The notes beneath the pieces are model-generated. The model made no database searches. It saw only the letters and a list, made by a program, of their open reading frames with translations, and was not told the DNA's origin. A stretch of 64,000 nucleotides of DNA from assembly GCA_007693785.1 (NCBI GenBank), contig RECY01000026.1, positions 1 through 64,000 on the forward strand, given 5' to 3'. The stretch comes from Phycisphaerales bacterium (GTDB taxonomy: Bacteria; Planctomycetota; Phycisphaerae; Phycisphaerales; UBA1924). Below, in pieces: positions 1 through 64,000 of the stretch (its first letter is position 1; each line of letters opens with the position of its first letter). A program made the position numbers and the translations under genes.

Positions 1-2
1 TC

Positions 3-965
3 ATCCCCGCCGACAAGCTCCGCCAGATCGTCTCCGCCGAGGACAACGAGCCCACGCTCACCATCGAAACCGACGGCCCCGACCTCGTCCACATCCGAGG
101 CGAGGACGCCCACTTCCAGCTCCACGGGTACGAGCCCAAGGACTTCCCCCCGGTCCCCGAGTTCGACGAGTTCGTTCAGGGCGCGGGCGGGCGATCCCCC
201 GCCAAGTCCGTCTTCGAGCACAACGCCCGCCAGCTCGCCGAGGCCGTCCAGCGAACCATCTTCGCCACCGCACGCGAAAACTCCCGCTACGCGATCAACG
301 GCGTCCTCCTCCGTCGCGAGGGCAAGAAGCTCGAGCTCGTCGCGACCGACGGGCGTCGCCTCGCCCTCTGCCGCACCACGCTCGCCCAGGGCGACAAGAA
401 CGCCGAGCCGGTGAGCTGCATCATCCCGAGCAAGGCGCTCAACCTGCTGCTCAAGCTGATCGACGACCCCGAGGCCGACGTCGCGATCGCGATCGCCGAC
501 AACCAGGTCGTCTTCCACCTCGGCGGCGAGGGCGACCAGGCCGCCGCCACGCTCACCAGCAACCTCGTCGAGGGCGCCTTCCCCCCCTACGAGGACGTCA
601 TCCCCAAGGATCAGGACATCCGCGTCAGCTTCGACCGCGACGTGCTCGCCAGCGCCGTCCGGCGGGCCGCCCTGCTCACCAACGAAGAGTCCCGCGGCGT
701 CCAGATGTCCTTCACCGCCGAGGACAAACGCCTCGAGCTCACCAGCCGAGCGCCCGAGATGGGCGAGGCCCAAGTCCGCGTCGAGCTCATGGATTACGAG
801 GGCGCCGACATCAAGATCGGCTTCAACCCCGCCTACCTCACCGACGCCCTCAAGGTCATCGGCGACCCCAAAGTCGTCCTCGAACTCAAAGCCAGCAACA
901 AGCCCGGCCTCGTCCGCAGCGGCACCGAGTTCATGTACGTCGTCATGCCCGTCAACCTCCAATAA
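3..965 (+). CDS. dnaN: DNA polymerase III sliding clamp (beta subunit), 5' end outside window
   Basis: The reading frame is open from base 3 and runs about 320 codons to TAA, so the start lies upstream of the window. The protein is the ring-shaped clamp that tethers the replicative polymerase to DNA. Recognisable parts are TDGRRLA in the middle domain, the segment with EGAFPPYEDVIP, the RAALLTNEES helix region, the IKIGFNPAYLTDAL segment of the third domain, and the classical C-terminus ending in YVVMPVNL. These match the family closely. It is followed by a 252-base gap and then an unrelated secreted protein, so no dnaA-recF arrangement is visible on this side. Codon choice is strongly C-ending, as expected of a highly expressed host gene. 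Confidence 0.96.
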   Translation: MPADKLRQIVSAEDNEPTLTIETDGPDLVHIRGEDAHFQLHGYEPKDFPPVPEFDEFVQGAGGRSPAKSVFEHNARQLAEAVQRTIFATARENSRYAINGVLLRREGKKLELVATDGRRLALCRTTLAQGDKNAEPVSCIIPSKALNLLLKLIDDPEADVAIAIADNQVVFHLGGEGDQAAATLTSNLVEGAFPPYEDVIPKDQDIRVSFDRDVLASAVRRAALLTNEESRGVQMSFTAEDKRLELTSRAPEMGEAQVRVELMDYEGADIKIGFNPAYLTDALKVIGDPKVVLELKASNKPGLVRSGTEFMYVVMPVNLQ

Positions 966-1113
966 CCCCCGCCGACCCCACCAATGCCGCCAATCCCCGC
1001 CGCCGGGGTCAGAGTGGCCTCGGGCGCGATAACCGCGCCCCCGCTGTCAAGCCCTGACGCCTGCGCCGACGCCCGCGCGGGCTACCCCCCGCCACGCCCG
1101 GCACGACGCCCCC

Positions 1114-1142
1114 GTGTTTCCCATGTTGAACCCGTGAAACCG
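1114..1142. repeat. family H imperfect palindrome, copy 1
   Basis: TGTTTCCCATGTTGAACCCG then TGAAACCG, in the gap after dnaN; the same sequence with a few changes occurs at 41616-41644. Confidence 0.5.
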
Positions 1143-1217
1143 ACCCGGCGACCGGAGCCCACGCCCCGGGTCGCCGATCCAGACCACGGCCCAACGGAAC
1201 GCAAAGGGGCATCACGC

Positions 1218-2621
1218 ATGCGCACCCACAGCACGGGGACCACCCGCCAACCCGCACACCGATCCAGCGCCGCAACGCGCGCCTTGCGCCGGTGCGCGGC
1301 CCTCGGCGCCGCGATCGTGCTCACCGCCGCCCCAGCCGTCGCGGCCAACCCCAACGCCGCCCCCGCCACGAAGCCGGAGACACGCGTCGTGGACCGCGGC
1401 GCCGAGCGCCTCGCCCCCTTCTTCAGCCCCGCCTTCACGAACGAGCCCTACGAGCTCGCCCGCGTCCGGGCGGTTCAGGAAAACAAGCTCATGGTCCTGG
1501 TCATCGCCAGCGACCGGAGCGAGTCCAGCCGCGAGATGGACCGGGCCTGCTGGCAGCACCCGCAGATCGTCGCGTGGCTGCGTCAGCACGCGATCGCCGT
1601 CCGCGCCGAGGTCGGGCTCGAGCTCTCCCTCGCCCGCGGGCTGGGCGTCACGCGTGTGCCGACGGTGATCGTGTTCGACGAGTTGGGCGAGGCCGCCCGC
1701 GTCAGCGGCTCGCGCGACGCCGCCTGGATGCGCGCCTGGCTCACCGCCGTCCGCGACGGGCGGCCCGTCGCTAACTCCCGCCCCGGGCGCGACACGCTCA
1801 CCTTCCGCCCCCAGATCCTCGAGCTCATCCACTTCAGAAAGATGGCCGAGGAAGGGCGGACCGGCGAAGCCGCCACCCGCCTGCTCCAGATGTACGACAA
1901 CCACGCCACCGAGGACGTCTACAGCTTCCCCGCCCGCGCGCGGGAGTGGGCCGACGCCGTCCGCGTCGTCGTCGAGCTCGACCCCACCCAGCGCCCCCGC
2001 TTCCTCGAGCGCATCGCCCAGATCGAAGCCAAGCTCGACGAGCGCGAGACCCGAGCGATCCGCAAGGACTGGATCCACCTCTGCCAGTCGCTCAACGAGG
2101 ACCACCGCATCGTCGAATGGTTCGACACCGTCTGGCCCGACCTCGGCCTGCCCGAGGGCGACGCCCTCGCGGACCTCCGCTTCTACGCCCGCGCCCTCGG
2201 CGGCCCGCTCACCCGCGCCGGACGCACCGCCGCCTGGGGACAGATCGAGCCCGACCCCGTCGGCATGGTCATCCACGCCCACCGCATCGAGCAGGAGCTC
2301 CGCGACGAGCACGCCCGCCTCAGCCGCCACGAGCGACAGTCGCGCACCATCCGCCCCGTCTTCGCCGAACGCACGCTCATCGCGCACCTCGCGATGCTCA
2401 AGGCCGACCGACCCGACGACGCCCTCCGCGCCGCCCGCGCCGCGATCGCCCTCGACGCCTCCGGCGGCATCCGACGCGCCATCGTCCGGGCCGCGATCGA
2501 CGCCGACCGCGCCCACCCCATGCACCGCGACCTGCTCGACCCGGCCGCCCCCCCGCTGCTCCGCGACCGACTCGAGCAGCGCCTGCAGCGGCGCGTCACC
2601 ACCGCGCCCATCCCCGACTGA
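1218..2621 (+). CDS. secreted thioredoxin-fold protein
   Basis: A protein of 467 residues. The ATG at 1218 is preferred over an in-frame ATG at 984 because it is followed by a signal peptide (RRCAALGAAIVLTAAPAVAA) and preceded by AAGGGG about 9 bases upstream. Residues about 65-175 resemble a thioredoxin-like domain of the DUF255/thioredoxin_7 type: ENKLMVLVIASDRSESSREMDR, then a cis-Pro segment VTRVPTVIVFDE. The CxxC redox pair is missing; the position reads ACWQHP, with a single Cys. The remaining about 290 residues are helical, Arg/Glu-rich and resemble TPR-like repeats, but I do not recognise a family. It probably acts in the periplasm as a binding or stress protein rather than as a disulfide exchanger. 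Its function is unknown. Confidence 0.75.
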   Translation: MRTHSTGTTRQPAHRSSAATRALRRCAALGAAIVLTAAPAVAANPNAAPATKPETRVVDRGAERLAPFFSPAFTNEPYELARVRAVQENKLMVLVIASDRSESSREMDRACWQHPQIVAWLRQHAIAVRAEVGLELSLARGLGVTRVPTVIVFDELGEAARVSGSRDAAWMRAWLTAVRDGRPVANSRPGRDTLTFRPQILELIHFRKMAEEGRTGEAATRLLQMYDNHATEDVYSFPARAREWADAVRVVVELDPTQRPRFLERIAQIEAKLDERETRAIRKDWIHLCQSLNEDHRIVEWFDTVWPDLGLPEGDALADLRFYARALGGPLTRAGRTAAWGQIEPDPVGMVIHAHRIEQELRDEHARLSRHERQSRTIRPVFAERTLIAHLAMLKADRPDDALRAARAAIALDASGGIRRAIVRAAIDADRAHPMHRDLLDPAAPPLLRDRLEQRLQRRVTTAPIPD

Positions 2622-2628
2622 CCCGCCC

Positions 2629-2994
2629 TCAGCCGCCACGCCCCGCGCCGCCGCACGCCCCCGGGCCGGGGCCCGAGCCGGAGCCCGAGCCGGAGCTTGA
2701 GCCCTGATTCTGGCCCTGGCTCTGGCCCTGGCCGCGCCCCACCCGAGCCGCCAGCAGCGAGAGCTGGCGCACCGCCTGGCGCTGGCTCGATTCCAGACTC
2801 GCCAGCGCCCGCGTGTTCGCCTGCAACGCGTCCAGCACCGCGCGCAGCTTCACACGGTCCTCGCGCACCCGCTCGTGCAACTCCAGCAGCTGCTTCTCGC
2901 GCGACAGCGACGCGCGACGCTCGCTCAGCCACATCAGCCCGATGATCCCCGCCGCCCCGAACTGCGCCGCCAGCTCCAACCCCGGCGCGCTCAC
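2629..2994 (-). CDS. small membrane protein with coiled coil, last gene of phage-like cassette
   Basis: A protein of 121 residues with one hydrophobic segment at the N-terminus (about residues 8-24, ending in GLMWLSE), a charged helical region of about 60 residues (REKQLLELHERVREDRV onward) likely to form a coiled coil, and a low-complexity tail made of GQ, GS and GP dipeptides encoded by degenerate hexamer repeats. The GTG start overlaps the stop codon of the upstream gene by four bases (GTGA), so translation is probably coupled. Size and topology resemble small phage membrane proteins such as holin-like or spanin-like products, but there is no diagnostic motif and the position at the end of the tail genes is the main argument. 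Confidence 0.6.
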   Translation of the reverse strand: MSAPGLELAAQFGAAGIIGLMWLSERRASLSREKQLLELHERVREDRVKLRAVLDALQANTRALASLESSQRQAVRQLSLLAARVGRGQGQSQGQNQGSSSGSGSGSGPGPGACGGAGRGG

Positions 2995-3425
2995 ACCTGG
3001 CTCTCCGACGTCTCAAAGCTCACCCCGCGAACATTGAGCGCCGACGGCGGCGGGAACGTGAACCGGCGGAACTGCGCCTCGTACGCCACCGACCACAGCC
3101 GACCACGCTCGGCCGGGCCCTCTTCGACGTACCCGATGAAGCTCATGTCCGCCCAGCTCCGACCGGTCGTGTCCACCAGCGTCCCCGGCGAGGGCGGATC
3201 GAGCAGCTGCGCCGTCACCGCGTCGCGCAACGCCCACAGGCCGCTCTCGCTCGACGCCACCAGACGACCCGCAATGAACACCTCCAGCTCGAACAACCCG
3301 TAATCAAACGACACCGGGCTCGGGCTCCCGAAAAACAACTCCCCGAGCACCAGGTTCCCCCGACGCCCCACCCGCGAACGGTGCGGCCCTGATCCAAACA
3401 AGTCGATCGACTTAAACGAACTCAT
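2991..3425 (-). CDS. phage tail-associated protein (putative)
   Basis: A protein of 144 residues. The ATG at 3425 follows GGGGAGGTGTTGG, a strong Shine-Dalgarno sequence. An upstream in-frame extension exists but is made only of translated palindromic repeats and is rejected. The sequence is beta-rich with LVLGELFFGSPSPVSFDYGLFELEVFIAGR and a central SWADMSFIGYVEEGP. It has no signal peptide. The length, beta-rich character and place downstream of capsid and connector genes fit a virion or tail component; I do not recognise a named family. Two palindromic repeat units (3445-3594 and 3611-3747) separate it from the preceding cassette gene. Confidence 0.55.
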   Translation of the reverse strand: MSSFKSIDLFGSGPHRSRVGRRGNLVLGELFFGSPSPVSFDYGLFELEVFIAGRLVASSESGLWALRDAVTAQLLDPPSPGTLVDTTGRSWADMSFIGYVEEGPAERGRLWSVAYEAQFRRFTFPPPSALNVRGVSFETSESQV

Positions 3426-3444
3426 CCAACACCTCCCCGCGCCC

Positions 3445-3594
3445 TGTGCCACTGACCTTGTCCGCAAGGTCAGTGCTCCCCGACCTCTCCACCCTCTCCC
3501 CCGCTCCGAACTTCTCAACCCCAACAACAAACCAGAGATCAGAAGAAGAATGAGACTCAGAAGCACTGACCTCTTAGAAGAGGTCAGTGGCACA
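3445..3594. repeat. family A MITE-like palindromic unit, copy 1
   Basis: Left hairpin TGTGCCACTGACC..GGTCAGTGCTCC, about 85 bases of spacer, then the inverted copy GCACTGACC..GGTCAGTGGCACA. The outer ends TGTGCC/GGCACA are inverted repeats. It lies inside the phage-like cassette, between two of its genes. Confidence 0.85.
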
Positions 3595-3610
3595 CCGGAT
3601 CTCCCCCCCG

Positions 3611-3747
3611 GGTGCCCCGGAAACGCGGAGCCGCCGCGGCGCAGCTTTTCCGGGCTCCCCACCTCCACACCTCCCCGCACCGTCCGCGCCCGATCATGGA
3701 AAAGCTCCGCCGGGCTCAGAAGCCCGGCTCCGCGTTTCCATGCCACC
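3611..3747. repeat. family B (RAYT-associated) inverted pair, copy 1
   Basis: GGTGCCCCGGAAACGCGGAG..GCAGCTTTTCCGGG followed about 40 bases later by the reverse-orientation copy CATGGAAAAGCTCC..CGCGTTTCCATGCCACC. Each half folds as a hairpin (GGAAA/TTTCC with a GC-rich inner stem). It has the same design as the two units that flank the transposase at 27095-27610. Confidence 0.85.
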
Positions 3748-3764
3748 AAGCGATGACTCCCCCC

Positions 3765-4187
3765 TCAATCCCCCGTCGCGTCCTCGCTCACCGACACCGG
3801 ATCCCCCGCCCCCCCATCGCTCGACACACCCCGAAACGTCACCGTCCGCGTCGCGCCCTGCTTGAGCCCGACGCCGTGCGACACGCCGATCACCACCGCG
3901 CTCACCGCGACGCGCACCTTCCGCCCGCTCCCGCCCGCCGCCGCGTACGCAAACACCAGCTCCCCCGCATCGCCCGGCCGCGGCACATCCGGCACTTCCC
4001 CCCGCGCCAGCTGCTGCACCACCGTCACCGCCACGCGCTGCTCCACCGCATCGACCAACACGCAGTGCGGCCCCGCATCCCCAAAACTCTCCACCAGCTT
4101 CACCGCCTGCCGATCCACCACGACCGACACCACCTCGCCCCACGCCTCGCCCGCGAACGTCACCCGCCTCGGGTTCAACACCAGCAT
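3765..4187 (-). CDS. tail tube-like protein of phage-like cassette (putative)
   Basis: A protein of 140 residues; the ATG at 4187 follows GAGGAGGGTTGCG. Predicted to be almost all beta strand: opening RRVTFAGEAWGEVVSVVVDR, central GPHCVLVDAVEQRVAVTVVQ, closing ATRTVTFRGVSSDGGAGDP. The alternating hydrophobic pattern and the TVTF..S.DG.DP ending are reminiscent of small tail tube or tail terminator proteins of siphophages, an inference from pattern and position rather than a confirmed family match. Host-like base composition suggests long residence in this genome. Confidence 0.5.
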   Translation of the reverse strand: MLVLNPRRVTFAGEAWGEVVSVVVDRQAVKLVESFGDAGPHCVLVDAVEQRVAVTVVQQLARGEVPDVPRPGDAGELVFAYAAAGGSGRKVRVAVSAVVIGVSHGVGLKQGATRTVTFRGVSSDGGAGDPVSVSEDATGD

Positions 4188-4210
4188 CGCAACCCTCCTC
4201 TCCCCTCCAA

Positions 4211-4240
4211 ATCCTCGGTGGAACGGGCGTCCCGCCCGTC
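4211..4240. repeat. short palindrome in the gap between two cassette genes
   Basis: GGTGGAACGGGCGTCCCGCCCGTCCCTACCACC contains the hairpin ACGGGCG-TCC-CGCCCGT with GGTGG/CCACC-like ends. It sits in the 83-base gap before the gene starting at 4187 and is a different repeat type from families A and B. Confidence 0.6.
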
Positions 4241-4270
4241 CCTACCACCTCTTCACCTCTGCCCCCACGC

Positions 4271-4909
4271 TCACCCGCGCAGCAACCGCTGCACGCTCGG
4301 GCGACGCGCCACGTCCGCCACGCCGTCGCCGTCCAGGTCCACCTCCGCCACCACGCGCCGGCGCTCGGCCTCGAACCGCTGGCGGTACACCTCCGCCCGC
4401 TGCCCCACCGGGCTCTCCGGCCCCGTCGGCGCGCTCGCCGCCATCAGCACCAGATACACCGCCGCCAGCGACTCCAGCAGCTTCAGCGATTCGGCGTTGG
4501 TCACCGCGCCCGCCGTCGGCTCGCCCGGCATCGACGAATCCAGGCCCAGCAACGCCAGCACCTGCCCGTGCGCGATCGCCAGCTGCGGCCCAAACGTCAC
4601 CACCTCCGCCACCTGCCCGCTCGACACCGGCGTCGGCGTGATCAACGCGTCCGACGCGCTCGCACGCAGGCGGCTCACCGTCATCGTGTTCGTCCCCAGA
4701 CGCTCGATGATCTCCAGCGAGGTCCCGCCGATGCGCACCACCTGCCCCGGCGCGACGCCGGCCGCGTCGAACGCGACGTCCGGCAGCGCCATCGTCAGCG
4801 TCGTCCCGCTGATCGTCGCGCTCCCGCGCACCGGGCGCTGCCCCACCCACACCACGTCGCGGAACAGCTCCGGCTCCAGCGCCAGCAGGTCCCGATCCTT
4901 TGCGAACAT
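4271..4909 (-). CDS. head-tail connector-like protein (putative)
   Basis: A protein of 212 residues; the ATG at 4909 has AAAGGA 7 bases upstream. The N-terminal half contains a small beta domain: MFAKDRDLLALEPELFRDV, then AGVAPGQVVRIGGTSLEII, a fold seen in phage structural proteins that follow the capsid gene. The C-terminal half is helical with a short acidic DLDGDGVADVARRP segment resembling an EF-hand-like calcium loop. It is placed directly after the major capsid gene, where head-closure or connector genes usually lie. The assignment rests on position and on this domain layout. Confidence 0.55.
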   Translation of the reverse strand: MFAKDRDLLALEPELFRDVVWVGQRPVRGSATISGTTLTMALPDVAFDAAGVAPGQVVRIGGTSLEIIERLGTNTMTVSRLRASASDALITPTPVSSGQVAEVVTFGPQLAIAHGQVLALLGLDSSMPGEPTAGAVTNAESLKLLESLAAVYLVLMAASAPTGPESPVGQRAEVYRQRFEAERRRVVAEVDLDGDGVADVARRPSVQRLLRG

Positions 4910-5080
4910 CGCGCCGTCCTTTCATCCAAAGCCCGGGCGCGCCCGCCTGAGGAGGGCGGCGAGCGCGCCGCGGGCGTGTGTGCCGCCGATTACCGACAAC
5001 GTTCTTGCGTCAAGCGCCGGGCAACGGGTTCCCCCACCGCCCGGCACGCACGCGGGCCGCACGGCCCGCTTCCCCGTCCC

Positions 5081-5148
5081 GGTGGCACAGCTCTCCGAGC
5101 TGTGCCCAAACGTGCAGAGGAACACACAGCTCGGAGAGCTGTGCCGCC
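5081..5148. repeat. family C inverted hairpin pair
   Basis: GGTGGCACAGCTCTCCGAGCTGTG and, after about 18 bases, CACACAGCTCGGAGAGCTGTGCC. Each is a perfect ACAGCTC/GAGCTGT hairpin and the two are inverted relative to each other. A single copy of the same sequence occurs at 11532-11557. Confidence 0.85.
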
Positions 5149-5156
5149 ATGCCCAC

Positions 5157-6326
5157 TCAGACCGCCAGCCCGCCGATCACGCCGTGCGCGTTCTCGTTGC
5201 GGATCTCCAGCGTGTACTCGCCGACAACCTGCCCGCGCACCGCGTCGCCCGAGGCCGCGAGCGGCTTGTAGTGGAAGCTGCGCCCCTGCAGCGGCATGAC
5301 GTCGAGGCGCGTGCTGTCGAGCAGCAGCACGGTGTCGGGCGGCGCCCAGCGGCTCAGCACAACCTTCGCGACGCCGTAGTCCGATTCGTAGACGCTCACG
5401 AGGTCCCGAAAGGCCGTGTCCTCGGGCAGGTAGGCGCGAGCGGTGGAGGCGAAGGCGTTGATGCGGCGCTTCTGCGCGCCGCCGACGACGATTGTGTCGA
5501 CCACGCCGGAGGACTGATCCCAGATGCGGCGCATCGCCGCGTTCAGCACGGCCTCGTTGAGCGCGTCGTCGTTGTCCCCGTCGCCGTCGGGCATGCCGCC
5601 CGCGCCGGGCGCGAAGACGTTGCTCTGGATCGTGCGCACCAGGCCGCGCATGGAGCGTCGGACGGTGCCGGAGCCCTGGGCGTCGCTCTCGGGCGCGACG
5701 CCGTTGATGACGGTGTTCTCCAGGTCGCGGAGCAGCTCGCGCATGCGTTCCTGCTTCTGGTAGTCGAGCTCGTCGTCGATGCCGATCTGGCGGGCCGCGA
5801 GCATGGAGCCGGAGACCTCGATGGTCTTGGTGAAGATCTGCGTGTAGTTCTGCTGGCGGCTTCGGCTGGTGAACCGGGCCGCGTCGGCATCGGCGCCCTC
5901 CAGGGCGGCGTTGCCGAGGATGGTCAGGGTCATGCCGTTCGCGAGGGCCGCGGGCGTGGTGCCGCCGTAGCCGCGGACGACAACGATGGTGTTCGCGACG
6001 GCCGCGGTGATGAGCATCACCTCGCCGTGCTCGCCCGGGCGCACCAGGTCGCCGACGCGGAACCGCGGGCCGTTGCTGACCGTCAGCGAGGTCGCGCCGG
6101 TCGGGTTCGGCGTGAAGTTCGTCTGATTGAGCGTGTCGGTGTTGGGCAGCAGCGCGTCCTCGATCCACTCGTGCACCGTGCTCGTCGCCGCCCGCTTCGG
6201 ATCGCCCAGGTGATCCAGCAGCGGCGTCTCGTGCGGGCTGACGATCCCGATCACGTCGCTCACGTCCTCGGCCAGCTCCGGCAGGCCCGCGCCCGCCCCG
6301 TACGTCGCTTTCCCCGTGAATGCCAT
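5157..6326 (-). CDS. major capsid protein, SU10-like / DUF5309 type
   Basis: A protein of 389 residues. The ATG at 6326 is chosen because AAGGAG lies 7 bases upstream; a TTG two codons earlier is also open. Features typical of the SU10-like HK97-fold capsid family are present: start MAFTGKATYGAGAGLPELAE, then DVIGIVSPHETPLLDHLG, the conserved HEWIEDALL, the beta insertion FRVGDLVRPGEHGEVMLIT, QQNYTQIFTKTIEVSGS and the QKQERMRELLRDLE helix. It is full length for the family and shows no frameshift. This is the most diagnostic gene of the cassette and shows that it derives from a tailed phage. Confidence 0.88.
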   Translation of the reverse strand: MAFTGKATYGAGAGLPELAEDVSDVIGIVSPHETPLLDHLGDPKRAATSTVHEWIEDALLPNTDTLNQTNFTPNPTGATSLTVSNGPRFRVGDLVRPGEHGEVMLITAAVANTIVVVRGYGGTTPAALANGMTLTILGNAALEGADADAARFTSRSRQQNYTQIFTKTIEVSGSMLAARQIGIDDELDYQKQERMRELLRDLENTVINGVAPESDAQGSGTVRRSMRGLVRTIQSNVFAPGAGGMPDGDGDNDDALNEAVLNAAMRRIWDQSSGVVDTIVVGGAQKRRINAFASTARAYLPEDTAFRDLVSVYESDYGVAKVVLSRWAPPDTVLLLDSTRLDVMPLQGRSFHYKPLAASGDAVRGQVVGEYTLEIRNENAHGVIGGLAV

Positions 6327-6401
6327 GCGCAAACTCCTTCAAGGCGCCGCCCCGCGGCGCGGTTTCGATCCCCGATGCACAAAAACCCGTCAAGACCAGC
6401 C

Positions 6402-7046
6402 TCATCCCCCGCCGCGGCGCAGACGCAGGTAGCGCAGCAGCTCGCGCCGGTCCCCGCTCTCTCGTGCGTGCGAGGCGACCTCTTCCAGTTCTTCCAGGAA
6501 CCGATCGACCGACGACGCCGGCGAACCCATCGCGCTCATGCCGCTCGGCGACCCGCGTGACAGGCCGCGCGACACCCCGGGCGACGGCTCCGGGACCGGC
6601 TCGGTCGGCGGCGTGAACAGGAACGGCTTCTCCTGACGCAGCCGCTCCACCGCCTCGCGCGGGCAGTCGCACCCGCCGCCGTCGAGCAGCGTCTCGACCA
6701 GCATCAACCCCGTCTCCAGGTCCACCGCGTGCGCTTCGCCGAGCAGTCGCTCGCTCTCGCGCCGTTGCTCGACCGCCTCGGCCTCCGCCTGCGCCTCCGA
6801 CAACGCACGCTCCGCCGACGCGAGCGCACTCGTCAGCTCTTCGACGCGCGCTTCCAGTTCCGCGGCCTTTGCCTCGGCCGCCTCGGCCCGACGGCGACAC
6901 GCCACACCGTCCGCCGGCTCGCGGCGCGGAGCGGTCGAGCCGCCGTCGCCACCGCCGCCACCACCACCAGCACCGCCACCACCGCTCCCGTCATCGCCCG
7001 CACCGGGCGACTGCGGGCCAGATCCGATCGAGCTGTCTTCCGACAT
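6402..7046 (-). CDS. scaffold-like coiled-coil protein between portal and capsid genes
   Basis: A protein of 214 residues; the ATG at 7046 has a near-perfect AAGGAGG 6 bases upstream. The N-terminus is a Gly/Ser-rich linker, residues about 55-100 form a continuous Ala/Glu-rich coiled coil (AEAAEAKAAELEARVEELT), followed by a DLETGLMLVETLLDGG helix, a CDC pair, a Pro/Ser-rich stretch and a basic C-terminus LLRYLRLRRGGG. Acidic coiled coil plus basic tail, and location immediately before the capsid gene, are the hallmarks of capsid assembly scaffolds. No protease motif is visible. Confidence 0.65.
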   Translation of the reverse strand: MSEDSSIGSGPQSPGAGDDGSGGGGAGGGGGGGDGGSTAPRREPADGVACRRRAEAAEAKAAELEARVEELTSALASAERALSEAQAEAEAVEQRRESERLLGEAHAVDLETGLMLVETLLDGGGCDCPREAVERLRQEKPFLFTPPTEPVPEPSPGVSRGLSRGSPSGMSAMGSPASSVDRFLEELEEVASHARESGDRRELLRYLRLRRGGG

Positions 7047-7148
7047 CACGCACCTCCTTCAAGCCGCACCACGCACGGCCCAAGCACACCGATCCCGATT
7101 CCACAAATGACTGATCCCTGATGGCTGATCGCGGATGCCCCGCCGCGC

Positions 7149-8765
7149 TCACTGCACGCCCGGGTCGTCGCTCGTGAAGCCGAGCTCGCGCAGCACGCGC
7201 TCGCGGGGGACGCCGAGCTCGAGCTTGGTGCGCGCGTCGGCCGCGCGTTCGCGGAGGTCGACCGGGAGCGGGTCGGGCCAGTCGAGGCGGACGCCGCGGC
7301 CCTCGGGCGCGGTCGGCAGGACGCCGGTCGCGTCGAGCGCGGCGAGCACGAGCGCGCTGACGCGCGCCATGCCCGCGCCGTAGGTCACGCGCTTCCGCGC
7401 CGTCTTGCTGAGCAGGCCCATGAGCGTGATCCGCAGCGCGTTGGCGCTGGTCAGGTTGCCGATGCGGGCGCGCACGACGCCCGAGGCGAGCGGCGGCACG
7501 CCGCTGACCTTGTCGAGGGCCTCGCGGATCTGCTGCAGGTGGCTCTCCTCGCTCGGGCTGTCGGCGTCGCCGCCGAACGCCTCGACGCTCGCGTCGGGGT
7601 TGTCGGTCGTCCAGACCGTGCCGGGCGCCACGGGCACGCGGTCGAAGCCCTCGATCCCCCGCGCCAGGTACATCTTGAAGCTCTGCATCGTCACGCGGCT
7701 CGCGCGGTCGCTCAATCGCGTGTTCAGCTCGTCCTGCAGCGGGATCAGGGGCTCCACCTCGCCGAGGCCCTCGTAGCGGAAGGGCTGGCTGACGTTCTGC
7801 ACGTGCACGACCGGCGGGCGTCCGGCGGCCCAGTCGTGCGCCTCGCGCATCACCTCGCGCCCGTCTTCGAAGACGCGTCGGTCGTGCGGGCCGATGACCT
7901 CGGTGTAGCGCGATCGCTCGCGTCGCCCGCGGGCGGGCTCGGCGCCGATCGCCTCGCGGACGCGCCCGAACAGCCGCCCGTGGCGGGCGGGGGCGGCGGC
8001 GCGAGCGGGCGGGGTGGCGCGCTCGCGCTCGTAGGTCACGGCATATGCGAGCAATCGCCGGTAGTCGCCCGGATCGAGCAGCGGGACGCCGCGGGTGGGC
8101 TCGATCGGCTCGATGCGGACGAGTTCGGCCGCCGCGCGGAGGACGGCATCATCCGGCGTCGCGGAGCCCACCGACAGGGCGAGCGCCCGCAGGCCCGGCG
8201 CGTCGGCGCGGACGGCGAGATCGACGTAGCCGTAGACGTGCCCGAGCAGCGCGACGTCCTGGAGCAGGGCGACGCCGCCGGAAGCTTCCCAGACCATGTC
8301 GAGCACGCGCTCGATGCGTCGGCGCTCGGCGTCGTCGAGATCAGCGCCGGTGGCGCGGATCGCGACGGGCTTGCCGAACATGAAATCGACCTGGGCGTGG
8401 ACGCGCCAGGCGATGTCGTTCTCAACCACGACCTCGCGCCGGGCGGCGCGTTCGGCGCTGCCGCCGGTGATGCGGTCGGGCAGGCCCTGCTCCTGCGCGA
8501 GGCGCGGGCGGGTGCCTTGCCCGGTGAGGTCGGGCGATCCGGCGTTGGGGTGCGCGCCGGGGCGTGCCCCGAGCTCGGCGTTGCGGTAGTAGCGCCAGTA
8601 CCGCTCGAGCTGCGGGCGTCGGGTGCGCTCGTGCGACTCGATCGCCCCGGCGAGCGCGTCGTCGAGGGCCGTGTCATCGAGCCAGCCCGAGGAGGTGTGC
8701 GCCCCGCCGCCTCCTCCGCTCGCGGCGGGTGGCGTGGGCGTGGGTGCGGTGGTCGTCTCGAACAT
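7149..8765 (-). CDS. phage portal protein, SPP1 gp6-like
   Basis: A protein of 538 residues; the ATG at 8765 has GGGGAG 6 bases upstream. It forms the dodecameric ring at one capsid vertex through which DNA passes. The family is recognised from the N-terminal RRPQLERYWRYYRNAELGAR, the segment VENDIAWRVHAQVDFMFGKP, the GVPLLDPGDYRRLLAY region, PLIPLQDELNTRLSDRASRV, and the helical C-terminal SEESHLQQIREALDKVSGVPP followed by LTSANALRITLMGLLSKTARKR. Length is normal. It is the first gene of the seven-gene cassette; the expected terminase large subunit upstream is absent, the next upstream gene being a dockerin-type secreted protein. Confidence 0.88.
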   Translation of the reverse strand: MFETTTAPTPTPPAASGGGGGAHTSSGWLDDTALDDALAGAIESHERTRRPQLERYWRYYRNAELGARPGAHPNAGSPDLTGQGTRPRLAQEQGLPDRITGGSAERAARREVVVENDIAWRVHAQVDFMFGKPVAIRATGADLDDAERRRIERVLDMVWEASGGVALLQDVALLGHVYGYVDLAVRADAPGLRALALSVGSATPDDAVLRAAAELVRIEPIEPTRGVPLLDPGDYRRLLAYAVTYERERATPPARAAAPARHGRLFGRVREAIGAEPARGRRERSRYTEVIGPHDRRVFEDGREVMREAHDWAAGRPPVVHVQNVSQPFRYEGLGEVEPLIPLQDELNTRLSDRASRVTMQSFKMYLARGIEGFDRVPVAPGTVWTTDNPDASVEAFGGDADSPSEESHLQQIREALDKVSGVPPLASGVVRARIGNLTSANALRITLMGLLSKTARKRVTYGAGMARVSALVLAALDATGVLPTAPEGRGVRLDWPDPLPVDLRERAADARTKLELGVPRERVLRELGFTSDDPGVQ

Positions 8766-8986
8766 GGCGGCTCCCCTGTCGGCAAAACCGGCCCCGGCGA
8801 CACCCGCCCGGGCCTCCGCCAGACCGCCCCGCGCCCGCGAACGCGCGCACGAACCGCGCCATGTGGGCCGCCCGCGCAGCGCGCAAGGCCACCGCCCGCA
8901 GCCTGTTCAAGATTTCTGCACGAAGCCGCGAACACGCCGGCGCCACGATCGCGGGCGTGCGCACACGCTCGGTCGCCAGGCCGCAA

Positions 8987-9027
8987 CAAAAAAACAACCG
9001 CCCCGGAGAGAGAACCCCCCGGGGCGG
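8987..9027 (-). terminator. Rho-independent terminator after the dockerin-repeat gene
   Basis: Read on the minus strand: GCCCCGG stem, loop GGGGTTCTCTCT, CCGGGGC, then GGTTGTTTTTTTG. It lies just after the stop codon at 9060, so the phage-like cassette that starts at 8765 should have its own promoter. Confidence 0.85.
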
Positions 9028-9059
9028 CGTCGGCACATCCAGTGCTTTCGGCGTGTCGG

Positions 9060-9992
9060 TCAGTCGCACGCGCCTTGGGTGTCGATCCAGAGGCCGAGGT
9101 AGTAGTTGAGGTCGGCGGTGTTGACGACCCCGTCCGGCACGCCGTCGAAGGCCGGGCCGGTCAGGTCGGCGTCGGGGCTGCTCTCGATCCAGAGCCCGAG
9201 GTAGTAGTTGAGATCGGCGATGTTGACGACCCCATCAGGCACGCCGTCGAAGGCCGGGCCGGTCAGGTCGGCGGGGCAGGGCGTGGGCTCGGGGCCCCCG
9301 CCGCCGCCGGGCGCCTCGGCGAGGGCGGCGGCGATCGCGTCCTGCATCTCTTCGGTCGTCGCGTTCCAACTGAAGACGAACCAGAAGGGCTCACTGGTGA
9401 GCAGGCTCGGCGGCGTGGCGAACATTTCCATTTCGAGGCGGTACGCGCCGTGGCGCAGGCCGGTGCTGTCGGCGATGTTGAACAGCGTGAACTGGAAGTG
9501 CTCGTGGTACTCGCCGAAGGTGTTGGCGGCGATCGTGAAGCCGGGGACGGTGACACCCTCGCTGGTGGGCGACCAAACGGGGCCTTCGGGCCCGTCGGTG
9601 ATGGGGCCCTGGCTGATGGCGATGCGCTCGGGGCCGCCGGTGGTGAAGGCTTCGCCGTCCCAGAAGGCGAGCGGGGCGCGGAGGTTGAGCCCGATCGGCG
9701 TGCCGGGGGGGAACGTGTTGTCGAGGCTGTCGAACCCGGGGTCGTTGGTCGCGGCGAACTGGCCGAGGGGCTGGAGATAGGCGTCGAAGACGTACCACGG
9801 GAGGGTGAGCTCGCCGGAGCTCGGGTCGAAGCTGCCGAGGGTGATGCGGTCTTCGACGACCGCGACGTAGACGTCGCCGTCGTGCAGGCCGGGGTTGGCG
9901 GACGCGCTTGCGCCGACGGCGAGCAGCAGCAGGGCGGCGCTCAGGCGGGCGGCGAGGGCACGGGGTGCGGCGTGGGCGCAGCGATCGCGCAT
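9060..9992 (-). CDS. secreted protein with two dockerin-like C-terminal repeats
   Basis: A protein of 310 residues; the ATG at 9992 follows GGAGAGTGACCC. A signal peptide is evident (LSAALLLLAVGASASA). The body is beta-rich (DGDVYVAVVEDRITLGSF ... WYVFDAYLQPLGQF) and contains histidines in FGEYHEHFQF. After a PGGGGGPEP linker come two almost identical copies of a 28-residue dockerin-like motif, ADLTGPAFDGVPDGVVN followed by ADLNYYLGLW, differing at I/T. Motifs of this type are common at the C-termini of exported proteins in Phycisphaerae. The protein is probably a surface or periplasmic protein; enzymatic activity is not apparent. Confidence 0.75.
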   Translation of the reverse strand: MRDRCAHAAPRALAARLSAALLLLAVGASASANPGLHDGDVYVAVVEDRITLGSFDPSSGELTLPWYVFDAYLQPLGQFAATNDPGFDSLDNTFPPGTPIGLNLRAPLAFWDGEAFTTGGPERIAISQGPITDGPEGPVWSPTSEGVTVPGFTIAANTFGEYHEHFQFTLFNIADSTGLRHGAYRLEMEMFATPPSLLTSEPFWFVFSWNATTEEMQDAIAAALAEAPGGGGGPEPTPCPADLTGPAFDGVPDGVVNIADLNYYLGLWIESSPDADLTGPAFDGVPDGVVNTADLNYYLGLWIDTQGACD

Positions 9993-10048
9993 GGGTCACT
10001 CTCCGATCGGCACCGGGTGGTGCGGGGGGTTGCGAGACGACGGGGCGT

Positions 10049-11245
10049 TCAGTTGGCGACGGGTGGGAAGAAACGGTTGTTGTAGTAGTCCTGATAGACG
10101 TCTTCGAAAGCCTGCGTCCGGGCGTGCCCGTCCAGATACAGGTAGTTGCTGCGGGCGGCGGGGGTCTTGTTTTGCCCGCCGTGGGCGGCGATGTCGGCCT
10201 GCTGGGCCGCGAGTCGTGCCGCGTCGCCGGGCTGCGCGAACAGCGGGTTGGGCGCCCACTGATTCACGTGCACGTGGTCGGCGTAGGCGAAGCGGGCGCT
10301 GTCGACCGTCTGGGTCATCATCAGGAAGTGGACGGTCGCGTGCGGGCGCGGGACGAGCGGGAGTCGGTTGTAGGGGCGGAGCTGCCCGAACCGCGGGTCG
10401 CGGATCAGGGACATCTTGTTGGTCGTGTAATCGTTGAGGCCGTAGCTGGTCCAGCGGGCGATGTCGGTCGGGGCGGGGTCGGTCGCGGGGTCGCCGTCGG
10501 TCAGGCGGTCCAGGGCTCGGGCGAGGGTGAGGCCTTCGGACTGCCCGCCTTCTTCGATCGGCCAGGCGGGGCTGCGGTCGACGGGGGATCGGGTGACCAG
10601 GGCGCCGCCGTTGTAGGGTGCGAGGGTGGTGACCCAGCTCCGCGCGGGGGTGCCCGCGCCGCCGTGGTCGAGCCCGGCGTCGACGAAGTGCTCGCGGTGG
10701 TCATTGAGGTAGAGGGTGTGGGCGAGCCCGAGCTGGCGGAGGTTGCTGAGGCAGACGGTGGCGCGGGCCGCGTCGCGGGCGGCCCCCAGGCTCGGGAGCA
10801 GGATGCCGATCAGCAACGCGATGATCGCGATGACCACCAGCAGCTCGATGAGCGTGAACCCGCGGGGCGAGCCCGCGCAGGTGTCGCACCGCCCGTAGAG
10901 CGTGATCTCGTGACGCTGGAGCCTGAACCCTTTGGGCAGCAGGGACTTGAGGCCGCCGGGGCAGCCTTCGATATCGAAGACTTTGTCGCAGTCGTCGCAG
11001 TGGAAGTGGTGGTGGTGATGGTCGGCCGCGGACTGGAGCTCGTAGCGGGGCGAGCCGCCGGGGAGATCGACCTGGGCGAGCTCGCCGTCCTCTTCCATGC
11101 GTCGGATGGTGCGGTAGACGGTGGCGAGGGAGAGGGAGGGGGCGTCGGGCTGGGCGAGTTCGAGGACCTCCGCCGGGGCGAGGGGACGCCCCGTGGCCCG
11201 GAAGGCCGCCTGGATCGCCTCTCGCTGACGGGTCACTCGGCTCAT
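10049..11245 (-). CDS. Fur-family metalloregulator fused in frame to type IV pseudopilin
   Basis: A single 398-residue frame, ATG at 11245 with GGAG just upstream. Residues 1-125 are a complete Fur/Zur/PerR-type protein: winged helix with [18 protein letters not shown], metal-binding [11 protein letters not shown] and the terminal CDTC structural zinc pair. Five residues later the frame enters a perfect class III prepilin signal, [20 protein letters not shown], with the G/F cleavage site and Glu+5, followed by a periplasmic pseudopilin body ending in the planctomycete-type [11 protein letters not shown]. There is no in-frame start codon near the junction from which a separate pilin could be translated. 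If real, prepilin peptidase would cut between the two halves and release the Fur part in the cytoplasm. Confidence 0.85.
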
Positions 11246-11336
11246 CGCACTCCGGCTCTCACGCCCGCACCCCGGACCATCCGCCCCGATTCTTCACCCC
11301 GGGTTCTTCGCCCCGAGATCGGCGCGGGTTTCGTGT

Positions 11337-11358
11337 AAATGATAATGCGTTCGCAAAT
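11337..11358. promoter_or_regulatory. possible Fur-like half-site upstream of the Fur fusion gene
   Basis: TAAATGATAATGCGTTCGCAAA contains TGATAAT, a perfect half of the Fur 7-1-7 consensus, in the otherwise GC-rich divergent region about 95 bases before the Fur fusion start. The second half-site is poor, so the call is tentative; autoregulation would be typical of Fur proteins. Confidence 0.3.
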
Positions 11359-11452
11359 AGGATCAAGCCCGGGGCCAAAAACGCCCCGTCGGGGGACGGG
11401 GGAGGGGTTGGGCGGTACCGTGAGGGGCGAATGGCGGAGGGAAGACGCTCGA

Positions 11453-11522
11453 TATGCCACTGACTTCTTTTGAGAGGTCAGCGCTCCGGAGCACTGACCT
11501 TGCGGACAAGGTCAGTGGCACA
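11453..11522. repeat. family A palindromic unit without spacer
   Basis: TATGCCACTGACTTC..GAGGTCAGCGCTCCGG joined directly to AGCACTGACCTTGCGG..GGTCAGTGGCACA. The two hairpins of family A are here back to back, in the gap between the Fur fusion and the ABC ATPase gene. Confidence 0.8.
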
Positions 11523-11531
11523 GGGGCAGCC

Positions 11532-11557
11532 CACACAGCTCGGAGAGCTGTGCCACC
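11532..11557. repeat. family C hairpin, single copy
   Basis: ACACAGCTCGGAGAGCTGTGCC, identical over the hairpin to the right half of the pair at 5081-5148. It lies between a family A unit and the ABC ATPase start. Confidence 0.75.
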
Positions 11558-11574
11558 AGGAAGGAAACTGCGGG

Positions 11575-12258
11575 ATGCCGGATGATCAGGTGGCGGCGCT
11601 CCAGATCGAGAACCTCGCCTTCCGCTACCGCCCGGGCGAGGCGGAGGTGGTGCGAGTCGGCTCGCTGGTGGTTGGGGCGGGCGAGGCGGTGCTGCTGACG
11701 GGGGCGAGCGGGCGTGGGAAATCGACGCTGCTGCAGCTCGTCGCGGGGCTGCTGGAGCCGAGCGAGGGGGTGGTGCGTGTGCGCGGGCAGGACATCCACG
11801 AGCTGCGCGGGGCGAAGCGGGACACGTTCCGCGGTCGTCAGATCGGGATGATCTTTCAGACGTTCAACCTGCTGACGGGCTTCAGCGCGAGCGAGAACGT
11901 GATGGCCGCGATGCACTTCGCCGGCGGCACGCCCGCGGGGGAGCAGCGAGGCCGCGCGGTGGACACGCTGTCGAAGCTGGGGCTCGACCGCGTGGACGCG
12001 CCGGTGGAGGAACTGAGCGTGGGTCAGCAGCAGCGGGTGGCGGTGGCTCGCGCGGTGGTGAACCGCCCGGCGCTGGTGCTGGCCGACGAGCCGACGGCCA
12101 GCCTCGACCCGCCCCGCGCGGACGAGGCGATGGACCTGATCCGTCGCGCGTGCGCCGAGGCCGGGGCGGCGCTGGTGTGCACGAGCCACGACCCGCGGAT
12201 GGCGGACCGGTTTGAGCGACGCGTGGGGCTGGACGAGCTGGCGGGGGCGGCGGTGTAA
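11575..12258 (+). CDS. ABC transporter ATPase, LolD/MacB type
   Basis: A protein of 227 residues; the ATG at 11575 is preferred because AGGAAGG lies about 10 bases upstream and the 35-codon upstream extension is translated repeat. Walker A is GASGRGKST, the Q-loop lies in IGMIFQTFNLL, the ABC signature is LSVGQQQRVAVARA (LSxGQ form), Walker B with catalytic Glu is LVLADEPTASLD, and the H-loop is CTSHDP. The length and NLLTGFSASENV are typical of ATPases that pair with FtsX-type permeases to move lipoproteins or other envelope substrates. Its partner permease is the next gene, although 416 bases of repeats separate them. Confidence 0.9.
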   Translation: MPDDQVAALQIENLAFRYRPGEAEVVRVGSLVVGAGEAVLLTGASGRGKSTLLQLVAGLLEPSEGVVRVRGQDIHELRGAKRDTFRGRQIGMIFQTFNLLTGFSASENVMAAMHFAGGTPAGEQRGRAVDTLSKLGLDRVDAPVEELSVGQQQRVAVARAVVNRPALVLADEPTASLDPPRADEAMDLIRRACAEAGAALVCTSHDPRMADRFERRVGLDELAGAAV

Positions 12259-12274
12259 ACAACGCCCGGTTTCC

Positions 12275-12320
12275 GGTGCCATGGAAACGCGGAGCCCGCC
12301 GCGGGCGGAGCTTTTCCATG
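12275..12320. repeat. family B hairpin, solo copy
   Basis: GGTGCCATGGAAACGCGGAG..GGAGCTTTTCCATG, one half of the RAYT-associated inverted pair, 16 bases after the ABC ATPase stop. The second half is not present here. Confidence 0.8.
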
Positions 12321-12382
12321 ACGGCGGGGACGGCGATGTGGAGGGGAGTCGAACCCGAGGAAGGAGCGAGGGAGAGTGAGGA

Positions 12383-12432
12383 GACCCCCTCAGTCGGCTT
12401 CGCCGACAGCTCCCCCGCAGGGGCGGGGGAGC
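12383..12432. repeat. family E repeat, copy 1
   Basis: CCCCCTCAGTCGGCTTCGCCGACAGCTCCCCCGCAGGGGCGGGGGAGC. The same pieces (CGGCTTCGCCGA and a CCCCCGC/GCGGGGG stem) recur in inverted order at 20444-20501 and in divergent form at 40566-40628. Confidence 0.65.
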
Positions 12433-12441
12433 GAAAGAGGG

Positions 12442-12634
12442 GCACTGACCTTGCAGACAAGGTCAGTGGCACAGGGCACTTTCCGGATGTGCCACTGACC
12501 TCTTCTGAGAGGTCAGTGCTCCGGGCCGCCCTCTCTCGCTCTTCACGCTCTTTCTGTGCGGGGGCGAACGACGAAGGAGCGTCGGAGAAGGGGGAGAGGC
12601 GGGAGCACTGACCTTGCGGCAAGGTCAGTGGCAC
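12442..12634. repeat. family A: solo hairpin plus full pair
   Basis: A right-type hairpin (GCACTGACCTTGCAGAC..GTCAGTGGCACA) at 12442-12473, then a complete pair 12488-12634 (left TGTGCCACTGACC, right GAGCACTGACC..GGTCAGTGGCACA). The spacer contains GAAGGAGCGTCGGAGAA, which recurs almost unchanged in the spacer of the 20547-20737 copy. These repeats fill the gap between the two ABC transporter genes. Confidence 0.8.
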
Positions 12635-12674
12635 AGAGGCAGGGCAGGTGTGCGATGCGAAAGGGACTCGGCTC

Positions 12675-13985
12675 ATGGCGTTGACCGACGCGACGATCGT
12701 TTTCCGTAGCCTTCGGGCGCGGCTGTTCTCCACCGTCATCACGGTGCTCAGCGTCGCGGTCGCGGTGGCCCTGCTCGTCACGCTGCTGAGCCTGCGCGAC
12801 GCCTCGCGCCAGGCGTTCAACCGCGGGAGCGGGAACATGCACCTGCTCCTCTCGGGCGATCGTGACCCGATGGTCGCGGTGCTGAACTCGATCTTCTACG
12901 TCAACGCGCCGCGCAACGCGATCGACTGGGCGACGTACGAGCAGATCGTGCGGACCAACCCGCTTGCGTTCGCGATCCCCACCGCCCTCGGCGACAGCTA
13001 CCGCGGGTTGCCCGTGGTCGCGACGACGGGGCAGTTCTTCGAGCGCTTCGAGCCCGTGGTGGGCGAGGCGTGGGTGTTCGGCGAGGGGCGGGCGTTCGAC
13101 GGGCCGTTCGAGGTGGTGCTGGGCTCGGAGGCGGCGCGGGCGACGGGGCTGCGCGTGGGGGACGAGCTCGCGTTCACGCACGGGTACGGGTCGGGGGATC
13201 AGGCCGTCGGGCGCGGCGTGGCGGAGGCGGACGGCTCGCACGTCCACGACGAGTTCATGTGCCGCGTGGTCGGGATCCTGCAGCGGAGCGGGACGCCGCA
13301 CGACCGGGCGCTCTTCACGGCCCTCGAAACGAGCTGGATCGTCCACGCGCACGACGCGCGCCAAGGCGGCTTCCCGCGCGAGGCGCTCGAGGAGCCGGGC
13401 TTCGGGCTGGAGGCGCACGAGAAGCTGATCACCGGCGTCTATGCGCGCGTGCTGACGCGCCCGGACCGCGACACGGGGCCGCAGGTGCAGGCGACGTTCG
13501 AGCGCCTGCGACGCGGGGGCACGGTGACGGTCGCCTCGCCGGTCAACCAGATCAACCGTTTGTTCGAGATCGTGGGGAACATCGACCAGGTGCTGCTCGC
13601 GATGGCGGGTGTGGTGCTGCTGTCGAGCGGGGTGTCGATCCTGCTGGCGCTGTACAACAGCATGGAGCAGCGTCGTCGCCAGGTGGCGGTGATGCGCGTG
13701 CTGGGGGCGAGCCGCGGGCGGATCCTGGCGCTGGTCCTGAACGAATCGGTACTGCTCGGGGTGATCGGGGCGTGCGCGGGGGTGCTCGCGGGGCTGGCGG
13801 GGGCGCAGCTCGTCGCGGGGATCCTCGAGGCCCGCCTGGGCGTGCGCGTCGAGCCCGGGCTGCCGCTGCTCTGGACGCTCGGCGTCGCGGTCGCGGCGAT
13901 CGTGCTGGCGGCGGTCGCGGGGCTGATCCCGGCGCTCATGGCCTACCGCACCAGCGTCGCGGCCCACCTGCGCCCGGCGGCGTGA
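12675..13985 (+). CDS. FtsX-type ABC transporter permease
   Basis: A protein of 436 residues; the ATG at 12675 has AAGGGA 8 bases upstream; an in-frame GTG at 12648 lacks such support. Topology is that of the MacB/LolC/FtsX family: one N-terminal transmembrane helix (STVITVLSVAVAVALLVTLL), a large periplasmic domain of about 240 residues, then three C-terminal helices (LLAMAGVVLLSSGVSILLAL, LLGVIGACAGVLAGLAGA, LLWTLGVAVAAIVLAAVAG) with the cytoplasmic coupling segment RRQVAVMRVLGASRGRIL. It works with the preceding ATPase, probably in lipoprotein release or envelope remodelling. The separation of the pair by repeats suggests secondary insertion into an original operon. Confidence 0.87.
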   Translation: MALTDATIVFRSLRARLFSTVITVLSVAVAVALLVTLLSLRDASRQAFNRGSGNMHLLLSGDRDPMVAVLNSIFYVNAPRNAIDWATYEQIVRTNPLAFAIPTALGDSYRGLPVVATTGQFFERFEPVVGEAWVFGEGRAFDGPFEVVLGSEAARATGLRVGDELAFTHGYGSGDQAVGRGVAEADGSHVHDEFMCRVVGILQRSGTPHDRALFTALETSWIVHAHDARQGGFPREALEEPGFGLEAHEKLITGVYARVLTRPDRDTGPQVQATFERLRRGGTVTVASPVNQINRLFEIVGNIDQVLLAMAGVVLLSSGVSILLALYNSMEQRRRQVAVMRVLGASRGRILALVLNESVLLGVIGACAGVLAGLAGAQLVAGILEARLGVRVEPGLPLLWTLGVAVAAIVLAAVAGLIPALMAYRTSVAAHLRPAA

Positions 13986-14058
13986 TCGACGCTCGAACGG
14001 GCGACGGCCGGCGCTTGCAGAGGCGCACAGCGTGGCCGTTCTCCACCAACGCCGAAAG

Positions 14059-14087
14059 AGCGCTGGCGCGAACCGCGCGCCAGCGCT
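14059..14087. promoter_or_regulatory. perfect 12-bp inverted repeat before methyltransferase gene
   Basis: AGCGCTGGCGCG, loop AACCG, CGCGCCAGCGCT. Its 3' arm touches the putative -10 box TATGCT, so it could be an operator; without a T-run it is less likely to be a terminator of the upstream permease gene. Confidence 0.5.
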
Positions 14088-14092
14088 ATGCT
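14087..14092 (+). promoter_or_regulatory. putative leaderless -10 box (methyltransferase)
   Basis: TATGCT with 8 bases to the ATG at 14101 and no Shine-Dalgarno sequence. Confidence 0.45.
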
Positions 14093-14100
14093 GCGCGCAC

Positions 14101-15090
14101 ATGACCGCACAAGCCGCCCAACCCGACGCCCGCGCCGCGCGTGCGCGCCCGCGCAAGCCGACGTTCACCGTGACCGCCCGGGGCGGGGGCGAGGCGCGGG
14201 TGTGGGTGGGCGACTGCCGCACGGCTCTGGGGGGGATCCCGGAGGTCGCGGGCGGCACGGTGGACCTGGTCTTCGCGGACCCGCCGTTCAACTGGAGCCG
14301 GGACTATGACCGCGACCGGACGGGCGAGGCGTGGGACGACGCGCGCATGTCGCGCGAGGAGTATCTCGCGTTCACGTTCGACTGGATCGATTTGTGCGCG
14401 CAATCGCTGCGCCCCGGCGGGGCGATGTGGATCAACATCCCGGACGACTGGGCCGCCCAGATCGCGTGCTTCCTGCAGGGGGACCTGAAGCGCGAGCCGA
14501 GCGTGCGCATGGAGCTGGTCAACTGGTGCGTCTGGCACTACCGCTTCGGGCAGAACACCAAGGCGCGGTTCATCAACAGCAAGGTCCACGCGTTCTACTT
14601 TGTCAAGCCCGGCGGCGAGCGCACGTGGAACCCCGAGCCCATCCTCGAGCAGAGCGACCGGCGGGCCGTCTACTACGACCCGCGGACCGAATCCAAAAAA
14701 GACGGCCTGCCCGCCGGGCACCGCGTGCCCATGGACGTCTGGTACGGCAAGCACTGGGGGCGCGTCCAGGGCAACAACAAGGAGCGCCGGCACAAGCACG
14801 ACAACCAGCTCCCGGAGGTCTATCTCGGGCGCGTCGTGCTCGCGTGCAGCAACCCGGGCGATGTGGTGCTCGACCCGTTCACCGGGACCGGCACGACGGC
14901 CGTCATGGCGACCGCCTTCGGGCGGCGGTACGTCGGGACGGAGTGGTCGCGCCACAACGCGAAGCGCGCGATCGAACGCGTCAGGCTCGGCCCCGTGCGC
15001 ACCGAAGCCGACATCCGCGGCGGCACCACCGCGATCCACCAGCCCCGACGCGCCAACCCGAACAGCGTGAGCGCGGGCGAACCAGGCTGA
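14101..15090 (+). CDS. orphan DNA (adenine-N6 or cytosine-N4) methyltransferase, beta class
   Basis: A protein of 329 residues. It transfers a methyl group from SAM to an exocyclic amino group in DNA. Motif order is catalytic first, SAM-binding last: VDLVFADPPFNWSRDYD (motif IV, DPPF), then near the C-terminus VVLDPFTGTGTTAVMA (motif I) and RRYVGTEWS, which defines the beta class that includes CcrM-like enzymes. A central region NWCVWHYRFGQNTKARFINS and KHDNQLPEVYLGR is typical. No restriction endonuclease gene is adjacent, so it is a solitary enzyme, possibly regulatory. The DPPF form does not by itself decide between adenine and cytosine. The start at 14101 fits a leaderless promoter. Confidence 0.88.
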   Translation: MTAQAAQPDARAARARPRKPTFTVTARGGGEARVWVGDCRTALGGIPEVAGGTVDLVFADPPFNWSRDYDRDRTGEAWDDARMSREEYLAFTFDWIDLCAQSLRPGGAMWINIPDDWAAQIACFLQGDLKREPSVRMELVNWCVWHYRFGQNTKARFINSKVHAFYFVKPGGERTWNPEPILEQSDRRAVYYDPRTESKKDGLPAGHRVPMDVWYGKHWGRVQGNNKERRHKHDNQLPEVYLGRVVLACSNPGDVVLDPFTGTGTTAVMATAFGRRYVGTEWSRHNAKRAIERVRLGPVRTEADIRGGTTAIHQPRRANPNSVSAGEPG

Positions 15091-15117
15091 ACCCGCCTGT
15101 GCGGGCCTGAACCGGGC

Positions 15118-15163
15118 TGGTGCTGGTGCTGGTGCTGGCTAGGGCCCGGGCCCGGGCCCGGGC
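15118..15163. repeat. short tandem hexamers
   Basis: GGTGCT repeated three times directly followed by GGGCCC repeated three times, in the gap between convergent genes. No function seen. Confidence 0.6.
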
Positions 15164-15171
15164 TCTCGGGG

Positions 15172-16617
15172 CTACTCGTCCGCTTCGGCGGCGAGGCGGG
15201 CGAAGGCGCGTTCGGCGAGAGCGATCAGCGGCATCATGTCGAGGATGGCTTCGGTGTTGTTCCAGCCGAGCGTGAGGACGAAGCGTCTCCCGTCGCGTCG
15301 CTCGGCGCTCCATGTGAGGTTGAGCACGCCGGGCTCGGAGCCGCCCTTGAACCCGACGACGGGGAAGGCGTCGCGATCGATCGCGATGCCGGGGTTCTGT
15401 CGCATCGCGTCGGCGACGGGACGCATGCCGTCCTCGAGGGCGAGCTGTTCGAGAGCGGCGATGGTCTCGGCGAGCTCGCGCGGGCGGGCGAACCACTCGA
15501 TGGTGTCGATCGCGACGGGGCGGAGCCAGACATTCGCGAGCATGAGGTTCGGCTCGGGCAGATCGCCCGCGAGGATCTCGCGTCGCCGGTCCGGATCGGC
15601 GGCTGCGAACCGCTCGCGGAGCTCGACGTCGCCGCCGAGCTTGATGCGGAACATCTCCTTGGTGGTGAGGAAGGGGCGGTTGCGGTCGGGCTCGTCGCAG
15701 AAGCGGGCCATGACCGCTTCGACGCGCTCGCGCCCGACCTCCAGCAGCAGGTGGTCGGTCGCGGTGTTGTCGCTGACCTCGATCATGCGCCGGGCGTAGT
15801 GGGCGACGGCGTACTCCGTCCCCGGCTCGTCGGTCCACATCGGCCCGCTCGGCAGGCTCTTGCGGTCCTCGCGGATCGGGAGCTTCTGGTCCCACGCCAG
15901 CTCGCCGTCCCGCACGGCTTCGCCGGTCGCGAGCAGGACCCAGAGCTTGAACGTGGAGCCGAGCGCGAGGTTGGCTTCCGGGTTCACCTCGCGGATCGTG
16001 CGCACACCGAGGCGCCCGTCGTGTTCGACGAGCTCGTACACGCCCAGGTTCGCCTCGCCCGGGAGCTCGGCGAGGGCGTCGTCGATCGCGTCCCACGAGT
16101 CGCCTTCGAGCGGCACTTTCGATGGCGCCTGCTGCGCGAAGAGCCCGTCGATCCGCCCGTCTTCATCGACGTGGACTGTCAGGCGCGTGCGGACGCGGAC
16201 GCCGGGGCCGTCGAGATCGACGACGAGTCGCCGGTCGGTCGCGGAGACGACCGTGAACTCGGTCGGCGTGCGATCGCCGAGCAGCGCGGCTCGGAGCTGG
16301 CGGGCCGTGGCGCGGATCGCGGGCGGGGGGAGTTGATCCAGGAAGACGGGCGCGAATCGCTCGGCGAGCGTCTGGTTGTCGGGCTCGCTCGCGCCGGTCA
16401 GCAGCGCGAACACGAAGCGGAACGCGTCGCCTGTGGGCGTGCCCTCGGCGGGGATGGTGTCCGGGATCGGAGGCCCGAGGTCGCCCGCGTCCGGATCGAA
16501 CGTCAGGCCCAGCGCCGGCGCGACGCCGCCGAAGCAGGCGAACGCCGCGATCGCGCCCGCAAGGCACATCAGCACGCCCCGCCTCAACGCCGGGCCCGCA
16601 AGATCGGTTCTGTCCAT
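15172..16617 (-). CDS. serine beta-lactamase-like hydrolase, exported
   Basis: A protein of 481 residues; the ATG at 16617 has GAGAGGGG about 9 bases upstream. The signal peptide is LMCLAGAIAAFACFGGVAPALG. Residues about 50-160 resemble the NTF2/Cpe0-like domain often found before class A-type serine hydrolases. The catalytic domain has all three penicillin-recognising motifs: STFK (LGSTFKLWVLL), SDN (VSDNTATDHLL) and KGG in place of KTG (VVGFKGGSEPG). The enzyme would act in the periplasm or at the surface on beta-lactams, peptidoglycan peptides or other esters or amides; which of these cannot be told from sequence. It is convergent with the methyltransferase gene, and not part of an operon. 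Confidence 0.83.
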   Translation of the reverse strand: MDRTDLAGPALRRGVLMCLAGAIAAFACFGGVAPALGLTFDPDAGDLGPPIPDTIPAEGTPTGDAFRFVFALLTGASEPDNQTLAERFAPVFLDQLPPPAIRATARQLRAALLGDRTPTEFTVVSATDRRLVVDLDGPGVRVRTRLTVHVDEDGRIDGLFAQQAPSKVPLEGDSWDAIDDALAELPGEANLGVYELVEHDGRLGVRTIREVNPEANLALGSTFKLWVLLATGEAVRDGELAWDQKLPIREDRKSLPSGPMWTDEPGTEYAVAHYARRMIEVSDNTATDHLLLEVGRERVEAVMARFCDEPDRNRPFLTTKEMFRIKLGGDVELRERFAAADPDRRREILAGDLPEPNLMLANVWLRPVAIDTIEWFARPRELAETIAALEQLALEDGMRPVADAMRQNPGIAIDRDAFPVVGFKGGSEPGVLNLTWSAERRDGRRFVLTLGWNNTEAILDMMPLIALAERAFARLAAEADE

Positions 16618-16837
16618 CCGTGCTGCCCCTCTCAAACTGGTTTCGGAACGGAGCGGTGGCCCAGGGCGCGGGGTTCCTCGGCGATCGGGCCGGCGTGATC
16701 GTGTAGACGCGTCCTCGCGTGCATCTTTGGGAGGTTGCCGCCCGGTTTACACGCGGTGCGGGGGCGATGGGTCGGCAACGCTGCGGGTTCGGTCGGTGAT
16801 CTGGTCGGCGGGGGCGTCCCGGGTGTCGGCGGGCCGA

Positions 16838-16843
16838 TACGAT
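16838..16843 (+). promoter_or_regulatory. putative leaderless -10 box (ketosynthase-like gene)
   Basis: TACGAT with 8 bases to the ATG at 16852; no Shine-Dalgarno sequence. Confidence 0.4.
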
Positions 16844-16851
16844 GCGCACGG

Positions 16852-18243
16852 ATGCGTCGTCGGGTTGTCATCACGGGGATCGGGGTGGTTTCGGGGCTCG
16901 GCCCGGACGCGCGGTCGCTGTGGTCGGGCCTGCTGGAGGGTCGGAGCGGGCTCCGCCCGGTGGAGACGTTCGACGCGACGGGGTATTCGAGCCACCTGGC
17001 GGGGTACGCAGCCGGGTTCCACGCGAAGGACGTGGTCCCGAAGCACTACCGCAAGGCGGTCAAGGTGATGGCCCGGGACATCGAGCTTGCGGTGGGTGCG
17101 GCGATGGACGCCGTCGCGGGCGCGGGGCTGGTCACGCGGGCCTCCGGGGCGGCGGACGGCGAGACGACCTACCCCCCCGACCGCGTGGGGGCCTCGATCG
17201 GGGCGGGGCTGATCGCGACCGACGTCGACGAGCTGGCGCCGGCGTTCGCCGCGAGCGTCGATGACGACGCCCCGGGTGAGTTCAGCCTTCGGAAGTGGGG
17301 CGAAGCGGGGATCAACCGCCTCCAGCCGTTGTGGCTGCTGAAATATTTGCCGAACATGCTCGCGTGCCACGTGACCATCATCCACGGGGCGGAGGGCCCG
17401 AGCAACACGCTGACGGTGGGCGAGGCGAGCGGGCTGCTGTCGATCGGGGAGTCGAGCCGGATCATCGAGCGTGGGGACGTGGACTGCGCGTTCGCGGGTG
17501 GCGCGGAGTGCAAGGTGACCCCGATGGGCTTTCTGCGGACGCAGCTCGCCGGGCGGCTCGCGAGCACGCGGGACGCCTCGGGCGAGCCGATCGACGACGG
17601 CGGGCGCGTGGTCCGCCCCTTCGACCCCGAATCCCCGGGCACCATCGTCGGCGAGGGGGGCGGGATTCTGATCGTGGAGAGCCTCGAGACGGCCCGTGCG
17701 CGCGGGCGGGAGGCGTACGCGGAGGTCGTCGGCTTCGGCGCGGCGCAGAGCCGAGCACCTTATGAGGCGATGGCGATCGGCGCTCGGCACGCCGACGGCT
17801 CGGTGCCGGGCTCGTTGGAGCTGGGCGAGGCGGGGGCGGAGACGGGCCTGGTGTCGGCGATCCGTCGGGCGCTGGACGACGCGGGGATCGGGCCCGAATC
17901 GATCGACGCGATCGTGCCCCGGGGGCTGGGCGTCGCCGGGCCGGACGCCCGCGAGGCCCTGGCCCTGCGCGAGGTGTTCGCGGATCGGTTGGCGGGCATC
18001 CCGATCGTCACGGTGACGCCGATGGTGGGCGACCTGTCGGCCGGGACCGGGGGCGTGCTGGCGGCGGTCGGGGCGTTGTGCCTGAAGGAGCAGACGCTGC
18101 CCGCACGCCTGCACGCCGGGAACCACCCGTCTTGGCTGGACGTCGCCCCCGCGCCGGCCCGGGCGGCGAAACTGGAGTACGTCCTCTGCTGCAGCCCGGC
18201 CCTGGGCGGGCAGAACGCGGCGATCGTCCTGCGACGGGCGTAA
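16852..18243 (+). CDS. non-catalytic ketosynthase homologue (chain-length-factor-like, KS-beta)
   Basis: A protein of 463 residues with the beta-ketoacyl synthase fold: start RRRVVITGIGVVSGLGPD, CHVTIIHGAEGPSNTL, GIPIVTVTPMVGDLS and GGQNAAIVLRRA at the end. Aligned to the catalytic partner at 19075-20442, every active-site residue is replaced: Cys of TACAAG becomes Glu (TVGEASG), His of HGTGT becomes Arg (PRGLGV), the Lys-His pair of KSMLGH becomes TPMVGD. This is the pattern of KS-beta/chain length factors, which heterodimerise with a catalytic KS-alpha in type II polyketide or polyene synthesis. Some KS-beta have Gln at the Cys position; Glu here is unusual. No acyl carrier protein is visible nearby. 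Confidence 0.8.
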   Translation: MRRRVVITGIGVVSGLGPDARSLWSGLLEGRSGLRPVETFDATGYSSHLAGYAAGFHAKDVVPKHYRKAVKVMARDIELAVGAAMDAVAGAGLVTRASGAADGETTYPPDRVGASIGAGLIATDVDELAPAFAASVDDDAPGEFSLRKWGEAGINRLQPLWLLKYLPNMLACHVTIIHGAEGPSNTLTVGEASGLLSIGESSRIIERGDVDCAFAGGAECKVTPMGFLRTQLAGRLASTRDASGEPIDDGGRVVRPFDPESPGTIVGEGGGILIVESLETARARGREAYAEVVGFGAAQSRAPYEAMAIGARHADGSVPGSLELGEAGAETGLVSAIRRALDDAGIGPESIDAIVPRGLGVAGPDAREALALREVFADRLAGIPIVTVTPMVGDLSAGTGGVLAAVGALCLKEQTLPARLHAGNHPSWLDVAPAPARAAKLEYVLCCSPALGGQNAAIVLRRA

Positions 18244-18358
18244 ACCCGCGCCGAATCGGGCGGTGCCAGGCGACCCGGCGCGGGGACGCGCCCAAAGATC
18301 ACACCACAGGTTTATTCAGCTTCCACATCGCAACGACATGCACACGAAGGAGAATGTG

Positions 18359-18931
18359 ATGGCGTACGGCGGACAACGGGATCATCGACGCGAGGGCGGG
18401 CGGCACGGGCACCACGGGGGCGGCCACCACGGCGGGCGGCGCGGGCTCCCCCTCAGCGAGCTCGACCCCGCCCTGACCGAGATCAGCCGCAAGGTCATCG
18501 GGTGCGCGATCGAGGTCCACAAGGCGATGGGCCCGGGCTACGACCGTGACACCTATATGACCGCCATGCAGCACGAGCTCAAGAAGCAGGACGTCGCCTA
18601 CGACACCAAGGCGAAGTTCGACGTGGTCTACGACGGCAAGAAGATCGGCTCGGTTACGCCGGACCTCTACCTCGGCGAGCGATTCCTGCTCATGGTCATC
18701 GCCCGACCGGGCGAGATCGGCGGGTGGGAGCGCTCGGTCCTCCGCGCCCAGCTCCGCTCGGCCGACCTCGAGCTCGGGCTCATCATGAACTTCGCCGAGC
18801 GACGCCTCACCGACGGGCTCGTCCGCGTGCTCAACCCCGACAAGCTCAACCTCAACCGGCGCGACGAGGAAGAGGACGACGAGGACCTCGAAGACGACGA
18901 CGACGAGGAATACGAAGACGACGAGGACTGA
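18359..18931 (+). CDS. GxxExxY-family protein
   Basis: A protein of 190 residues. The ATG at 18359 is chosen because AAGGAG ends 6 bases upstream; an earlier ATG at 18338 is also open. After a His/Gly-rich N-terminus (HGHHGGGHHGGRRG) comes the GxxExxY domain: ISRKVIGCAIEVHKAMGPGY with the signature degenerate (GPGYDRDTY, Asp for Glu), then QHELKKQDVAYDTKAKFDVV, YDGKKIGSVTPDLYLGERF and LELGLIMNFAERRLTDGLVR. The family has a PD-(D/E)XK nuclease-like fold but its role is not settled. The C-terminus is a run of about 25 Asp/Glu residues. It lies between the two ketosynthase genes on the same strand, which is unexpected for this family. Confidence 0.8.
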   Translation: MAYGGQRDHRREGGRHGHHGGGHHGGRRGLPLSELDPALTEISRKVIGCAIEVHKAMGPGYDRDTYMTAMQHELKKQDVAYDTKAKFDVVYDGKKIGSVTPDLYLGERFLLMVIARPGEIGGWERSVLRAQLRSADLELGLIMNFAERRLTDGLVRVLNPDKLNLNRRDEEEDDEDLEDDDDEEYEDDED

Positions 18932-18984
18932 ACCCCGACGTCGCGGCGCGGGCGGGACGCCCGGGCTGCGGCACGGCTCGCAGA

Positions 18985-19018
18985 CGCCGCCCCGCGCGAG
19001 AGCGCGGGGCGGCGCTTT
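18985..19018 (+). terminator. strong hairpin after the GxxExxY gene
   Basis: CGCCGCCCCGCGC, loop GAGA, GCGCGGGGCGGCG, then CTTTCA. A perfect 13-bp stem with a tetraloop 54 bases after the stop; the T-run is short, so termination may be partial. Confidence 0.65.
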
Positions 19019-19074
19019 CAGAACGGACGCTCGCGGGCCCGCCGGGGCGCGCCAGACGGAACGGAGCACGCCGC

Positions 19075-20442
19075 ATGGCTTCCGGCAGGGTCGTCATCAC
19101 CGGGCAGGGCTGGGTCACCCCCCTCGGGTTCGACGTGGGCTCGGTCTGGTCCAAGCTCATCGCCTCGGCGTGCGCGATCGGGCCCGTGCGTCGCTGGGAC
19201 GCGTCCACCTTCGCGACCAACTTCGCCGCCGAGTGCCCCACGCTCGACCTCTTTGATTTTCTCGACCGCGCCGCGGCGCTCCACCCCGGCGCGGGGCTGG
19301 GGACGCGTTTCGCCCTCGCGGCGGCGGCCCAGGCGTGGGTGCAGGCGGGGCTCGGCTCGCACGACGGCGCGGAACGCGCCCCGGGCGTCGAGCCCGATCG
19401 CGTCGGGCTCTACCTCGGCTCGGGCGAGGGGCAGGTGGACACCGCGAACATGGCGGCGACGAACATCGCCGCCTACGACGCCGAGGCGCGCAAGGTCGAC
19501 ACCCGACGCTGGGCGGAGGTCGGGCTCAAGCGGATGGACGTCGTGCGCGAGCTGGAGCAGGAGCCGCACGCGGTCCTGACGCACCTCGCCGAGGCGTTCG
19601 ACTGCCGCGGGCCGGGGTTCAACTGCATGACGGCGTGCGCCGCGGGCACGCAGGCCGTCGGCGAGGCGACGCACCTGATCCGGCGCGGCGACGCCGACGT
19701 GATGATCGCCGGCGGCAGCCACACGATGATCCACCCGCTCGGGATGACCGGCTTCATCCGTCTGACGGCGATGAGCACGCGCCGCGACGACCCGAAGGGC
19801 GCCAGCCGCCCGTTCAGCCGCACGCGCGACGGCTTCGTCATGGGCGAGGGCGCGGGGATGCTGATCCTGGAAGACCTCGACCACGCGCTGGCGCGGGGCG
19901 CGACGCCGCTGGCGGAGGTCGTCGGTTACGGCGCGAGCGCGGACGCCTTCCGCATCACCGACATCCAGCCCGACGGCAAGGGCGCGCAGGCCGCGATGCG
20001 CATGGCGCTGCGACACGCCGGCATCGACCCACGCGAGACCGACGCGCTCGGGCGACCGGCGGTGCACTACATCTCCGCCCACGGCACCGGCACGCAGGAG
20101 AACGACGCGATCGAGACGCGGGCCGTCAAGGGCGTCTTCGGCGAGCAGGCCCCGCGGATCCCGTTCAGCAGCGTGAAGAGTATGCTGGGGCACCTGATTC
20201 AGGCCGCGGGGGCGGTGGAGTTGATCACCTGCGTGCAGGCGATCCGCACCGGCTGGGTCCCGCCGACGATCAACCTGCACGACCCGGACCCGAAGTGCGA
20301 CCTGGACTACGTGCCCAACGAGGCGCGGGACATGACCGACTTCTGGGGCCCCGGCGCCGGCGGCGTGGACGTCGCGATGAGCAACGGCTTCGGCTTCGGC
20401 GGGCAGAACAACACCGTCGTCGTCCGCCGCTACACCGCCTGA
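19075..20442 (+). CDS. beta-ketoacyl synthase (KS-alpha / FabF-like)
   Basis: A protein of 455 residues; ATG at 19075 with GGAG 9 bases upstream. It condenses an acyl starter with malonyl-ACP. All catalytic residues are present: Cys in CMTACAAGTQAVGEA, His in YISAHGTGTQENDA, Lys and His in SSVKSMLGHLIQAAGA, plus the terminal GFGFGGQNNT. Several insertions (TNIAAYDAEARKVDTRRW) set it apart from housekeeping FabF, and its pairing with a residue-for-residue inactive homologue 143 bases beyond the intervening gene points to a KS-alpha/KS-beta heterodimer for a specialised fatty acid, polyene or polyketide. The required ACP, ketoreductase and transferase are not in the window. Confidence 0.88.
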   Translation: MASGRVVITGQGWVTPLGFDVGSVWSKLIASACAIGPVRRWDASTFATNFAAECPTLDLFDFLDRAAALHPGAGLGTRFALAAAAQAWVQAGLGSHDGAERAPGVEPDRVGLYLGSGEGQVDTANMAATNIAAYDAEARKVDTRRWAEVGLKRMDVVRELEQEPHAVLTHLAEAFDCRGPGFNCMTACAAGTQAVGEATHLIRRGDADVMIAGGSHTMIHPLGMTGFIRLTAMSTRRDDPKGASRPFSRTRDGFVMGEGAGMLILEDLDHALARGATPLAEVVGYGASADAFRITDIQPDGKGAQAAMRMALRHAGIDPRETDALGRPAVHYISAHGTGTQENDAIETRAVKGVFGEQAPRIPFSSVKSMLGHLIQAAGAVELITCVQAIRTGWVPPTINLHDPDPKCDLDYVPNEARDMTDFWGPGAGGVDVAMSNGFGFGGQNNTVVVRRYTA

Positions 20443-20443
20443 G

Positions 20444-20501
20444 CCTCCCCTTGCCCGCCCCAGCGGGGGAGGTATCGGCGAAGCCGACGGAGGGGGCTCC
20501 G
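20444..20501. repeat. family E repeat, copy 2
   Basis: GCCTCCCCTTGCCCGCCCC..CGGGGGAGG, then TCGGCGAAGCCGA and GGAGGGGGC. Inverted relative to the copy at 12383-12432. It begins right after the ketosynthase stop. Confidence 0.65.
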
Positions 20502-20546
20502 GCGGGAAATCGCCAAAACCACAAAAGGCCAAAGGCCAAATCCGGA

Positions 20547-20737
20547 TGTGCCACTGACCTCTTCCGAGAGGTCAGTGCTCCCGGCCGCCCTCTCTCCCTC
20601 TTCCCTCCCTCCGGTGCCACGGCTTGGCTTCCGAGCCAACCCGTGCTCCCCTCCTCCCCCAACACCATCCCCAAAGGAGCGTCGAAGAAAAAAAAAGACC
20701 ATGAAGCACTGACCTTGCGGACAAGGTCAGTGGCACA
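20547..20737. repeat. family A MITE-like unit with internal insertion
   Basis: Left TGTGCCACTGACCTCTTCC, right AGCACTGACCTTGCGG..GTCAGTGGCACA. The spacer holds AAAGGAGCGTCGAAGAA, shared with the 12488-12634 copy, and a further hairpin GCCACGGCTTGGCTTCCGAG (20616 onward) found nowhere else in the window. It separates convergent genes. Confidence 0.8.
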
Positions 20738-20754
20738 GCGTTCGGAACACAGGT

Positions 20755-21606
20755 TCACTCGATCCGGCGCAGCAGGCCCAGCCCGTAATTCAGCGGCTGC
20801 AGATACAGGTCGATCTTCTCGTACCGCCCCGCCGCGAACTCGTGGACGCGGTCGAGCAGCGCCCGCCCGCCCTCGTGCCCGCCGCACTGCTCGGGGAAGG
20901 TGTCGTGCAGGATCACGAGCCCGCCGGTGTTGAGCACGGGCTCGACCGCGCGAAAGTCGGCCAGCACGCCCGGCGTCGAGTGGTCGCCATCGATAAAGGC
21001 CAGGTCCACGCCGCCGGCACACGCAAGCTCATCCCGCGCCGCCTCGATCGTCGGCCCGCTCAGCCCCGGGTGCAACTCTGTAAACTCGGAGAGCTCCGCA
21101 CGCTCGAGCTGCGCGCGTACAAACTCCACCCGTCCTTCCAGCATCTCCGCATCCCGCCACGCCCCCTTATGCACGGGCCCGAAATCGTCGAAGCAGTGCA
21201 GCACAGGCTTCGCGTCGCCCGTGCGCGCGCCGCGGGGCGCTTGCTCCGCGAGCGCCCCGGCGATCCAGTGCGTGCTGACGCTGACGAACGTGCCGACCTC
21301 GAGCGCGACGCGCGGGCGGTGGTTGCGCACGATCCCGTGCAGCAGCCACCCGGCGTCCGGGCTGAGGCTTGCGGGGAAAGCGACGGGGTGGTCGTAGAGC
21401 TCGCAGAGCGAGGCGAGCCAGGGCGAAGCCGAAGCCGCGGCACGCATCCACAACGGCACTTCCCACCGCGCAGGGTGATCGCGATCATCGAGCCGGGGAT
21501 AGTGCGCAAGCGACGCACGAGGCGATTCGTCGGCTCGCTCAGCGTGCGCGCGCAGCAACCGGATCACCCGCGCCCCGATCACCCGATCTCGCCCTCGCTC
21601 GCCCAT
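20755..21606 (-). CDS. class I SAM-dependent methyltransferase
   Basis: A protein of 283 residues; ATG at 21606 with GAGGT 7 bases upstream. Motif I is VALEVGTFVSVST, preceded by a helical N-terminal region of about 90 residues; the acidic residue region lies in DLAFIDGDHSTPGVLADFRA followed by GGLVILHDTFPE, typical of Methyltransf_24-like O-methyltransferases that act on small molecules or sugars. Substrate unknown. The downstream side carries family A repeats. Upstream in the same orientation are the zinc-binding protein (9-base gap) and the MsbA-like exporter, so the three probably form an operon; a link to lipid or polysaccharide modification is possible. Confidence 0.8.
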   Translation of the reverse strand: MGERGRDRVIGARVIRLLRAHAERADESPRASLAHYPRLDDRDHPARWEVPLWMRAAASASPWLASLCELYDHPVAFPASLSPDAGWLLHGIVRNHRPRVALEVGTFVSVSTHWIAGALAEQAPRGARTGDAKPVLHCFDDFGPVHKGAWRDAEMLEGRVEFVRAQLERAELSEFTELHPGLSGPTIEAARDELACAGGVDLAFIDGDHSTPGVLADFRAVEPVLNTGGLVILHDTFPEQCGGHEGGRALLDRVHEFAAGRYEKIDLYLQPLNYGLGLLRRIE

Positions 21607-21615
21607 GCCGTTACC

Positions 21616-21960
21616 TCAGGCCGTCGGCTTCTTCCAGCCGCTCTCGGCGTCCTTCACCAGCACCCCCGCCGACTGCTTCACGCACCGGCGGCACGCGAAC
21701 ACGCCCTCGCGCACCGGGCTCTCCCACATCGCCTCGGTCCGCTCTTCCAGGCAGAGCACGCAGGTCGTGCCGTCGGGGCGCGACGCGTCGAGCTTGCTCA
21801 GCACGAGCTCCGCGTACGCGACCGTCAGGCATCGCCCGCAGACAATCGACCCGCGGTGCCCTTCGACCATCGGGCGATCCTCGGCCCACGGGCGCGCGCA
21901 AAAATCGCACAGAAAATCGTCCGGCGACATCGACTCGGGATCGACCCCTTCGCGCTGCAT
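21616..21960 (-). CDS. ClpX-type zinc-finger protein, small
   Basis: A protein of 114 residues with two pairs of CxxC: CDFC and CGRC in the first half, CVLC and CRRC in the second, spaced like treble-clef zinc sites. The first pair (LCDFCARPW...SIVCGRCLTVAYAEL) resembles the N-terminal zinc domain of ClpX. No enzymatic domain follows. GGAAGTGAACG before the ATG overlaps the end of the MsbA-like gene, only 3 bases away, so translation coupling is likely. Probably a protein-protein adaptor; the function is not known. Confidence 0.7.
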   Translation of the reverse strand: MQREGVDPESMSPDDFLCDFCARPWAEDRPMVEGHRGSIVCGRCLTVAYAELVLSKLDASRPDGTTCVLCLEERTEAMWESPVREGVFACRRCVKQSAGVLVKDAESGWKKPTA

Positions 21961-21963
21961 CGT

Positions 21964-23808
21964 TCACTTCCCCGCCAGTGCGCCCGCGTCGCCGCCGACG
22001 AGCTGGTGCTGCGCGATCGTCTTGTATACGTCGCACCGTTCGAGCAGGTCCGTGTGGGTGCCGATGTCCACGACGCGCCCCGCCTCCATCACCACGATCC
22101 GGTCGGCGTTCACGACCGTGCTCAGGCGGTGGGCGACGATCAGGCACGTCCGCCCGCTGGCGAACTCGGTGATCGCGTCGGCGATCTTCTGCTCGCTGTC
22201 GGCGTCGACCATGCTCGTCGCCTCGTCGAGGATCAGGATCGCCGGGTCGCGGAGCATCGCCCGCGCGATCGCGATCCGCTGGCGCTGCCCGCCGCTGAGC
22301 GTCAGGCCCTGCTCACCGACTTCCGTCTCATACCCGTTCGGCAGCTTGCTGATGAACTCGGTCGCCCGCGCCCGATCGGCGGCCGCGTGCACCATCTCGT
22401 CGGTCGCTCCGCCCGCGCCGTACGCGATGTTGGACCGCACTGTCCCGCGGAAGAGCACCGTCTCCTGCGTGACGACGCCGATCTGGGATCGCAAACTCCG
22501 CACCGACACGTCGCGGATATCGACGCCGTCCACGAGGATGCGCCCCTCGCTGGCCTCGAACAGCCTCGGGACCAGCGCGAGCAGCGTCGTCTTCCCGCTC
22601 CCGTTCGGGCCGACGACGGCGACGGTCTCCCCGCAGCGCAGGTGGAGGCTGACGCCGCGCACCGCGGGCTCGGTCGAGCCGGGGTAGCTGAACGTCACGT
22701 TGTCGAAGACGATCGAATCACGGTGGCGCGGGAGCTTGGGCAGGCGGTGCCCGTGCCCGGGCTCGTCGGGGTGGTCGAGCATCTCGCGGATGCGCTCGGC
22801 CGCGCCGGCCGACTGCTGGATGTCGTTCACCAGCCCGGTCAGCGGCTTCAGACTCGCCCCGGCCGCCCCGAGCGCGATCAGCGTTGCGAGGAAGCTTTCC
22901 TTCTCCATGTGCCCGTCGAGGATCGCCTTGACCGCGACGAGCACCAGAAACCCGATCGCCAGCAGCGTGATCGCCTCGACCAGCGGGCTCGCGAGCGCAC
23001 GGGCCGTGCGCAGTCGCATCATCTCCTTCATCGACGCCTTGTTGCTCTTATGAAACCGCCCGGCCTCGTACCGCTCGGTCGTGTGCACCTTCACCACGCG
23101 CAGGCCCTGCAGCGCCTCGGTCGCGGCGGCGTAGAGCGCCTGCTGGTGCCCGAGCGCGCCCTTGCTCGCGCGGCGGATCGTCTTGCCCAGGCGACGGATC
23201 ACCGTGTAGAGCACCAGCGCCACCACGATCGAGACCATGCTCAGCACGGGGTTGAGGATCAACGCCGCGATGAACGCCGCCAGCCCCTTGGTCGCCTGCG
23301 CGACGCCCTTGCTCACCAGCGCGTTGAACCCGGCGCTGATCGCGGCCGTGTCCATCACGATCCGCGCGATCGAGTTGCTCGGCCCGTCGGTCACCACGCG
23401 GCTGAGCGGCATCCGCAGCACGCGGTAGAACGCCTTGCGGCGCAGGTTGGTCGCGGTGCGGAAAACGGCCGTCAGCGCGAGGTACTGGTGCAGAAAGTTC
23501 GCCGCCCCCCCGACGATCGTCAGCACGCCGAGCGCGCCGACCAGGATCGCGACGGCCGTGAACTGCCCGGGCGGCGCGCCCTCGATCAGCCAGTCGGGCA
23601 CGCGCCCCTCGGTCCACCCGCGGGTGTTCGCCTGGGCGAGCAGGCCGGGGAGGTCCTGATCGTCGTTGAGGATCAGCTCCAGCACGGGCTGGATCGCGAT
23701 CAGCCCCGCCCCGAGCCCGCTCGCCGAGATGAACGCGAACATCAACGCCAGCACCAGCGTCCGCTTGTAGCGCAGCATCCCGCGTGCGTAGTGCCAGAAG
23801 GCGTCCAT
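21964..23808 (-). CDS. MsbA-like ABC exporter (transmembrane domain fused to ATPase)
   Basis: A protein of 614 residues; ATG at 23808 with GGAG 6 bases upstream; the longer frame is rejected. Residues 1-330 contain six transmembrane segments (LVLALMFAFISASGLGAGL, FTAVAILVGALGVLTIVGG, others) and the coupling helix region ATEALQGLRVVKVHTTE. The ATPase half has Walker A GPNGSGKTT, signature LSGGQRQRIAIARA, Walker B AILILDEATSMVD, H-loop VAHRLSTV. Homologues flip lipid A, glycolipids or export peptides. It diverges from the glycosyltransferase at 23896 with only 87 bases between, consistent with a joint role in envelope glycolipid synthesis. Confidence 0.9.
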   Translation of the reverse strand: MDAFWHYARGMLRYKRTLVLALMFAFISASGLGAGLIAIQPVLELILNDDQDLPGLLAQANTRGWTEGRVPDWLIEGAPPGQFTAVAILVGALGVLTIVGGAANFLHQYLALTAVFRTATNLRRKAFYRVLRMPLSRVVTDGPSNSIARIVMDTAAISAGFNALVSKGVAQATKGLAAFIAALILNPVLSMVSIVVALVLYTVIRRLGKTIRRASKGALGHQQALYAAATEALQGLRVVKVHTTERYEAGRFHKSNKASMKEMMRLRTARALASPLVEAITLLAIGFLVLVAVKAILDGHMEKESFLATLIALGAAGASLKPLTGLVNDIQQSAGAAERIREMLDHPDEPGHGHRLPKLPRHRDSIVFDNVTFSYPGSTEPAVRGVSLHLRCGETVAVVGPNGSGKTTLLALVPRLFEASEGRILVDGVDIRDVSVRSLRSQIGVVTQETVLFRGTVRSNIAYGAGGATDEMVHAAADRARATEFISKLPNGYETEVGEQGLTLSGGQRQRIAIARAMLRDPAILILDEATSMVDADSEQKIADAITEFASGRTCLIVAHRLSTVVNADRIVVMEAGRVVDIGTHTDLLERCDVYKTIAQHQLVGGDAGALAGK

Positions 23809-23895
23809 GCGATCTCCGGTGGGCGGCTCGGGCCCAGTCTGCAAGTATCCGGGCCCAGCCCCGGCCCGACCACCGCGCACGCCGAACAATCACCC

Positions 23896-25167
23896 GTGCC
23901 CACCGAGCCCGACCCAGCCCACACCCGCCCCGCGACGCCCCCCACCACTCCCGGCGGCCGCGACCGTGTCGCGTTCGTCATCCCCTGCTTCAACCACGGA
24001 CGCTTCATCGACGACGCGACCCGCTCGGCCCTCGAACAAACCCACCCCAACACCCGCGTCGTCATCGTCAACGACGGCTCCGACGACGGGACCACCCCGG
24101 ACGACTGCGACCAAGCCGCCCAGCTCGACCCGGATCGCGTCCGCGTGCTGCACCAGCCCAACCAGGGCCTGCCCGCGGCTCGAAACGCCGGGGCCGCACG
24201 CGCCGCACGCGACTTCCCCGAGACCGACCATCTGGTCTTTCTCGATGCCGACGACACCGTCGCGCCGACGTTCGCCGCCCGCCTGCTCGAAAACCTCGCG
24301 AGCGCGCCCGCCGACATCAGCCACGCCTATTGCCAGGAAACCCTCACCGAGCTGGGGCAGAACACCCTCTGGCGCGTCCCCGACTGGGACCCGGAACTCC
24401 TGCTGATCACCAACCTGCACCCGGTCACCTGCCTCGTGCGCCGCGAGGCCTTCGAGCGCGTCGGCGGGTTCGACGAGACCATGACCGGCGGCTACGAGGA
24501 CTGGGAGCTCTGGATCCGCTTGGCCGCGAACGGCTGCCGAGGCGTCCGATGCCCGGAGCCGCTCTTCTTCTGGCGCCGCCACAGCCGCGAGACGATGATC
24601 GACAGCGCGGTCGCCCGCCACGCGGCGCTCTACCAATCGATCATCGACCGCCACCGTGAGCTCTACGAATCCCGCGCGATCGCGCTCGCCGTGCGCACGA
24701 ACACGCTCCTCCGCGCCTTCGACTGCAACTGGCTCGACGAGGATCACCTCCCGATCCCGCTGCGATACCTCCAACAGTCCACCGAGCGTTGGCACGAAGC
24801 CCGCCCGCGGCTGGCGGAGCTCGAGCACGCCCGAGGCGCGCTCGCCGAGGCCCGCGACCAAGCGACGGCCCGCGCCCTCGACGCGGAGCGCGAGCGCGAC
24901 GCACTCGAAGCGACGGCCGCCGTGCGCCTCCACCGCACCGCCCACGCGATCGTCGCCCGGTGCCCCGCTCCCCTCCGGCGCATCCTCCGGGGCGGGATGT
25001 CCGCCCTCGCCGCCCTTATCCGACGCCTCGCACCCCGACGCCCGACGCCCCAGCCGCTCGCCCCCGCGCGAGACGCCCCGCGTCACGCCGAATCGATCCC
25101 CACGCCATCCGCCCCCGATACCATGGCCCCTCAACACCAAACCCCAGGCGAAGGACCCAGACCATGA
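23896..25167 (+). CDS. family 2 glycosyltransferase
   Basis: A protein of 423 residues with a GTG start at 23896; the frame is open far upstream but only as antisense to the MsbA-like gene. The GT-A domain is clear: VAFVIPCFNHGRFIDDATRS, VVIVNDGSDDGT, LPAARNAGAARA, DHLVFLDADDTV (DxD metal site DAD), GGYEDWELWIRLAANG. A C-terminal region of about 130 residues has a heptad-like Arg/Ala/Glu segment (RLAELEHARGALAEARDQ) followed by a Pro/Arg-rich tail. It transfers a sugar from a nucleotide donor, probably to a cell-surface glycan. Its stop overlaps the sucC start (ATGA), an unusual partnership. Confidence 0.85.
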   Translation: MPTEPDPAHTRPATPPTTPGGRDRVAFVIPCFNHGRFIDDATRSALEQTHPNTRVVIVNDGSDDGTTPDDCDQAAQLDPDRVRVLHQPNQGLPAARNAGAARAARDFPETDHLVFLDADDTVAPTFAARLLENLASAPADISHAYCQETLTELGQNTLWRVPDWDPELLLITNLHPVTCLVRREAFERVGGFDETMTGGYEDWELWIRLAANGCRGVRCPEPLFFWRRHSRETMIDSAVARHAALYQSIIDRHRELYESRAIALAVRTNTLLRAFDCNWLDEDHLPIPLRYLQQSTERWHEARPRLAELEHARGALAEARDQATARALDAERERDALEATAAVRLHRTAHAIVARCPAPLRRILRGGMSALAALIRRLAPRRPTPQPLAPARDAPRHAESIPTPSAPDTMAPQHQTPGEGPRP

Positions 25168-26381
25168 AGATCCACGAGCACCAGGCCCGAGACCTCCTCG
25201 CCTCCTTCGGCGTCCCCGTCCCCCCGGCCCACCTCTGCACCAACGCCCAGGACGCCGCACGCCTCTACAAAGAAATCACCGACCAGGCCGGCACCGACCT
25301 CGTCGTCGTCAAGGCCCAGGTCCACGCCGGCGGCCGCGGCAAAGCCGGCTTCGTCAAGCTCGTCCGCTCCGCCGACGAAGCCACCGAAGCCGCCACCTTC
25401 ATGCTCACCAACCGCATGGTCTCCAACCAGACCGGCCCCGAAGGCCTCCCCGTCTCCAAACTCCTCATGGCCGCCGGCGTCGACATCGCCCACGAGTACT
25501 ACCTCGCCATCACCACCGACCGAGCCACACGCCAAAACGTCCTCATCGCCTCCGCCGAAGGCGGCGTCGACATCGAAGAAGTCGCCGAGCACAACCCAAA
25601 GGCCATCCTCAAAACACCCCTCCACCCCCTCCTCGGCCTCCAGCCCCACCAGGCCCGCGAAACCGCCTTCCGCCTCGGCCTCAAAGGCAAGCAGGTCAAC
25701 CAGGCCGTCAAAACCATGACCGCCCTCGCCAAGTGCTTCCTCGCCAAAGACTGCTCCATCGCCGAGATCAACCCCCTCGTCCTCACCCCCCCGACCGACG
25801 CCCACCCCGACGGCCAGATCCTCGCCATCGACGCCAAGTTCAACTTCGACGACAACGCCCTCTTCCGACACCCCGACCTCCAGGCACTCTTCGACCCCGC
25901 CGAGGAAAACCCCGCCGAACTCCGCGCCGCCTCCCACGGCCTCACCTACATCGCACTCGACGGCAACATCGGATGCCTCGTCAACGGCGCCGGACTCGCC
26001 ATGGCCACCATGGACACCATCAAGCACCACGGCGGCGAACCCGCCAACTTCCTCGACGTCGGCGGCTCCGCCTCCGAACAAGCCGTCACCGAAGCCTTCA
26101 ACATCATCCTCAGCGACGAACGCGTCCAAGGCATCCTCGTCAACATCTTCGGCGGCATCATGGACTGCGCCGTCATCGCACAAGGCATCGTCAACGCCGC
26201 CAAAACCTACAAAAACAACGACGGCTCCACCGGCTTCCAAGTCCCCCTCGTCGTCAGACTCGAAGGCACCAACGTCGAAGCCGGACGAGAAATCCTGAAG
26301 CAGGCGAGCGCCAGCCTGCCGACACTGCAGGCCGCGACGGATCTGAGTGATGGGGCGAGAAAAGTCACCGTGGCCATCTAA
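25164..26381 (+). CDS. sucC: succinyl-CoA ligase, ADP-forming, beta subunit
   Basis: A protein of 405 residues. It catalyses the substrate-level phosphorylation step of the TCA cycle with SucD. Recognisable: [39 protein letters not shown] (ATP-grasp), [84 protein letters not shown] precedes the ATG. Codon use is extremely C-ending until about 26293 and then changes abruptly to G-ending codons for the last 30 codons. No sucD follows, although sucCD is normally an operon; instead comes an AT-rich gene and a transposase unit. Confidence 0.94.
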
Positions 26382-26416
26382 CGCACTCCGGCCATAGAGA
26401 ATGGAAAATCAGTGCC

Positions 26417-26938
26417 ATGCTACCCGTGCAGCCTCCAGATAAAAATCGCGCAGATTCCGGCGTGATTTTTGCGAGATCGCTTCTTAATCAGCATCCGGTA
26501 GATGCTGCACAAGTTTTGTCGAGTATTGATGACGAGACCGCTGGATTTGTCTATGCAACATGGGCAGATCGGGCCGATGCGCTTTCGCGTGCTGCAGGAA
26601 ATACTCTTATAACAGAGTTGGTAGTACGAGCCGCTGTATCGACGGTGATTGGCGTTGGGATCGGTTACGCAATTGGGGGACTTCAGGTCGCTTGGGCTGG
26701 GCTGATCTTGCCACTGCTTGTGATTGTTTGGTGGCGATCGAATCGTCGCACTTGGCATCGTTCTGTTGCTCGTGCCATTATCTGGGGCGCATTAATCTTT
26801 GACGACATCAAAATGCGATATGAAAATTCTGGACCTGAGGGCGAAATAATCATAAATAAAGTTGGCAACAATGTGGGTCGATTTGCGAGTAATTACGAGA
26901 AATGGACTGGGAGGCCATTAGCGAGACGGATAGGGTAG
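26417..26938 (+). CDS. AT-rich small membrane protein, probably acquired
   Basis: A protein of 173 residues starting at ATG 26417. A soluble N-terminal part of about 70 residues (HPVDAAQVLSSIDDETAGFV) is followed by two adjacent hydrophobic segments (LVVRAAVSTVIGVGIGYAIG and AWAGLILPLLVIVWW) and a basic, polar C-terminus (IIINKVGNNVGRFASNYEKW). Family not recognised. Base composition and codon use (many A/T-ending codons, ATA, AGA) differ sharply from all neighbours. It is directly upstream of a RAYT transposase unit; the whole patch 26290-27793 looks like imported or rearranged DNA. Confidence 0.6.
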   Translation: MLPVQPPDKNRADSGVIFARSLLNQHPVDAAQVLSSIDDETAGFVYATWADRADALSRAAGNTLITELVVRAAVSTVIGVGIGYAIGGLQVAWAGLILPLLVIVWWRSNRRTWHRSVARAIIWGALIFDDIKMRYENSGPEGEIIINKVGNNVGRFASNYEKWTGRPLARRIG

Positions 26939-26941
26939 CTC

Positions 26942-27083
26942 GGTGCCCCGGAGACGCGGAGCCCGCCGCGGGCGCAGCTTCTCCGGGACTCCCCCTCCTT
27001 CAACCCTCCTCCCATCAGCCACCCCCGTCCGACCCCGATCATGGAAAAGCTCCGCCGCGGCGGCTCCGCGTTTCCATGCCACC
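26942..27083. repeat. family B unit, left flank of RAYT
   Basis: GGTGCCCCGGAGACGCGGAG..CAGCTTCTCCGGG, a pyrimidine-rich spacer, then CATGGAAAAGCTCC..GCGTTTCCATGCCACC. The whole unit of about 142 bases, including the spacer (GACTCCCCCTCCTTCAACC), is a direct repeat of 27653-27793. It ends 12 bases from the transposase stop codon. Confidence 0.9.
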
Positions 27084-27094
27084 AGAGCGCGGCC

Positions 27095-27610
27095 TCATCG
27101 CAGGTGGTCGCACGCGATCTCGCCTTCGCGTTGACCCTGCCAAAACCGGGCGCTCGACCACACCCAATCACCCGGCCGCTCCACCAGCCCCCGCCGAACC
27201 GGGTTGATATGGCAGTAGTCTATCTTCTCGCGGATCTCGTCGAGATCCCGGCAATTCCGGTCGTACCCGCCTCCGGATTGCCAGAACGCCATCGAGCCAT
27301 CGGCGCGCTCAAGCCGTTCAAGTCCACCCGCCCCTCGTGAACGCCAGTCCGCGATGAGCCGTCGCGCGACGCCGCCCTTGAGCGTCCGCAGGGTCGTCGG
27401 CACATCCGACTCGCTGTTGGCCCGCAGCACCAGATGCACATGCTCCGGCATCAGCACCCACGCGTGCAAGAGAAACGTGTGCCGCTCGCGTGTTCGCTGC
27501 AACTGAGCGACAAACACGTCCTTCGCCGCACGACTCCGAAAGAGCGGCAGCCGATGCAGGCAGCTAAATGTAAGAAATCGAACCGAGTTCGCATGCTCAT
27601 ACCGACGCAT
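27095..27610 (-). CDS. REP-associated tyrosine transposase (RAYT, IS200-like Y1 family)
   Basis: A protein of 171 residues; ATG at 27610, upstream frame being translated repeat. Family features: FLTFSCLHRLPLF at the N-terminus, the HUH metal site in MPEHVHLVL, the catalytic Tyr region EKIDYCHINPVRRGLV and the closing DWVWSSARFW. Members cleave and rejoin single-stranded DNA at palindromic REP sequences and are thought to spread them. Here it lies between two direct copies of a family B unit (26942-27083 and 27653-27793), exactly the arrangement expected of a RAYT with its substrate repeats. All key residues are present, so it may be active. Confidence 0.9.
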   Translation of the reverse strand: MRRYEHANSVRFLTFSCLHRLPLFRSRAAKDVFVAQLQRTRERHTFLLHAWVLMPEHVHLVLRANSESDVPTTLRTLKGGVARRLIADWRSRGAGGLERLERADGSMAFWQSGGGYDRNCRDLDEIREKIDYCHINPVRRGLVERPGDWVWSSARFWQGQREGEIACDHLR

Positions 27611-27652
27611 GGCAAGCACCCTACCGACTTGCCCCATCGGATGCCAAAACTC

Positions 27653-27793
27653 GGTGCCCCGGAGACGCGAAGCCCGCCCCGGGCGCAGCTTCTCCGGGAC
27701 TCCCCCTCCTCCAACGCTCCTCTCGCCAACCACCCCCATCCGCCCCCGACCATGGAAAAGCTCCGCCCCAGCGGCTCCGCGTTTCCATGCCAC
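27653..27793. repeat. family B unit, right flank of RAYT
   Basis: GGTGCCCCGGAGACGCGAAG..CAGCTTCTCCGGG, spacer GACTCCCCCTCCTCCAACG, then CATGGAAAAGCTCC..GCGTTTCCATGCCAC. Direct repeat of the unit at 26942-27083, 43 bases upstream of the transposase start. Confidence 0.9.
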
Positions 27794-27821
27794 AGGAGCG
27801 CAACACCCTCTGTGCGCCCCG

Positions 27822-27848
27822 GCCCGAGTGCTGTCCCGCCACTCGGGC
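27822..27848 (-). terminator. hairpin immediately after recQ
   Basis: GCCCGAGTG, loop CTGTCCCGC, CACTCGGGC, touching the recQ stop codon at 27850. There is no T-run on the minus strand, so it may protect the mRNA end rather than terminate. Confidence 0.45.
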
Positions 27849-27849
27849 C

Positions 27850-29736
27850 TCAGCCCGACGCGATCGCCGCCAGGAACGCCTCGCCGAACTGCTCGAGCTT
27901 CGCCGGCCCCACGCCCTTCACACGCAGCATCGCCCGCGTGTCCGCCGGGCGCGACCGCGCCAGCTCCCGCAGCGTCGCGTCGCTGAACACCACGTACGGC
28001 GGCGCGCCCAGCTCCTCCGCGATCGACTTCCGCAGCGCCCGCAGCGACTCGAACAGCCGCTTCTCCTCCACGCTCAGTGGGCGCGCCTCCAACTCCGAAG
28101 ACGCCCGCGAGCGGCGCTCCGGGCGTTCCGAACCGGCCGACCGCGTCCCCATCGGCAGCCCCAGGCGCACGGTCTCCTCCCCGCGCATCACCGCCGCCCC
28201 CCGCGCCCCGAACCGCAGCGTGCGGAACTCGCCGACCTCCAGCGCCCCGGCCGCCACGAGCTGATCGACGAACGCCATCACCTCCGCCTTCCGACGGTCC
28301 TTCATCAGCCCGAACACGCTCAGCCGGTCGTGCCCGGCTCGCCCGATCTTCTCGCTCCCGCTCCCGCGCAGCACGTCAACCACGTGCCCGGCGCCGTAGC
28401 TCTGCCCCGTCCGGGCGACGCCCGACAGAATCATCTGCGCGATCCGCTGCCCGTCCGGCTCCGACTCGGTCTCCCCCAGGCACACGTCGCACGCCCCGCA
28501 GCTCTCTTTCGTAAACGCCTGCCCGAAGTGCTCGCACAGCGCCTTGTGGCGGCAGACCAGCGTCCCCGCGAACCGCTGCATCTCGTTGAGCAGTTCGATC
28601 TGCGCCGCCGTCGAATCGTCGCTCGCGCCCGTCTCGCCCGCCGAACGCTCGATGAGCTGGCGCCAGCGGACCGAGTCCCCCGGCGCGGTCAGCAGCAGAC
28701 ACTCCGCCTCCAGCCCGTCGCGCCCCGCGCGCCCCGCCTCCTGCTGGTACGCCTCGACGCTCTTGGGCAGGTTCGCGTGCGCCACCAGGCGCACGTTGCT
28801 CCGGTCGATCCCCATCCCGAACGCGACCGTCGCGCACACCACGTCGAGCTGCTCGTTGGTGAACCGACGCTCGACGCCGTGCCGCTTGTCGGGGTTCAGG
28901 CCCGCGTGGTACGCCTCCGCGTCGTGCCCGGCGGCGCGCAGCTTGCCCGCCAGCTCCTCCGTCTTCGCACGGCTCATGCAATAGACGATCGCCCCGCCCT
29001 CGCCCCGCTCGTGCATCGCCCCGATCGCCTCGCTCGCCTGCTCCGCCCCGTCGCCGCGCCGCGCCCGCACGCGGTAGGTCAGGTTCGGGCGATCGAAATC
29101 GCCCACCATCGGCACGACCAGCGCGCCGTGCTCGTCCCGCAGCCCGAGCTGGCGCACGATGTCCTCGCGCACCCGCGGCGTCGCGGTCGCCGTGAACGCC
29201 TGCATCCCCACGCCCGGCGCGACCTCGCGCAGCTCCCGCAGACGCCGATACTCCGGGCGGAAATCGTGCCCCCACTGGCTGATGCAGTGCGCCTCGTCGA
29301 TCGCGATCGCCCCGAGCCGCCCGCTGTCCGCCAGCTCCGCGAGCAGCGACTTGAACCCGGGGTTCACCGCGCGCTCCGGCGCGCACAAAATCAGCTTTAG
29401 CTCTCCCGCGCGCAGACGCGCGACCGTCGCCCGCGCCTCCTCGGCGTCGAGCCCGGAGTGCAACGCCGCGGCCGGGTAGCCGTTGAGCTCCAACCCCCGC
29501 ACCTGGTCCCGCATCAGCGCGATCAGCGGGCTGAGCACCACCGTGAGCCTGCCCGTCACCAGCGGCGGCGCCTGGTAACACAGGCTCTTCCCGCCCCCCG
29601 TCGGCAGCACCACCAGCCCGTCCCGCCCCGCGACGGCAAGCTCGATCGCCCGCGCCTGCAACGGGCGAAGGTCATCAAACCCCCACACCCGGCGCACGGC
29701 GTCGAGAATCAACGAGTTATCCGGGGCGGTCGTCAC
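27850..29736 (-). CDS. recQ: ATP-dependent DNA helicase RecQ
   Basis: A protein of 628 residues. The GTG at 29736 is chosen over an in-frame GTG at 29775 because the latter would put a perfect hairpin (29749-29772) inside the gene and because TACGCT lies 7 bases before 29736. Superfamily 2 motifs: LPTGGGKSLCYQ (I), DEAHCISQWGHDFRPEY (II), FTATATPRVREDI (III), AFGMGIDRSNVRLVAH and YQQEAGRAGRDG (VI). The zinc site Cys cluster (CRHK..CGACDVC) and a C-terminal HRDC domain (LFESLRALRKSIAEELGAPP ... MLRVKGVGPAKLEQFG) complete a full-length RecQ. It unwinds recombination and stalled-fork intermediates. Confidence 0.94.
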   Translation of the reverse strand: MTTAPDNSLILDAVRRVWGFDDLRPLQARAIELAVAGRDGLVVLPTGGGKSLCYQAPPLVTGRLTVVLSPLIALMRDQVRGLELNGYPAAALHSGLDAEEARATVARLRAGELKLILCAPERAVNPGFKSLLAELADSGRLGAIAIDEAHCISQWGHDFRPEYRRLRELREVAPGVGMQAFTATATPRVREDIVRQLGLRDEHGALVVPMVGDFDRPNLTYRVRARRGDGAEQASEAIGAMHERGEGGAIVYCMSRAKTEELAGKLRAAGHDAEAYHAGLNPDKRHGVERRFTNEQLDVVCATVAFGMGIDRSNVRLVAHANLPKSVEAYQQEAGRAGRDGLEAECLLLTAPGDSVRWRQLIERSAGETGASDDSTAAQIELLNEMQRFAGTLVCRHKALCEHFGQAFTKESCGACDVCLGETESEPDGQRIAQMILSGVARTGQSYGAGHVVDVLRGSGSEKIGRAGHDRLSVFGLMKDRRKAEVMAFVDQLVAAGALEVGEFRTLRFGARGAAVMRGEETVRLGLPMGTRSAGSERPERRSRASSELEARPLSVEEKRLFESLRALRKSIAEELGAPPYVVFSDATLRELARSRPADTRAMLRVKGVGPAKLEQFGEAFLAAIASG

Positions 29737-29743
29737 AGGGCAA

Positions 29744-29749
29744 AGCGTA
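29744..29749 (-). promoter_or_regulatory. putative leaderless -10 box (recQ)
   Basis: TACGCT on the minus strand, 7 bases before the GTG at 29736; it overlaps the foot of the acnA terminator hairpin. Confidence 0.4.
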
Positions 29750-29772
29750 AGCGGGCCGAGGGCGGCCCGCTT
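29749..29772 (-). terminator. hairpin between acnA and recQ
   Basis: AAGCGGGCC, loop GCCCTC on the minus strand, GGCCCGCTT; a perfect 9-bp stem 34 bases after the acnA stop, followed by ACGCTTTG. Probably ends acnA transcription. Confidence 0.6.
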
Positions 29773-29805
29773 CACACTCGCTGATCTCGCTCGGCGTGCG
29801 TGCGT

Positions 29806-32664
<2,859 letters not shown>

Positions 32665-32807
32665 CGCAAGCTCCTTCAGATGGATTGGTTGTGTGCTTCA
32701 ATCATCGCCCGGATGAATCGATAAATCGAATCGATCTTGTTGCTATTTTTCATCGATAACGTCAATGTTTATCGTGGTTCAGGGCATTCGGGGATCGCGT
32801 CCGCGTC

Positions 32808-32813
32808 TAGACT
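32808..32813 (+). promoter_or_regulatory. putative leaderless -10 box (glycosyltransferase)
   Basis: TAGACT, 5 bases before the GTG at 32819. Confidence 0.4.
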
Positions 32814-32818
32814 CGCCC

Positions 32819-35155
32819 GTGTCGCGTCCACACGACCACGCCGACGATTGCGGCGACACCGCCGTCCTCTCGGCGATCGACGACGCGCCGACACCCGCCG
32901 CCGATCGCGCCCGACGCCAGGGCGATGCCGAGGGCTCGCTCGAGGCCGCCCACGCCCGCCCGGTCGTCTGGGTGGTGATCCCCGTCCGCGACCGCCCGTC
33001 GGACCTGCGCGATCTGCTGAACGACCTGCGCCGGCTCGACGCCCCGGCCCGTCTCCGCGGGGTCGTGGTGGACAACGCCTCCGAGACGCCCATCGACCCC
33101 GAACGATTCGACTTTCCGAGCTGGCTCGAAACGCTCCGCCTCGAGAGCAACCGCGGGGGCTCTGGGGGCTTCAACGCCGGGCTGATGCGCGCGCTCCGCG
33201 ACCGCGACGACCCCCCGACACACCTGTGGCTGCTGGATTCCGACGCCCGGGTCCGCCCGGACACGCTCGGCGCGCTGCTGCGGGCGCTGGAGAAATCCCC
33301 GGACGCGGTCGCGGTCGGGCCCGCGATCGAGGACCCGAGCACCATCCACGAGCCCACGCCCGCGGCTCGCGCGCGGCGCGTCCACGAGCTCGGCGGACGC
33401 GTCCGGCGCGGGAACGGGCAGCTCGTCCCCGCGCTCGCGGGCGATGCGGCGGCCCGCGCGAGCGACCCGATCGCCTGCGACTACCTCGCCGCCTGCTGCG
33501 CGCTCGTCCGGAGCAACGCGGCCCGCGAGACGGGCCTGCTCCCCGACCTGTTCCTCAACGCCGATGACGTCGCGTGGTTCGTCCGTCTCGCGCGTGAGAC
33601 GGGCGGGCGCATCCTGGCGGACCCCCGCGCCCGGGCGGCCCACCCGCGGTTCGACCGATACCCGACGTGGGCCCGCTATTACCAGGCGCGGAACGCGTGC
33701 GCGCCGCTGTCGGCGCTGGGGCTGGGGGCGTGGGTGCGGTTCCGTCGCGGGCTTCTGGAGACGCGCCGCATGGTCAGCCAGGCGGTCCTCGGGCGGGAGG
33801 ACCTGGCGCGCCTGCACCTGCTGGGGCTGGACGACGCCCTCGCGGGGCGGACACGCGGTGCCGCGCCCGAAGGACGGCTCGCGTTCGAGCCTTGGCGCCC
33901 ATATTCGGCGCTGCCCGAGGCGTTGCGGGGCGCGGGGGTGACGCCGACGCCCGCGTTGTTGCGGGAAGCCGAGCGGTGCGCAGCGATGAGCCGCGACCAC
34001 GCGCCGGCCGGGTGGCTGGGCGCGATCGGGCGGTTGTGCGCGCCGCGGCGCGAGGCGGCGGCGTGTGTCCCGAGCGTCGGGGGGACGGCCTGCTGGTTCC
34101 GCGGCCGCGTCACCGTCCAGTGCGATCCCGGCGGGTTCGTGCTCCGACGCGTGACGCGCCGGGGAGCGGTGCGTTCGGCGTCCCGGTACGCCTGGGCCGG
34201 GCTGGCGCGATCGGTGCGCCTCGCGTGGCGACCGCCGGTCGCCCCGCCCCCAACACCCCTTCCCGTGCGCACGGACGCGGGGCCTGCGACGATCTCGGTC
34301 GTGGTGCTGAGCTACAACCGTCGCGAGGCGCTCGAGCGGACGCTGACGAACCTCTCGCGCACGGCGCGCCTCGCGGGCGCGCAGGTCATCGTGGTGGACA
34401 ACGCCTCGACGGACGGGAGCGTCGAGCTGGTCGAGTCGCGCTTCCCGGAGGCGGAGCTCGTGCGCCTGTCCGACAACGCGGGGGTCGAGGGCTTCAACGC
34501 CGGGGCCGATCGCGCGACGGGGGACCTGCTGCTGATCCTGGACGACGACGCGTGGCCCGAGGGCGAGTCGCTCGACCGAGCGGCGGGGCTGCTGGCGTCG
34601 CGTCCGGAGCTGGCGGCCGTCACGTTGCACCCGCGCCACCCGACGACGGACGCGAGCGAGTGGCCGTTCGCGGGCGAGGCGACGGACGCGTGGCCGGTGA
34701 TGGGATGCGGGAACCTGGTGCGCCGGGACGACTGGCGTCGGGCCGGTGGGTACGCGGGGGGTTTTTTTCTGTACCGCAACGACACGGACCTGGCGATGAA
34801 GCTGCTGGCGCTGGGCCGCGGTGTCCGGTTCGAGCCGGGTCTGGTGGTGCGTCACGATTCGCCGCAGGCGGTGACGAAGACGCCGCTGTGGTTTTTTCAT
34901 GCGACGCGGAACTGGGTTTGGCTGGCGCGTCGTCACGGTCGGGGGTGGCGTCGGTGGGCCGGGGCGCTCGCGGGGTGGGTGTGGGCCCACCGCTTGGCAC
35001 GCCTGGACTGGCGCGGGCACGCGACGGTGTTCCGGGGGGGTCTGACGGGTTGCCTGGTGCGTCCGCCGATGATGCCGCGGGGGGTTCGCCCGGACGGGGG
35101 CGCGTTCCGCCGCCTGCTGCGGATGCAGTTCAGCACGCGGGCGCGGGGTCGTTGA
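32819..35155 (+). CDS. bifunctional protein with two family 2 glycosyltransferase domains
   Basis: About 778 residues from the GTG at 32819 (an ATG at 32765 is also in frame). Domain 1 (about residues 48-330) resembles galactofuranosyl or rhamnosyl transferases: VVWVVIPVRDRPSDL, LESNRGGSGGFNAGL, THLWLLDSDARVRPDT (DSDA metal site), LFLNADDVAWFVRLA. Domain 2 (about 495-760): ISVVVLSYNRREALERTL, VVDNASTDGSVELV, SDNAGVEGFNAGAD, LLLILDDDAWPEGESL (DDD), YRNDTDLAMKLLALG. The linker of about 150 residues is unassigned. Both domains keep their acidic metal sites, so the protein may add two sugars in succession to a surface polysaccharide. No polysaccharide operon surrounds it. Confidence 0.82.
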   Translation: MSRPHDHADDCGDTAVLSAIDDAPTPAADRARRQGDAEGSLEAAHARPVVWVVIPVRDRPSDLRDLLNDLRRLDAPARLRGVVVDNASETPIDPERFDFPSWLETLRLESNRGGSGGFNAGLMRALRDRDDPPTHLWLLDSDARVRPDTLGALLRALEKSPDAVAVGPAIEDPSTIHEPTPAARARRVHELGGRVRRGNGQLVPALAGDAAARASDPIACDYLAACCALVRSNAARETGLLPDLFLNADDVAWFVRLARETGGRILADPRARAAHPRFDRYPTWARYYQARNACAPLSALGLGAWVRFRRGLLETRRMVSQAVLGREDLARLHLLGLDDALAGRTRGAAPEGRLAFEPWRPYSALPEALRGAGVTPTPALLREAERCAAMSRDHAPAGWLGAIGRLCAPRREAAACVPSVGGTACWFRGRVTVQCDPGGFVLRRVTRRGAVRSASRYAWAGLARSVRLAWRPPVAPPPTPLPVRTDAGPATISVVVLSYNRREALERTLTNLSRTARLAGAQVIVVDNASTDGSVELVESRFPEAELVRLSDNAGVEGFNAGADRATGDLLLILDDDAWPEGESLDRAAGLLASRPELAAVTLHPRHPTTDASEWPFAGEATDAWPVMGCGNLVRRDDWRRAGGYAGGFFLYRNDTDLAMKLLALGRGVRFEPGLVVRHDSPQAVTKTPLWFFHATRNWVWLARRHGRGWRRWAGALAGWVWAHRLARLDWRGHATVFRGGLTGCLVRPPMMPRGVRPDGGAFRRLLRMQFSTRARGR

Positions 35156-35270
35156 TCGGGGGCGGGATGCGGGGGGTGGCATGTTGCCCGGATTGCCACG
35201 CCGTCGGGGGTGCCGTAGGGTTCTCGGCGAGACAGAGCTCGGCCACGGGGGGCCGACGGAGGTTCGATCC

Positions 35271-36848
35271 ATGCAGCCGATGACACGCAGCGCCCGCTCA
35301 CGCCTCCCGCGCGGGTCCGGTCGAACGCTCGGGATGGCCGCGCTCGCCTCGGCGTCGTTGCTGCTGGCGACCGGGTGCGGGGGGACGCGTCTGCAGGTCT
35401 ACACGGACCCGTCGATGACCGACGTGGTGGCGCGGACGCCGAGCGGGCAGGTCGTCCGCGGTCGGGGCGAGCCGCCGACGTTCCGGATCCGGTTCCGCGA
35501 GGGGGAGACGGCGCCCGCGGGCGAGCGTCCCGAGGCGTACACGATCATCGCGACGCCCGACGGGCCCGACGCCGACCGGTACCTGACCACCGAGTTCCCC
35601 GTCACGCGGACGAGCCTGCTGGCGGCCCGCCAGATCCGCCCGGTGCCCGACAAGCCCGACACCTTCCGCCTGGACCTCGACCTGCCGCGGAAAGACTACG
35701 AGGACCTGGCGTTCGCGGAGATCGTCCTCGACCCGCGCGGGGGCTGGACCACCGTCATCACCCGGCGGCGGGCGTACGACGACGTGACCGAACGCGGGGG
35801 AACGGCCCCGCAGCGCATCGCCCGCGTGCCGGCCTCCACCGGGCTCCGCGGCATGAGCATGAGCCCCGCCGGCGACCGCATGGTCTACTCCATCTCCGAG
35901 ACCGAGCCGGGCGACGCCGGCGCCGCGGCCGCGGGTGTGACCTTCCGAACCCCCGGGCGTGAGCCCGCGCACGCGCGCGTCGCGAGCGATCCGAACGTCT
36001 CGGCCGTCACGCGGAGCAACCTCCGCGGGATCCGCCTGGCGGGCGGGGGGATCGAGCAGATCACCGTCGATGACTACTTCGACTTCGACCCGACGTTTAC
36101 CAGCGACGGGGAGCACCTGATCTTCGCGAGCAACCGTCGGAATCTGGGGGGAAGCGACATCCTGCGGATCCGCTCGACCGCGCGGGCCGGGGGGATCCAG
36201 AACATCTACACCGACCCGCAGGGCAACTGGCTCGTGCGCCCGACGCAGGGGGCCGACGGGACGATCGCGTTCAACATGATCCCGGCGGCCCGGGACGGGG
36301 AACGCGATTACACCCGCCCGCCGGAGATCTGGACGATCGGCGGGCCCGGGCGGTTCCCGACGCAAGTGACGCTTGGTTTGCAGCCGGCGATCAGCCCGAG
36401 CGGGGACAAGATCGCGTTCATCCGCGACGGGAACGTCTGGGTCTGCAACGCCGACGGGACGAGTGAGGCCCAGCTCACCACCGACGCGAGCCGCATCATC
36501 AGCGAGCACCTCGCGAGCCTGCCCGAAGGCGAGGCGCGCGAACGCTTCCAACGCGAAGAGCTCTTCCGAACCTATTTCCCCTACAGCCACCCGTCGTGGA
36601 GCCCCGACGGGCGGTTCATCGTCTATACCAGCATGCAAGGGCAGGACCCGACCGGGCGTCGCCAGGAGGACGTCTGGGTCATGGACGCCGACGGGGGGAT
36701 GCGCGAGCAGCTCACGACCAACCCCTCGGCCGACCGCTACCCCCTGGTCAGCCCGGACGGGCGCAACATCTACTTCTTCAGCAACCGTGGTCGCGAGTGG
36801 GCGATCTGGCGCATCCCGTCGCCGGAGTTCATGCGCAGCACGCGGTAA
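35271..36848 (+). CDS. TolB-like beta-propeller lipoprotein
   Basis: A protein of 525 residues; ATG at 35271 with GGAGG 8 bases upstream. N-terminus LGMAALASASLLLATGCGG is a lipoprotein signal (ATGC lipobox). Residues about 80-190 form a separate beta domain; the rest has repeated PD40/WD40-like blades: GLRGMSMSPAGDRMVYSIS, FDFDPTFTSDGEHLIFASN, QPAISPSGDKIAFIRDGNV, HPSWSPDGRFIVYTSMQG, YPLVSPDGRNIYFFSNRG. It resembles the TolB propeller but without the Tol-Pal neighbours. Probably a periplasmic membrane-anchored binding protein. Confidence 0.8.
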   Translation: MQPMTRSARSRLPRGSGRTLGMAALASASLLLATGCGGTRLQVYTDPSMTDVVARTPSGQVVRGRGEPPTFRIRFREGETAPAGERPEAYTIIATPDGPDADRYLTTEFPVTRTSLLAARQIRPVPDKPDTFRLDLDLPRKDYEDLAFAEIVLDPRGGWTTVITRRRAYDDVTERGGTAPQRIARVPASTGLRGMSMSPAGDRMVYSISETEPGDAGAAAAGVTFRTPGREPAHARVASDPNVSAVTRSNLRGIRLAGGGIEQITVDDYFDFDPTFTSDGEHLIFASNRRNLGGSDILRIRSTARAGGIQNIYTDPQGNWLVRPTQGADGTIAFNMIPAARDGERDYTRPPEIWTIGGPGRFPTQVTLGLQPAISPSGDKIAFIRDGNVWVCNADGTSEAQLTTDASRIISEHLASLPEGEARERFQREELFRTYFPYSHPSWSPDGRFIVYTSMQGQDPTGRRQEDVWVMDADGGMREQLTTNPSADRYPLVSPDGRNIYFFSNRGREWAIWRIPSPEFMRSTR

Positions 36849-37453
36849 GCCTGCACGGCAGGGACGGATCACCCGGGCGCCGGCGGATAAACCCGGTGAG
36901 TTCACAAGATCTGAACGCAACCGCCGCCCGCTATCTGCGAATCCGTTTGCAACCAGCGGCGGACCCGCCCGGGGTTCCCGTTCGCTGTGCGTCGCGATGC
37001 CGGGGCCTGTCTCCGGGGGCGCCACGGGCGGGCTTGCCGGGCAATGGCTTGGTCGTCGCGGATCGGGGCAGGACAGGAGAGATCGTCGTGCCTGAGACCT
37101 CGCGGCCGTCAGGTGAACTTCCCCATGATCGGGCCCAAGTTCGGCCCCATGATCAGGGTCGAACGCACCATTCAAGTTCCGAGAACCCCCCGCGGTTGGA
37201 GGGGCGGCGTGTGCTCGCGACGCCGCTGAAAGCCTCGCCGATCCCGTCGCCCTCCCGCCCCGCGAGTCCTGCCCACCCGGACCATCCGACACCGTTCGGA
37301 ACCCAATCCGAACCAACAACCCCGCAAGGGGTGAATAGCCGCTCCCCCGGGCAGGGTTTACCGACGGCGTCCGGGATAACCCGGGCGGGGGGCCAGACAA
37401 ACCACTCGAACCGGGGAAACACGGACGTGCACCACACCAGCCTGCCGAATCGA
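36849..37453. other. 605-base gap before the LuxR-type gene
   Basis: No gene is called here. The open frame that crosses it is an upstream continuation of the regulator gene frame with no protein-like character. It holds CCCCATGATC twice, at 37121-37130 and 37145-37154, with GGGCC/GGCCC symmetry between them; these could be regulator sites. A possible GTG start for the regulator lies at 37427. Confidence 0.5.
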
Positions 37454-38230
37454 ATGTCACCCAATGCGGGGGCTATGTCCCCGTCACAGCGGGACGACCG
37501 TCCCGTGGAAGTTCCACCACCCGTGAACAACCACGTCGCCCACCCGCAGGCGAACCATGCGGCGGGGTACGGCCCCTACAACGCGCCCGGGGTGGATGTC
37601 GCCTCGTGCTGGCTCGCGCTGGCGGAGGACTCCGGGCTCTGCGTCTACGTGTTCGACCTGGACGGGCGTCTGCTCCACGCGAGCGGGTCGGCCCTGGATG
37701 CGCACGACATCCTTCCTGAGGACCTCGGGCACACCTCGCTCCATGACATCCTGCCCAGCCCGCTCTCTAACGAACGACTGGAGTTGTTCCGCAACGTCGC
37801 GCGTAGCAACCGCCCGGCGACGTACGAATCGGTCACCCGCGGCGTCCGCTACCGCGCCACCGTCCGCCCCGCGACCACGCCCGAGCGTGACCGGACCCTT
37901 GTGCTTGTCACGACCGCGCCCGCCGCGCTGCACCCCGCCGAGCGGGCCGGCGTCCCGCGCGAGCTCAGCCCCAACGACATGGGCCCGCTCCGCCAGCTCA
38001 CCCGGCGCGAGCTGGAGGTGCTGGGGATGATCGGGCTCGGGCTCTCGACGGCCGCGATCGCCAAGCGTCTGAACCGGAGCGTGAAGACGGTCGAAGGGCA
38101 CCGCGTGAGCCTGGGCAGCAAGCTGAGCGTCTCGAACCGGGTGGAGCTGGCGCGGATCGCGATCCGCGCCGGGCTGTGCGAGTTCGACCCGCGGAACCAC
38201 GACGAGCCGCTCCCGCCGGACGGCGACTGA
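37454..38230 (+). CDS. PAS-LuxR type transcriptional regulator
   Basis: About 258 residues from ATG 37454; a GTG at 37427 and an ATG at 37475 are alternatives and none has a clear Shine-Dalgarno sequence. After a disordered N-terminus there is a PAS-like sensor domain (about 50-155): CWLALAEDSGLCVYVFDLDG, TSLHDILPSPLSNERLELF, VTRGVRYRATVRPA. The C-terminus is a GerE/LuxR helix-turn-helix: LTRRELEVLGMIGLGLSTA, AIAKRLNRSVKTVEGHRVS, VELARIAIRAGL. There is no receiver domain, so the signal is probably sensed directly by the PAS domain. Targets unknown; direct repeats CCCCATGATC upstream may be its own binding sites. Confidence 0.8.
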   Translation: MSPNAGAMSPSQRDDRPVEVPPPVNNHVAHPQANHAAGYGPYNAPGVDVASCWLALAEDSGLCVYVFDLDGRLLHASGSALDAHDILPEDLGHTSLHDILPSPLSNERLELFRNVARSNRPATYESVTRGVRYRATVRPATTPERDRTLVLVTTAPAALHPAERAGVPRELSPNDMGPLRQLTRRELEVLGMIGLGLSTAAIAKRLNRSVKTVEGHRVSLGSKLSVSNRVELARIAIRAGLCEFDPRNHDEPLPPDGD

Positions 38231-38316
38231 GCGGCGGTTTTTCACGATTTTCTGAGCTCCCTCGCACGCGCGGGCCTCGGCTTTGGCCGGGGCCCGTGCC
38301 ATTTCGGGCGGTCGGG

Positions 38317-38322
38317 TACACT
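38317..38322 (+). promoter_or_regulatory. putative leaderless -10 box (104-residue protein)
   Basis: TACACT, 6 bases before the ATG at 38329; no Shine-Dalgarno sequence. Confidence 0.5.
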
Positions 38323-38328
38323 GAGCCG

Positions 38329-38643
38329 ATGCACGCTGCGACGGTTCGATTGAGTGCGCCGGGGGAGCCGTTGCGGGAGCCACGGGTCCGCGCGACGGTG
38401 ATCGCGGCGGCGCGTGCGCTGGCGGAGCGGACGGGGCTCGAGATCCTGGACGTTCGTGCAGAGGACGCGGGGATCGAACTGACGCTGCACGCCGAGGAAG
38501 CGACGGCCGTCGGCTTCGCGGCCGAGCTGCGGCGCATCACCAACGCGTGGCACCACGCGCGTTCGGGCGAATCGCTCTGGCCGGGGCGAACGGACCGGGA
38601 CGGGGACCTTCGCGACGACGATGCGGATGATGCGTCGTTCTGA
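38329..38643 (+). CDS. hypothetical 104-residue protein
   Basis: Small soluble alpha/beta protein: VRATVIAAARALAERTGLEI, LDVRAEDAGIELTLHAEEAT, AVGFAAELRRITNAWHHARS and an acidic C-terminal tail (RDDDADDASF). No signal peptide, membrane segment or known motif. It is 63 bases upstream of hisS on the same strand, but hisS has its own -10-like box, so they may be transcribed separately. The central helix-strand-helix pattern with a WHH motif could be a small-molecule or RNA-binding fold, but no function is assigned. Confidence 0.65.
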   Translation: MHAATVRLSAPGEPLREPRVRATVIAAARALAERTGLEILDVRAEDAGIELTLHAEEATAVGFAAELRRITNAWHHARSGESLWPGRTDRDGDLRDDDADDASF

Positions 38644-38695
38644 GTGTGCCGTGCGGGAACGGGGTCGGTCTGGGGCGGGGTCGGGGGGCGGCTCC

Positions 38696-38701
38696 TAATC
38701 T
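38696..38701 (+). promoter_or_regulatory. putative leaderless -10 box (hisS)
   Basis: TAATCT, 5 bases before the ATG at 38707. Confidence 0.5.
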
Positions 38702-38706
38702 GTGAC

Positions 38707-40320
38707 ATGCCCGACGCGACCGATCTGAATCGTTCCGGCGAAGCCGGGGGGCCCGGGGACCCGAAGGCGCGCCCGCCGACGGTGCAGGTCCGCGCGCCCA
38801 AGGGGACGCGGGACGCCTATCCGGAGGACGTGCTCCGTCGGCGCTACATCACGCAGTCGTGGCGGGACACGGCGATCCGTCACGGGTTCGAGGAGATCGA
38901 GGGCCCGACCTTCGAGCACGCGGACCTGTACGCCGTGAAGAGCGGCGAGGGGATCCTGGGCGAGCTGTTCCAGGCGTACAGCGGGAAAGATCCGGGCGAG
39001 GTGGCGAGCGTTCAGGCGAGCGGGCGGGCGCCGTACGCGCTGCGCCCGGAGTTCACGCCGAGCCTGGCTCGGATGTACGTCGCGAAGTACGGGAAGAAGG
39101 CGGACACGCCGGTGACGCGGTGGTTCACGGCGGGCCCCTACTTCCGTGCCGAGCGCCCGCAGCGGGGGCGTCTGCGCGAGTTTTTGCAGTGGAACTGCGA
39201 CGTCATCGGGACGCCGGAGGGCGAGGCGTTCGAGCTGACCTACGACACGGAGATTTTCGACGTCACGGTGTCGATGCTGAGCGCGGCCGGTCTGGATCCG
39301 GAGTCGGTGCGCCTGAAGTGCAACTCGCGCCGGGCGCTGGGGGACCACATGTTGCGCCTCGGGATCGGGCCGGATCGGCACGAGGGGGCGCTCGGGCTGA
39401 TCGACGCGTCGTCGAAGCTGAGCCGCGAGCAGTTCGCGGCCCGCGCCCGCGAGCTGGCGCTGCCCGACGCGTTCATCGCGCAGTACGGCTCGTCGGAGGG
39501 GAACCTGGTCATCCGCCTCCGCGACACGGCCGAGAGCGTGATCGGGCGTTACCCGAGCCTGGCGGGTGAGCGCGGGAAGCTCGACGAGGCGCTCGAGCGG
39601 TCGCAGAGCCGCGTGGGCGTGCCGGGCACGATCGAGAACCGCGTCCACGTCTTCGGGCTGGACGAGTGGTACGAGTTCGATTCACGGGTCGTCCGCGGGC
39701 TCGCCTACTACACCGGCACCGTGTTCGAGCTCATCGCCGACGGGGAGCGGGCCGTCGCCGGCGGTGGGCGGTACGACAAGCTCATCGAGCTCTTCGGCGG
39801 CGCGCCCACGCCCGCGTGCGGGTTCGGGATGGGCGACGTCGTGCTCGGGTTGTTGCTGGAAGATAAAGGTTTGATGCCCGAGGGGCCGGCGTTGATGGAG
39901 GCCGTGAGCCGGGCGCCCGCGAGCGTGCGTCCGGAGGCGTTCGTGGTGACGCCGGACGAGTCGCGGGATGACGACGTGATCCGGGCCGTCGCCCGCCTCC
40001 GGCGCGGCGTCGAGAGCGAGCGCTCCGAGGAAGAGGGCGCTAAGGCGTGGGACTGGGGGGCGCGGTACGAGCCCGCCACCGGCGGCGTCCGCCCCTTCCA
40101 CGCCCGGCGATCGGACAAAGCGACACGGAACGTCGGCAAACTGTTTAAGGATGCCCTTGCCCAGCACGCGCGCACGTTCGTGGTGCTGGAACCCGACGGC
40201 TCCGCGACCATCCAGGACCTCGACCGCAAACGCAAGTTCGAGAAGCTGGATGTGGGCGAGGGGATGGTGCGCCTGCCGGCGATGGTCGCGAGCGTGCTCG
40301 ACGGGCGAGAGCCGGGGTAA
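38707..40320 (+). CDS. hisS: histidyl-tRNA synthetase
   Basis: A protein of 537 residues, longer than the usual about 420-430. It charges tRNA-His. Class II motifs: PKGTRDAYPEDVLRRRYI, motif 2 TAGPYFRAERPQRGRLREFLQ, histidine-A signature RVVRGLAYYTGTVFE and motif 3 ACGFGMGDVVLGLLLE. The extra length is an N-terminal extension of about 30 residues and a divergent anticodon-binding domain with an insertion (EEEGAKAWDWGARYEPATGG) before RSDKATRNVGKLFKDALAQH. All catalytic motifs are intact. Confidence 0.93.
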   Translation: MPDATDLNRSGEAGGPGDPKARPPTVQVRAPKGTRDAYPEDVLRRRYITQSWRDTAIRHGFEEIEGPTFEHADLYAVKSGEGILGELFQAYSGKDPGEVASVQASGRAPYALRPEFTPSLARMYVAKYGKKADTPVTRWFTAGPYFRAERPQRGRLREFLQWNCDVIGTPEGEAFELTYDTEIFDVTVSMLSAAGLDPESVRLKCNSRRALGDHMLRLGIGPDRHEGALGLIDASSKLSREQFAARARELALPDAFIAQYGSSEGNLVIRLRDTAESVIGRYPSLAGERGKLDEALERSQSRVGVPGTIENRVHVFGLDEWYEFDSRVVRGLAYYTGTVFELIADGERAVAGGGRYDKLIELFGGAPTPACGFGMGDVVLGLLLEDKGLMPEGPALMEAVSRAPASVRPEAFVVTPDESRDDDVIRAVARLRRGVESERSEEEGAKAWDWGARYEPATGGVRPFHARRSDKATRNVGKLFKDALAQHARTFVVLEPDGSATIQDLDRKRKFEKLDVGEGMVRLPAMVASVLDGREPG

Positions 40321-40333
40321 GTCTGCTTCTCGA

Positions 40334-40372
40334 CGGCCCCCTACGCCTCGCTAGGGCGGGGGAGGGCAGGGG
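40334..40372. repeat. partial family E repeat
   Basis: GGCCCCCTACGCCTCGCTAGGGCGGGGGAGGGC, a shortened version of the copy at 40566-40628, right after hisS. Confidence 0.5.
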
Positions 40373-40383
40373 TGCGGGGATGA

Positions 40384-40527
40384 TGTGCCACTGACCTTGT
40401 CTGCAAGGTCAGTGCTTCCTGCTCTTTTTCTTTATGTGCTCTTTTGTTGGTCGGGCTGGAGGGGGAGCGGGGGGAGAGCGAGAAGGCGGCCGGGAGCACT
40501 GACCTCTCGGAAGAGGTCAGTGGCACA
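40384..40527. repeat. family A MITE-like unit, hisS downstream copy
   Basis: TGTGCCACTGACCTTGTCTG..GGTCAGTGCTTCC, a spacer, then GGAGCACTGACCTCTCGG..GTCAGTGGCACA. The spacer ends are pyrimidine-rich on the left and purine-rich on the right, extending the inverted symmetry. Confidence 0.85.
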
Positions 40528-40565
40528 TCCGGAGGGTGGGTTGTCCGGATTTGGGCGTTTGCTTC

Positions 40566-40628
40566 GGGGCCCCCTCCGCCTCGCTGCGCTCGGCACCTCC
40601 CCCGCCGGGGCGGGGGGGGCAAGGGGGT
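40566..40628. repeat. family E repeat, copy 3
   Basis: GGGGCCCCCTCCGCCTCGCTGCGCTCGGCACCTCCCCCGCCGGGGCGGGGG in two adjacent hairpins. With 40384-40527 it fills most of the 509-base gap between hisS and the next gene; the rest (40629-40829) shows no further repeats. Confidence 0.6.
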
Positions 40629-40829
40629 GTGGCGTCGGCTTGGATTCTTGTGGGGCCGTACTTGATCCGGTTGGGCCGGAATGTCTACAGTCGCTGCTGT
40701 TGTGACTGAGACTCAGTCGCAATTCAAGTCGGCCCGGCTGCCAGCGGTTGGCGGCGTGCGGGTCATCCCGAATCCCTCGCCCCGGGGCGGCTTTCCGCGT
40801 CGGCGGCGCGAACGGTTGAGGAGTTTGAG

Positions 40830-41510
40830 ATGCGTGTGATGCAAGCTGTGGTGTTGGCGGTGGTTGCGGGCGGCTTGACCGGGGCGGCCTCGGGCGTGGT
40901 GGTGCCGTTTGTGGAGACGTTCGAGGGTGGCGTTGCGAACTGGCGGAACGCGAACAACTCGGCGGATCTCGACTTCGTCGCGGGCGGCGGGGCCGACGGG
41001 GGGGCGTACGCCTCGGGCGTGTTCAACTACGCGAACACCTCGAGCGGGGGGTTCCCGCCGATCGTCCTGCGTGGGCAGGCGTCGAGCGGGGCCTCGGGGG
41101 GGGCGTTCGTCGGCGACTGGCTGGCGGCCGGGGTGACCGAGTTTCTGTTCGAGATCCGCCACGACGCGCCGGTGGCGCTGGAGATCACGGGTCGGATCGC
41201 GACGCCGGGCAATTTTCCGGGCGCGAGCTTCGAGACCGATTTTCTGGTGGAGCCGGGCGTGTGGACGACGGTGGGGATCACGATCGACGAGAACGACCCG
41301 CGTTGGGTGAGCTTCAGCAACCAGCCGTTCGAGGCGACGTTCGGGAACGTGGGGAACATCCAGATCGGGGCGAACGTGCCGGAGGCGCTGGTCGGGCAGG
41401 ACATCACGGTGCGGTTCGACCTGGACTTGGTCCGAATCGTGCCCTCGCCGGCGGGGCTGGCGGCGTTCAGCGTCCTCGGGTTGGGGATGTGCCGACGCCG
41501 ACGGGGTTGA
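40830..41510 (+). CDS. exported protein with PEP-CTERM-like sorting tail
   Basis: A protein of 226 residues; GAGGAG lies 7 bases before the ATG. Signal peptide MQAVVLAVVAGGLTGAASG. The body is a beta-sandwich-like secreted domain (FVETFEGGVANWRNANNSAD, FLFEIRHDAPVALEITGRIA, WTTVGITIDENDPRWVSFS). The C-terminus VPSPAGLAAFSVLGLGMCRRRRG has the layout of the PEP-CTERM sorting signal (Pro-rich motif, hydrophobic helix, Arg cluster) in the planctomycete variant. It is probably exported and anchored or processed by exosortase. No exosortase gene is in the window. Confidence 0.8.
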   Translation: MRVMQAVVLAVVAGGLTGAASGVVVPFVETFEGGVANWRNANNSADLDFVAGGGADGGAYASGVFNYANTSSGGFPPIVLRGQASSGASGGAFVGDWLAAGVTEFLFEIRHDAPVALEITGRIATPGNFPGASFETDFLVEPGVWTTVGITIDENDPRWVSFSNQPFEATFGNVGNIQIGANVPEALVGQDITVRFDLDLVRIVPSPAGLAAFSVLGLGMCRRRRG

Positions 41511-41615
41511 ATCCGTCCCGCGAGGGTGCTGAGAATGCCATGGGAAACGCGGGCATCGCCCTGGACATTTCCCTTCTTTTGTGTGAATATGCGCAAGATT
41601 GGGTCAATGACCGCA

Positions 41616-41644
41616 GGGTTTCCCTGTTGAACCAGTGAACCTGG
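41616..41644. repeat. family H imperfect palindrome, copy 2
   Basis: GGTTTCCCTGTTGAACCAGT followed by GAACCTGG. Close relative of 1114-1142. Confidence 0.5.
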
Positions 41645-41659
41645 CTCTCAAATTTCGCG

Positions 41660-41727
41660 TATGATCGGGAGCAGATTTCCCCCTCCCTCACCGTCCGCGA
41701 GGCTTCCAGCTTCGCGGACGGTTTTTT
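41660..41727 (+). ncRNA. possible short RNA or attenuator ending in a terminator
   Basis: A TATGAT box at 41660-41665 is followed about 26 bases later by a strong intrinsic terminator. If transcription starts near 41672, the product would be a stem-loop RNA of roughly 56 bases. There is no matching -35 at the correct distance, so this is a weak call. Confidence 0.3.
41691..41727 (+). terminator. strong Rho-independent terminator
   Basis: CCGTCCGCGA, loop, TCGCGGACGG then six T. A 10-bp perfect stem; it faces the converging lipoprotein gene that ends at 41784. Confidence 0.9.
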
Positions 41728-41783
41728 GCGCGTGGCGCACCGTTATCGGTGCGGCGGGCGGGCAAGATGGGGGGCGTGGGGGA

Positions 41784-42161
41784 TCAGCGGCCGCGGAGCT
41801 CGGTGAAGCGGATGGGTCCCCAGCCGTCTTGCGACCTGGAGACTTCGAGGATGTTCTGTCCGCGGTTGAGCCATCGCCTCGTGGGCGGGAGGCCGCGTTC
41901 GTGGCGTTCGAGGACTTCGAGTCGGACGCGGTCGGCCCACGGGCTGCGGACGGGCCCGAAGAGGGCGCTGCCGCCGGGCTCGACGGCGCCTTGCTCGAGG
42001 ACGAGCGGGTCATCGACGAGGCGATCGCGGACGAGCTGAACGTCGAGCGGGGCTTGGGTGTTGTTGCGGATCTCAACCGAGTAGCTCGGCGAGCAGGCCG
42101 GGAGTGCGGACGCGGCGGCAAGAACGAGGGCGGCGATCGCGAGGGGTCGGGGTTCGGTCAT
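41784..42161 (-). CDS. small lipoprotein
   Basis: A protein of 125 residues from ATG 42161. N-terminus LAIAALVLAAASALPACSPS is a lipoprotein signal (LPAC). The mature part is a small beta domain: YSVEIRNNTQAPLDVQLVRD, VEPGGSALFGPVRSPW, ADRVRLEVLERHERG. Family not recognised. It is divergent from the zinc-ribbon membrane protein at 42250; both starts lie within 90 bases and each has a TACGCT box. Confidence 0.7.
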   Translation of the reverse strand: MTEPRPLAIAALVLAAASALPACSPSYSVEIRNNTQAPLDVQLVRDRLVDDPLVLEQGAVEPGGSALFGPVRSPWADRVRLEVLERHERGLPPTRRWLNRGQNILEVSRSQDGWGPIRFTELRGR

Positions 42162-42167
42162 CGATGA

Positions 42168-42173
42168 AGCGTA
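42168..42173 (-). promoter_or_regulatory. putative leaderless -10 box (lipoprotein)
   Basis: TACGCT on the minus strand, 6 bases before the ATG at 42161. Confidence 0.5.
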
Positions 42174-42237
42174 GTGCGTGCCACGATGGGCGGCTCGGAC
42201 GGTGCTCTTCGGGCTGGGGGCGGAGCGCTCGGTTGGG

Positions 42238-42243
42238 TACGCT
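42238..42243 (+). promoter_or_regulatory. putative leaderless -10 box (zinc-ribbon membrane protein)
   Basis: TACGCT, 6 bases before the ATG at 42250; identical hexamer and spacing to the divergent gene. Confidence 0.5.
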
Positions 42244-42249
42244 GGGCGC

Positions 42250-43320
42250 ATGTTTGGGCTCACGCTTTCGGAATGGCTGTGGTACGGCGCCGGCGGGGTG
42301 GTCGTCGCCGGGGGGCTGGTCGGGCTTGTGCGGACGTGGGTGTGCCGACGCCGCCCGCGCTGGCGCCACTGCCCGCGGTGCCTCTATGACATGCGGGCGA
42401 CAGGCGGGCGACGTTGCCCGGAGTGCGGGGGGGAGGCGCGGAGCGAGCGGGCGATGTTCCGGGCTCGATCGCGTCGGCGGCATGTTGTCGCGGGCCTGGC
42501 GATGTTGTTGATCGGTGCCGGTATCGCGATCCACGGCTACACGCGTCAGCAGGCGCAGGGGTGGTGGTCGCTGGTCCCGACAGCGGTGTTGCTGGAGGCC
42601 GTCGGCCGTCCGGGGTCTGGCGAAGCGAGCGCGGTGTTGCGGAGCCGATTGGCGCAGGCGAGACCCCCGGCGTTCAATTCGCTTGAAGAACAGCGACGAC
42701 ACCTTCGTGCGTTGGAGCGGCTGCAGCGCACTCGCCCATCGCCCGAGGCGCTCGCGGGGGCGCCGCCCACCGCGACGCGGCGGATCTGGCTGGAATCGTC
42801 GATGGCGCGCCTTGTGTATGAGCTTGCGGATCCGGATCTGCTTCTCGAACAGGCCGAGCGGCTGATTGGTTCCGACGACGTGGAGACCCGAAACATGGCG
42901 CTCACGCTTATGGCGGGCGCGGCGCGTGACCTCGACTCGTTGCCCCCGCTCGGCGAGCACTGGAAGCAAGCTGCGGAGAGCCGTCTCGGGCGTCCGCCGG
43001 CACCTGGCCGGGGCAGCGGGCGGCAACGGGAGCCGCTTGTGCCGCTGGAGTACGAGGATGACACGCAGGCGCTGATTGTTCTGCTGGCGTGCGAGGACAT
43101 GAGTGACCCCAACGCCTGGTCCGCGCTGCTGGGCGAGGGGATGCGGATCTATTTTGCGCCGCTCATCAACGCGATCAATCTCGCTCAGACAAGCCCGCAC
43201 GAGCACCATCGGCGTCACGCCGAGGCCTTCACGCGTGCGTTGGACGATTCGGGGCTCGGGTGGGTCGAGCACGTGCGTCGCAGGCTGCATCCGCAACCCC
43301 GCGGGAACACTCCCCGATGA
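42250..43320 (+). CDS. membrane protein with zinc ribbon between two helices
   Basis: A protein of 356 residues. Transmembrane helix 1 is LWYGAGGVVVAGGLVGLV; then a zinc ribbon CPRCLYDMRATGGRRCPECG; then helix 2 HVVAGLAMLLIGAGIAIHG. The CPxCxYD..CPECG ribbon near a membrane segment is frequent in Phycisphaerae. The C-terminal about 260 residues are helical and contain HEAT-like or TPR-like helices (EQAERLIGSDDVETRNMALT), with no catalytic motif. The role is unknown; a membrane-bound scaffold is a possibility. Confidence 0.7.
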   Translation: MFGLTLSEWLWYGAGGVVVAGGLVGLVRTWVCRRRPRWRHCPRCLYDMRATGGRRCPECGGEARSERAMFRARSRRRHVVAGLAMLLIGAGIAIHGYTRQQAQGWWSLVPTAVLLEAVGRPGSGEASAVLRSRLAQARPPAFNSLEEQRRHLRALERLQRTRPSPEALAGAPPTATRRIWLESSMARLVYELADPDLLLEQAERLIGSDDVETRNMALTLMAGAARDLDSLPPLGEHWKQAAESRLGRPPAPGRGSGRQREPLVPLEYEDDTQALIVLLACEDMSDPNAWSALLGEGMRIYFAPLINAINLAQTSPHEHHRRHAEAFTRALDDSGLGWVEHVRRRLHPQPRGNTPR

Positions 43321-43443
43321 GGGCTGGCCGATCTCAGCCCCGCCCCGGGCCGCCGCTAGAATCTGGCTTTGGGCGTTTCCCGAAGCTTGGGGAGCGTCGA
43401 TGGCCTTGGCCTGTTCGCGGCCCGTCGCCGGGGAGTTGCCCGC

Positions 43444-44886
43444 ATGATTTCTGAGAACGCCGCCGCCCGATTCGCCCCGGACGCCCTCCGCCAGAAGCTG
43501 GCGGATGGGCCGCTGACCAAGCGGATCCCGACCTTCCCCTGGGCGGATCCGAAGGACCGGCACGTCGTCGGTTACGACGAGTACGTCCGCACCGGCGGGT
43601 ACAAGGGTCTGGAGAAGGCCCTGACGATGCCGCGGGCGGACGTCGTGGAGCTGGTGAAGGCCTCGACGCTGCGCGGTCGCGGCGGGGCCGGGTTCCCGAC
43701 GGGGCTGAAGTGGACGTTCCTGCCGAAGCTTGAACTGGACGAGGACGGCAACGAGGTCGAGGGCGAGCCTCGGTACCTGGCGATCAACGCCGACGAGTCG
43801 GAGCCGGGGACGTTCAAGGACCGGCTGCTGATGGACTTTGACCCGCACCTGATGCTCGAGGGCATCGCGATCTGCTGCTACGCGTGCAAGCTGGAGAAGG
43901 CGTACATCTTCATCCGCGGCGAGTATCACCACCAGGCGCACGTGGTGGAGCAGGCGATCGCCGAGGCGTACGAGCAGGGGATCTTCGGCCCGAAGGGGCT
44001 GATGGGTGGCGCGAGCAACGCGGGCGGGAAGCCGTTCGCCGTGGATTGCTACCTGCATCGCGGTGCGGGTGCGTACATCTGCGGCGAGGAGACGGGGCTG
44101 CTGGAGGCGCTGGAGGGCAAGCGGGGCTGGCCGCGGATCAAGCCGCCGTTCCCGGCGATCAAGGGCCTGTTCGACCGCCCGACGATCATCAACAACGTCG
44201 AGACGCTGGCGCACCTGCCGACGATCGTGGAGCACGGGAGCGCGTGGTTCTGCGACCAGGGCGTGGAGAGCACGGTCGGCGGGCCGCCGAGCTTCGGGAC
44301 CAAGCTGATGGGGGTTTCGGGGCACGTCGAGCGCCCGGGCGTGTTCGAGTGCGAGCTGGGCATCCCGCTGCGGACGCTGGTGGAGCAATACTGCGGCGGG
44401 ATGCGCGGGGGCAAGAAGTTCAAGGGCGCGATCGCGGGCGGGGTCAGCATGGGTGTGCTGAGCGCGGATCAGTACGAGGCCGAGCTCGATTTCGATATCG
44501 GGCGGAAGTACAACGTGCTGGGGCTCGGGACGGCGTGCCCGACGGTCTTCGACGAGGACACGGACATGGTGGCGGTCGCCCGGAACATCGCGCGGTTCTT
44601 CAAGCACGAGTCGTGCGGGCAGTGCACGCCGTGCCGGGAGGGTAGCGGGTGGCTCTACCAGCTCATGCTCCGGATCGAGGCGGGGGACGCACGAACGAAG
44701 GACCTGGACCTGGCGCTGGAGATCGGGACGAGCATGGGCTCGATGCCCGGCACGACGATCTGCGGCCTGGCCGACGGGAACAACTGGGCCCTGCGGACGA
44801 TCATGAACAAGTACCGGGACGAGTTCGAGGCGCGTGTGCGGCGGACGTACGTGCCGGTGAACGTGACGGTGGGGAGCAAGGGCTAA
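43444..44886 (+). CDS. nuoF: NADH-quinone oxidoreductase subunit F
   Basis: A protein of 480 residues; ATG at 43444 with GGGGAG 8 bases upstream. It oxidises NADH through FMN in the peripheral arm of complex I. NAD/FMN-binding region: RGRGGAGFPTGLKWTF, YLAINADESEPGTFKDRLLM, FIRGEYHHQA, GAGAYICGEETGLLEALEG. The [4Fe-4S] ligands are in HESCGQCTPCREG and ICGLADG. Length is normal to slightly long. nuoE, normally adjacent, is at 59119-59658 on the opposite strand, and no other nuo genes are nearby, so the complex is encoded at dispersed loci. Confidence 0.94.
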   Translation: MISENAAARFAPDALRQKLADGPLTKRIPTFPWADPKDRHVVGYDEYVRTGGYKGLEKALTMPRADVVELVKASTLRGRGGAGFPTGLKWTFLPKLELDEDGNEVEGEPRYLAINADESEPGTFKDRLLMDFDPHLMLEGIAICCYACKLEKAYIFIRGEYHHQAHVVEQAIAEAYEQGIFGPKGLMGGASNAGGKPFAVDCYLHRGAGAYICGEETGLLEALEGKRGWPRIKPPFPAIKGLFDRPTIINNVETLAHLPTIVEHGSAWFCDQGVESTVGGPPSFGTKLMGVSGHVERPGVFECELGIPLRTLVEQYCGGMRGGKKFKGAIAGGVSMGVLSADQYEAELDFDIGRKYNVLGLGTACPTVFDEDTDMVAVARNIARFFKHESCGQCTPCREGSGWLYQLMLRIEAGDARTKDLDLALEIGTSMGSMPGTTICGLADGNNWALRTIMNKYRDEFEARVRRTYVPVNVTVGSKG

Positions 44887-45025
44887 GACTCGTCTCCGCA
44901 TGCGGCTGCTTGGCACTACACTCCACTGGGTGTGATGAAGGCCTGAACGGGTTTTGATCGCACCCTTGCCGAGCGTCTCGGCTTCCGCGGCACTTCTCGC
45001 ACCGCCGCACTGGATCGCATTGCTG

Positions 45026-45784
45026 ATGGACCCTGACCGACCATCGTCGCCCGAGCATGGTGTAGCCGCCGGGGAGCGGGACGAGCCGCCGTCTGCTGAG
45101 GAGCCCGGGCGAAGTCCGGCCCGCCCGCTGGGTGTGGCCGACGCCGACGGCGCTCCTGTTTCCGCCGATCCCGCGATGGATCCTCATGCGATCGACTGCC
45201 ACGTCGACGACGCGACCGGGCGTCTTGCGCCGGACGCGCTCGGGTGGGTGCGTGATCGTGTGCACGCGGCGAGTGTGCAACTCTGCCGCGAGCACGGCGT
45301 GCCGGGGGGCGAGGTGCGGGCGCGGATCATCGACGACGCGGCGATGGAAGCCGCCCATGTTGAGTATCTCGACACGCCCGGCACGACCGACGTAATCACC
45401 TTCGACCTCGCCGGGGGGATGTCGGGCGTGGTCGGTGAGGCGAGCGAAGCACGGCGCCCGCTCGATGCGGACGGCTTGCCCGACACGTCACAGGCACTCG
45501 CCCCGCCGGCCCCGATCGACGTGGACATGCTGCTCTGCCTGGACGAGGCCGAGCGGCAGGCGCGCGAGCGTGGGCATGAGGCGGCGAAGGAGTTGCTGCT
45601 CTACGCGCTCCACGGCGTGCTGCACTGCCTGGGGTACGACGATCATGATGAGGCGTCGTTCGCCGCGATGCACGAGGCCGAGGACCGCGTGCTGAGCGCG
45701 ATCGGGGTCGGACCGCTCTTCGCGTCCGACGAAGCGGCCCGCGCGCGCGAGGCGAACCCTGGGCGCGAAGGGGGCGTGTCGTGA
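45026..45784 (+). CDS. ybeY: endoribonuclease YbeY
   Basis: The start is uncertain: ATG 45026 gives 252 residues, ATG 45176 gives 202, which is closer to the usual 150-170. The metal-binding signature HGVLHCLGYDDHDEASFAAM (HxxxHxxxxxH) is clear, as is the upstream TTDVITFDL strand. The N-terminal extension is Pro/Asp-rich and disordered; between the TFDL strand and DVDMLLCLDEAERQ lies an insertion of about 25 residues. YbeY matures the 16S rRNA 3' end and takes part in ribosome quality control. The stop overlaps the GTG start of the CBS-domain protein by four bases; ybeY next to a CorC-like gene is a common arrangement. Confidence 0.88.
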   Translation: MDPDRPSSPEHGVAAGERDEPPSAEEPGRSPARPLGVADADGAPVSADPAMDPHAIDCHVDDATGRLAPDALGWVRDRVHAASVQLCREHGVPGGEVRARIIDDAAMEAAHVEYLDTPGTTDVITFDLAGGMSGVVGEASEARRPLDADGLPDTSQALAPPAPIDVDMLLCLDEAERQARERGHEAAKELLLYALHGVLHCLGYDDHDEASFAAMHEAEDRVLSAIGVGPLFASDEAARAREANPGREGGVS

Positions 45785-47163
45785 CGCTGACGGCCTCGCT
45801 GCTGATTTTCTGCATCGGGCTGGCGGCCAGCGCGTTTCTCGCGGCTTTGCAGATGTCGCTGCGATGGAGCGGTCGCGGGGCGCTCGAGGCGCTGGCCGAC
45901 CGCAAGGGCAGCCCGAAGCTGCGTGCGCGCATCGACGCGATTGTCGGCGACCTCAACGGGCACGCGGCGGCCGTCGCGCTGCCGCGGACGATCGCGACGC
46001 TGCTGGTCGCCGTCTCGGCGGTGTTCCTGGTCGCGGCGATGAAGCAGGCCGATCACCCGGGCGTGGTGAGCGTGGTGGTGGGGACGCTTGGCGCGGGCGT
46101 GTTGCTCTGGTTGCTCGCGGTGGTGGTGCCGCAGTCGGTCTCGAGCCACGCGGCGGAGCGGACGATCTGCCGGTGGAGCGGGCTGATCCGTGCGGTGTAC
46201 GTCGCGGTCGCGCCGGTGCGCGGCGCGGTGGACCTGCTGGACGAGATCGTGCGCCGCTTGGCGGGGGAGAGCGACATCGACGAGGACGAGGCGCTCGAGG
46301 CGGGGCTTCGGAGCGTGGTGGAGGAGGGCGAGGGTCGGATCGACGACAACGCGCGGGAGATGATCGAGGCGGTGGTGGATTTTGCGACGACGACGGTCGA
46401 GCAGATCATGACGCCGCGGACGGAAGTGACGAGCCTGGAGCACACCGACGATCTGGACGCGGTGATGGCGTTCCTGTCGACCGCCGGGCACAGCCGCGTG
46501 CCGATTCACCGCGACAACCTCGACCACGTCGAAGGGATTCTCTACGCGAAGGACCTGTTGCATTGGCTCGCGAGCGACGAGGCGAAGGGGGACGCGCAGT
46601 CGAGCTTCCGTCTGAGCGCGATCCTGCGCCCGGTGACGTTTGTGCCGGAGACGAAGACGATCCGCGAGCTGCTGGCGGAGCTGATGGCGAACCGGGTGCA
46701 CATCGCGATGGTGGCCGACGAGTACGGCGGGACCAGCGGGCTGGTCACGATCGAGGACATCGTGGAGGAGATCTTCGGGGAGATCCGCGACGAGTACGAG
46801 CTTGAGGACGAGGACACGGACTCGGTGGACATCGATTCGGAGCGGCGCGTCGCGGTGATGGAAGCGCGGACCGAGATCGACGACGCGAACGACCGGCTCG
46901 ACACGATCGGGCTCGAGCTGCCCGAGCACGAGGACTACGACACGGTCGGCGGGTTTGTGACCGTGACGCTGGGGCGCATCCCGGCGGCCGGCGAGGTGCT
47001 GCGCCACGAGGGCGTGCTGGTCACCGTGCTGGAGGCCGAGGCGACGCGGGTGACGAAGGTGCGGATTGAGCCGGTCGACAGCGGCGATTCGGCGGCGACG
47101 CGCACCGAGGCCGCCCGCGAGACGGCGAACGAGCCGGACCGGGCGTCGCGCGAGTCGGCGTGA
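45781..47163 (+). CDS. CorC/HlyC-type CBS-domain membrane protein
   Basis: A protein of 460 residues starting at GTG 45781, overlapping ybeY (GTGA). Residues 1-150 contain transmembrane segments (MTLTASLLIFCIGLAASAFL, TIATLLVAVSAVFLVAAM, VVVGTLGAGVLLWLLAVVV), as in the DUF21 transporter part, then two CBS repeats (EQIMTPRTEVTSLE and MVADEYGGTSGLVTIEDIVE, the family signature), and a CorC_HlyC C-terminal domain (DTIGLELPEHEDYDTVGGFV). Such proteins are linked to Mg2+/Co2+ homeostasis. The acidic tail ends the protein. The coupling to ybeY supports a link between ribosome maturation and metal balance. Confidence 0.88.
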   Translation: MTLTASLLIFCIGLAASAFLAALQMSLRWSGRGALEALADRKGSPKLRARIDAIVGDLNGHAAAVALPRTIATLLVAVSAVFLVAAMKQADHPGVVSVVVGTLGAGVLLWLLAVVVPQSVSSHAAERTICRWSGLIRAVYVAVAPVRGAVDLLDEIVRRLAGESDIDEDEALEAGLRSVVEEGEGRIDDNAREMIEAVVDFATTTVEQIMTPRTEVTSLEHTDDLDAVMAFLSTAGHSRVPIHRDNLDHVEGILYAKDLLHWLASDEAKGDAQSSFRLSAILRPVTFVPETKTIRELLAELMANRVHIAMVADEYGGTSGLVTIEDIVEEIFGEIRDEYELEDEDTDSVDIDSERRVAVMEARTEIDDANDRLDTIGLELPEHEDYDTVGGFVTVTLGRIPAAGEVLRHEGVLVTVLEAEATRVTKVRIEPVDSGDSAATRTEAARETANEPDRASRESA

Positions 47164-47191
47164 TCGCAGAGGCCTGACGGTGGATGCCGCG

Positions 47192-47343
47192 TGTGCCGCT
47201 GACCTTGTGTGCAAGGTCAGTGCTCCGATGCTGCCGTGCTCTCTCCTGGAGTTTCCGTTCGGCCTGAAAGGGATGCGCCGAGAGGCGAAGAGACGGGAAG
47301 GGCGGCCCGGAGCACTGACCTCTCGGAAGAGGTCAGTGGCACC
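47192..47343. repeat. family A MITE-like unit, topA downstream copy
   Basis: TGTGCCGCTGACCTTGTGTG..GGTCAGTGCTCC, spacer of about 80 bases, then GAGCACTGACCTCTCGG..GTCAGTGGCACC. It lies between convergent genes (CBS protein and topA). Confidence 0.8.
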
Positions 47344-47400
47344 ATGGCACGGTGTTCGCACGGGCGGGTGCCCGCGCCACCGGGGGAAGATCATCCTCGA

Positions 47401-50202
47401 TCAGCGCTTCGCGCCCGCGGCTTCGCGTGGGTCGTCTTGCAGGAGCAACTGGTCCACCGTCGGCGCGTTCGCCAGCGGCTTGCCCTTCGCGTCGGTCAGC
47501 GGCTCGCTGTCCAGCGTCTCGATGATCGGCACGGGGTTGGCCGCCTCGTGTTTCTCGAGTGTCGCTTCGAGCTCTTTCCGCTTCGCGTCGCTGAGCTCCG
47601 TCCACTTGCCGCGTCCTCGGCACTTCGGGAACGCGCTGCACCCCAGCCACGGCCCGCGCACGCCGGAGCGCAGGTTCAGCTTCGACCCGCACCGTGCGCA
47701 CACTTCGTCCGTTTCCAGCGGCGGCACGCTCGGGGCGGTCACGCGCCCCTGCTTGTCGATGTTCAGGATCATCCCGTCGCTCGCCGACTCGCCGTCTTCC
47801 GGGAGCGTCGTGAGGAACGGGCCGAAGCGTCCGGTCTTGCGCACCATCGGGCGACCGGTCTTCGGGCAGCGCACGTTGACGAACTCGGCCGGGCGCGGTC
47901 GCCCCTCGCGGTCGCACGGGCAGGCGTAGGTGCAGTCCGGGTAGCGCTCGCAGCTCAGGAACCGTCCGTTTTTGCCGAAGCGGTAGACGAGCCCGGCGCC
48001 GCAGGTCTGGCACTTGTATTCGGCGGGCGCGGGGACGACCTCCGCCTTGGCGTGCTGGAGCTCTTCGTGCGCGCGCTCGAGGCGCTCGGTGAACGGGCCG
48101 TAGAAGCGTTGGAGCATCTCGATCCAGTCCAGGTGCTCGTCCTCGACCTTGTCGAGCTGGGCCTCCATGTCGCGGGTGTACCCGACGTCCATGATCTCGG
48201 GGAACGCCTCGACGAGCTTGTCGGTCACGACCTCGCCGAGGTCGGTCGAGTAGAAGCGCCTCTCGAGCTGCTCGGCGTACTTGCGGTCCTGGATCACCTG
48301 GATGATCGAGGCGTAGGTGCTGGGGCGGCCGATGCCCTCGCTCTCGAGCGTCTTGATGAGGCTGGCTTCGGTGTAGCGGGCCGGGGGGCTGCTGAAACGT
48401 TGCTGGGCTTCGATGCCAAAGGGGCGCAGGTCGCGTCCTTCTTCGACGCGCGGGAGGACTAGGTCCTCCCCGCCCGTGGGCACGCCGGCGACTTTGTAGA
48501 ACCCGTCGAACGCGAGCACGCGCCCGGTCGCCTTGAACAGGCACGGGCGCGACTTGTCCGTCCCGCCCTCGATCCAGACCGTCGTGGCGTCCCACTGCGC
48601 CGGCACCATCTGGCAGGCGACGAACCGCTCCCAGATGATCGTGTAGAGCTTGAGTTGGTCCGGCTTGAGGGCCTTGGCGACCGCGCTCGGCGTGAGCCCG
48701 GGGTTCGTCGGGCGGATCGCCTCGTGCGCCTCCTGGGCGGCTTTGTTGCTGCTGGTGTAGACGTTCGCCTTGTCGGGCAGGTAGCCCTTGCCGAACTTGT
48801 TCTCGATGTAGTTCCGCGCGCTCGTGATCGCCTCGGGGCTGAGGTGGGTCGAGTCGGTCCGCATGTAGGTGATGAGCCCGACCGGGCCCTCGCCCGGGAT
48901 CTCGACGCCCTCGTAGAGGCCCTGGGCCGCACGCATCGTGCGCTGCGCGCCGAAGCCCAGGCGGCTGCTCGCGGCCTGCTGCAGCGTGCTCGTGATGAAC
49001 GGCGCCGGCGGGCGGCTCGTCGTCCGCTTGGTCTCGATCGACTTCACCGCGTACGGCGTCGACGTCGCCACGCCGCCCTCGATCGTCCGCTCCCACCGCG
49101 CCGGCCCGCGGCCCGCGCGGTTCTCGCTCGTGCGCACTTTGACGTCGGTCATCCCCGCGAGGCGCGCAACCTCCGCCACGCCCGGCGTGATATCACAGTC
49201 CGCGGCCTTCTCGAACCGCGCCCCGTCCGTGCCGGCAACCTGCGAGACGTCGAACTTCGCCCCGCCGACCTCGACAAGCTCGGCCCGGATCGTCCCGCGC
49301 TCGCTCATCCACTGGTTGCGGCTCTTGATCGTGGGGGGGTTCCCCTTCTCGTCGCGGCTCGCGAGCAGCTTGGCCCATTCCGGCGCGAGCTTCACGGCGT
49401 CCGCCTCGCTCAGCGCGAAGCTCGCCTGCACGTTCCACGACTCGTCCGGCACGAACGCCCGGATCTCCCGCTCGCGATCCACCACCAACCGCACGGCCAC
49501 GCTCTGCACGCGCCCCGCGCTCAGCCCCCGCGCCACCTTCTTCCAGAGCAGCGGCGAGACCTGGTAGCCCACGATCCGGTCCAGGATTCGGCGCGCCTGC
49601 TGCGCGTTCACGCGGTCCTCGTCGATCGGGTGCGGGTTCTGGAACGCGCGCCCGATCTCGGCCTTGGTGATCGCGGCGAAGATCACCCGCTTCGCGTCCT
49701 TGGACGGGATCTCCAACTCCTGCGCCAGGTGCCAGGCGATCGCCTCGCCTTCGCGGTCAAGGTCGGTCGCGAACCAGACGTCGCCGCCGGAGCCGAGCGC
49801 GTCCTTGGCGGCCCGCTTCAGGTCGCGGATCACGCCCTCCTTGCCGTCGAGGATCTCATAGGTCGGGGTGAACCGCTTGCCGAGGTCCACGCCCGGCACG
49901 GGGCTCTTGTCCCCCTTGGGGGCCTTGCTGGGTAGATCCCGCACGTGCCCGACGCTGGCGAGCACGACGTAGTCTGCCCCGAGGTACTTGTTGATCGTCT
50001 TCGCCTTGCTCGGGCTTTCGACGATGACCAGGTGGCGTCCCTTCGCCTGCCCGGCCTTGTAGCCGAGCCCGCGACCGCGGGTGCGCGTGGCGCCCGCACC
50101 CGGCACCGCGTCGGCACCGGCGGGCGATGCCTTGGCGGTCGTCTTGCGGGTCGTCTTCTTGCCGGCCTTCTTTGTGGTTTTTTTCGTCGTGCGCTTGGCC
50201 AT
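47401..50202 (-). CDS. topA: DNA topoisomerase I
   Basis: A protein of 933 residues from ATG 50202. The N-terminus is a Lys/Thr-rich tail (MAKRTTKKTTKKAGKKTTRK), unusual for TopA. TOPRIM: LVIVESPSKAKTINKYLG and ATDLDREGEAIAWHLAQE. The catalytic Tyr is in GLITYMRTDSTHLSPEA; the helix QAASSRLGFGAQRTMRAAQ is typical. The C-terminus has two zinc-ribbon repeats (CQTCGAGLVYRFGKNGRFLS and CARCGSKLNLRSGV), one with CP..CT variation. It relaxes negative supercoils ahead of transcription. The gene has no clear Shine-Dalgarno sequence. Confidence 0.94.
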   Translation of the reverse strand: MAKRTTKKTTKKAGKKTTRKTTAKASPAGADAVPGAGATRTRGRGLGYKAGQAKGRHLVIVESPSKAKTINKYLGADYVVLASVGHVRDLPSKAPKGDKSPVPGVDLGKRFTPTYEILDGKEGVIRDLKRAAKDALGSGGDVWFATDLDREGEAIAWHLAQELEIPSKDAKRVIFAAITKAEIGRAFQNPHPIDEDRVNAQQARRILDRIVGYQVSPLLWKKVARGLSAGRVQSVAVRLVVDREREIRAFVPDESWNVQASFALSEADAVKLAPEWAKLLASRDEKGNPPTIKSRNQWMSERGTIRAELVEVGGAKFDVSQVAGTDGARFEKAADCDITPGVAEVARLAGMTDVKVRTSENRAGRGPARWERTIEGGVATSTPYAVKSIETKRTTSRPPAPFITSTLQQAASSRLGFGAQRTMRAAQGLYEGVEIPGEGPVGLITYMRTDSTHLSPEAITSARNYIENKFGKGYLPDKANVYTSSNKAAQEAHEAIRPTNPGLTPSAVAKALKPDQLKLYTIIWERFVACQMVPAQWDATTVWIEGGTDKSRPCLFKATGRVLAFDGFYKVAGVPTGGEDLVLPRVEEGRDLRPFGIEAQQRFSSPPARYTEASLIKTLESEGIGRPSTYASIIQVIQDRKYAEQLERRFYSTDLGEVVTDKLVEAFPEIMDVGYTRDMEAQLDKVEDEHLDWIEMLQRFYGPFTERLERAHEELQHAKAEVVPAPAEYKCQTCGAGLVYRFGKNGRFLSCERYPDCTYACPCDREGRPRPAEFVNVRCPKTGRPMVRKTGRFGPFLTTLPEDGESASDGMILNIDKQGRVTAPSVPPLETDEVCARCGSKLNLRSGVRGPWLGCSAFPKCRGRGKWTELSDAKRKELEATLEKHEAANPVPIIETLDSEPLTDAKGKPLANAPTVDQLLLQDDPREAAGAKR

Positions 50203-50339
50203 ATAGAAAGGATCGTCCGTGGGTCCAACCGTCTCGGGGCGTCGCGAGGCCCGCCCCGATGGAACGCCCCGACCGAGCCGAGCGACATCGGTCGCCCGCG
50301 TCGGGACGCTTGACAGGGAAGGGAGATCGCCGCCCGCTG

Positions 50340-51431
50340 TCAAGCCGAACCCGATCCACCCGGCTGATCTTCATCCCCGGTGTTTCCCTCAACCGACGCC
50401 CCCGGCTTCGCCCCGTCCCCATGGGCAGGCACCCCAGCGGACGCGGGCTTGTCGATCGGCTTAAAGCACGTATTGACAACGTGTTGCGCCCATTGCTCCG
50501 CGTCTCCGATTTCGGCCTGGATCCAGACCGCGCCGGGGGTCTGGCGGAGGCGTCGGAGCCAGGTTCGCTGACTTTTTGCGAATCGTCGGGTCTCGATCTT
50601 GATCCGCTCGATCGCGTCCTCAAGGCGGGCCGGGCTGGGCGGTTGCCCGGGGTCGAGGCCTTCCAGCACAGGGAGGAGCTGCTTGGTGCCGAGGGCCTGG
50701 CGGGCCTGCGGGCCGAGGGCGTCGCGCTCGAGCAGTCGTCGGGTTTCGTCGACCAGGCCGCCCTCGACCATGGCGCGGACACGGGCGTTGATCCGCCGGT
50801 TGATCGCCTCGACGCCCCACTCCAGCCCGACGAGGAACCGGTCCCGCGGGCGGGTCGCCTCGGCGTCCCACTGCCCTTGCTGGGCGGTGATGGGTTGCCC
50901 GGTGAGGCGATAGACCTCCAGGGCGCGGACGGTGCGTCGCTCGTCGTTGGGGTGGATCCGGGCGGCGGCCGCCGGGTCCACGCGTTCCAGCTCCGCCCGG
51001 CGCAGGGCGGGATCCATGGCGCGGAGCTCGTCTCGGATCGCCTCGTCGGCCCCGGGCCCTCCCATGAAGCCGTCGAGGAGGGATTTGACGTAGAGGTGCG
51101 TCCCGCCGACGACGATCGGCGTGACGCCCCGGGCGCGGATCTCGGCGATCGCGCCCTCGGCCAGCCGCAGCCAGTCGGCGAGGGCGAACGCCTCGGTCGG
51201 CTCCACGGCATCGATCAGGTGGTGGCGCACGCCGCGGCGTTCGGCTTCGGTCGGCTTAGCGCTGGCGATATCCAGCCCTCTATAGACCTGGAAGGCGTCG
51301 GCACTCACGACCTCCCCCCGCGGGAGCCCGCGCCGTTCGAGTTCGAGGGCGACCGCGACCCCGAGGGCGGATTTCCCGCCGGCCGTGGGCCCGGCGATGA
51401 TCGGGAAGCGGTGTGGCGGGGTGGTGGGCAC
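50340..51431 (-). CDS. miaA: tRNA dimethylallyltransferase
   Basis: A protein of 363 residues. The GTG at 51431 is preferred because TAGCAT lies 5 bases upstream; an ATG further upstream would read through repeat-derived sequence. It transfers the isopentenyl group to A37 of tRNAs reading UNN codons. Motifs: P-loop IIAGPTAGGKSALG, VVSADAFQVYRGLDIASAKP, HHLIDAVEPTEAF, PIVVGGTHLYVKSLLDG, RRTVRALEVYRLTGQPIT, RRFAKSQRTWLRR. A C-terminal Gly/Asp-rich tail of about 35 residues is unusual but common in high-GC planctomycetes. Confidence 0.93.
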   Translation of the reverse strand: MPTTPPHRFPIIAGPTAGGKSALGVAVALELERRGLPRGEVVSADAFQVYRGLDIASAKPTEAERRGVRHHLIDAVEPTEAFALADWLRLAEGAIAEIRARGVTPIVVGGTHLYVKSLLDGFMGGPGADEAIRDELRAMDPALRRAELERVDPAAAARIHPNDERRTVRALEVYRLTGQPITAQQGQWDAEATRPRDRFLVGLEWGVEAINRRINARVRAMVEGGLVDETRRLLERDALGPQARQALGTKQLLPVLEGLDPGQPPSPARLEDAIERIKIETRRFAKSQRTWLRRLRQTPGAVWIQAEIGDAEQWAQHVVNTCFKPIDKPASAGVPAHGDGAKPGASVEGNTGDEDQPGGSGSA

Positions 51432-51436
51432 GCGCG

Positions 51437-51442
51437 ATGCTA
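51437..51442 (-). promoter_or_regulatory. putative leaderless -10 box (miaA)
   Basis: TAGCAT on the minus strand, 5 bases before the GTG at 51431. Confidence 0.45.
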
Positions 51443-51482
51443 TGGGGCGAGCCGATCCCCTGCCCCATCGTGGGACATGTCT

Positions 51483-51616
51483 GGTGCCCCGGAAACGCGG
51501 AGCCCGCCGCGGGCGGAGCTTTTCCGGGCTTCTGGATCTCCCGTGCGGATCAAAACGGTCCGCCTTCGACATGGAAAAGCTCCGGGCGAGGACGCCCTCC
51601 GCGTTTCCATGGCACC
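51483..51616. repeat. family B inverted pair, miaA/der gap
   Basis: GGTGCCCCGGAAACGCGGAG..GCTTTTCCGGG and, after about 40 bases, ACATGGAAAAGCTCC..CGCGTTTCCATGGCACC. It occupies the divergent gap together with a family A unit. Confidence 0.85.
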
Positions 51617-51641
51617 GGGAAGGCGCGGGCACCCCCCGCCA

Positions 51642-51772
51642 TGTGCCACTGACCTCTTCTGAGAGGTCAGTGCTCCCCTTTCTCAGCCCCTCTTCTTGTG
51701 CTCATCGAGGAGGAGGGGGGAAGAGGAGAGAAGGCAGGGAGCACTGACCTTGCGGACAAGGTCAGTGGCACA
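51642..51772. repeat. family A MITE-like unit, upstream of der
   Basis: TGTGCCACTGACCTCTTCTG..GGTCAGTGCTCC, a spacer with mirror symmetry (TTTCTCAGCCCCTCTTC against GAAGAGGAGAGAA), then GAGCACTGACCTTGCGG..GTCAGTGGCACA. Confidence 0.85.
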
Positions 51773-51819
51773 TTCGGTCTCTCCGATTCGGTGTTCCGGG
51801 TTTCTCGTTCTGAGTTCCC

Positions 51820-51825
51820 TACCAT
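51820..51825 (+). promoter_or_regulatory. putative leaderless -10 box (der)
   Basis: TACCAT, 8 bases before the ATG at 51834. Confidence 0.4.
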
Positions 51826-51833
51826 CCCTTCCC

Positions 51834-53444
51834 ATGCCTGTCCCCCGCCTCGCTATCGTCGGCCGACCCAACGTCGGCAAGAGCAGCCTGCTCAACATGC
51901 TCGCCGGTCGGAAGGTGGCGATCGTCGATCCCACGCCCGGGGTGACGCGTGACCGTGTCTCGGTGCTGGTCGATCTGGAGGGGCCGGGCGGGGCGGGCGA
52001 GCCGCGGACGGTGGAGTTGACCGACACCGGTGGCTTTGGCGTGTATGTGGCCGAGGGCAAGCGGTACGACGACGTCGGGGCGGACCTGGCGACGCTGACC
52101 AAGGACATCGAGCAGCAGATCGCGCACGCGGTGGAGACGGCCGACGTAATCCTGTTCTGCATCGACAGCCAGGCCGGCATCACGCCGCAGGACGAGGAGA
52201 TCGCGCGCCTGCTCCGCGAGCGTCGCCTCGGGCCGCAGCGGGCGCGCCATGCCAAGGGCGAGGCCAAGCCCGACGCGCGGCGCGACCCGCCGGTGCGGAT
52301 CATCGCGACCAAAGTCGACGGCCCGAAGTGGGAGGCGCACGCCTACGAGCTCAGCGCGCTCGGCTTCGGCGAGCCGATGCTCTGCAGCGCCAAGAACAAC
52401 TACCTCCGGCGGACGATGACCGAGCAGCTCTACGACCTGCTGCCGGAGAAAGAGGACGACGAGCGCGGGCCGAAGGTCGACATGAAGCTCGCGGTGGTTG
52501 GCAAGCGGAACGTCGGCAAGAGCAGCCTGGTGAACGCGCTCGCGGGCGAGGACCGGATGATCGTCAGCGAGATCGCCGGCACGACGCGCGACGCGGTGGA
52601 CGTGCACGTCGAGTACGACGGGAAGTCGTTGCTGGTGATCGACACCGCCGGCACGCGGCGCAAGAAGAGCTTCCAGGACCAGATCGAGTGGTACGCCTTC
52701 GACCGCGCCAAGCGGAGCATCGAGCGGGCCGATTGCGTGCTGCTGGTGGTCGACGCGATGACGGAGATCAGCCAGGTCGACGAGCAGCTCGCGATGCTCG
52801 TGCAGAAGAGCCACAAGCCTGTGGTGATCGTGGTGAACAAGTGGGACGAGGCGAGCCGTCGGAAGAACAAGCAGGGCCGCCCCGTGACGCCGACGGATTT
52901 TGAGACCTACATCCGCCAGGCGTTGAAGGGCTTGTCGTTCGCGCCAATCGCGTGCATCAGTGCGCACACGGGGCTGAACATCCACGGGATGGTCGAGCTC
53001 GCGTTCGAGATGTTCGAGCAGTCGTCGACGCGGGTGGGCACGGGCGAGCTGAACCGGCTGATCGAGGGGATCCTGGAGCGTCGCGGGCCGAGCAACAAGC
53101 TGGGCACGCAGGCGCGGGTCTATTACGCGAGCCAAGTACGCGCGAACCCGCCGACGATCATCATGATCGTGAACAACCCGGACCTGTTCACGAACGAGTA
53201 CCGCCGGTATCTGCTGAACCGGTTCCGGGAGACGCTGCCGTTCGACGAGGTGCCGATTGAGCTGGTGATCAAGGGGCGCAGCCGCGACCCGAGCAAGCGT
53301 CGCGGCCGGACGCCGGAGACGGGCGGCGCGGTGGAGTTCGACCTCTCGGCGTTGACCGACGAGGAGTTGCTGGCCGAGCTGCGCGACGACGCGCCGAGCG
53401 AGGACGAGCTCGACGCGGACGACTGGAAAGACGAGCACGACTGA
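51834..53444 (+). CDS. der: GTPase Der (EngA), ribosome assembly
   Basis: A protein of 536 residues with two tandem G domains. First: G1 GRPNVGKSSLLNML, G2 PGVTRDRVS, G3 LTDTGGFG, G4 weak (IATKVDGPK). Second: G1 GKRNVGKSSLVNALAG, G2 AGTTRDAVDV, G3 DTAGTRRKKS, G4 VVNKWDEASR. A KH-like C-terminal domain follows (ARVYYASQVRANPPTIIMIV ... FRETLPFDEVPIELVIKGRS). An insertion rich in Arg (RLGPQRARHAKGEAKPDARR) enlarges the first domain. It is needed for 50S maturation. The start at 51834 has no Shine-Dalgarno sequence but has a nearby TACCAT box. Confidence 0.95.
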   Translation: MPVPRLAIVGRPNVGKSSLLNMLAGRKVAIVDPTPGVTRDRVSVLVDLEGPGGAGEPRTVELTDTGGFGVYVAEGKRYDDVGADLATLTKDIEQQIAHAVETADVILFCIDSQAGITPQDEEIARLLRERRLGPQRARHAKGEAKPDARRDPPVRIIATKVDGPKWEAHAYELSALGFGEPMLCSAKNNYLRRTMTEQLYDLLPEKEDDERGPKVDMKLAVVGKRNVGKSSLVNALAGEDRMIVSEIAGTTRDAVDVHVEYDGKSLLVIDTAGTRRKKSFQDQIEWYAFDRAKRSIERADCVLLVVDAMTEISQVDEQLAMLVQKSHKPVVIVVNKWDEASRRKNKQGRPVTPTDFETYIRQALKGLSFAPIACISAHTGLNIHGMVELAFEMFEQSSTRVGTGELNRLIEGILERRGPSNKLGTQARVYYASQVRANPPTIIMIVNNPDLFTNEYRRYLLNRFRETLPFDEVPIELVIKGRSRDPSKRRGRTPETGGAVEFDLSALTDEELLAELRDDAPSEDELDADDWKDEHD

Positions 53445-53486
53445 TCGCGCGTCGGGTTGCGCGGCCGTGCGGCGTCGGCGGGGGCG

Positions 53487-54884
53487 TTACGCCTTGGTCG
53501 CCGCACCCGGGAGTCGGACGCGCATCGTGGTGCCTTCTTTCCAGACGCTCTCGATGGTGACCGAGCCCCCGAGGGTGCGGGCGGCGTGCTTGACGATCGC
53601 GAGCCCGAGCCCGGTGCCGCGTCGCTCGGGCGGGCCCGTGCGCGAGGTGTTGACCTGGAAGTACCGCTCAAAGACGCGCCCCTGCTGCTCAATGGGGATG
53701 CCGATGCCGCGGTCGGCGACTTCTAGCACGGCATCGGCGCTGCCGCGTCGCGAGCCCGAGACCTTCGCCCGCACCGTCACGCTCGTGCGCTCGTAGGCGA
53801 ACTTCGTTGCGTTCTCGATCAGGTTGCGCAGGATCAGTTCGAGCAGGTGCCGGTCGGTGCGCAGCGTCTCGGCCTCCGGCTCGATCTCGAAGACCAGCGC
53901 CAGCTCGCGGTCCTCGCACACCTGCTGGAAGTGCTCGCGCATCGTCTGGGCGAGCTGCGCGAGGTCCACGTTGCTCAGCGTGGGCTGCACGTCCGGGGAC
54001 TCGAGGCGGGAGAGGTCGAGCATGTCGCTGACCATCGCCTCGAGTCGTGTGTTGTTCAGCGCGATCATGTCCAGCAGCTTTTCCCGCATCGCGGGCGTGT
54101 CGTCGCCCCAGGTGCGCAGCGTCTCGAGCGCGGCGCGGATGGACGCCAGCGGCGTGCGCAGCTCGTGGCTCGCGTTGGCGACGAAATCCGTCCGGAGCTG
54201 CACGGCCGTCGCGAGCTCGGTCACGTCGCGCAGCGTCAGCACCGCGTCGCCCGCGCTGGTGGGCTCGGCCGTCACCTCGAAGACGCCGTTGCCCCCCGGC
54301 ATCGTCAGGCGCAGGCGGCGCGTCGCCCGCTCGCCCGCGACGGCTCGCTCGCAGAGCGCGACCAGCTCGCGGTTGGTGAACAGGTCCTCGGGCAGGCTGC
54401 CGACGAGGCGGTCGGGCGTGCGCCCGAGCATTCGCTCGGCCCGCTCGTTGCAGAGCAGGACCGTGCCATCGGCGCCGAGCGCGAGCACCGGCTCGGCGAT
54501 CCCGTCGAAGATCGCCTGGAGCTCGACGAGGTCCGACTCCATGGCCGCCGTGCGCACGCGTGCGGCCTGCTCGGTGCGGCGGACCGCGGCGGCGGCGGCG
54601 CTGAACACGTCGTCCGCCGACTCCGGCGGGCCGATCGCGCCGCCCGCCAGACGCTCGGTCAGCGCCTCCAGACGCTCGGCGAGGCGCGACAGCTCGCGCT
54701 CGTGCGCCTCGGCACGCCCGCGCAGCGCCCACCACGCCAGCGCGATCGCGGCGCCCGCGGGCAGGAGCAGGCGCACGGCGTTCGGCAGCCCGAGCCACCC
54801 GCCGACGAACGCCGCGAACGCGGAGCCCGCGACCAACGCCGCCGCGATCCAGCCCGGGCTTGTCATGCGTCGGCGAAGCTTCAT
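53487..54884 (-). CDS. PhoR-like membrane histidine kinase, without adjacent regulator
   Basis: A protein of 465 residues. Two N-terminal transmembrane segments (WIAAALVAGSAFAAFVGGWL, LLLPAGAAIALAWWAL) and then a cytosolic helical region, a PAS domain (LQAIFDGIAEPVLALGADGT), the HisKA domain with the phospho-acceptor His in NASHELRTPLASIRAALETL, and HATPase_c with N-box LILRNLIENATKFA, G1 DRGIGIPIEQQ and G2 GTGLGLAIVKHAA. This is the PhoR-type layout. No response regulator is in the neighbourhood (der and holA flank it), so its partner is elsewhere. Confidence 0.9.
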   Translation of the reverse strand: MKLRRRMTSPGWIAAALVAGSAFAAFVGGWLGLPNAVRLLLPAGAAIALAWWALRGRAEAHERELSRLAERLEALTERLAGGAIGPPESADDVFSAAAAAVRRTEQAARVRTAAMESDLVELQAIFDGIAEPVLALGADGTVLLCNERAERMLGRTPDRLVGSLPEDLFTNRELVALCERAVAGERATRRLRLTMPGGNGVFEVTAEPTSAGDAVLTLRDVTELATAVQLRTDFVANASHELRTPLASIRAALETLRTWGDDTPAMREKLLDMIALNNTRLEAMVSDMLDLSRLESPDVQPTLSNVDLAQLAQTMREHFQQVCEDRELALVFEIEPEAETLRTDRHLLELILRNLIENATKFAYERTSVTVRAKVSGSRRGSADAVLEVADRGIGIPIEQQGRVFERYFQVNTSRTGPPERRGTGLGLAIVKHAARTLGGSVTIESVWKEGTTMRVRLPGAATKA

Positions 54885-54950
54885 CGCGTCTCATCGTGCA
54901 TCGGTCGGTGGTCGTCCAGCGCCCGGCACGGACGCGCAGTGGGCCGCGGC

Positions 54951-55955
54951 TTAGGAGGTCAGCGTCACCGCGAGGCGCTCGAGCGTGCGCATCGGGTCCC
55001 GACCGAGGCCGGACTTCTGGGCGTGGTCGCCGGCGACGGCCGCCTCGAGCATCGCGAGCGTCTTCGCCGGGCCCAACCGTCCGGCCTGCTGCACCAGCGC
55101 CCGCTGGCGATCGGCCGGCCAGATGCGCATCGCCTGGGCGAGCTCCGTCGCCCCCCGCCCCGCGCACGCGAGGGCGTGCAGCTTCCGCGCCACGTCCATG
55201 CACGCCCAAGAGACCAGCACCGGGCTCTCGCGCGACCGCTCGACCGCGTCGCGGAGATTGGTCAGCGCCTCCGGCGCGCTCCGGCGTGCCACCGCGTCCT
55301 GGATCGCGAACGCGCTCTCCTCGCGGCTCACGCCCACGAACTCCGCGACCAGTGCGCGATCGATCGGCACCGCATCCCCGCACGGGCTGAGCCCCGCAGC
55401 GGCCGCGAGCTTGCCGAGTTCCGAATGCAGACGCCCCAGGTCCACCCCGACCCGCTCGACGAGCAGTTCCGCCGCCTCGCGCGTCAGCACCCCGCCGTGA
55501 CGCTTCGCGCACCGCTTGATCGCCCACGCGACGGCCTGCGCCTCCCCAGGCGCCTCGCACTTGACCAGCACCCCCACCGCCTCGATCAGCCCGTCCAGCT
55601 TGCCCTTGTGCCAACGCGAGGATCGCAGCACCAGCGTCGCGCCCTCGCTCGGTTTCGCGGCGTACCGCTCGAACCGCTCGCGCGATTCCTCTTTAATGAG
55701 CTGGTCTGCGTCGTCGACCATCACCACTTTGTGCGTCGCCATCAGCCCGAAGCTGCGACACTCGTCGAGCACGTCGGCCGCCTCGCTCGAGCCGCCCGCG
55801 AAGTGCAGCACGTCCACCGCGCCGTGCGACTGCTCAAGCACGCGCACCAGCGCGGCCGAGTGCTCCGCCCGCAGAAACGCGTCCGGCCCGTGCAGCACCA
55901 CGATCCGGCACGAAGCGTCGGGCATCCTCGACGGGTTGGCGGGGCGTTTGGCCAT
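54951..55955 (-). CDS. holA: DNA polymerase III delta subunit
   Basis: A protein of 334 residues. The clamp-loader delta subunit opens the DnaN ring. Features: RIVVLHGPDAFLRAEHSAAL at the N-terminus, VVMVDDADQLIKEESRERF, GATLVLRSSRWHKGKLDGLI, and helical C-terminal domain with PVLVSWACMDVARKLHALAC and LGRDPMRTLERLAVTL. The P-loop is degenerate, as is normal for delta. The ATG at 55955 is preceded by TAAACT at 6 bases. Confidence 0.85.
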   Translation of the reverse strand: MAKRPANPSRMPDASCRIVVLHGPDAFLRAEHSAALVRVLEQSHGAVDVLHFAGGSSEAADVLDECRSFGLMATHKVVMVDDADQLIKEESRERFERYAAKPSEGATLVLRSSRWHKGKLDGLIEAVGVLVKCEAPGEAQAVAWAIKRCAKRHGGVLTREAAELLVERVGVDLGRLHSELGKLAAAAGLSPCGDAVPIDRALVAEFVGVSREESAFAIQDAVARRSAPEALTNLRDAVERSRESPVLVSWACMDVARKLHALACAGRGATELAQAMRIWPADRQRALVQQAGRLGPAKTLAMLEAAVAGDHAQKSGLGRDPMRTLERLAVTLTS

Positions 55956-55961
55956 CGGCAG

Positions 55962-55967
55962 AGTTTA
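55962..55967 (-). promoter_or_regulatory. putative leaderless -10 box (holA)
   Basis: TAAACT on the minus strand, 6 bases before the ATG at 55955. Confidence 0.5.
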
Positions 55968-56071
55968 CGCGGCAGAAGGGCACGCCGAATCCCGTCGCCG
56001 TCGCAAGCCCTTGCGCCCTCGCTCGCAACGATGCAGGGGTCGATGCTCGTTAGAACGCGGGACGCGAGCGA

Positions 56072-56404
56072 TCAGGGGCCCGGGCGGGGATCGCTGGCCG
56101 CATCCGCCGAGGCGACACTGGGCGGGGCGCCCGGGCTCGCGCGGGGCGGGTGAACCTCAACCTCCTCGATCGTCGTCCGGCGGAGCGTGACGCGGTGTCC
56201 CGCTTCGGTCGTCCGCTCGACCGCCTCGACCTCACGCCGAACCTCGCGCCGGGCGCCCGCCCCAGCGGCGGCAGAACCCTCGCCGCTGTCGGACACCCCC
56301 GGATCCGTACGGATCGCCCGCCACACGTGCCCCACCGCCTCGCCGAGCGAACGCATCAGCGTGGGACGCGGCGGCGGATTGTCACCAGGCACGCTCGGAG
56401 TCAT
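56072..56404 (-). CDS. hypothetical 110-residue protein
   Basis: The ATG at 56404 is preferred over one at 56506 because TAGGGT lies 5 bases upstream and the extension is poorly protein-like. The N-terminal half contains LMRSLGEAVGHVWRAIRTDP, a helical segment of a kind I associate with small planctomycete proteins; the second half has an Arg/Glu helix and a beta-like stretch GHRVTLRRTTIEEVEVHPP, then a disordered Pro/Ser/Asp tail. No signal peptide or catalytic motif. It is upstream of holA on the same strand with 116 bases between; function unknown. Confidence 0.55.
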   Translation of the reverse strand: MTPSVPGDNPPPRPTLMRSLGEAVGHVWRAIRTDPGVSDSGEGSAAAGAGARREVRREVEAVERTTEAGHRVTLRRTTIEEVEVHPPRASPGAPPSVASADAASDPRPGP

Positions 56405-56868
56405 CTCTAACCCTAGCCGCCACGCCGCCCCCACGAGCAGGGCGTGCACAGAGCGTCGAAGCAGGAATGCCGCCGACGCGACAAATATGAAGCATTTCTT
56501 AGCCAAACTTAAGTCGCCTGAAACAGGACGCTTAGGCTCAAAAATAAAAAAGATGAGCAGAATCCGTCACTCGGCGGTTGCACCGGTTCTGTCAATCTGG
56601 ACAATTCAGCACGGATGGACTGAGCGGCGTCGCGGTCGGCGTCGTTCAAGCATAAGGCGAGGCACTTTCCAGATACACATGCTGCGTCCGCGTGCAGGCT
56701 TTGGCTGTTTGCCAAGGCAAAATGATCGGTCTGCCCGCAGCGCATAACCAGCACGACAACGTCGGTCAATCCCGGCGCGGTGTCTATGTGGACACATTCG
56801 CCGGAGACCCAACCCTGCTCCGCGGGCGTGCGCGATCGGCACGCGCACGGAGCTCAGATCCGAAGGAA
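56405..56868. other. 464-base AT-richer gap before the 717-residue secreted protein
   Basis: No gene is called. Composition is lower in GC than the host average, with A-rich stretches (AAAAATAAAAAAG near 56539) after an imperfect stem CTTAAGTCGCCTG..AGGACGCTTAG. Short open frames exist on both strands but none is convincing. It is probably part of the same acquired segment as the gene that follows. Confidence 0.4.
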
Positions 56869-59019
56869 ATGAGCCGTGAAACGAACACGCAAGCACCCAC
56901 TCTTTCGATCGCGAGCGCCCTCGCGCTCGCGGGCGCCCTCGGCATAGCCCACGACGCGAACGCCCAGTGCCAGCACTGGAACAGCATCCTCATCGGCGAC
57001 GTCAACCTCTACGGCGTGGTGGACATCCTCGATCTCGCGATCATCTACGACAACATGGCCCTCGGGCACACCGAGGCGACGTGGCTCCAAGGCGACCTCA
57101 ACCGCGACGGCAAGGTCGATATGGATGACTTTGATCTTGCATTGGCTGCATTTTATGTGAATGCGTGCATCGATGACATCCCGCTGATCGCGGGCACCGG
57201 CACATGGACGAACACCACCTTTGACCCTGCGACAGGACGCGTGGAGTGGGACGGGGGCACTCACTGGCTCACGGTCACCACAGAATCTCTCAATAACAGA
57301 CGCCCGCTCCACGCGGACTTTCCCTTGGCCGAGCCGGATCCGCTGAATAGCACCTATGTCAAACTGATCACGCCAACGATCTCACTGCTGGAAGCACGTC
57401 CCGATGGTATGGACCTGCTTGTCGAGTGGGAACACGACGAGCCCAACTCAGACGCGATGGGCCAAGGCGCACTGCTGATTAACTCGATTCGTCTTGTGGA
57501 CAGCCTGCCAGTCGAAGGCAATGCAGGATACAGAGACTTCCGTGATCAGATTCGCAAGCATGACTACCGACCGCTTTCCGATGCCGGCAGCTCCTTTGTC
57601 GTCGCTTATCCACAGAACATGTATTCCCCGGCACATGTGTATCAAACAGAAAATTTTGATCTGGGCATTGCCGTCAAGTACGATATTCTTGCCAATCCGT
57701 ACCCCATCTTGTTTCAGCGTGGCAAGAGCGTAAATAGCACGACAGAGCGGCTTCGGATCGAACCGAATTTTGACAATCGTCATCCGGTGACCGGGCAGAG
57801 TCCAAGTAAAAACGGGCGTCCCAATCCAGACGAATTTTTAAGCTATGGTGAAACGAAATCGCTTATCGTCACGCTCCGCTTAGATCCACGCGCAGCAGTC
57901 TCCCTAAACGGCAACGACTGGATGTCCACACTGCTGCCCTATCGCCGACATTTCCGGCACCTTTACAGCGACGTGCGGTACACGCAGGATCCTCGCCCCA
58001 TGGCGGGAGCCACCATGGCATTTGCTACAAGCACGGAGCGATGTCCGGTCACGGGGAATCGGAACCCCTACGGGTTTGCGGGCGGCCTCGCCGCGATTCA
58101 TAACAGGCCGAATCAAGACGGCTTCACGGACATTGTGAATCAGAGTTGGCTTGCATCGGGAGGCTACTACGACAAAGGATGGCCCCGGATGATGCTCTGG
58201 AAGGGCTCGGGCGAGTACAACGCCGGGGGAATGGCGTGGCAGATCACCACCAACTGGAAGGCGGCGAATCAGGTCGCCAGTTCCGATCCGAGTCAGTACC
58301 GCAACGCCCCGTGCTTCAGCACCACCGATATCGAGAACAGCCTCCCCGAACTCGCCAAGATCTATAGCGATGATCCAGAAGATCCTCGCGAACTCGGGCT
58401 CTGGTGGGGACGAGCGACGCGTTACGTGCCCAACGGCTACGCTGGCACCGCGTTTGAGTGGCCCCCGGCTGGCGGCCAGTCCAATATCGACCGCAACAAC
58501 CCCATACACACCGGCTCGGCTTTCCTTGAACTCGAGGGCGCCTACGACGTGAACGCGACGTTCATCGGGCTGGACGCTTGCTTCACGCACATGCGTGCAT
58601 CCGATCTCTACTGGTGGATCGACGAGATGACCGAGGCATGGGACACCTTCGGCGAAGGGCACCCCAGCGTTCGCTTCATGACCGAGCTCGGCACCGCGGA
58701 CTTTATCCACACCAAGGCTTCTGCATTCTTTTATTACGACCTTGCGAGTGCCTACTCAGACAATACGCCACTTCCACAAAATGTCGTACTTGCTGATTTC
58801 CTGAACCCTGGACACGAGTCGTTTGGTGGCATCCAACGCCCCGGGTTCTCAGGATCGATCAACCCTACCGAGACAGGTAAAGTTGCGGAAGCGATTGTTC
58901 AAGACGGCATGATCCCCCTGATTATCCTTCCGCCGCACGAACTTACGGTGATCGATCCGACGAAGCACTACGGCGGACAGCCGTGGCTGACCACGGTGCC
59001 CAGCTCTATGCAACCTTAA
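56869..59019 (+). CDS. large secreted protein with dockerin-like repeat, atypical composition
   Basis: A protein of 716 residues from ATG 56869 (GAAGG just 2 bases before, so the ribosome site is weak). Signal peptide LSIASALALAGALGIAHDANA. Residues about 40-95 are a two-part dockerin/EF-hand-like segment: GDVNLYGVVDILDLAIIYDN and GDLNRDGKVDMDDFDLALAA. The remaining about 600 residues are unrecognised: WVEHD-like beta segments, then Trp/Tyr-rich stretches (MMLWKGSGEYNAGGMAWQIT, ASDLYWWIDEMTEAWDTFGE). The rich aromatic, Asp and Asn content suggests a carbohydrate-active or adhesive protein, but no catalytic family is recognised. The middle third (57121-57900) is clearly lower in GC than the host genes. 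Confidence 0.7.
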   Translation: MSRETNTQAPTLSIASALALAGALGIAHDANAQCQHWNSILIGDVNLYGVVDILDLAIIYDNMALGHTEATWLQGDLNRDGKVDMDDFDLALAAFYVNACIDDIPLIAGTGTWTNTTFDPATGRVEWDGGTHWLTVTTESLNNRRPLHADFPLAEPDPLNSTYVKLITPTISLLEARPDGMDLLVEWEHDEPNSDAMGQGALLINSIRLVDSLPVEGNAGYRDFRDQIRKHDYRPLSDAGSSFVVAYPQNMYSPAHVYQTENFDLGIAVKYDILANPYPILFQRGKSVNSTTERLRIEPNFDNRHPVTGQSPSKNGRPNPDEFLSYGETKSLIVTLRLDPRAAVSLNGNDWMSTLLPYRRHFRHLYSDVRYTQDPRPMAGATMAFATSTERCPVTGNRNPYGFAGGLAAIHNRPNQDGFTDIVNQSWLASGGYYDKGWPRMMLWKGSGEYNAGGMAWQITTNWKAANQVASSDPSQYRNAPCFSTTDIENSLPELAKIYSDDPEDPRELGLWWGRATRYVPNGYAGTAFEWPPAGGQSNIDRNNPIHTGSAFLELEGAYDVNATFIGLDACFTHMRASDLYWWIDEMTEAWDTFGEGHPSVRFMTELGTADFIHTKASAFFYYDLASAYSDNTPLPQNVVLADFLNPGHESFGGIQRPGFSGSINPTETGKVAEAIVQDGMIPLIILPPHELTVIDPTKHYGGQPWLTTVPSSMQP

Positions 59020-59048
59020 TCCAATAAACTAAGAGTGATCAAGAACAG

Positions 59049-59090
59049 CGCGACTCTGCCCGGTGATTCGTTGGGCGGAGTCGCGTTCTA
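59049..59090 (+). terminator. Rho-independent terminator after the secreted protein
   Basis: CGCGACTCTGCCC, loop, GGGCGGAGTCGCG (one mismatch pair), then TTCTATATTAT. Confidence 0.8.
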
Positions 59091-59118
59091 TATTATAGCA
59101 CTTGAAAACTATTGAACG

Positions 59119-59658
59119 TCAGTGCTCGCTCCGCCCGCGTCCGTCCTCGATCAGCTTCTCCAACCCCTCCGGCGTCAGGTTCTCGTGCAGTTTCTCACCG
59201 ATCAGCGCCACCGGGGCGGTGCCGCAGGAGCCAAGGCATTCGAGTTCGATGATGGTGTATTCGCCGTCTTCGGTGGTTTCGCCGACTTCGATGCCGAGTT
59301 TTTGGCAAGCGCGTTCGGTGAGGGCCGCGTGCCCGCAGAACTCGCAGGCGATGGAGCGGCAGACGGCGATGACCTGCTTGCCCTTGGGCTCGAGCCAGTA
59401 TTCCTCGTAGAAGCTGGCGCAGTCGGCGACGTCGGCCGGGCGGATGCTGAGGAACTCGGCGATCTCGCGCATCGCCTGGTAGGGGACCCAGCCGTACTCG
59501 TGCTGGATCATGTGCAGGGCCGGCATGGTGCAGGCGAGGGTCGTCTCGTAGCGCGGGATGTGCTTGTCCTGGAGCTCCTGGCGCATCGCCTCGGTGAGAT
59601 AGGGCTCGCCGCGGTCATGGACGGTCGCCCCGGCGGAGTTTTTGGTGATCCAGGCCAT
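59119..59658 (-). CDS. nuoE: NADH-quinone oxidoreductase subunit E
   Basis: A protein of 179 residues from ATG 59658. Binds a [2Fe-2S] cluster in the peripheral arm of complex I, alongside NuoF. Helical start (YETTLACTMPALHMIQHEYG), WVPYQAMREIAEFLSIRPAD, then Cys ligands in VCRSIACEFCG and ELECLGSCGTAP. An AGGAG lies about 11 bases upstream. It is 14 kb from nuoF and on the opposite strand, which is unusual. Confidence 0.93.
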   Translation of the reverse strand: MAWITKNSAGATVHDRGEPYLTEAMRQELQDKHIPRYETTLACTMPALHMIQHEYGWVPYQAMREIAEFLSIRPADVADCASFYEEYWLEPKGKQVIAVCRSIACEFCGHAALTERACQKLGIEVGETTEDGEYTIIELECLGSCGTAPVALIGEKLHENLTPEGLEKLIEDGRGRSEH

Positions 59659-59756
59659 GCTCGTCGCGCTCCTGTCGCTCTGGCCTCGGACCCGTATTGA
59701 GAGGGCCGAGGCTTTCACATCGTGATGCACCGTCGCTTCAGCGGCCGCCCGCCGAG

Positions 59757-60476
59757 TTATCCCGGGTGTCGCCCGGGGGAGTATGGTACGCCCCGAGCCG
59801 AGGCCCGCCCTTGCCCCCGCGGGGGCTCATCGACGGTGGGGTGGACCTCGAACGTCGATAGGTCGGGCGTGCGCTGCACGCTGCCGCCGCGTGGGCTGGG
59901 AACCTCAAAGAGGCTCGCGACACCGGTCGGCGTGGGTGCCCCCGGCTCGCCCCAAACGACGCACTCGAGCATCGCCCCGTTGGGGGCCGACAGCAGGACC
60001 CAGTCCCCCGCGTTCGCCAGCCCGACCGCCCGGTTGGTGTTCCGCGTTGTGAAGACCCAGGTGTCGAGGCGGTCGTCCCTGCCCCGCGGCCCGCGCCGCT
60101 CGTCCCCCGGTGGCACCCGCCACGACTGCTGCAACCCGTTGAACACCACGACCACGTCGCCCGGCGCGAGCTCGAAGGGCGGGAACGTGAACCGCCACCG
60201 GTTCCGCTCCGGCGGGTGCCCGTCCACGATCGTGTAGCCGGCGAGCTGGATCGGGACGTCGTGCGGGTTGAACAGCTCGACAAACTCGTCGCCGATCGCG
60301 TCGCGGTTCCCATCCAGGTTCGCGTCGCCTACGAGCGGGTCGCGCGGATCGCTCGGCACGTTGAACAGCACCTCGCTGATAATCGGGTGACGGTCGGCGC
60401 GGGCGGGTTGCTGGGCCAGTTCGCCCGCCCCCATCAGCCACACCGCGACCGAAGCCGACGCGATCGCGCTGATCAC
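59757..60476 (-). CDS. secreted lamin-tail-domain (LTD) protein
   Basis: A protein of 239 residues with GTG start at 60476, overlapping the stop of the upstream amidohydrolase (GTGA). The N-terminus is a signal-like helix (AIASASVAVWLMGAGELA). The LTD fold: IISEVLFNV, the insertion VGDANLDGNRDAIGDEFVEL, FNPHDVPIQLAGYTIVDG, FTFPPFELAPGDVVVVFNG, AGDWVLLSAPNG. The DANLDGNRDAIGDE loop is calcium-binding-like. LTDs often occur in extracellular or periplasmic proteins. It is likely co-transcribed with the amidohydrolase genes, but a functional link is unknown. Confidence 0.75.
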   Translation of the reverse strand: MISAIASASVAVWLMGAGELAQQPARADRHPIISEVLFNVPSDPRDPLVGDANLDGNRDAIGDEFVELFNPHDVPIQLAGYTIVDGHPPERNRWRFTFPPFELAPGDVVVVFNGLQQSWRVPPGDERRGPRGRDDRLDTWVFTTRNTNRAVGLANAGDWVLLSAPNGAMLECVVWGEPGAPTPTGVASLFEVPSPRGGSVQRTPDLSTFEVHPTVDEPPRGQGRASARGVPYSPGRHPG

Positions 60477-61864
60477 TGGTCGTCCCCATCGATGATCCCG
60501 AGCTGGCGGTACTTCTCGCGGTACTTCTCGATGAGCTCGGTCTGCTTGTTGCGCAGGTCGATCTCACGCCCGTCGATGAACGCGCGGGTGACGGTCGTGG
60601 TCGCTTCGAGCACGTTGCCGGTGGTGAGGATGATCGTCGCGCTCTTGCCGGGCTCGATAGAGCCGTAGGTTTCGTCGATGCCAAGCACCTCGGCCGCCGA
60701 GAGCGTGATGGAGCGAAGGGCCGCCTCTTGCGAGAGCCCGAACGCGACGGCACGCCCGGCGTTGAACGGCAAGCTCCGCTCGTGCGCCGGCTCCTCACCC
60801 CCCGCGAAGCACCAGCGTACGCCCGCCGCCTCCAGCCGCGCCGGCACCGTGAACGCTTCGTCGTACGCCGAGTCCGCACGCTTCGGGAACCGGTGCAGCC
60901 CGTCGACGATCACCGCGACGCCGTGCTCCACCAGCATCTGCGCGACCTCCGGCGCATCCCGCCCGCCCACGATCACGGCCTTCAGCCCGCGCCCCGCCGC
61001 CCACGCCACGGCGCTGGTGATATCGTCCTGATCGTTCGCGTGGATGAACACCGGTCGCTGCGTCCCTTCTCCCGCGCCGCCCTCGCCCCCGGGCAGGCAG
61101 GGCACGACGGCTTCGAGCGCGAGATCGATCGGCGACGATGCGTCGCCCGCGCGGATCGCGCGGTACGCCTCGGCGGCGTCGAACGTCTCTTCGATCACCG
61201 CACGCGCCCGCGCCATCCGCTCGATCTGCTCGGCCTCGGGCGTCTCCATCCACCACGCGCGCACGGGCCTGGTCCGCGGCCAATTCACCACCAGCCCCGC
61301 CGAGCCCGAGACCATCAGGTCCTCGTTCGTCCAACCGTCCATCCGGATCACGCTCGCCTGACCGGGGATCAGCCCCGTCGGCGCCTCCACCGTGTCGCGC
61401 AGCGCCGCACGCGGGAAGACGCACGAGAGCAGGATCCCGTTCGTCCGCGCCACCGGGATCAGCGTCGTGTCCGGGTTGATCGCGGTGATCGCCCGCACCT
61501 CCGGCGTCACCGGCCCGACCTCCGCGTCGTCCCGCGTCGCCCGCACCGCGCTCACCTCCTGCAACCCGAGCTGCGTGTGCGGCAGGATCAGCCCCGGGTA
61601 CACGTCCCCACCCTCGGCGTCGATCACCCGCGTCGTCCCGATGAACATCCGGTCCCCGACGCCGACCTCGACGATGCGCCCGTTGTCGAAGAAGATGTAC
61701 GCGTTTTCGAGCACGCCGTCGGAGACGGTGTGGACCGTCGCGTTGACGATCGCGACCGGCATCCGCTGCGCCCCGGCCGAGGGCAGCAGGTCCTGCGCCG
61801 TCGCGATCGCCCCCGAGACGCTCAGCGCGATGATGCCCGCCACGTTCCGAATCCAACCGGTCAT
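60473..61864 (-). CDS. amidohydrolase-like protein with degenerate metal site
   Basis: A protein of 463 residues from ATG 61864, with signal peptide IIALSVSGAIATAQDLL. Overall it follows the imidazolonepropionase-like amidohydrolase fold: VAIVNATVHTVSDGVLENAY, ARTNGILLSCVFPRAA, LSAAEVLGIDETYGSIEPGK and SATIILTTGNVLEATTTVTRAF. The usual PGxxDxHxH is replaced by PGLILPHTQLGL, so the second His is Gln. Other ligands look partial. It is probably an inactive or regulatory paralogue of the upstream enzyme at 62044-64000, with which it forms a pair. Confidence 0.78.
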   Translation of the reverse strand: MTGWIRNVAGIIALSVSGAIATAQDLLPSAGAQRMPVAIVNATVHTVSDGVLENAYIFFDNGRIVEVGVGDRMFIGTTRVIDAEGGDVYPGLILPHTQLGLQEVSAVRATRDDAEVGPVTPEVRAITAINPDTTLIPVARTNGILLSCVFPRAALRDTVEAPTGLIPGQASVIRMDGWTNEDLMVSGSAGLVVNWPRTRPVRAWWMETPEAEQIERMARARAVIEETFDAAEAYRAIRAGDASSPIDLALEAVVPCLPGGEGGAGEGTQRPVFIHANDQDDITSAVAWAAGRGLKAVIVGGRDAPEVAQMLVEHGVAVIVDGLHRFPKRADSAYDEAFTVPARLEAAGVRWCFAGGEEPAHERSLPFNAGRAVAFGLSQEAALRSITLSAAEVLGIDETYGSIEPGKSATIILTTGNVLEATTTVTRAFIDGREIDLRNKQTELIEKYREKYRQLGIIDGDDQ

Positions 61865-61900
61865 CCGCACACCCCGATCCTTCGCTCGCACCACATGCCC

Positions 61901-62015
61901 GGTGCCATGGAAACGCGCAGGGCATCCTCGCCCGAAGCTTTTCCATGCGGACGTCACCGCTCGTGCCCACCCGGAAAAGCTACGCCCGAAGCGGGCTTCG
62001 CGTTTCCGGGGCACC
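61901..62015. repeat. family B inverted pair, amidohydrolase gap
   Basis: GGTGCCATGGAAACGCGCAG..GCTTTTCCATG and CCGGAAAAGCTACG..GCGTTTCCGGGGCACC, between the two amidohydrolase genes. The inner stems differ from the other copies (CATCCTCGCC), with compensating outer stems. Confidence 0.8.
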
Positions 62016-62043
62016 AGAGACAGAGAAGCATCAAAAACATCCA

Positions 62044-64000
62044 TCACCGCACCCCCGCCGCGTTGAGCACGTTGCACCCGCAGTCGCCGCAGAGCATCGT
62101 GTCGGCGTCCATCCCGCGACGGAGCTGCTCCAGCGCGTGCATCCGGTACGCCCGCGCCATCATCCGCTGCGCCAGCGGCAGGCGCCCGTCGTCCTCCTCC
62201 GCATCCGCTTCGGGCGATTCGCCCGCGCGGTCGCTCTCGTCGCCGCCCATGATCTTCTGGATAAGTCGTGCCCGCTCGCGCTGGATCGCGCGCCGGTCCT
62301 CGGCGTCGCGTTCCAGGCTGAACAGCTCCCGCCCGTCCACGAACACCCGCTCCGGGCGGGCGAAGCTCGACAGCGGGCGCGTGTTCCACACGACCAGGTC
62401 CGCGTCCTTGCCCACCGCGATCGAGCCCACGCGGTCCCCCACGCCCATCTGGATCGCCGCGTTGATCGTGACGTATTTCAACGCCTCCGCCTCGGACACC
62501 GGCGCGTCCGGGTGCGCATAACGCACGGCCTTCGCCGCCTCCATGTGCATCCGACGCGCCACGTCGTCCGAGTCGCTGTTATAACTCGTCAGCACGCCGA
62601 CCTCGCTCTGCAACGGGCCCGCGCCCGGCACGCCGTCGTACACCTCCATCTTGAACGCCCACCAGTCGCTGAAGATGCTCGCCCCGATCGCGTGCTCCCG
62701 CACCACCTCCGCCACCTTGTACACCTCCAGCCCGTGCTGGAACGTGCCGATCGTGATCCCGAAATCCTCCGCCACGCGGCAGAGCATCAGGATCTCGTCC
62801 TGCCGGTAGCTGTGGCAGTGGATCAGGCGCTCGCCGCGGAGGATTTCCGCCAGCGGCTCCAATTCCAAGTCCAGGCGCGGGCGCTCCAAGGCCGCGATGC
62901 GCCGGTCCTGCTCCTCCACCGTGATCCGCAGCATGCGGATGCGCTCGACCCGCTCGTTGTACGCATCCCACTTCTTCGCGTAGTCCTGGGCCGCGTGGAA
63001 GCGGTCGCGGATGATCGTCTCGACGCCCATCCGCGTCTGCGGGTAGCGGTTGGTGAAGCGGTCGCCCCAGTTGCTCTGCTTGACGTTCTCGCCGAGGGCG
63101 AACTTGATGCCGGGCTTTTCGTTGTCGAAGCGCATCTCGCGCGGGTGCTGCGCGCCCCAGCGGACTTTGTGGATCGCGCTCTGCCCGCCGATCGGGTTGG
63201 CCGAGCCGTGCAGGCTGAGCACCGTGGTCACGCCGCCGGCGAGCTGTCGGTACCAGTTGATCGCGCTCGGGTCGAGCGCATCGCTGATCCGAACCTCGCT
63301 GGTCACGGCCTGCCCGCCCTCGTTCACCCCCAGCCCGAACAGCCCCGTGTGCGAGTGCGCATCGACCAGCCCCGGCGTGATGTGCCGCCCTTCCAGGTCG
63401 ATCACCTCGCCCGGCCAATCGGGGCTCGGGCGCGAACGCTCGAACATCTCGCCCGTGCCCAGAAAAGCGATCTTGCCGTTCTCGATGACGACGACGCCGT
63501 GCTCGATCACGCCGCCCGCACCGTGCCGACGCTCGGCGTCCGCGTCGCTCGTCCACACCGTCGCATTGACCAGAGCCACCGCGCGCTGCTCGGGCCACGC
63601 CTCCCGCGAGTACGGCCCAAACGGCGCGCCCGCCAACGCCGGCACCGTCTTCAACTCGAACGCCTCGTCCTCATCCTCCTCGCCGTTCGCCTCCCCCTCG
63701 TCCTCCGGCGCACGCTTGCTCGCCCGCCACGGGAACCCCGCCCCGTCGCCGCGAACGCCCGTGCCGACGAGCCGCCGCTCGCCGTCCTCGCCCGGCACCA
63801 GCTCCCCGCTCACGCTCCAGATCCCCGCGCCCGGCCCCTCCTCAAACCCCAGCTTCCCGTGGTCGAACGCGAACCGCAGGCGTGTCCCCTCGACACGCAC
63901 GTTCACCGCGTCGACGCTCGCCGCCTCCGGCGCGTCTTCACCTTCCGCCGCCGGCGCGGGCTCGCCCCCGTCCCCGTCGCGCACGGTCACGCGCAGACGC
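62044..64000 (-). CDS. amidohydrolase, metal-dependent, 5' end outside window
   Basis: The frame is open through base 64000, so about 650 C-terminal residues are seen. The central part is a metal-dependent amidohydrolase: VALVNATVWTSDADAERRHG, VVVIENGKIAFLGTGEMFE, then the ligand motif PGLVDAHSHTGLFG with both His, and LSLHGSANPIGG, LIHCHSYRQDEILML, GTFQHGLEVYKVAEV, and SIAVGKDADLVVWNTRPLSS. C-terminal cysteines CGDCGCN end the protein. The N-terminal part in the window is an acidic linker after a beta domain (IWSVSGELVPGEDGERRLVG). It is probably an exported hydrolase acting on cyclic amides or peptides. Confidence 0.82.
   Translation of the reverse strand, partial: RLRVTVRDGDGGEPAPAAEGEDAPEAASVDAVNVRVEGTRLRFAFDHGKLGFEEGPGAGIWSVSGELVPGEDGERRLVGTGVRGDGAGFPWRASKRAPEDEGEANGEEDEDEAFELKTVPALAGAPFGPYSREAWPEQRAVALVNATVWTSDADAERRHGAGGVIEHGVVVIENGKIAFLGTGEMFERSRPSPDWPGEVIDLEGRHITPGLVDAHSHTGLFGLGVNEGGQAVTSEVRISDALDPSAINWYRQLAGGVTTVLSLHGSANPIGGQSAIHKVRWGAQHPREMRFDNEKPGIKFALGENVKQSNWGDRFTNRYPQTRMGVETIIRDRFHAAQDYAKKWDAYNERVERIRMLRITVEEQDRRIAALERPRLDLELEPLAEILRGERLIHCHSYRQDEILMLCRVAEDFGITIGTFQHGLEVYKVAEVVREHAIGASIFSDWWAFKMEVYDGVPGAGPLQSEVGVLTSYNSDSDDVARRMHMEAAKAVRYAHPDAPVSEAEALKYVTINAAIQMGVGDRVGSIAVGKDADLVVWNTRPLSSFARPERVFVDGRELFSLERDAEDRRAIQRERARLIQKIMGGDESDRAGESPEADAEEDDGRLPLAQRMMARAYRMHALEQLRRGMDADTMLCGDCGCNVLNAAGVR

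What the first reader, a model, noticed from the sequence alone, without database searches (positions are those of the whole stretch)
2629..8765. Phage virion cassette without terminase, integrase, protease or lysin
Seen: seven co-directional genes in the order portal, scaffold-like, SU10-like capsid, connector-like, tail tube-like, tail-associated, small membrane protein, all intact. Their composition is like that of the host, and they are inserted between dnaN-side genes and a dockerin gene. Known: a functional prophage needs a terminase and recombination genes. Inferred: either a remnant or a domesticated device such as a gene transfer agent, tailless shell or injection particle whose DNA-packaging motor is encoded elsewhere. 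Seven intact frames argue against random decay.
Basis: partly seen in the sequence, partly recalled or inferred. Interest (0 to 1): 0.75.

Follow-up and report, generated by a model that had tools for sequence, protein, structure and literature searches.

The report
Inherited phage-like particle, motor encoded elsewhere
Bacteria across an environmental order appear to keep, by descent, genes for a virus-like DNA-packing particle whose packaging motor lies elsewhere in the chromosome, which would make it an undescribed kind of gene transfer agent; in several relatives a mobile element sits inside the particle's shell gene.

Summary
The seven-gene virion cassette is real and intact and is not a decaying prophage. 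Its capsid gene is found in 107 of 150 related genomes, follows host families and DnaN, has dN/dS well below 1, and in about two fifths of the loci examined keeps shared chromosomal neighbours. Capsid and TerL co-occur: 102 both, 5 and 14 alone, 29 neither. Best reading: a domesticated, mainly vertically inherited, gene-transfer-agent-type particle split over at least two loci. Particles and DNA transfer are not shown. Unexpected: in nine relatives an 11-kb serine-recombinase element with its own protease-capsid gene is inserted at one conserved site of the capsid gene. My paper searches found neither described.

The parts
7149..8765 (-). portal protein, 538 aa
   Evidence: PF05133 E 2.8e-17; phrog_104 E 3.7e-25
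6402..7049 (-). scaffold-like coiled-coil protein, 215 aa
   Evidence: PF06810 E 1.2e-4, below cut-off; phrog_1793 E 5.7e-4; position
5157..6326 (-). major capsid protein, SU10 type; conserved start is residue 3 of the frame that begins at 6332
   Evidence: PF17236 E 8.3e-90; in 107 of 150 relatives; solved relatives by sequence, best E 2.8e-23
4271..4909 (-). conserved 212-aa protein in the head-tail connector position; function by position only
   Evidence: conserved in order in relatives; no family match
3765..4187 (-). tail tube protein, 140 aa
   Evidence: model pLDDT 92.7; best solved match a siphophage tail tube, E 6.7e-6
2991..3425 (-). tail hub/Dit-like protein, about 144 aa from the conserved start
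   Evidence: alignment A2; model pLDDT 89.3; baseplate proteins, E 6.8e-5 down, SPP1 Dit E 6e-3
2629..2994 (-). small membrane plus coiled-coil protein, holin-like (UviB type)
   Evidence: phrog_1625 E 0.003 for the window protein; 11 and 7 of 22 relatives match UviB-type PHROGs
8955..8968 (.). palindrome GCGTGTGCGCACGC upstream of portal; window form of the conserved TTGTGCGCACAA site
   Evidence: 3 mismatches to TTGTGCGCACAA; 61 of 85 upstream regions have such a site, shuffles 6-10; sequence
5084..5145 (.). host REP-like palindromes between capsid and connector-position genes
3445..3594 (.). second host REP-like palindrome pair between tube and hub genes

Best explanation
The cassette is the virion half of a domesticated DNA-packaging phage-like particle of the gene-transfer-agent type, spread over the order. 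Shown: head and tail genes lie in one operon-like cluster; the packaging motor TerL lies at a second chromosomal locus, usually with a GNAT-like gene, a two-HTH sigma-like regulator and a divergent XRE-S24 (CI-like) repressor; both loci occur together in genomes, mostly follow the host's descent and are under purifying selection. Inferred: relief of the repressor turns on regulator and motor; the cassette is switched on (by an unknown factor at the palindromes before portal); portal, scaffold and capsid make a prohead; TerL docks on the portal and fills it, by headful, with chromosomal DNA; tube and hub add a tail; the holin-like protein helps release. In this genome the two loci are about 274 kb apart, so a particle of usual phage size could not carry its own full gene set.
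For: Intact genes with tail-tube and hub folds. Capsid in 107 of 150 relatives and 59 named loci, all Phycisphaerae or Planctomycetota by title. Unlinked TerL in 116 of 150, identified by PHROGs and by annotated phage TerLs, motif residues invariant in 50 of 50. Co-occurrence 102/5/14/29. Family clades on both trees; MCP-TerL distance correlation 0.63; MCP against DnaN rho 0.68. dN/dS medians 0.17-0.35. Shared chromosomal neighbours. Repressor-regulator-TerL locus. No relative in viral contigs for patterns from this capsid; best listed phage match 34%. Host REP-like repeats inside the cassette.
Against: No particle, packaged DNA or transfer was observed. No tape-measure, receptor-binding, TerS or endolysin gene was identified in the window's family. 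MCP and TerL trees agree at family level but share the nearest neighbour in only 21 of 45 genomes. Co-occurrence inside the window's own family is not significant, because nearly all have both (77/4/8/1, P 0.42). No operator shared by the two loci was found. Some genomes lack both genes (29 of 150), and most f2 genomes are among them. In 33 of 42 or more genomes the loci are only tens of kb apart (median 33 kb), so a large head could hold both there.
Confidence: 0.72

Rival explanations
1. A domesticated particle of another use: an injection or killer particle, or a shell that carries protein or selected DNA, built from the same motor, shell and tail genes.
For: Same genes and same selection pattern; no transfer shown. 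Tail-side genes differ between families: f6 loci have about 7 kb more, with a lectin-like domain.
Against: A TerL with every nuclease and ATPase motif residue kept in 50 of 50, co-occurring with the shell, points to general DNA packaging; no toxin-like gene was seen in the cassette.
Confidence: 0.17
2. A temperate phage lineage that infects these bacteria again and again, or integrated relics of it, rather than a fixed host trait.
For: All parts are phage-derived; a CI-like repressor is kept; real, distant SU10-capsid copies at 28-33% identity, which may be prophages, occur in some of the same genomes, e.g. G092.
Against: Family clades, correlation with DnaN, shared housekeeping neighbours, motor separated from shell by housekeeping genes; no integrase or att repeat; no close relatives in phage collections.
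Confidence: 0.07
3. A decaying prophage remnant.
For: No integrase, lysin or replication genes in the cassette; a few relatives have broken copies (G100 stop; G021, G098, G101 partial or rearranged).
Against: Seven intact frames; median dN/dS 0.17-0.35; retention in at least six families with an unlinked motor.
Confidence: 0.03

Closest known systems
Gene transfer agents classified as viriforms (Rhodogtaviriformidae/RcGTA, Bartogtaviriformidae, Brachygtaviriformidae; PMC9662315, passages)
   Same: Tailed-phage structural genes kept in the chromosome, at more than one locus, inherited with the host and congruent with host families; the tail tube model also matches RcGTA chains, more weakly than phage tubes.
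   Different: SU10-type capsid (only Pfam match PF17236) instead of the HK97-like MCP named for RcGTA in that paper; TerL sits outside the structural cluster, beside a CI-like repressor; host phylum differs. Particles and transfer are not shown here.
Tailed phages with SU10-type capsids
   Same: Capsid family; Sporosarcina phage Lietuvens MCP 34% identical over 94% of the query; solved capsids found by sequence, best E 2.8e-23.
   Different: No phage record covers 80% of the portal or TerL; genes split over chromosomal loci.
Capsid-forming PICI satellites (for the element found inside the capsid gene; PMC10690885, passages)
   Same: Small island with integrase, primase-like gene and its own protease-capsid gene.
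   Different: That paper says cf-PICIs encode portal, connectors and both terminase subunits; none is among the seven main genes scanned in one element. Here a large serine recombinase targets the host particle's capsid gene.

Membership tests
Gene transfer agent (six criteria listed in PMC9662315) | Caudovirion-like particles are produced | not testable with these tools
   Genes for head and tail only
Gene transfer agent (six criteria listed in PMC9662315) | Particles mostly hold random pieces of host DNA | not testable with these tools
   Needs sequencing of protected DNA
Gene transfer agent (six criteria listed in PMC9662315) | Genes endogenised in the host genome, often at multiple loci | tested here: met
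   Cassette and TerL about 274 kb apart; 42 genomes seen with both on one contig, 9.8-649 kb apart; host repeats inside the cassette
Gene transfer agent (six criteria listed in PMC9662315) | Genome cannot be fully packaged in one particle | tested here: inconclusive
   274 kb between loci in this genome, but median 33 kb elsewhere; head size unknown
Gene transfer agent (six criteria listed in PMC9662315) | Mostly vertical inheritance and co-diversification with hosts | tested here: met
   Family clades, MCP-TerL correlation, DnaN correlation; agreement is not complete (nearest neighbour 21 of 45)
Gene transfer agent (six criteria listed in PMC9662315) | DNA is delivered to other cells | not testable with these tools
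   Needs a transfer assay
RcGTA lineage (Rhodogtaviriformidae) | HK97-like major capsid protein | tested here: not met
   Only Pfam match of the capsid at E up to 1 is PF17236, SU10_MCP
Intact temperate prophage | Integrase, att sites and terminase together with the virion genes | tested here: not met
   No integrase among flanking genes scanned, no att-type repeat, TerL 274 kb away
Capsid-forming PICI (the inserted element) | Encodes portal and terminase besides capsid and protease | tested here: not met
   Pfam scan of seven genes of the L037 element and two cargo genes of L036: recombinase, AAA_25, capsid, sigma, one unknown, restriction-modification genes; small ORFs not scanned

The most novel reading that the evidence does not exclude
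The particle is a gene transfer agent with its own dedicated parasite: an 11-kb capsid-encoding satellite integrates at a conserved motif of the particle's major capsid gene, switches off the host shell and supplies its own protease-capsid in its place, and borrows the host's unlinked motor, portal and tail to spread between genera; excision would restore the host capsid frame.
Probability: 0.2. Interest if true: 0.93.

Novelty: new variant of a known kind. Interest (0 to 1): 0.82.

Why it matters
If it packs host DNA, this is another independent domestication of a tailed phage into a gene-transfer machine, in a group for which my searches found none described, built on a different capsid family and with motor and shell separated. 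More than 100 genomes with it, some with a mobile element in the capsid gene, make it directly testable how such systems are kept and exploited. The separation also shows why tools that expect terminase beside capsid would miss such systems.

Tried and rejected
TerL with Pfam PF03354 in the own genome: no match; it was found with phrog_2. The three weaker phrog_2 hits (E 2.8e-4 to 0.12) were not followed up. TerL has no sequence match in the PDB at E up to 1, portal only one at E 0.48.

Shared operator: TTGTGCGCACAA, common before portal, was absent at 2 mismatches or fewer from 15 TerL-locus intergenic regions, and near TerL only scattered inexact sites were seen. GTTC-N10-GAAC is in 5 of those 15 and in 1 of 85 portal-upstream regions. 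The six satellites have no portal-type site at one mismatch. Exact sites occur in 46 of 150 genomes, up to 18 in one, so the unknown regulator is not specific to this cassette.

Programmed excision argued from selection on interrupted capsid genes: rejected, because the satellites look recently spread (81-93% identical DNA between hosts whose own capsid and portal DNA is 71-79% identical, in four of five pairs; the fifth pair has distant satellites, 68-75%).

The recombinase match over the capsid N-part in G098 is no proof of a satellite remnant, since the recombinase frame runs antisense over that part in carriers; the partial copies in G098 and G021 are unexplained.

That the window's contig is from another organism (a second dnaN on contig C14) is disfavoured by repeats shared with many other contigs.

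G100 was dropped from the MCP tree. One search used 82 genomes with full-length matches to both proteins; genomes with partial or missing matches were left out. The 85 upstream regions and 111 attachment sites include repeated genomes. Script gene calls use a codon-position GC rule and miss genes. dN/dS is Nei-Gojobori without codon-bias correction. Shuffles were single-base. Searches of viral contigs with one protein reach close relatives only. The match list was cut, so may miss pairs.

Papers: listings only; abstract, outline and passages of PMC7947584; passages of PMC9662315 and PMC10690885. 'Not described' rests on those eight searches of an open-licence library.
Full report
Observation. 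The minus strand of 8765-2629 holds seven consecutive open frames. Portal and capsid are certain (PF05133 E 2.8e-17; PF17236 E 8.3e-90). The scaffold call is weak. The 140-aa protein folds confidently (pLDDT 92.7); its best solved match is a siphophage tail tube (E 6.7e-6), and RcGTA chains follow at E about 0.01. The next protein, from its conserved start at 3425, folds at pLDDT 89.3 and matches baseplate proteins and, more weakly, SPP1 Dit. The last, 121 aa, matches UviB-type PHROGs in 11 and 7 of 22 relatives at E up to 0.1, so I read it as holin-like. The 212-aa protein is unidentified. Composition is host-like.

It belongs to the chromosome. Two kinds of dispersed palindromic repeats sit in the cassette's intergenic gaps; the core of one occurs 35 times in the genome, the reversed control 0 times. 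No att-type repeat brackets the cassette and no flanking gene scanned is a recombinase.

It is widespread in relatives. With the capsid as query, 107 of 150 related genomes match at E up to 1e-5, mostly one full-length copy at 54-74% identity. In the window's family (own genome included) 81 of 90 match; of the nine misses, six are under 90% complete. A scan of one genome per species gave 59 loci, all titled Phycisphaerae or Planctomycetota groups. The order portal, scaffold, capsid, connector-position, tube, hub, membrane protein is kept in most loci long enough to show it, some genes being undetected in single loci. In three f6 genomes (L050, L052, L054) about 7 kb separates the connector-position and membrane genes; in the two of them read, this holds further large genes, one with a lectin-like domain. 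In viral contigs no relative was confirmed, and the best listed phage match is 34% identical.

The motor is elsewhere. In the window's own genome phrog_2 finds a 517-aa TerL at contig position 280,650-282,200, about 274 kb from the capsid gene. Five TerL PHROGs match at E below 1e-3, as do annotated phage TerLs over the nuclease part; Pfam gives only PF17289 just below its cut-off. Of 150 relatives 116 have it. In 50 TerLs the Walker A residues R87, G88, G90, K91 and T92, the pair D179-E180, S217, T218 and H220, and D352, D407, D493 and D497 are invariant (motif names are recalled). Capsid and TerL: 102 both, 5 capsid only, 14 TerL only, 29 neither (P 1.5e-15); outside the window's family 25/1/6/28 (P 3e-10); inside it 77/4/8/1 (P 0.42), where nearly all have both. 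Related genomes are not independent, so the P values overstate the evidence.

The TerL locus has a shape of its own. Of 23 loci, 19 have the GNAT-like neighbour, 18 the two-HTH sigma-like protein and 18 a divergent XRE-S24 protein. Ordinary genes lie between TerL and cassette: in G097, by reading, a ferredoxin and a phosphoglycerate mutase. In 42 genomes where I saw both on one contig the distance is 9.8-649 kb, median 33 kb; in seven one-contig genomes 27-67 kb. They probably descend from one prophage pulled apart (inference). A lipoprotein-like gene found near the holin-like gene in 30 of 60 loci lies at a third place in the own genome, contig position 212,449-212,928; whether it belongs to the particle is open.

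Inheritance and selection. On trees of MCP (60 rows) and TerL (50 rows) the window's family is one clade (SH-aLRT 98 and 99); all family labels need 6 and 5 changes, the minimum being 5. MCP and TerL distances correlate (r 0.63, n 45; 0.46 inside the family, n 33; 0 of 2000 permutations each), but nearest neighbours agree in only 21 of 45. MCP similarity to the window's copy follows DnaN similarity (rho 0.68, n 82; 0.44 inside the family, n 62). Median dN/dS over related pairs: MCP 0.17 (14 pairs), membrane protein 0.21 (10), portal 0.23 (12), hub 0.26 (7), connector-position 0.27 (13), scaffold 0.30 (7), tube 0.35 (9); single values reach 0.92 (tube) and 0.75 (portal, a pair in which both carry the satellite). 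TerL: 0.08-0.58 in nine usable pairs of ten. Of 60 loci, 17 have both a phosphoglucomutase/phosphomannomutase gene upstream and an amidohydrolase-like gene (by reading) downstream, and 26 have at least one of four shared neighbours. In the window's genome the cassette sits beside dnaN instead, as in one other locus, L118.

Control. Before portal a palindrome TTGTGCGCACAA occurs within three mismatches in 61 of 85 regions against 6-10 in five shuffles; 38 regions have two or more, most often 110-114 bp apart. Its regulator is unknown and it is not shared with the TerL locus.

The element in the capsid gene. In nine of the 107 capsid-positive genomes the capsid gene is cut at the same few codons (around E-D-x-L / L-P-N). 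Six have the whole insert, 10.5-11.6 kb, on one contig; in three the contigs end inside it. In G101 the element stands beside a rearranged capsid gene. Two named contigs, L140 and L143, show it too and may or may not be extra genomes. Gene order in five of the six whole inserts: large serine recombinase, AAA_25/primase-like, protease-capsid fusion (PF25209 E 1.2e-36; phrog_4523 E 8.8e-69), sigma-like protein, conserved 185-aa protein; in the sixth (L040) the last two were not detected, and in L038 the element's capsid gene is in broken frames. The two elements whose cargo was scanned carry methylase genes, one with a SacI-type endonuclease. The C-side junction has CAGACGGG in six of six and the N-side its inverse in five of six; by inference excision would restore the capsid frame. 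Elements are 81-93% identical between hosts whose own genes are 71-79% identical in four of five pairs, so they move. Relatives of the element's capsid are in 65 of 150 genomes, up to 16 matches in one, and none in the window's genome; most listed places are not at the capsid gene. Use of the host particle as helper is not shown.

Conclusion. Of six criteria for gene transfer agents in PMC9662315 (passages), two are met, one is inconclusive and three need experiments. I call it GTA-like, probably a new independent domestication, and not a member of the RcGTA lineage.

Noticed in passing
L036-L041 inside the capsid gene; L247-L253; L140; L143: An 11-kb element with large serine recombinase, primase-like gene, protease-capsid fusion, sigma-like gene and restriction-modification cargo sits at one conserved site of the capsid gene; the recombinase frame runs on, antisense, over the capsid N-part.
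   Followed up: partly
150 relatives, e.g. G114, G101, G002, G035: Relatives of that element's protease-capsid gene occur in 65 of 150 genomes, up to 16 matches in one genome, most not in the capsid gene: a large, apparently undescribed family of capsid-carrying islands.
   Followed up: no
window 3445-3594, 5084-5145, 11510-12635 and further: Two families of REP-like palindromes scattered through the genome, 14 matches of one in the window, 35 genome-wide matches of the other.
   Followed up: partly
window 3-965 and own contig C14:24017-24946: The assembly holds two dnaN copies, the partial one at the start of this contig and a 68% identical one on contig C14.
   Followed up: no
L050, L052: Family f6 cassettes carry extra large tail-side genes of unknown family, one protein with a Laminin_G_3 domain; their counterparts in the window's family were not found.
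   Followed up: no
L031:3167-4084 and TerL loci: A GNAT-like protein (phrog_886 E 3e-7) stands next to TerL in 19 of 23 loci; its role in a packaging locus is unknown.
   Followed up: partly
window 10049-11245: One frame joins a FUR-family repressor to an N-methylation/DUF1559 pilin-like protein; fusion or missed stop.
   Followed up: no
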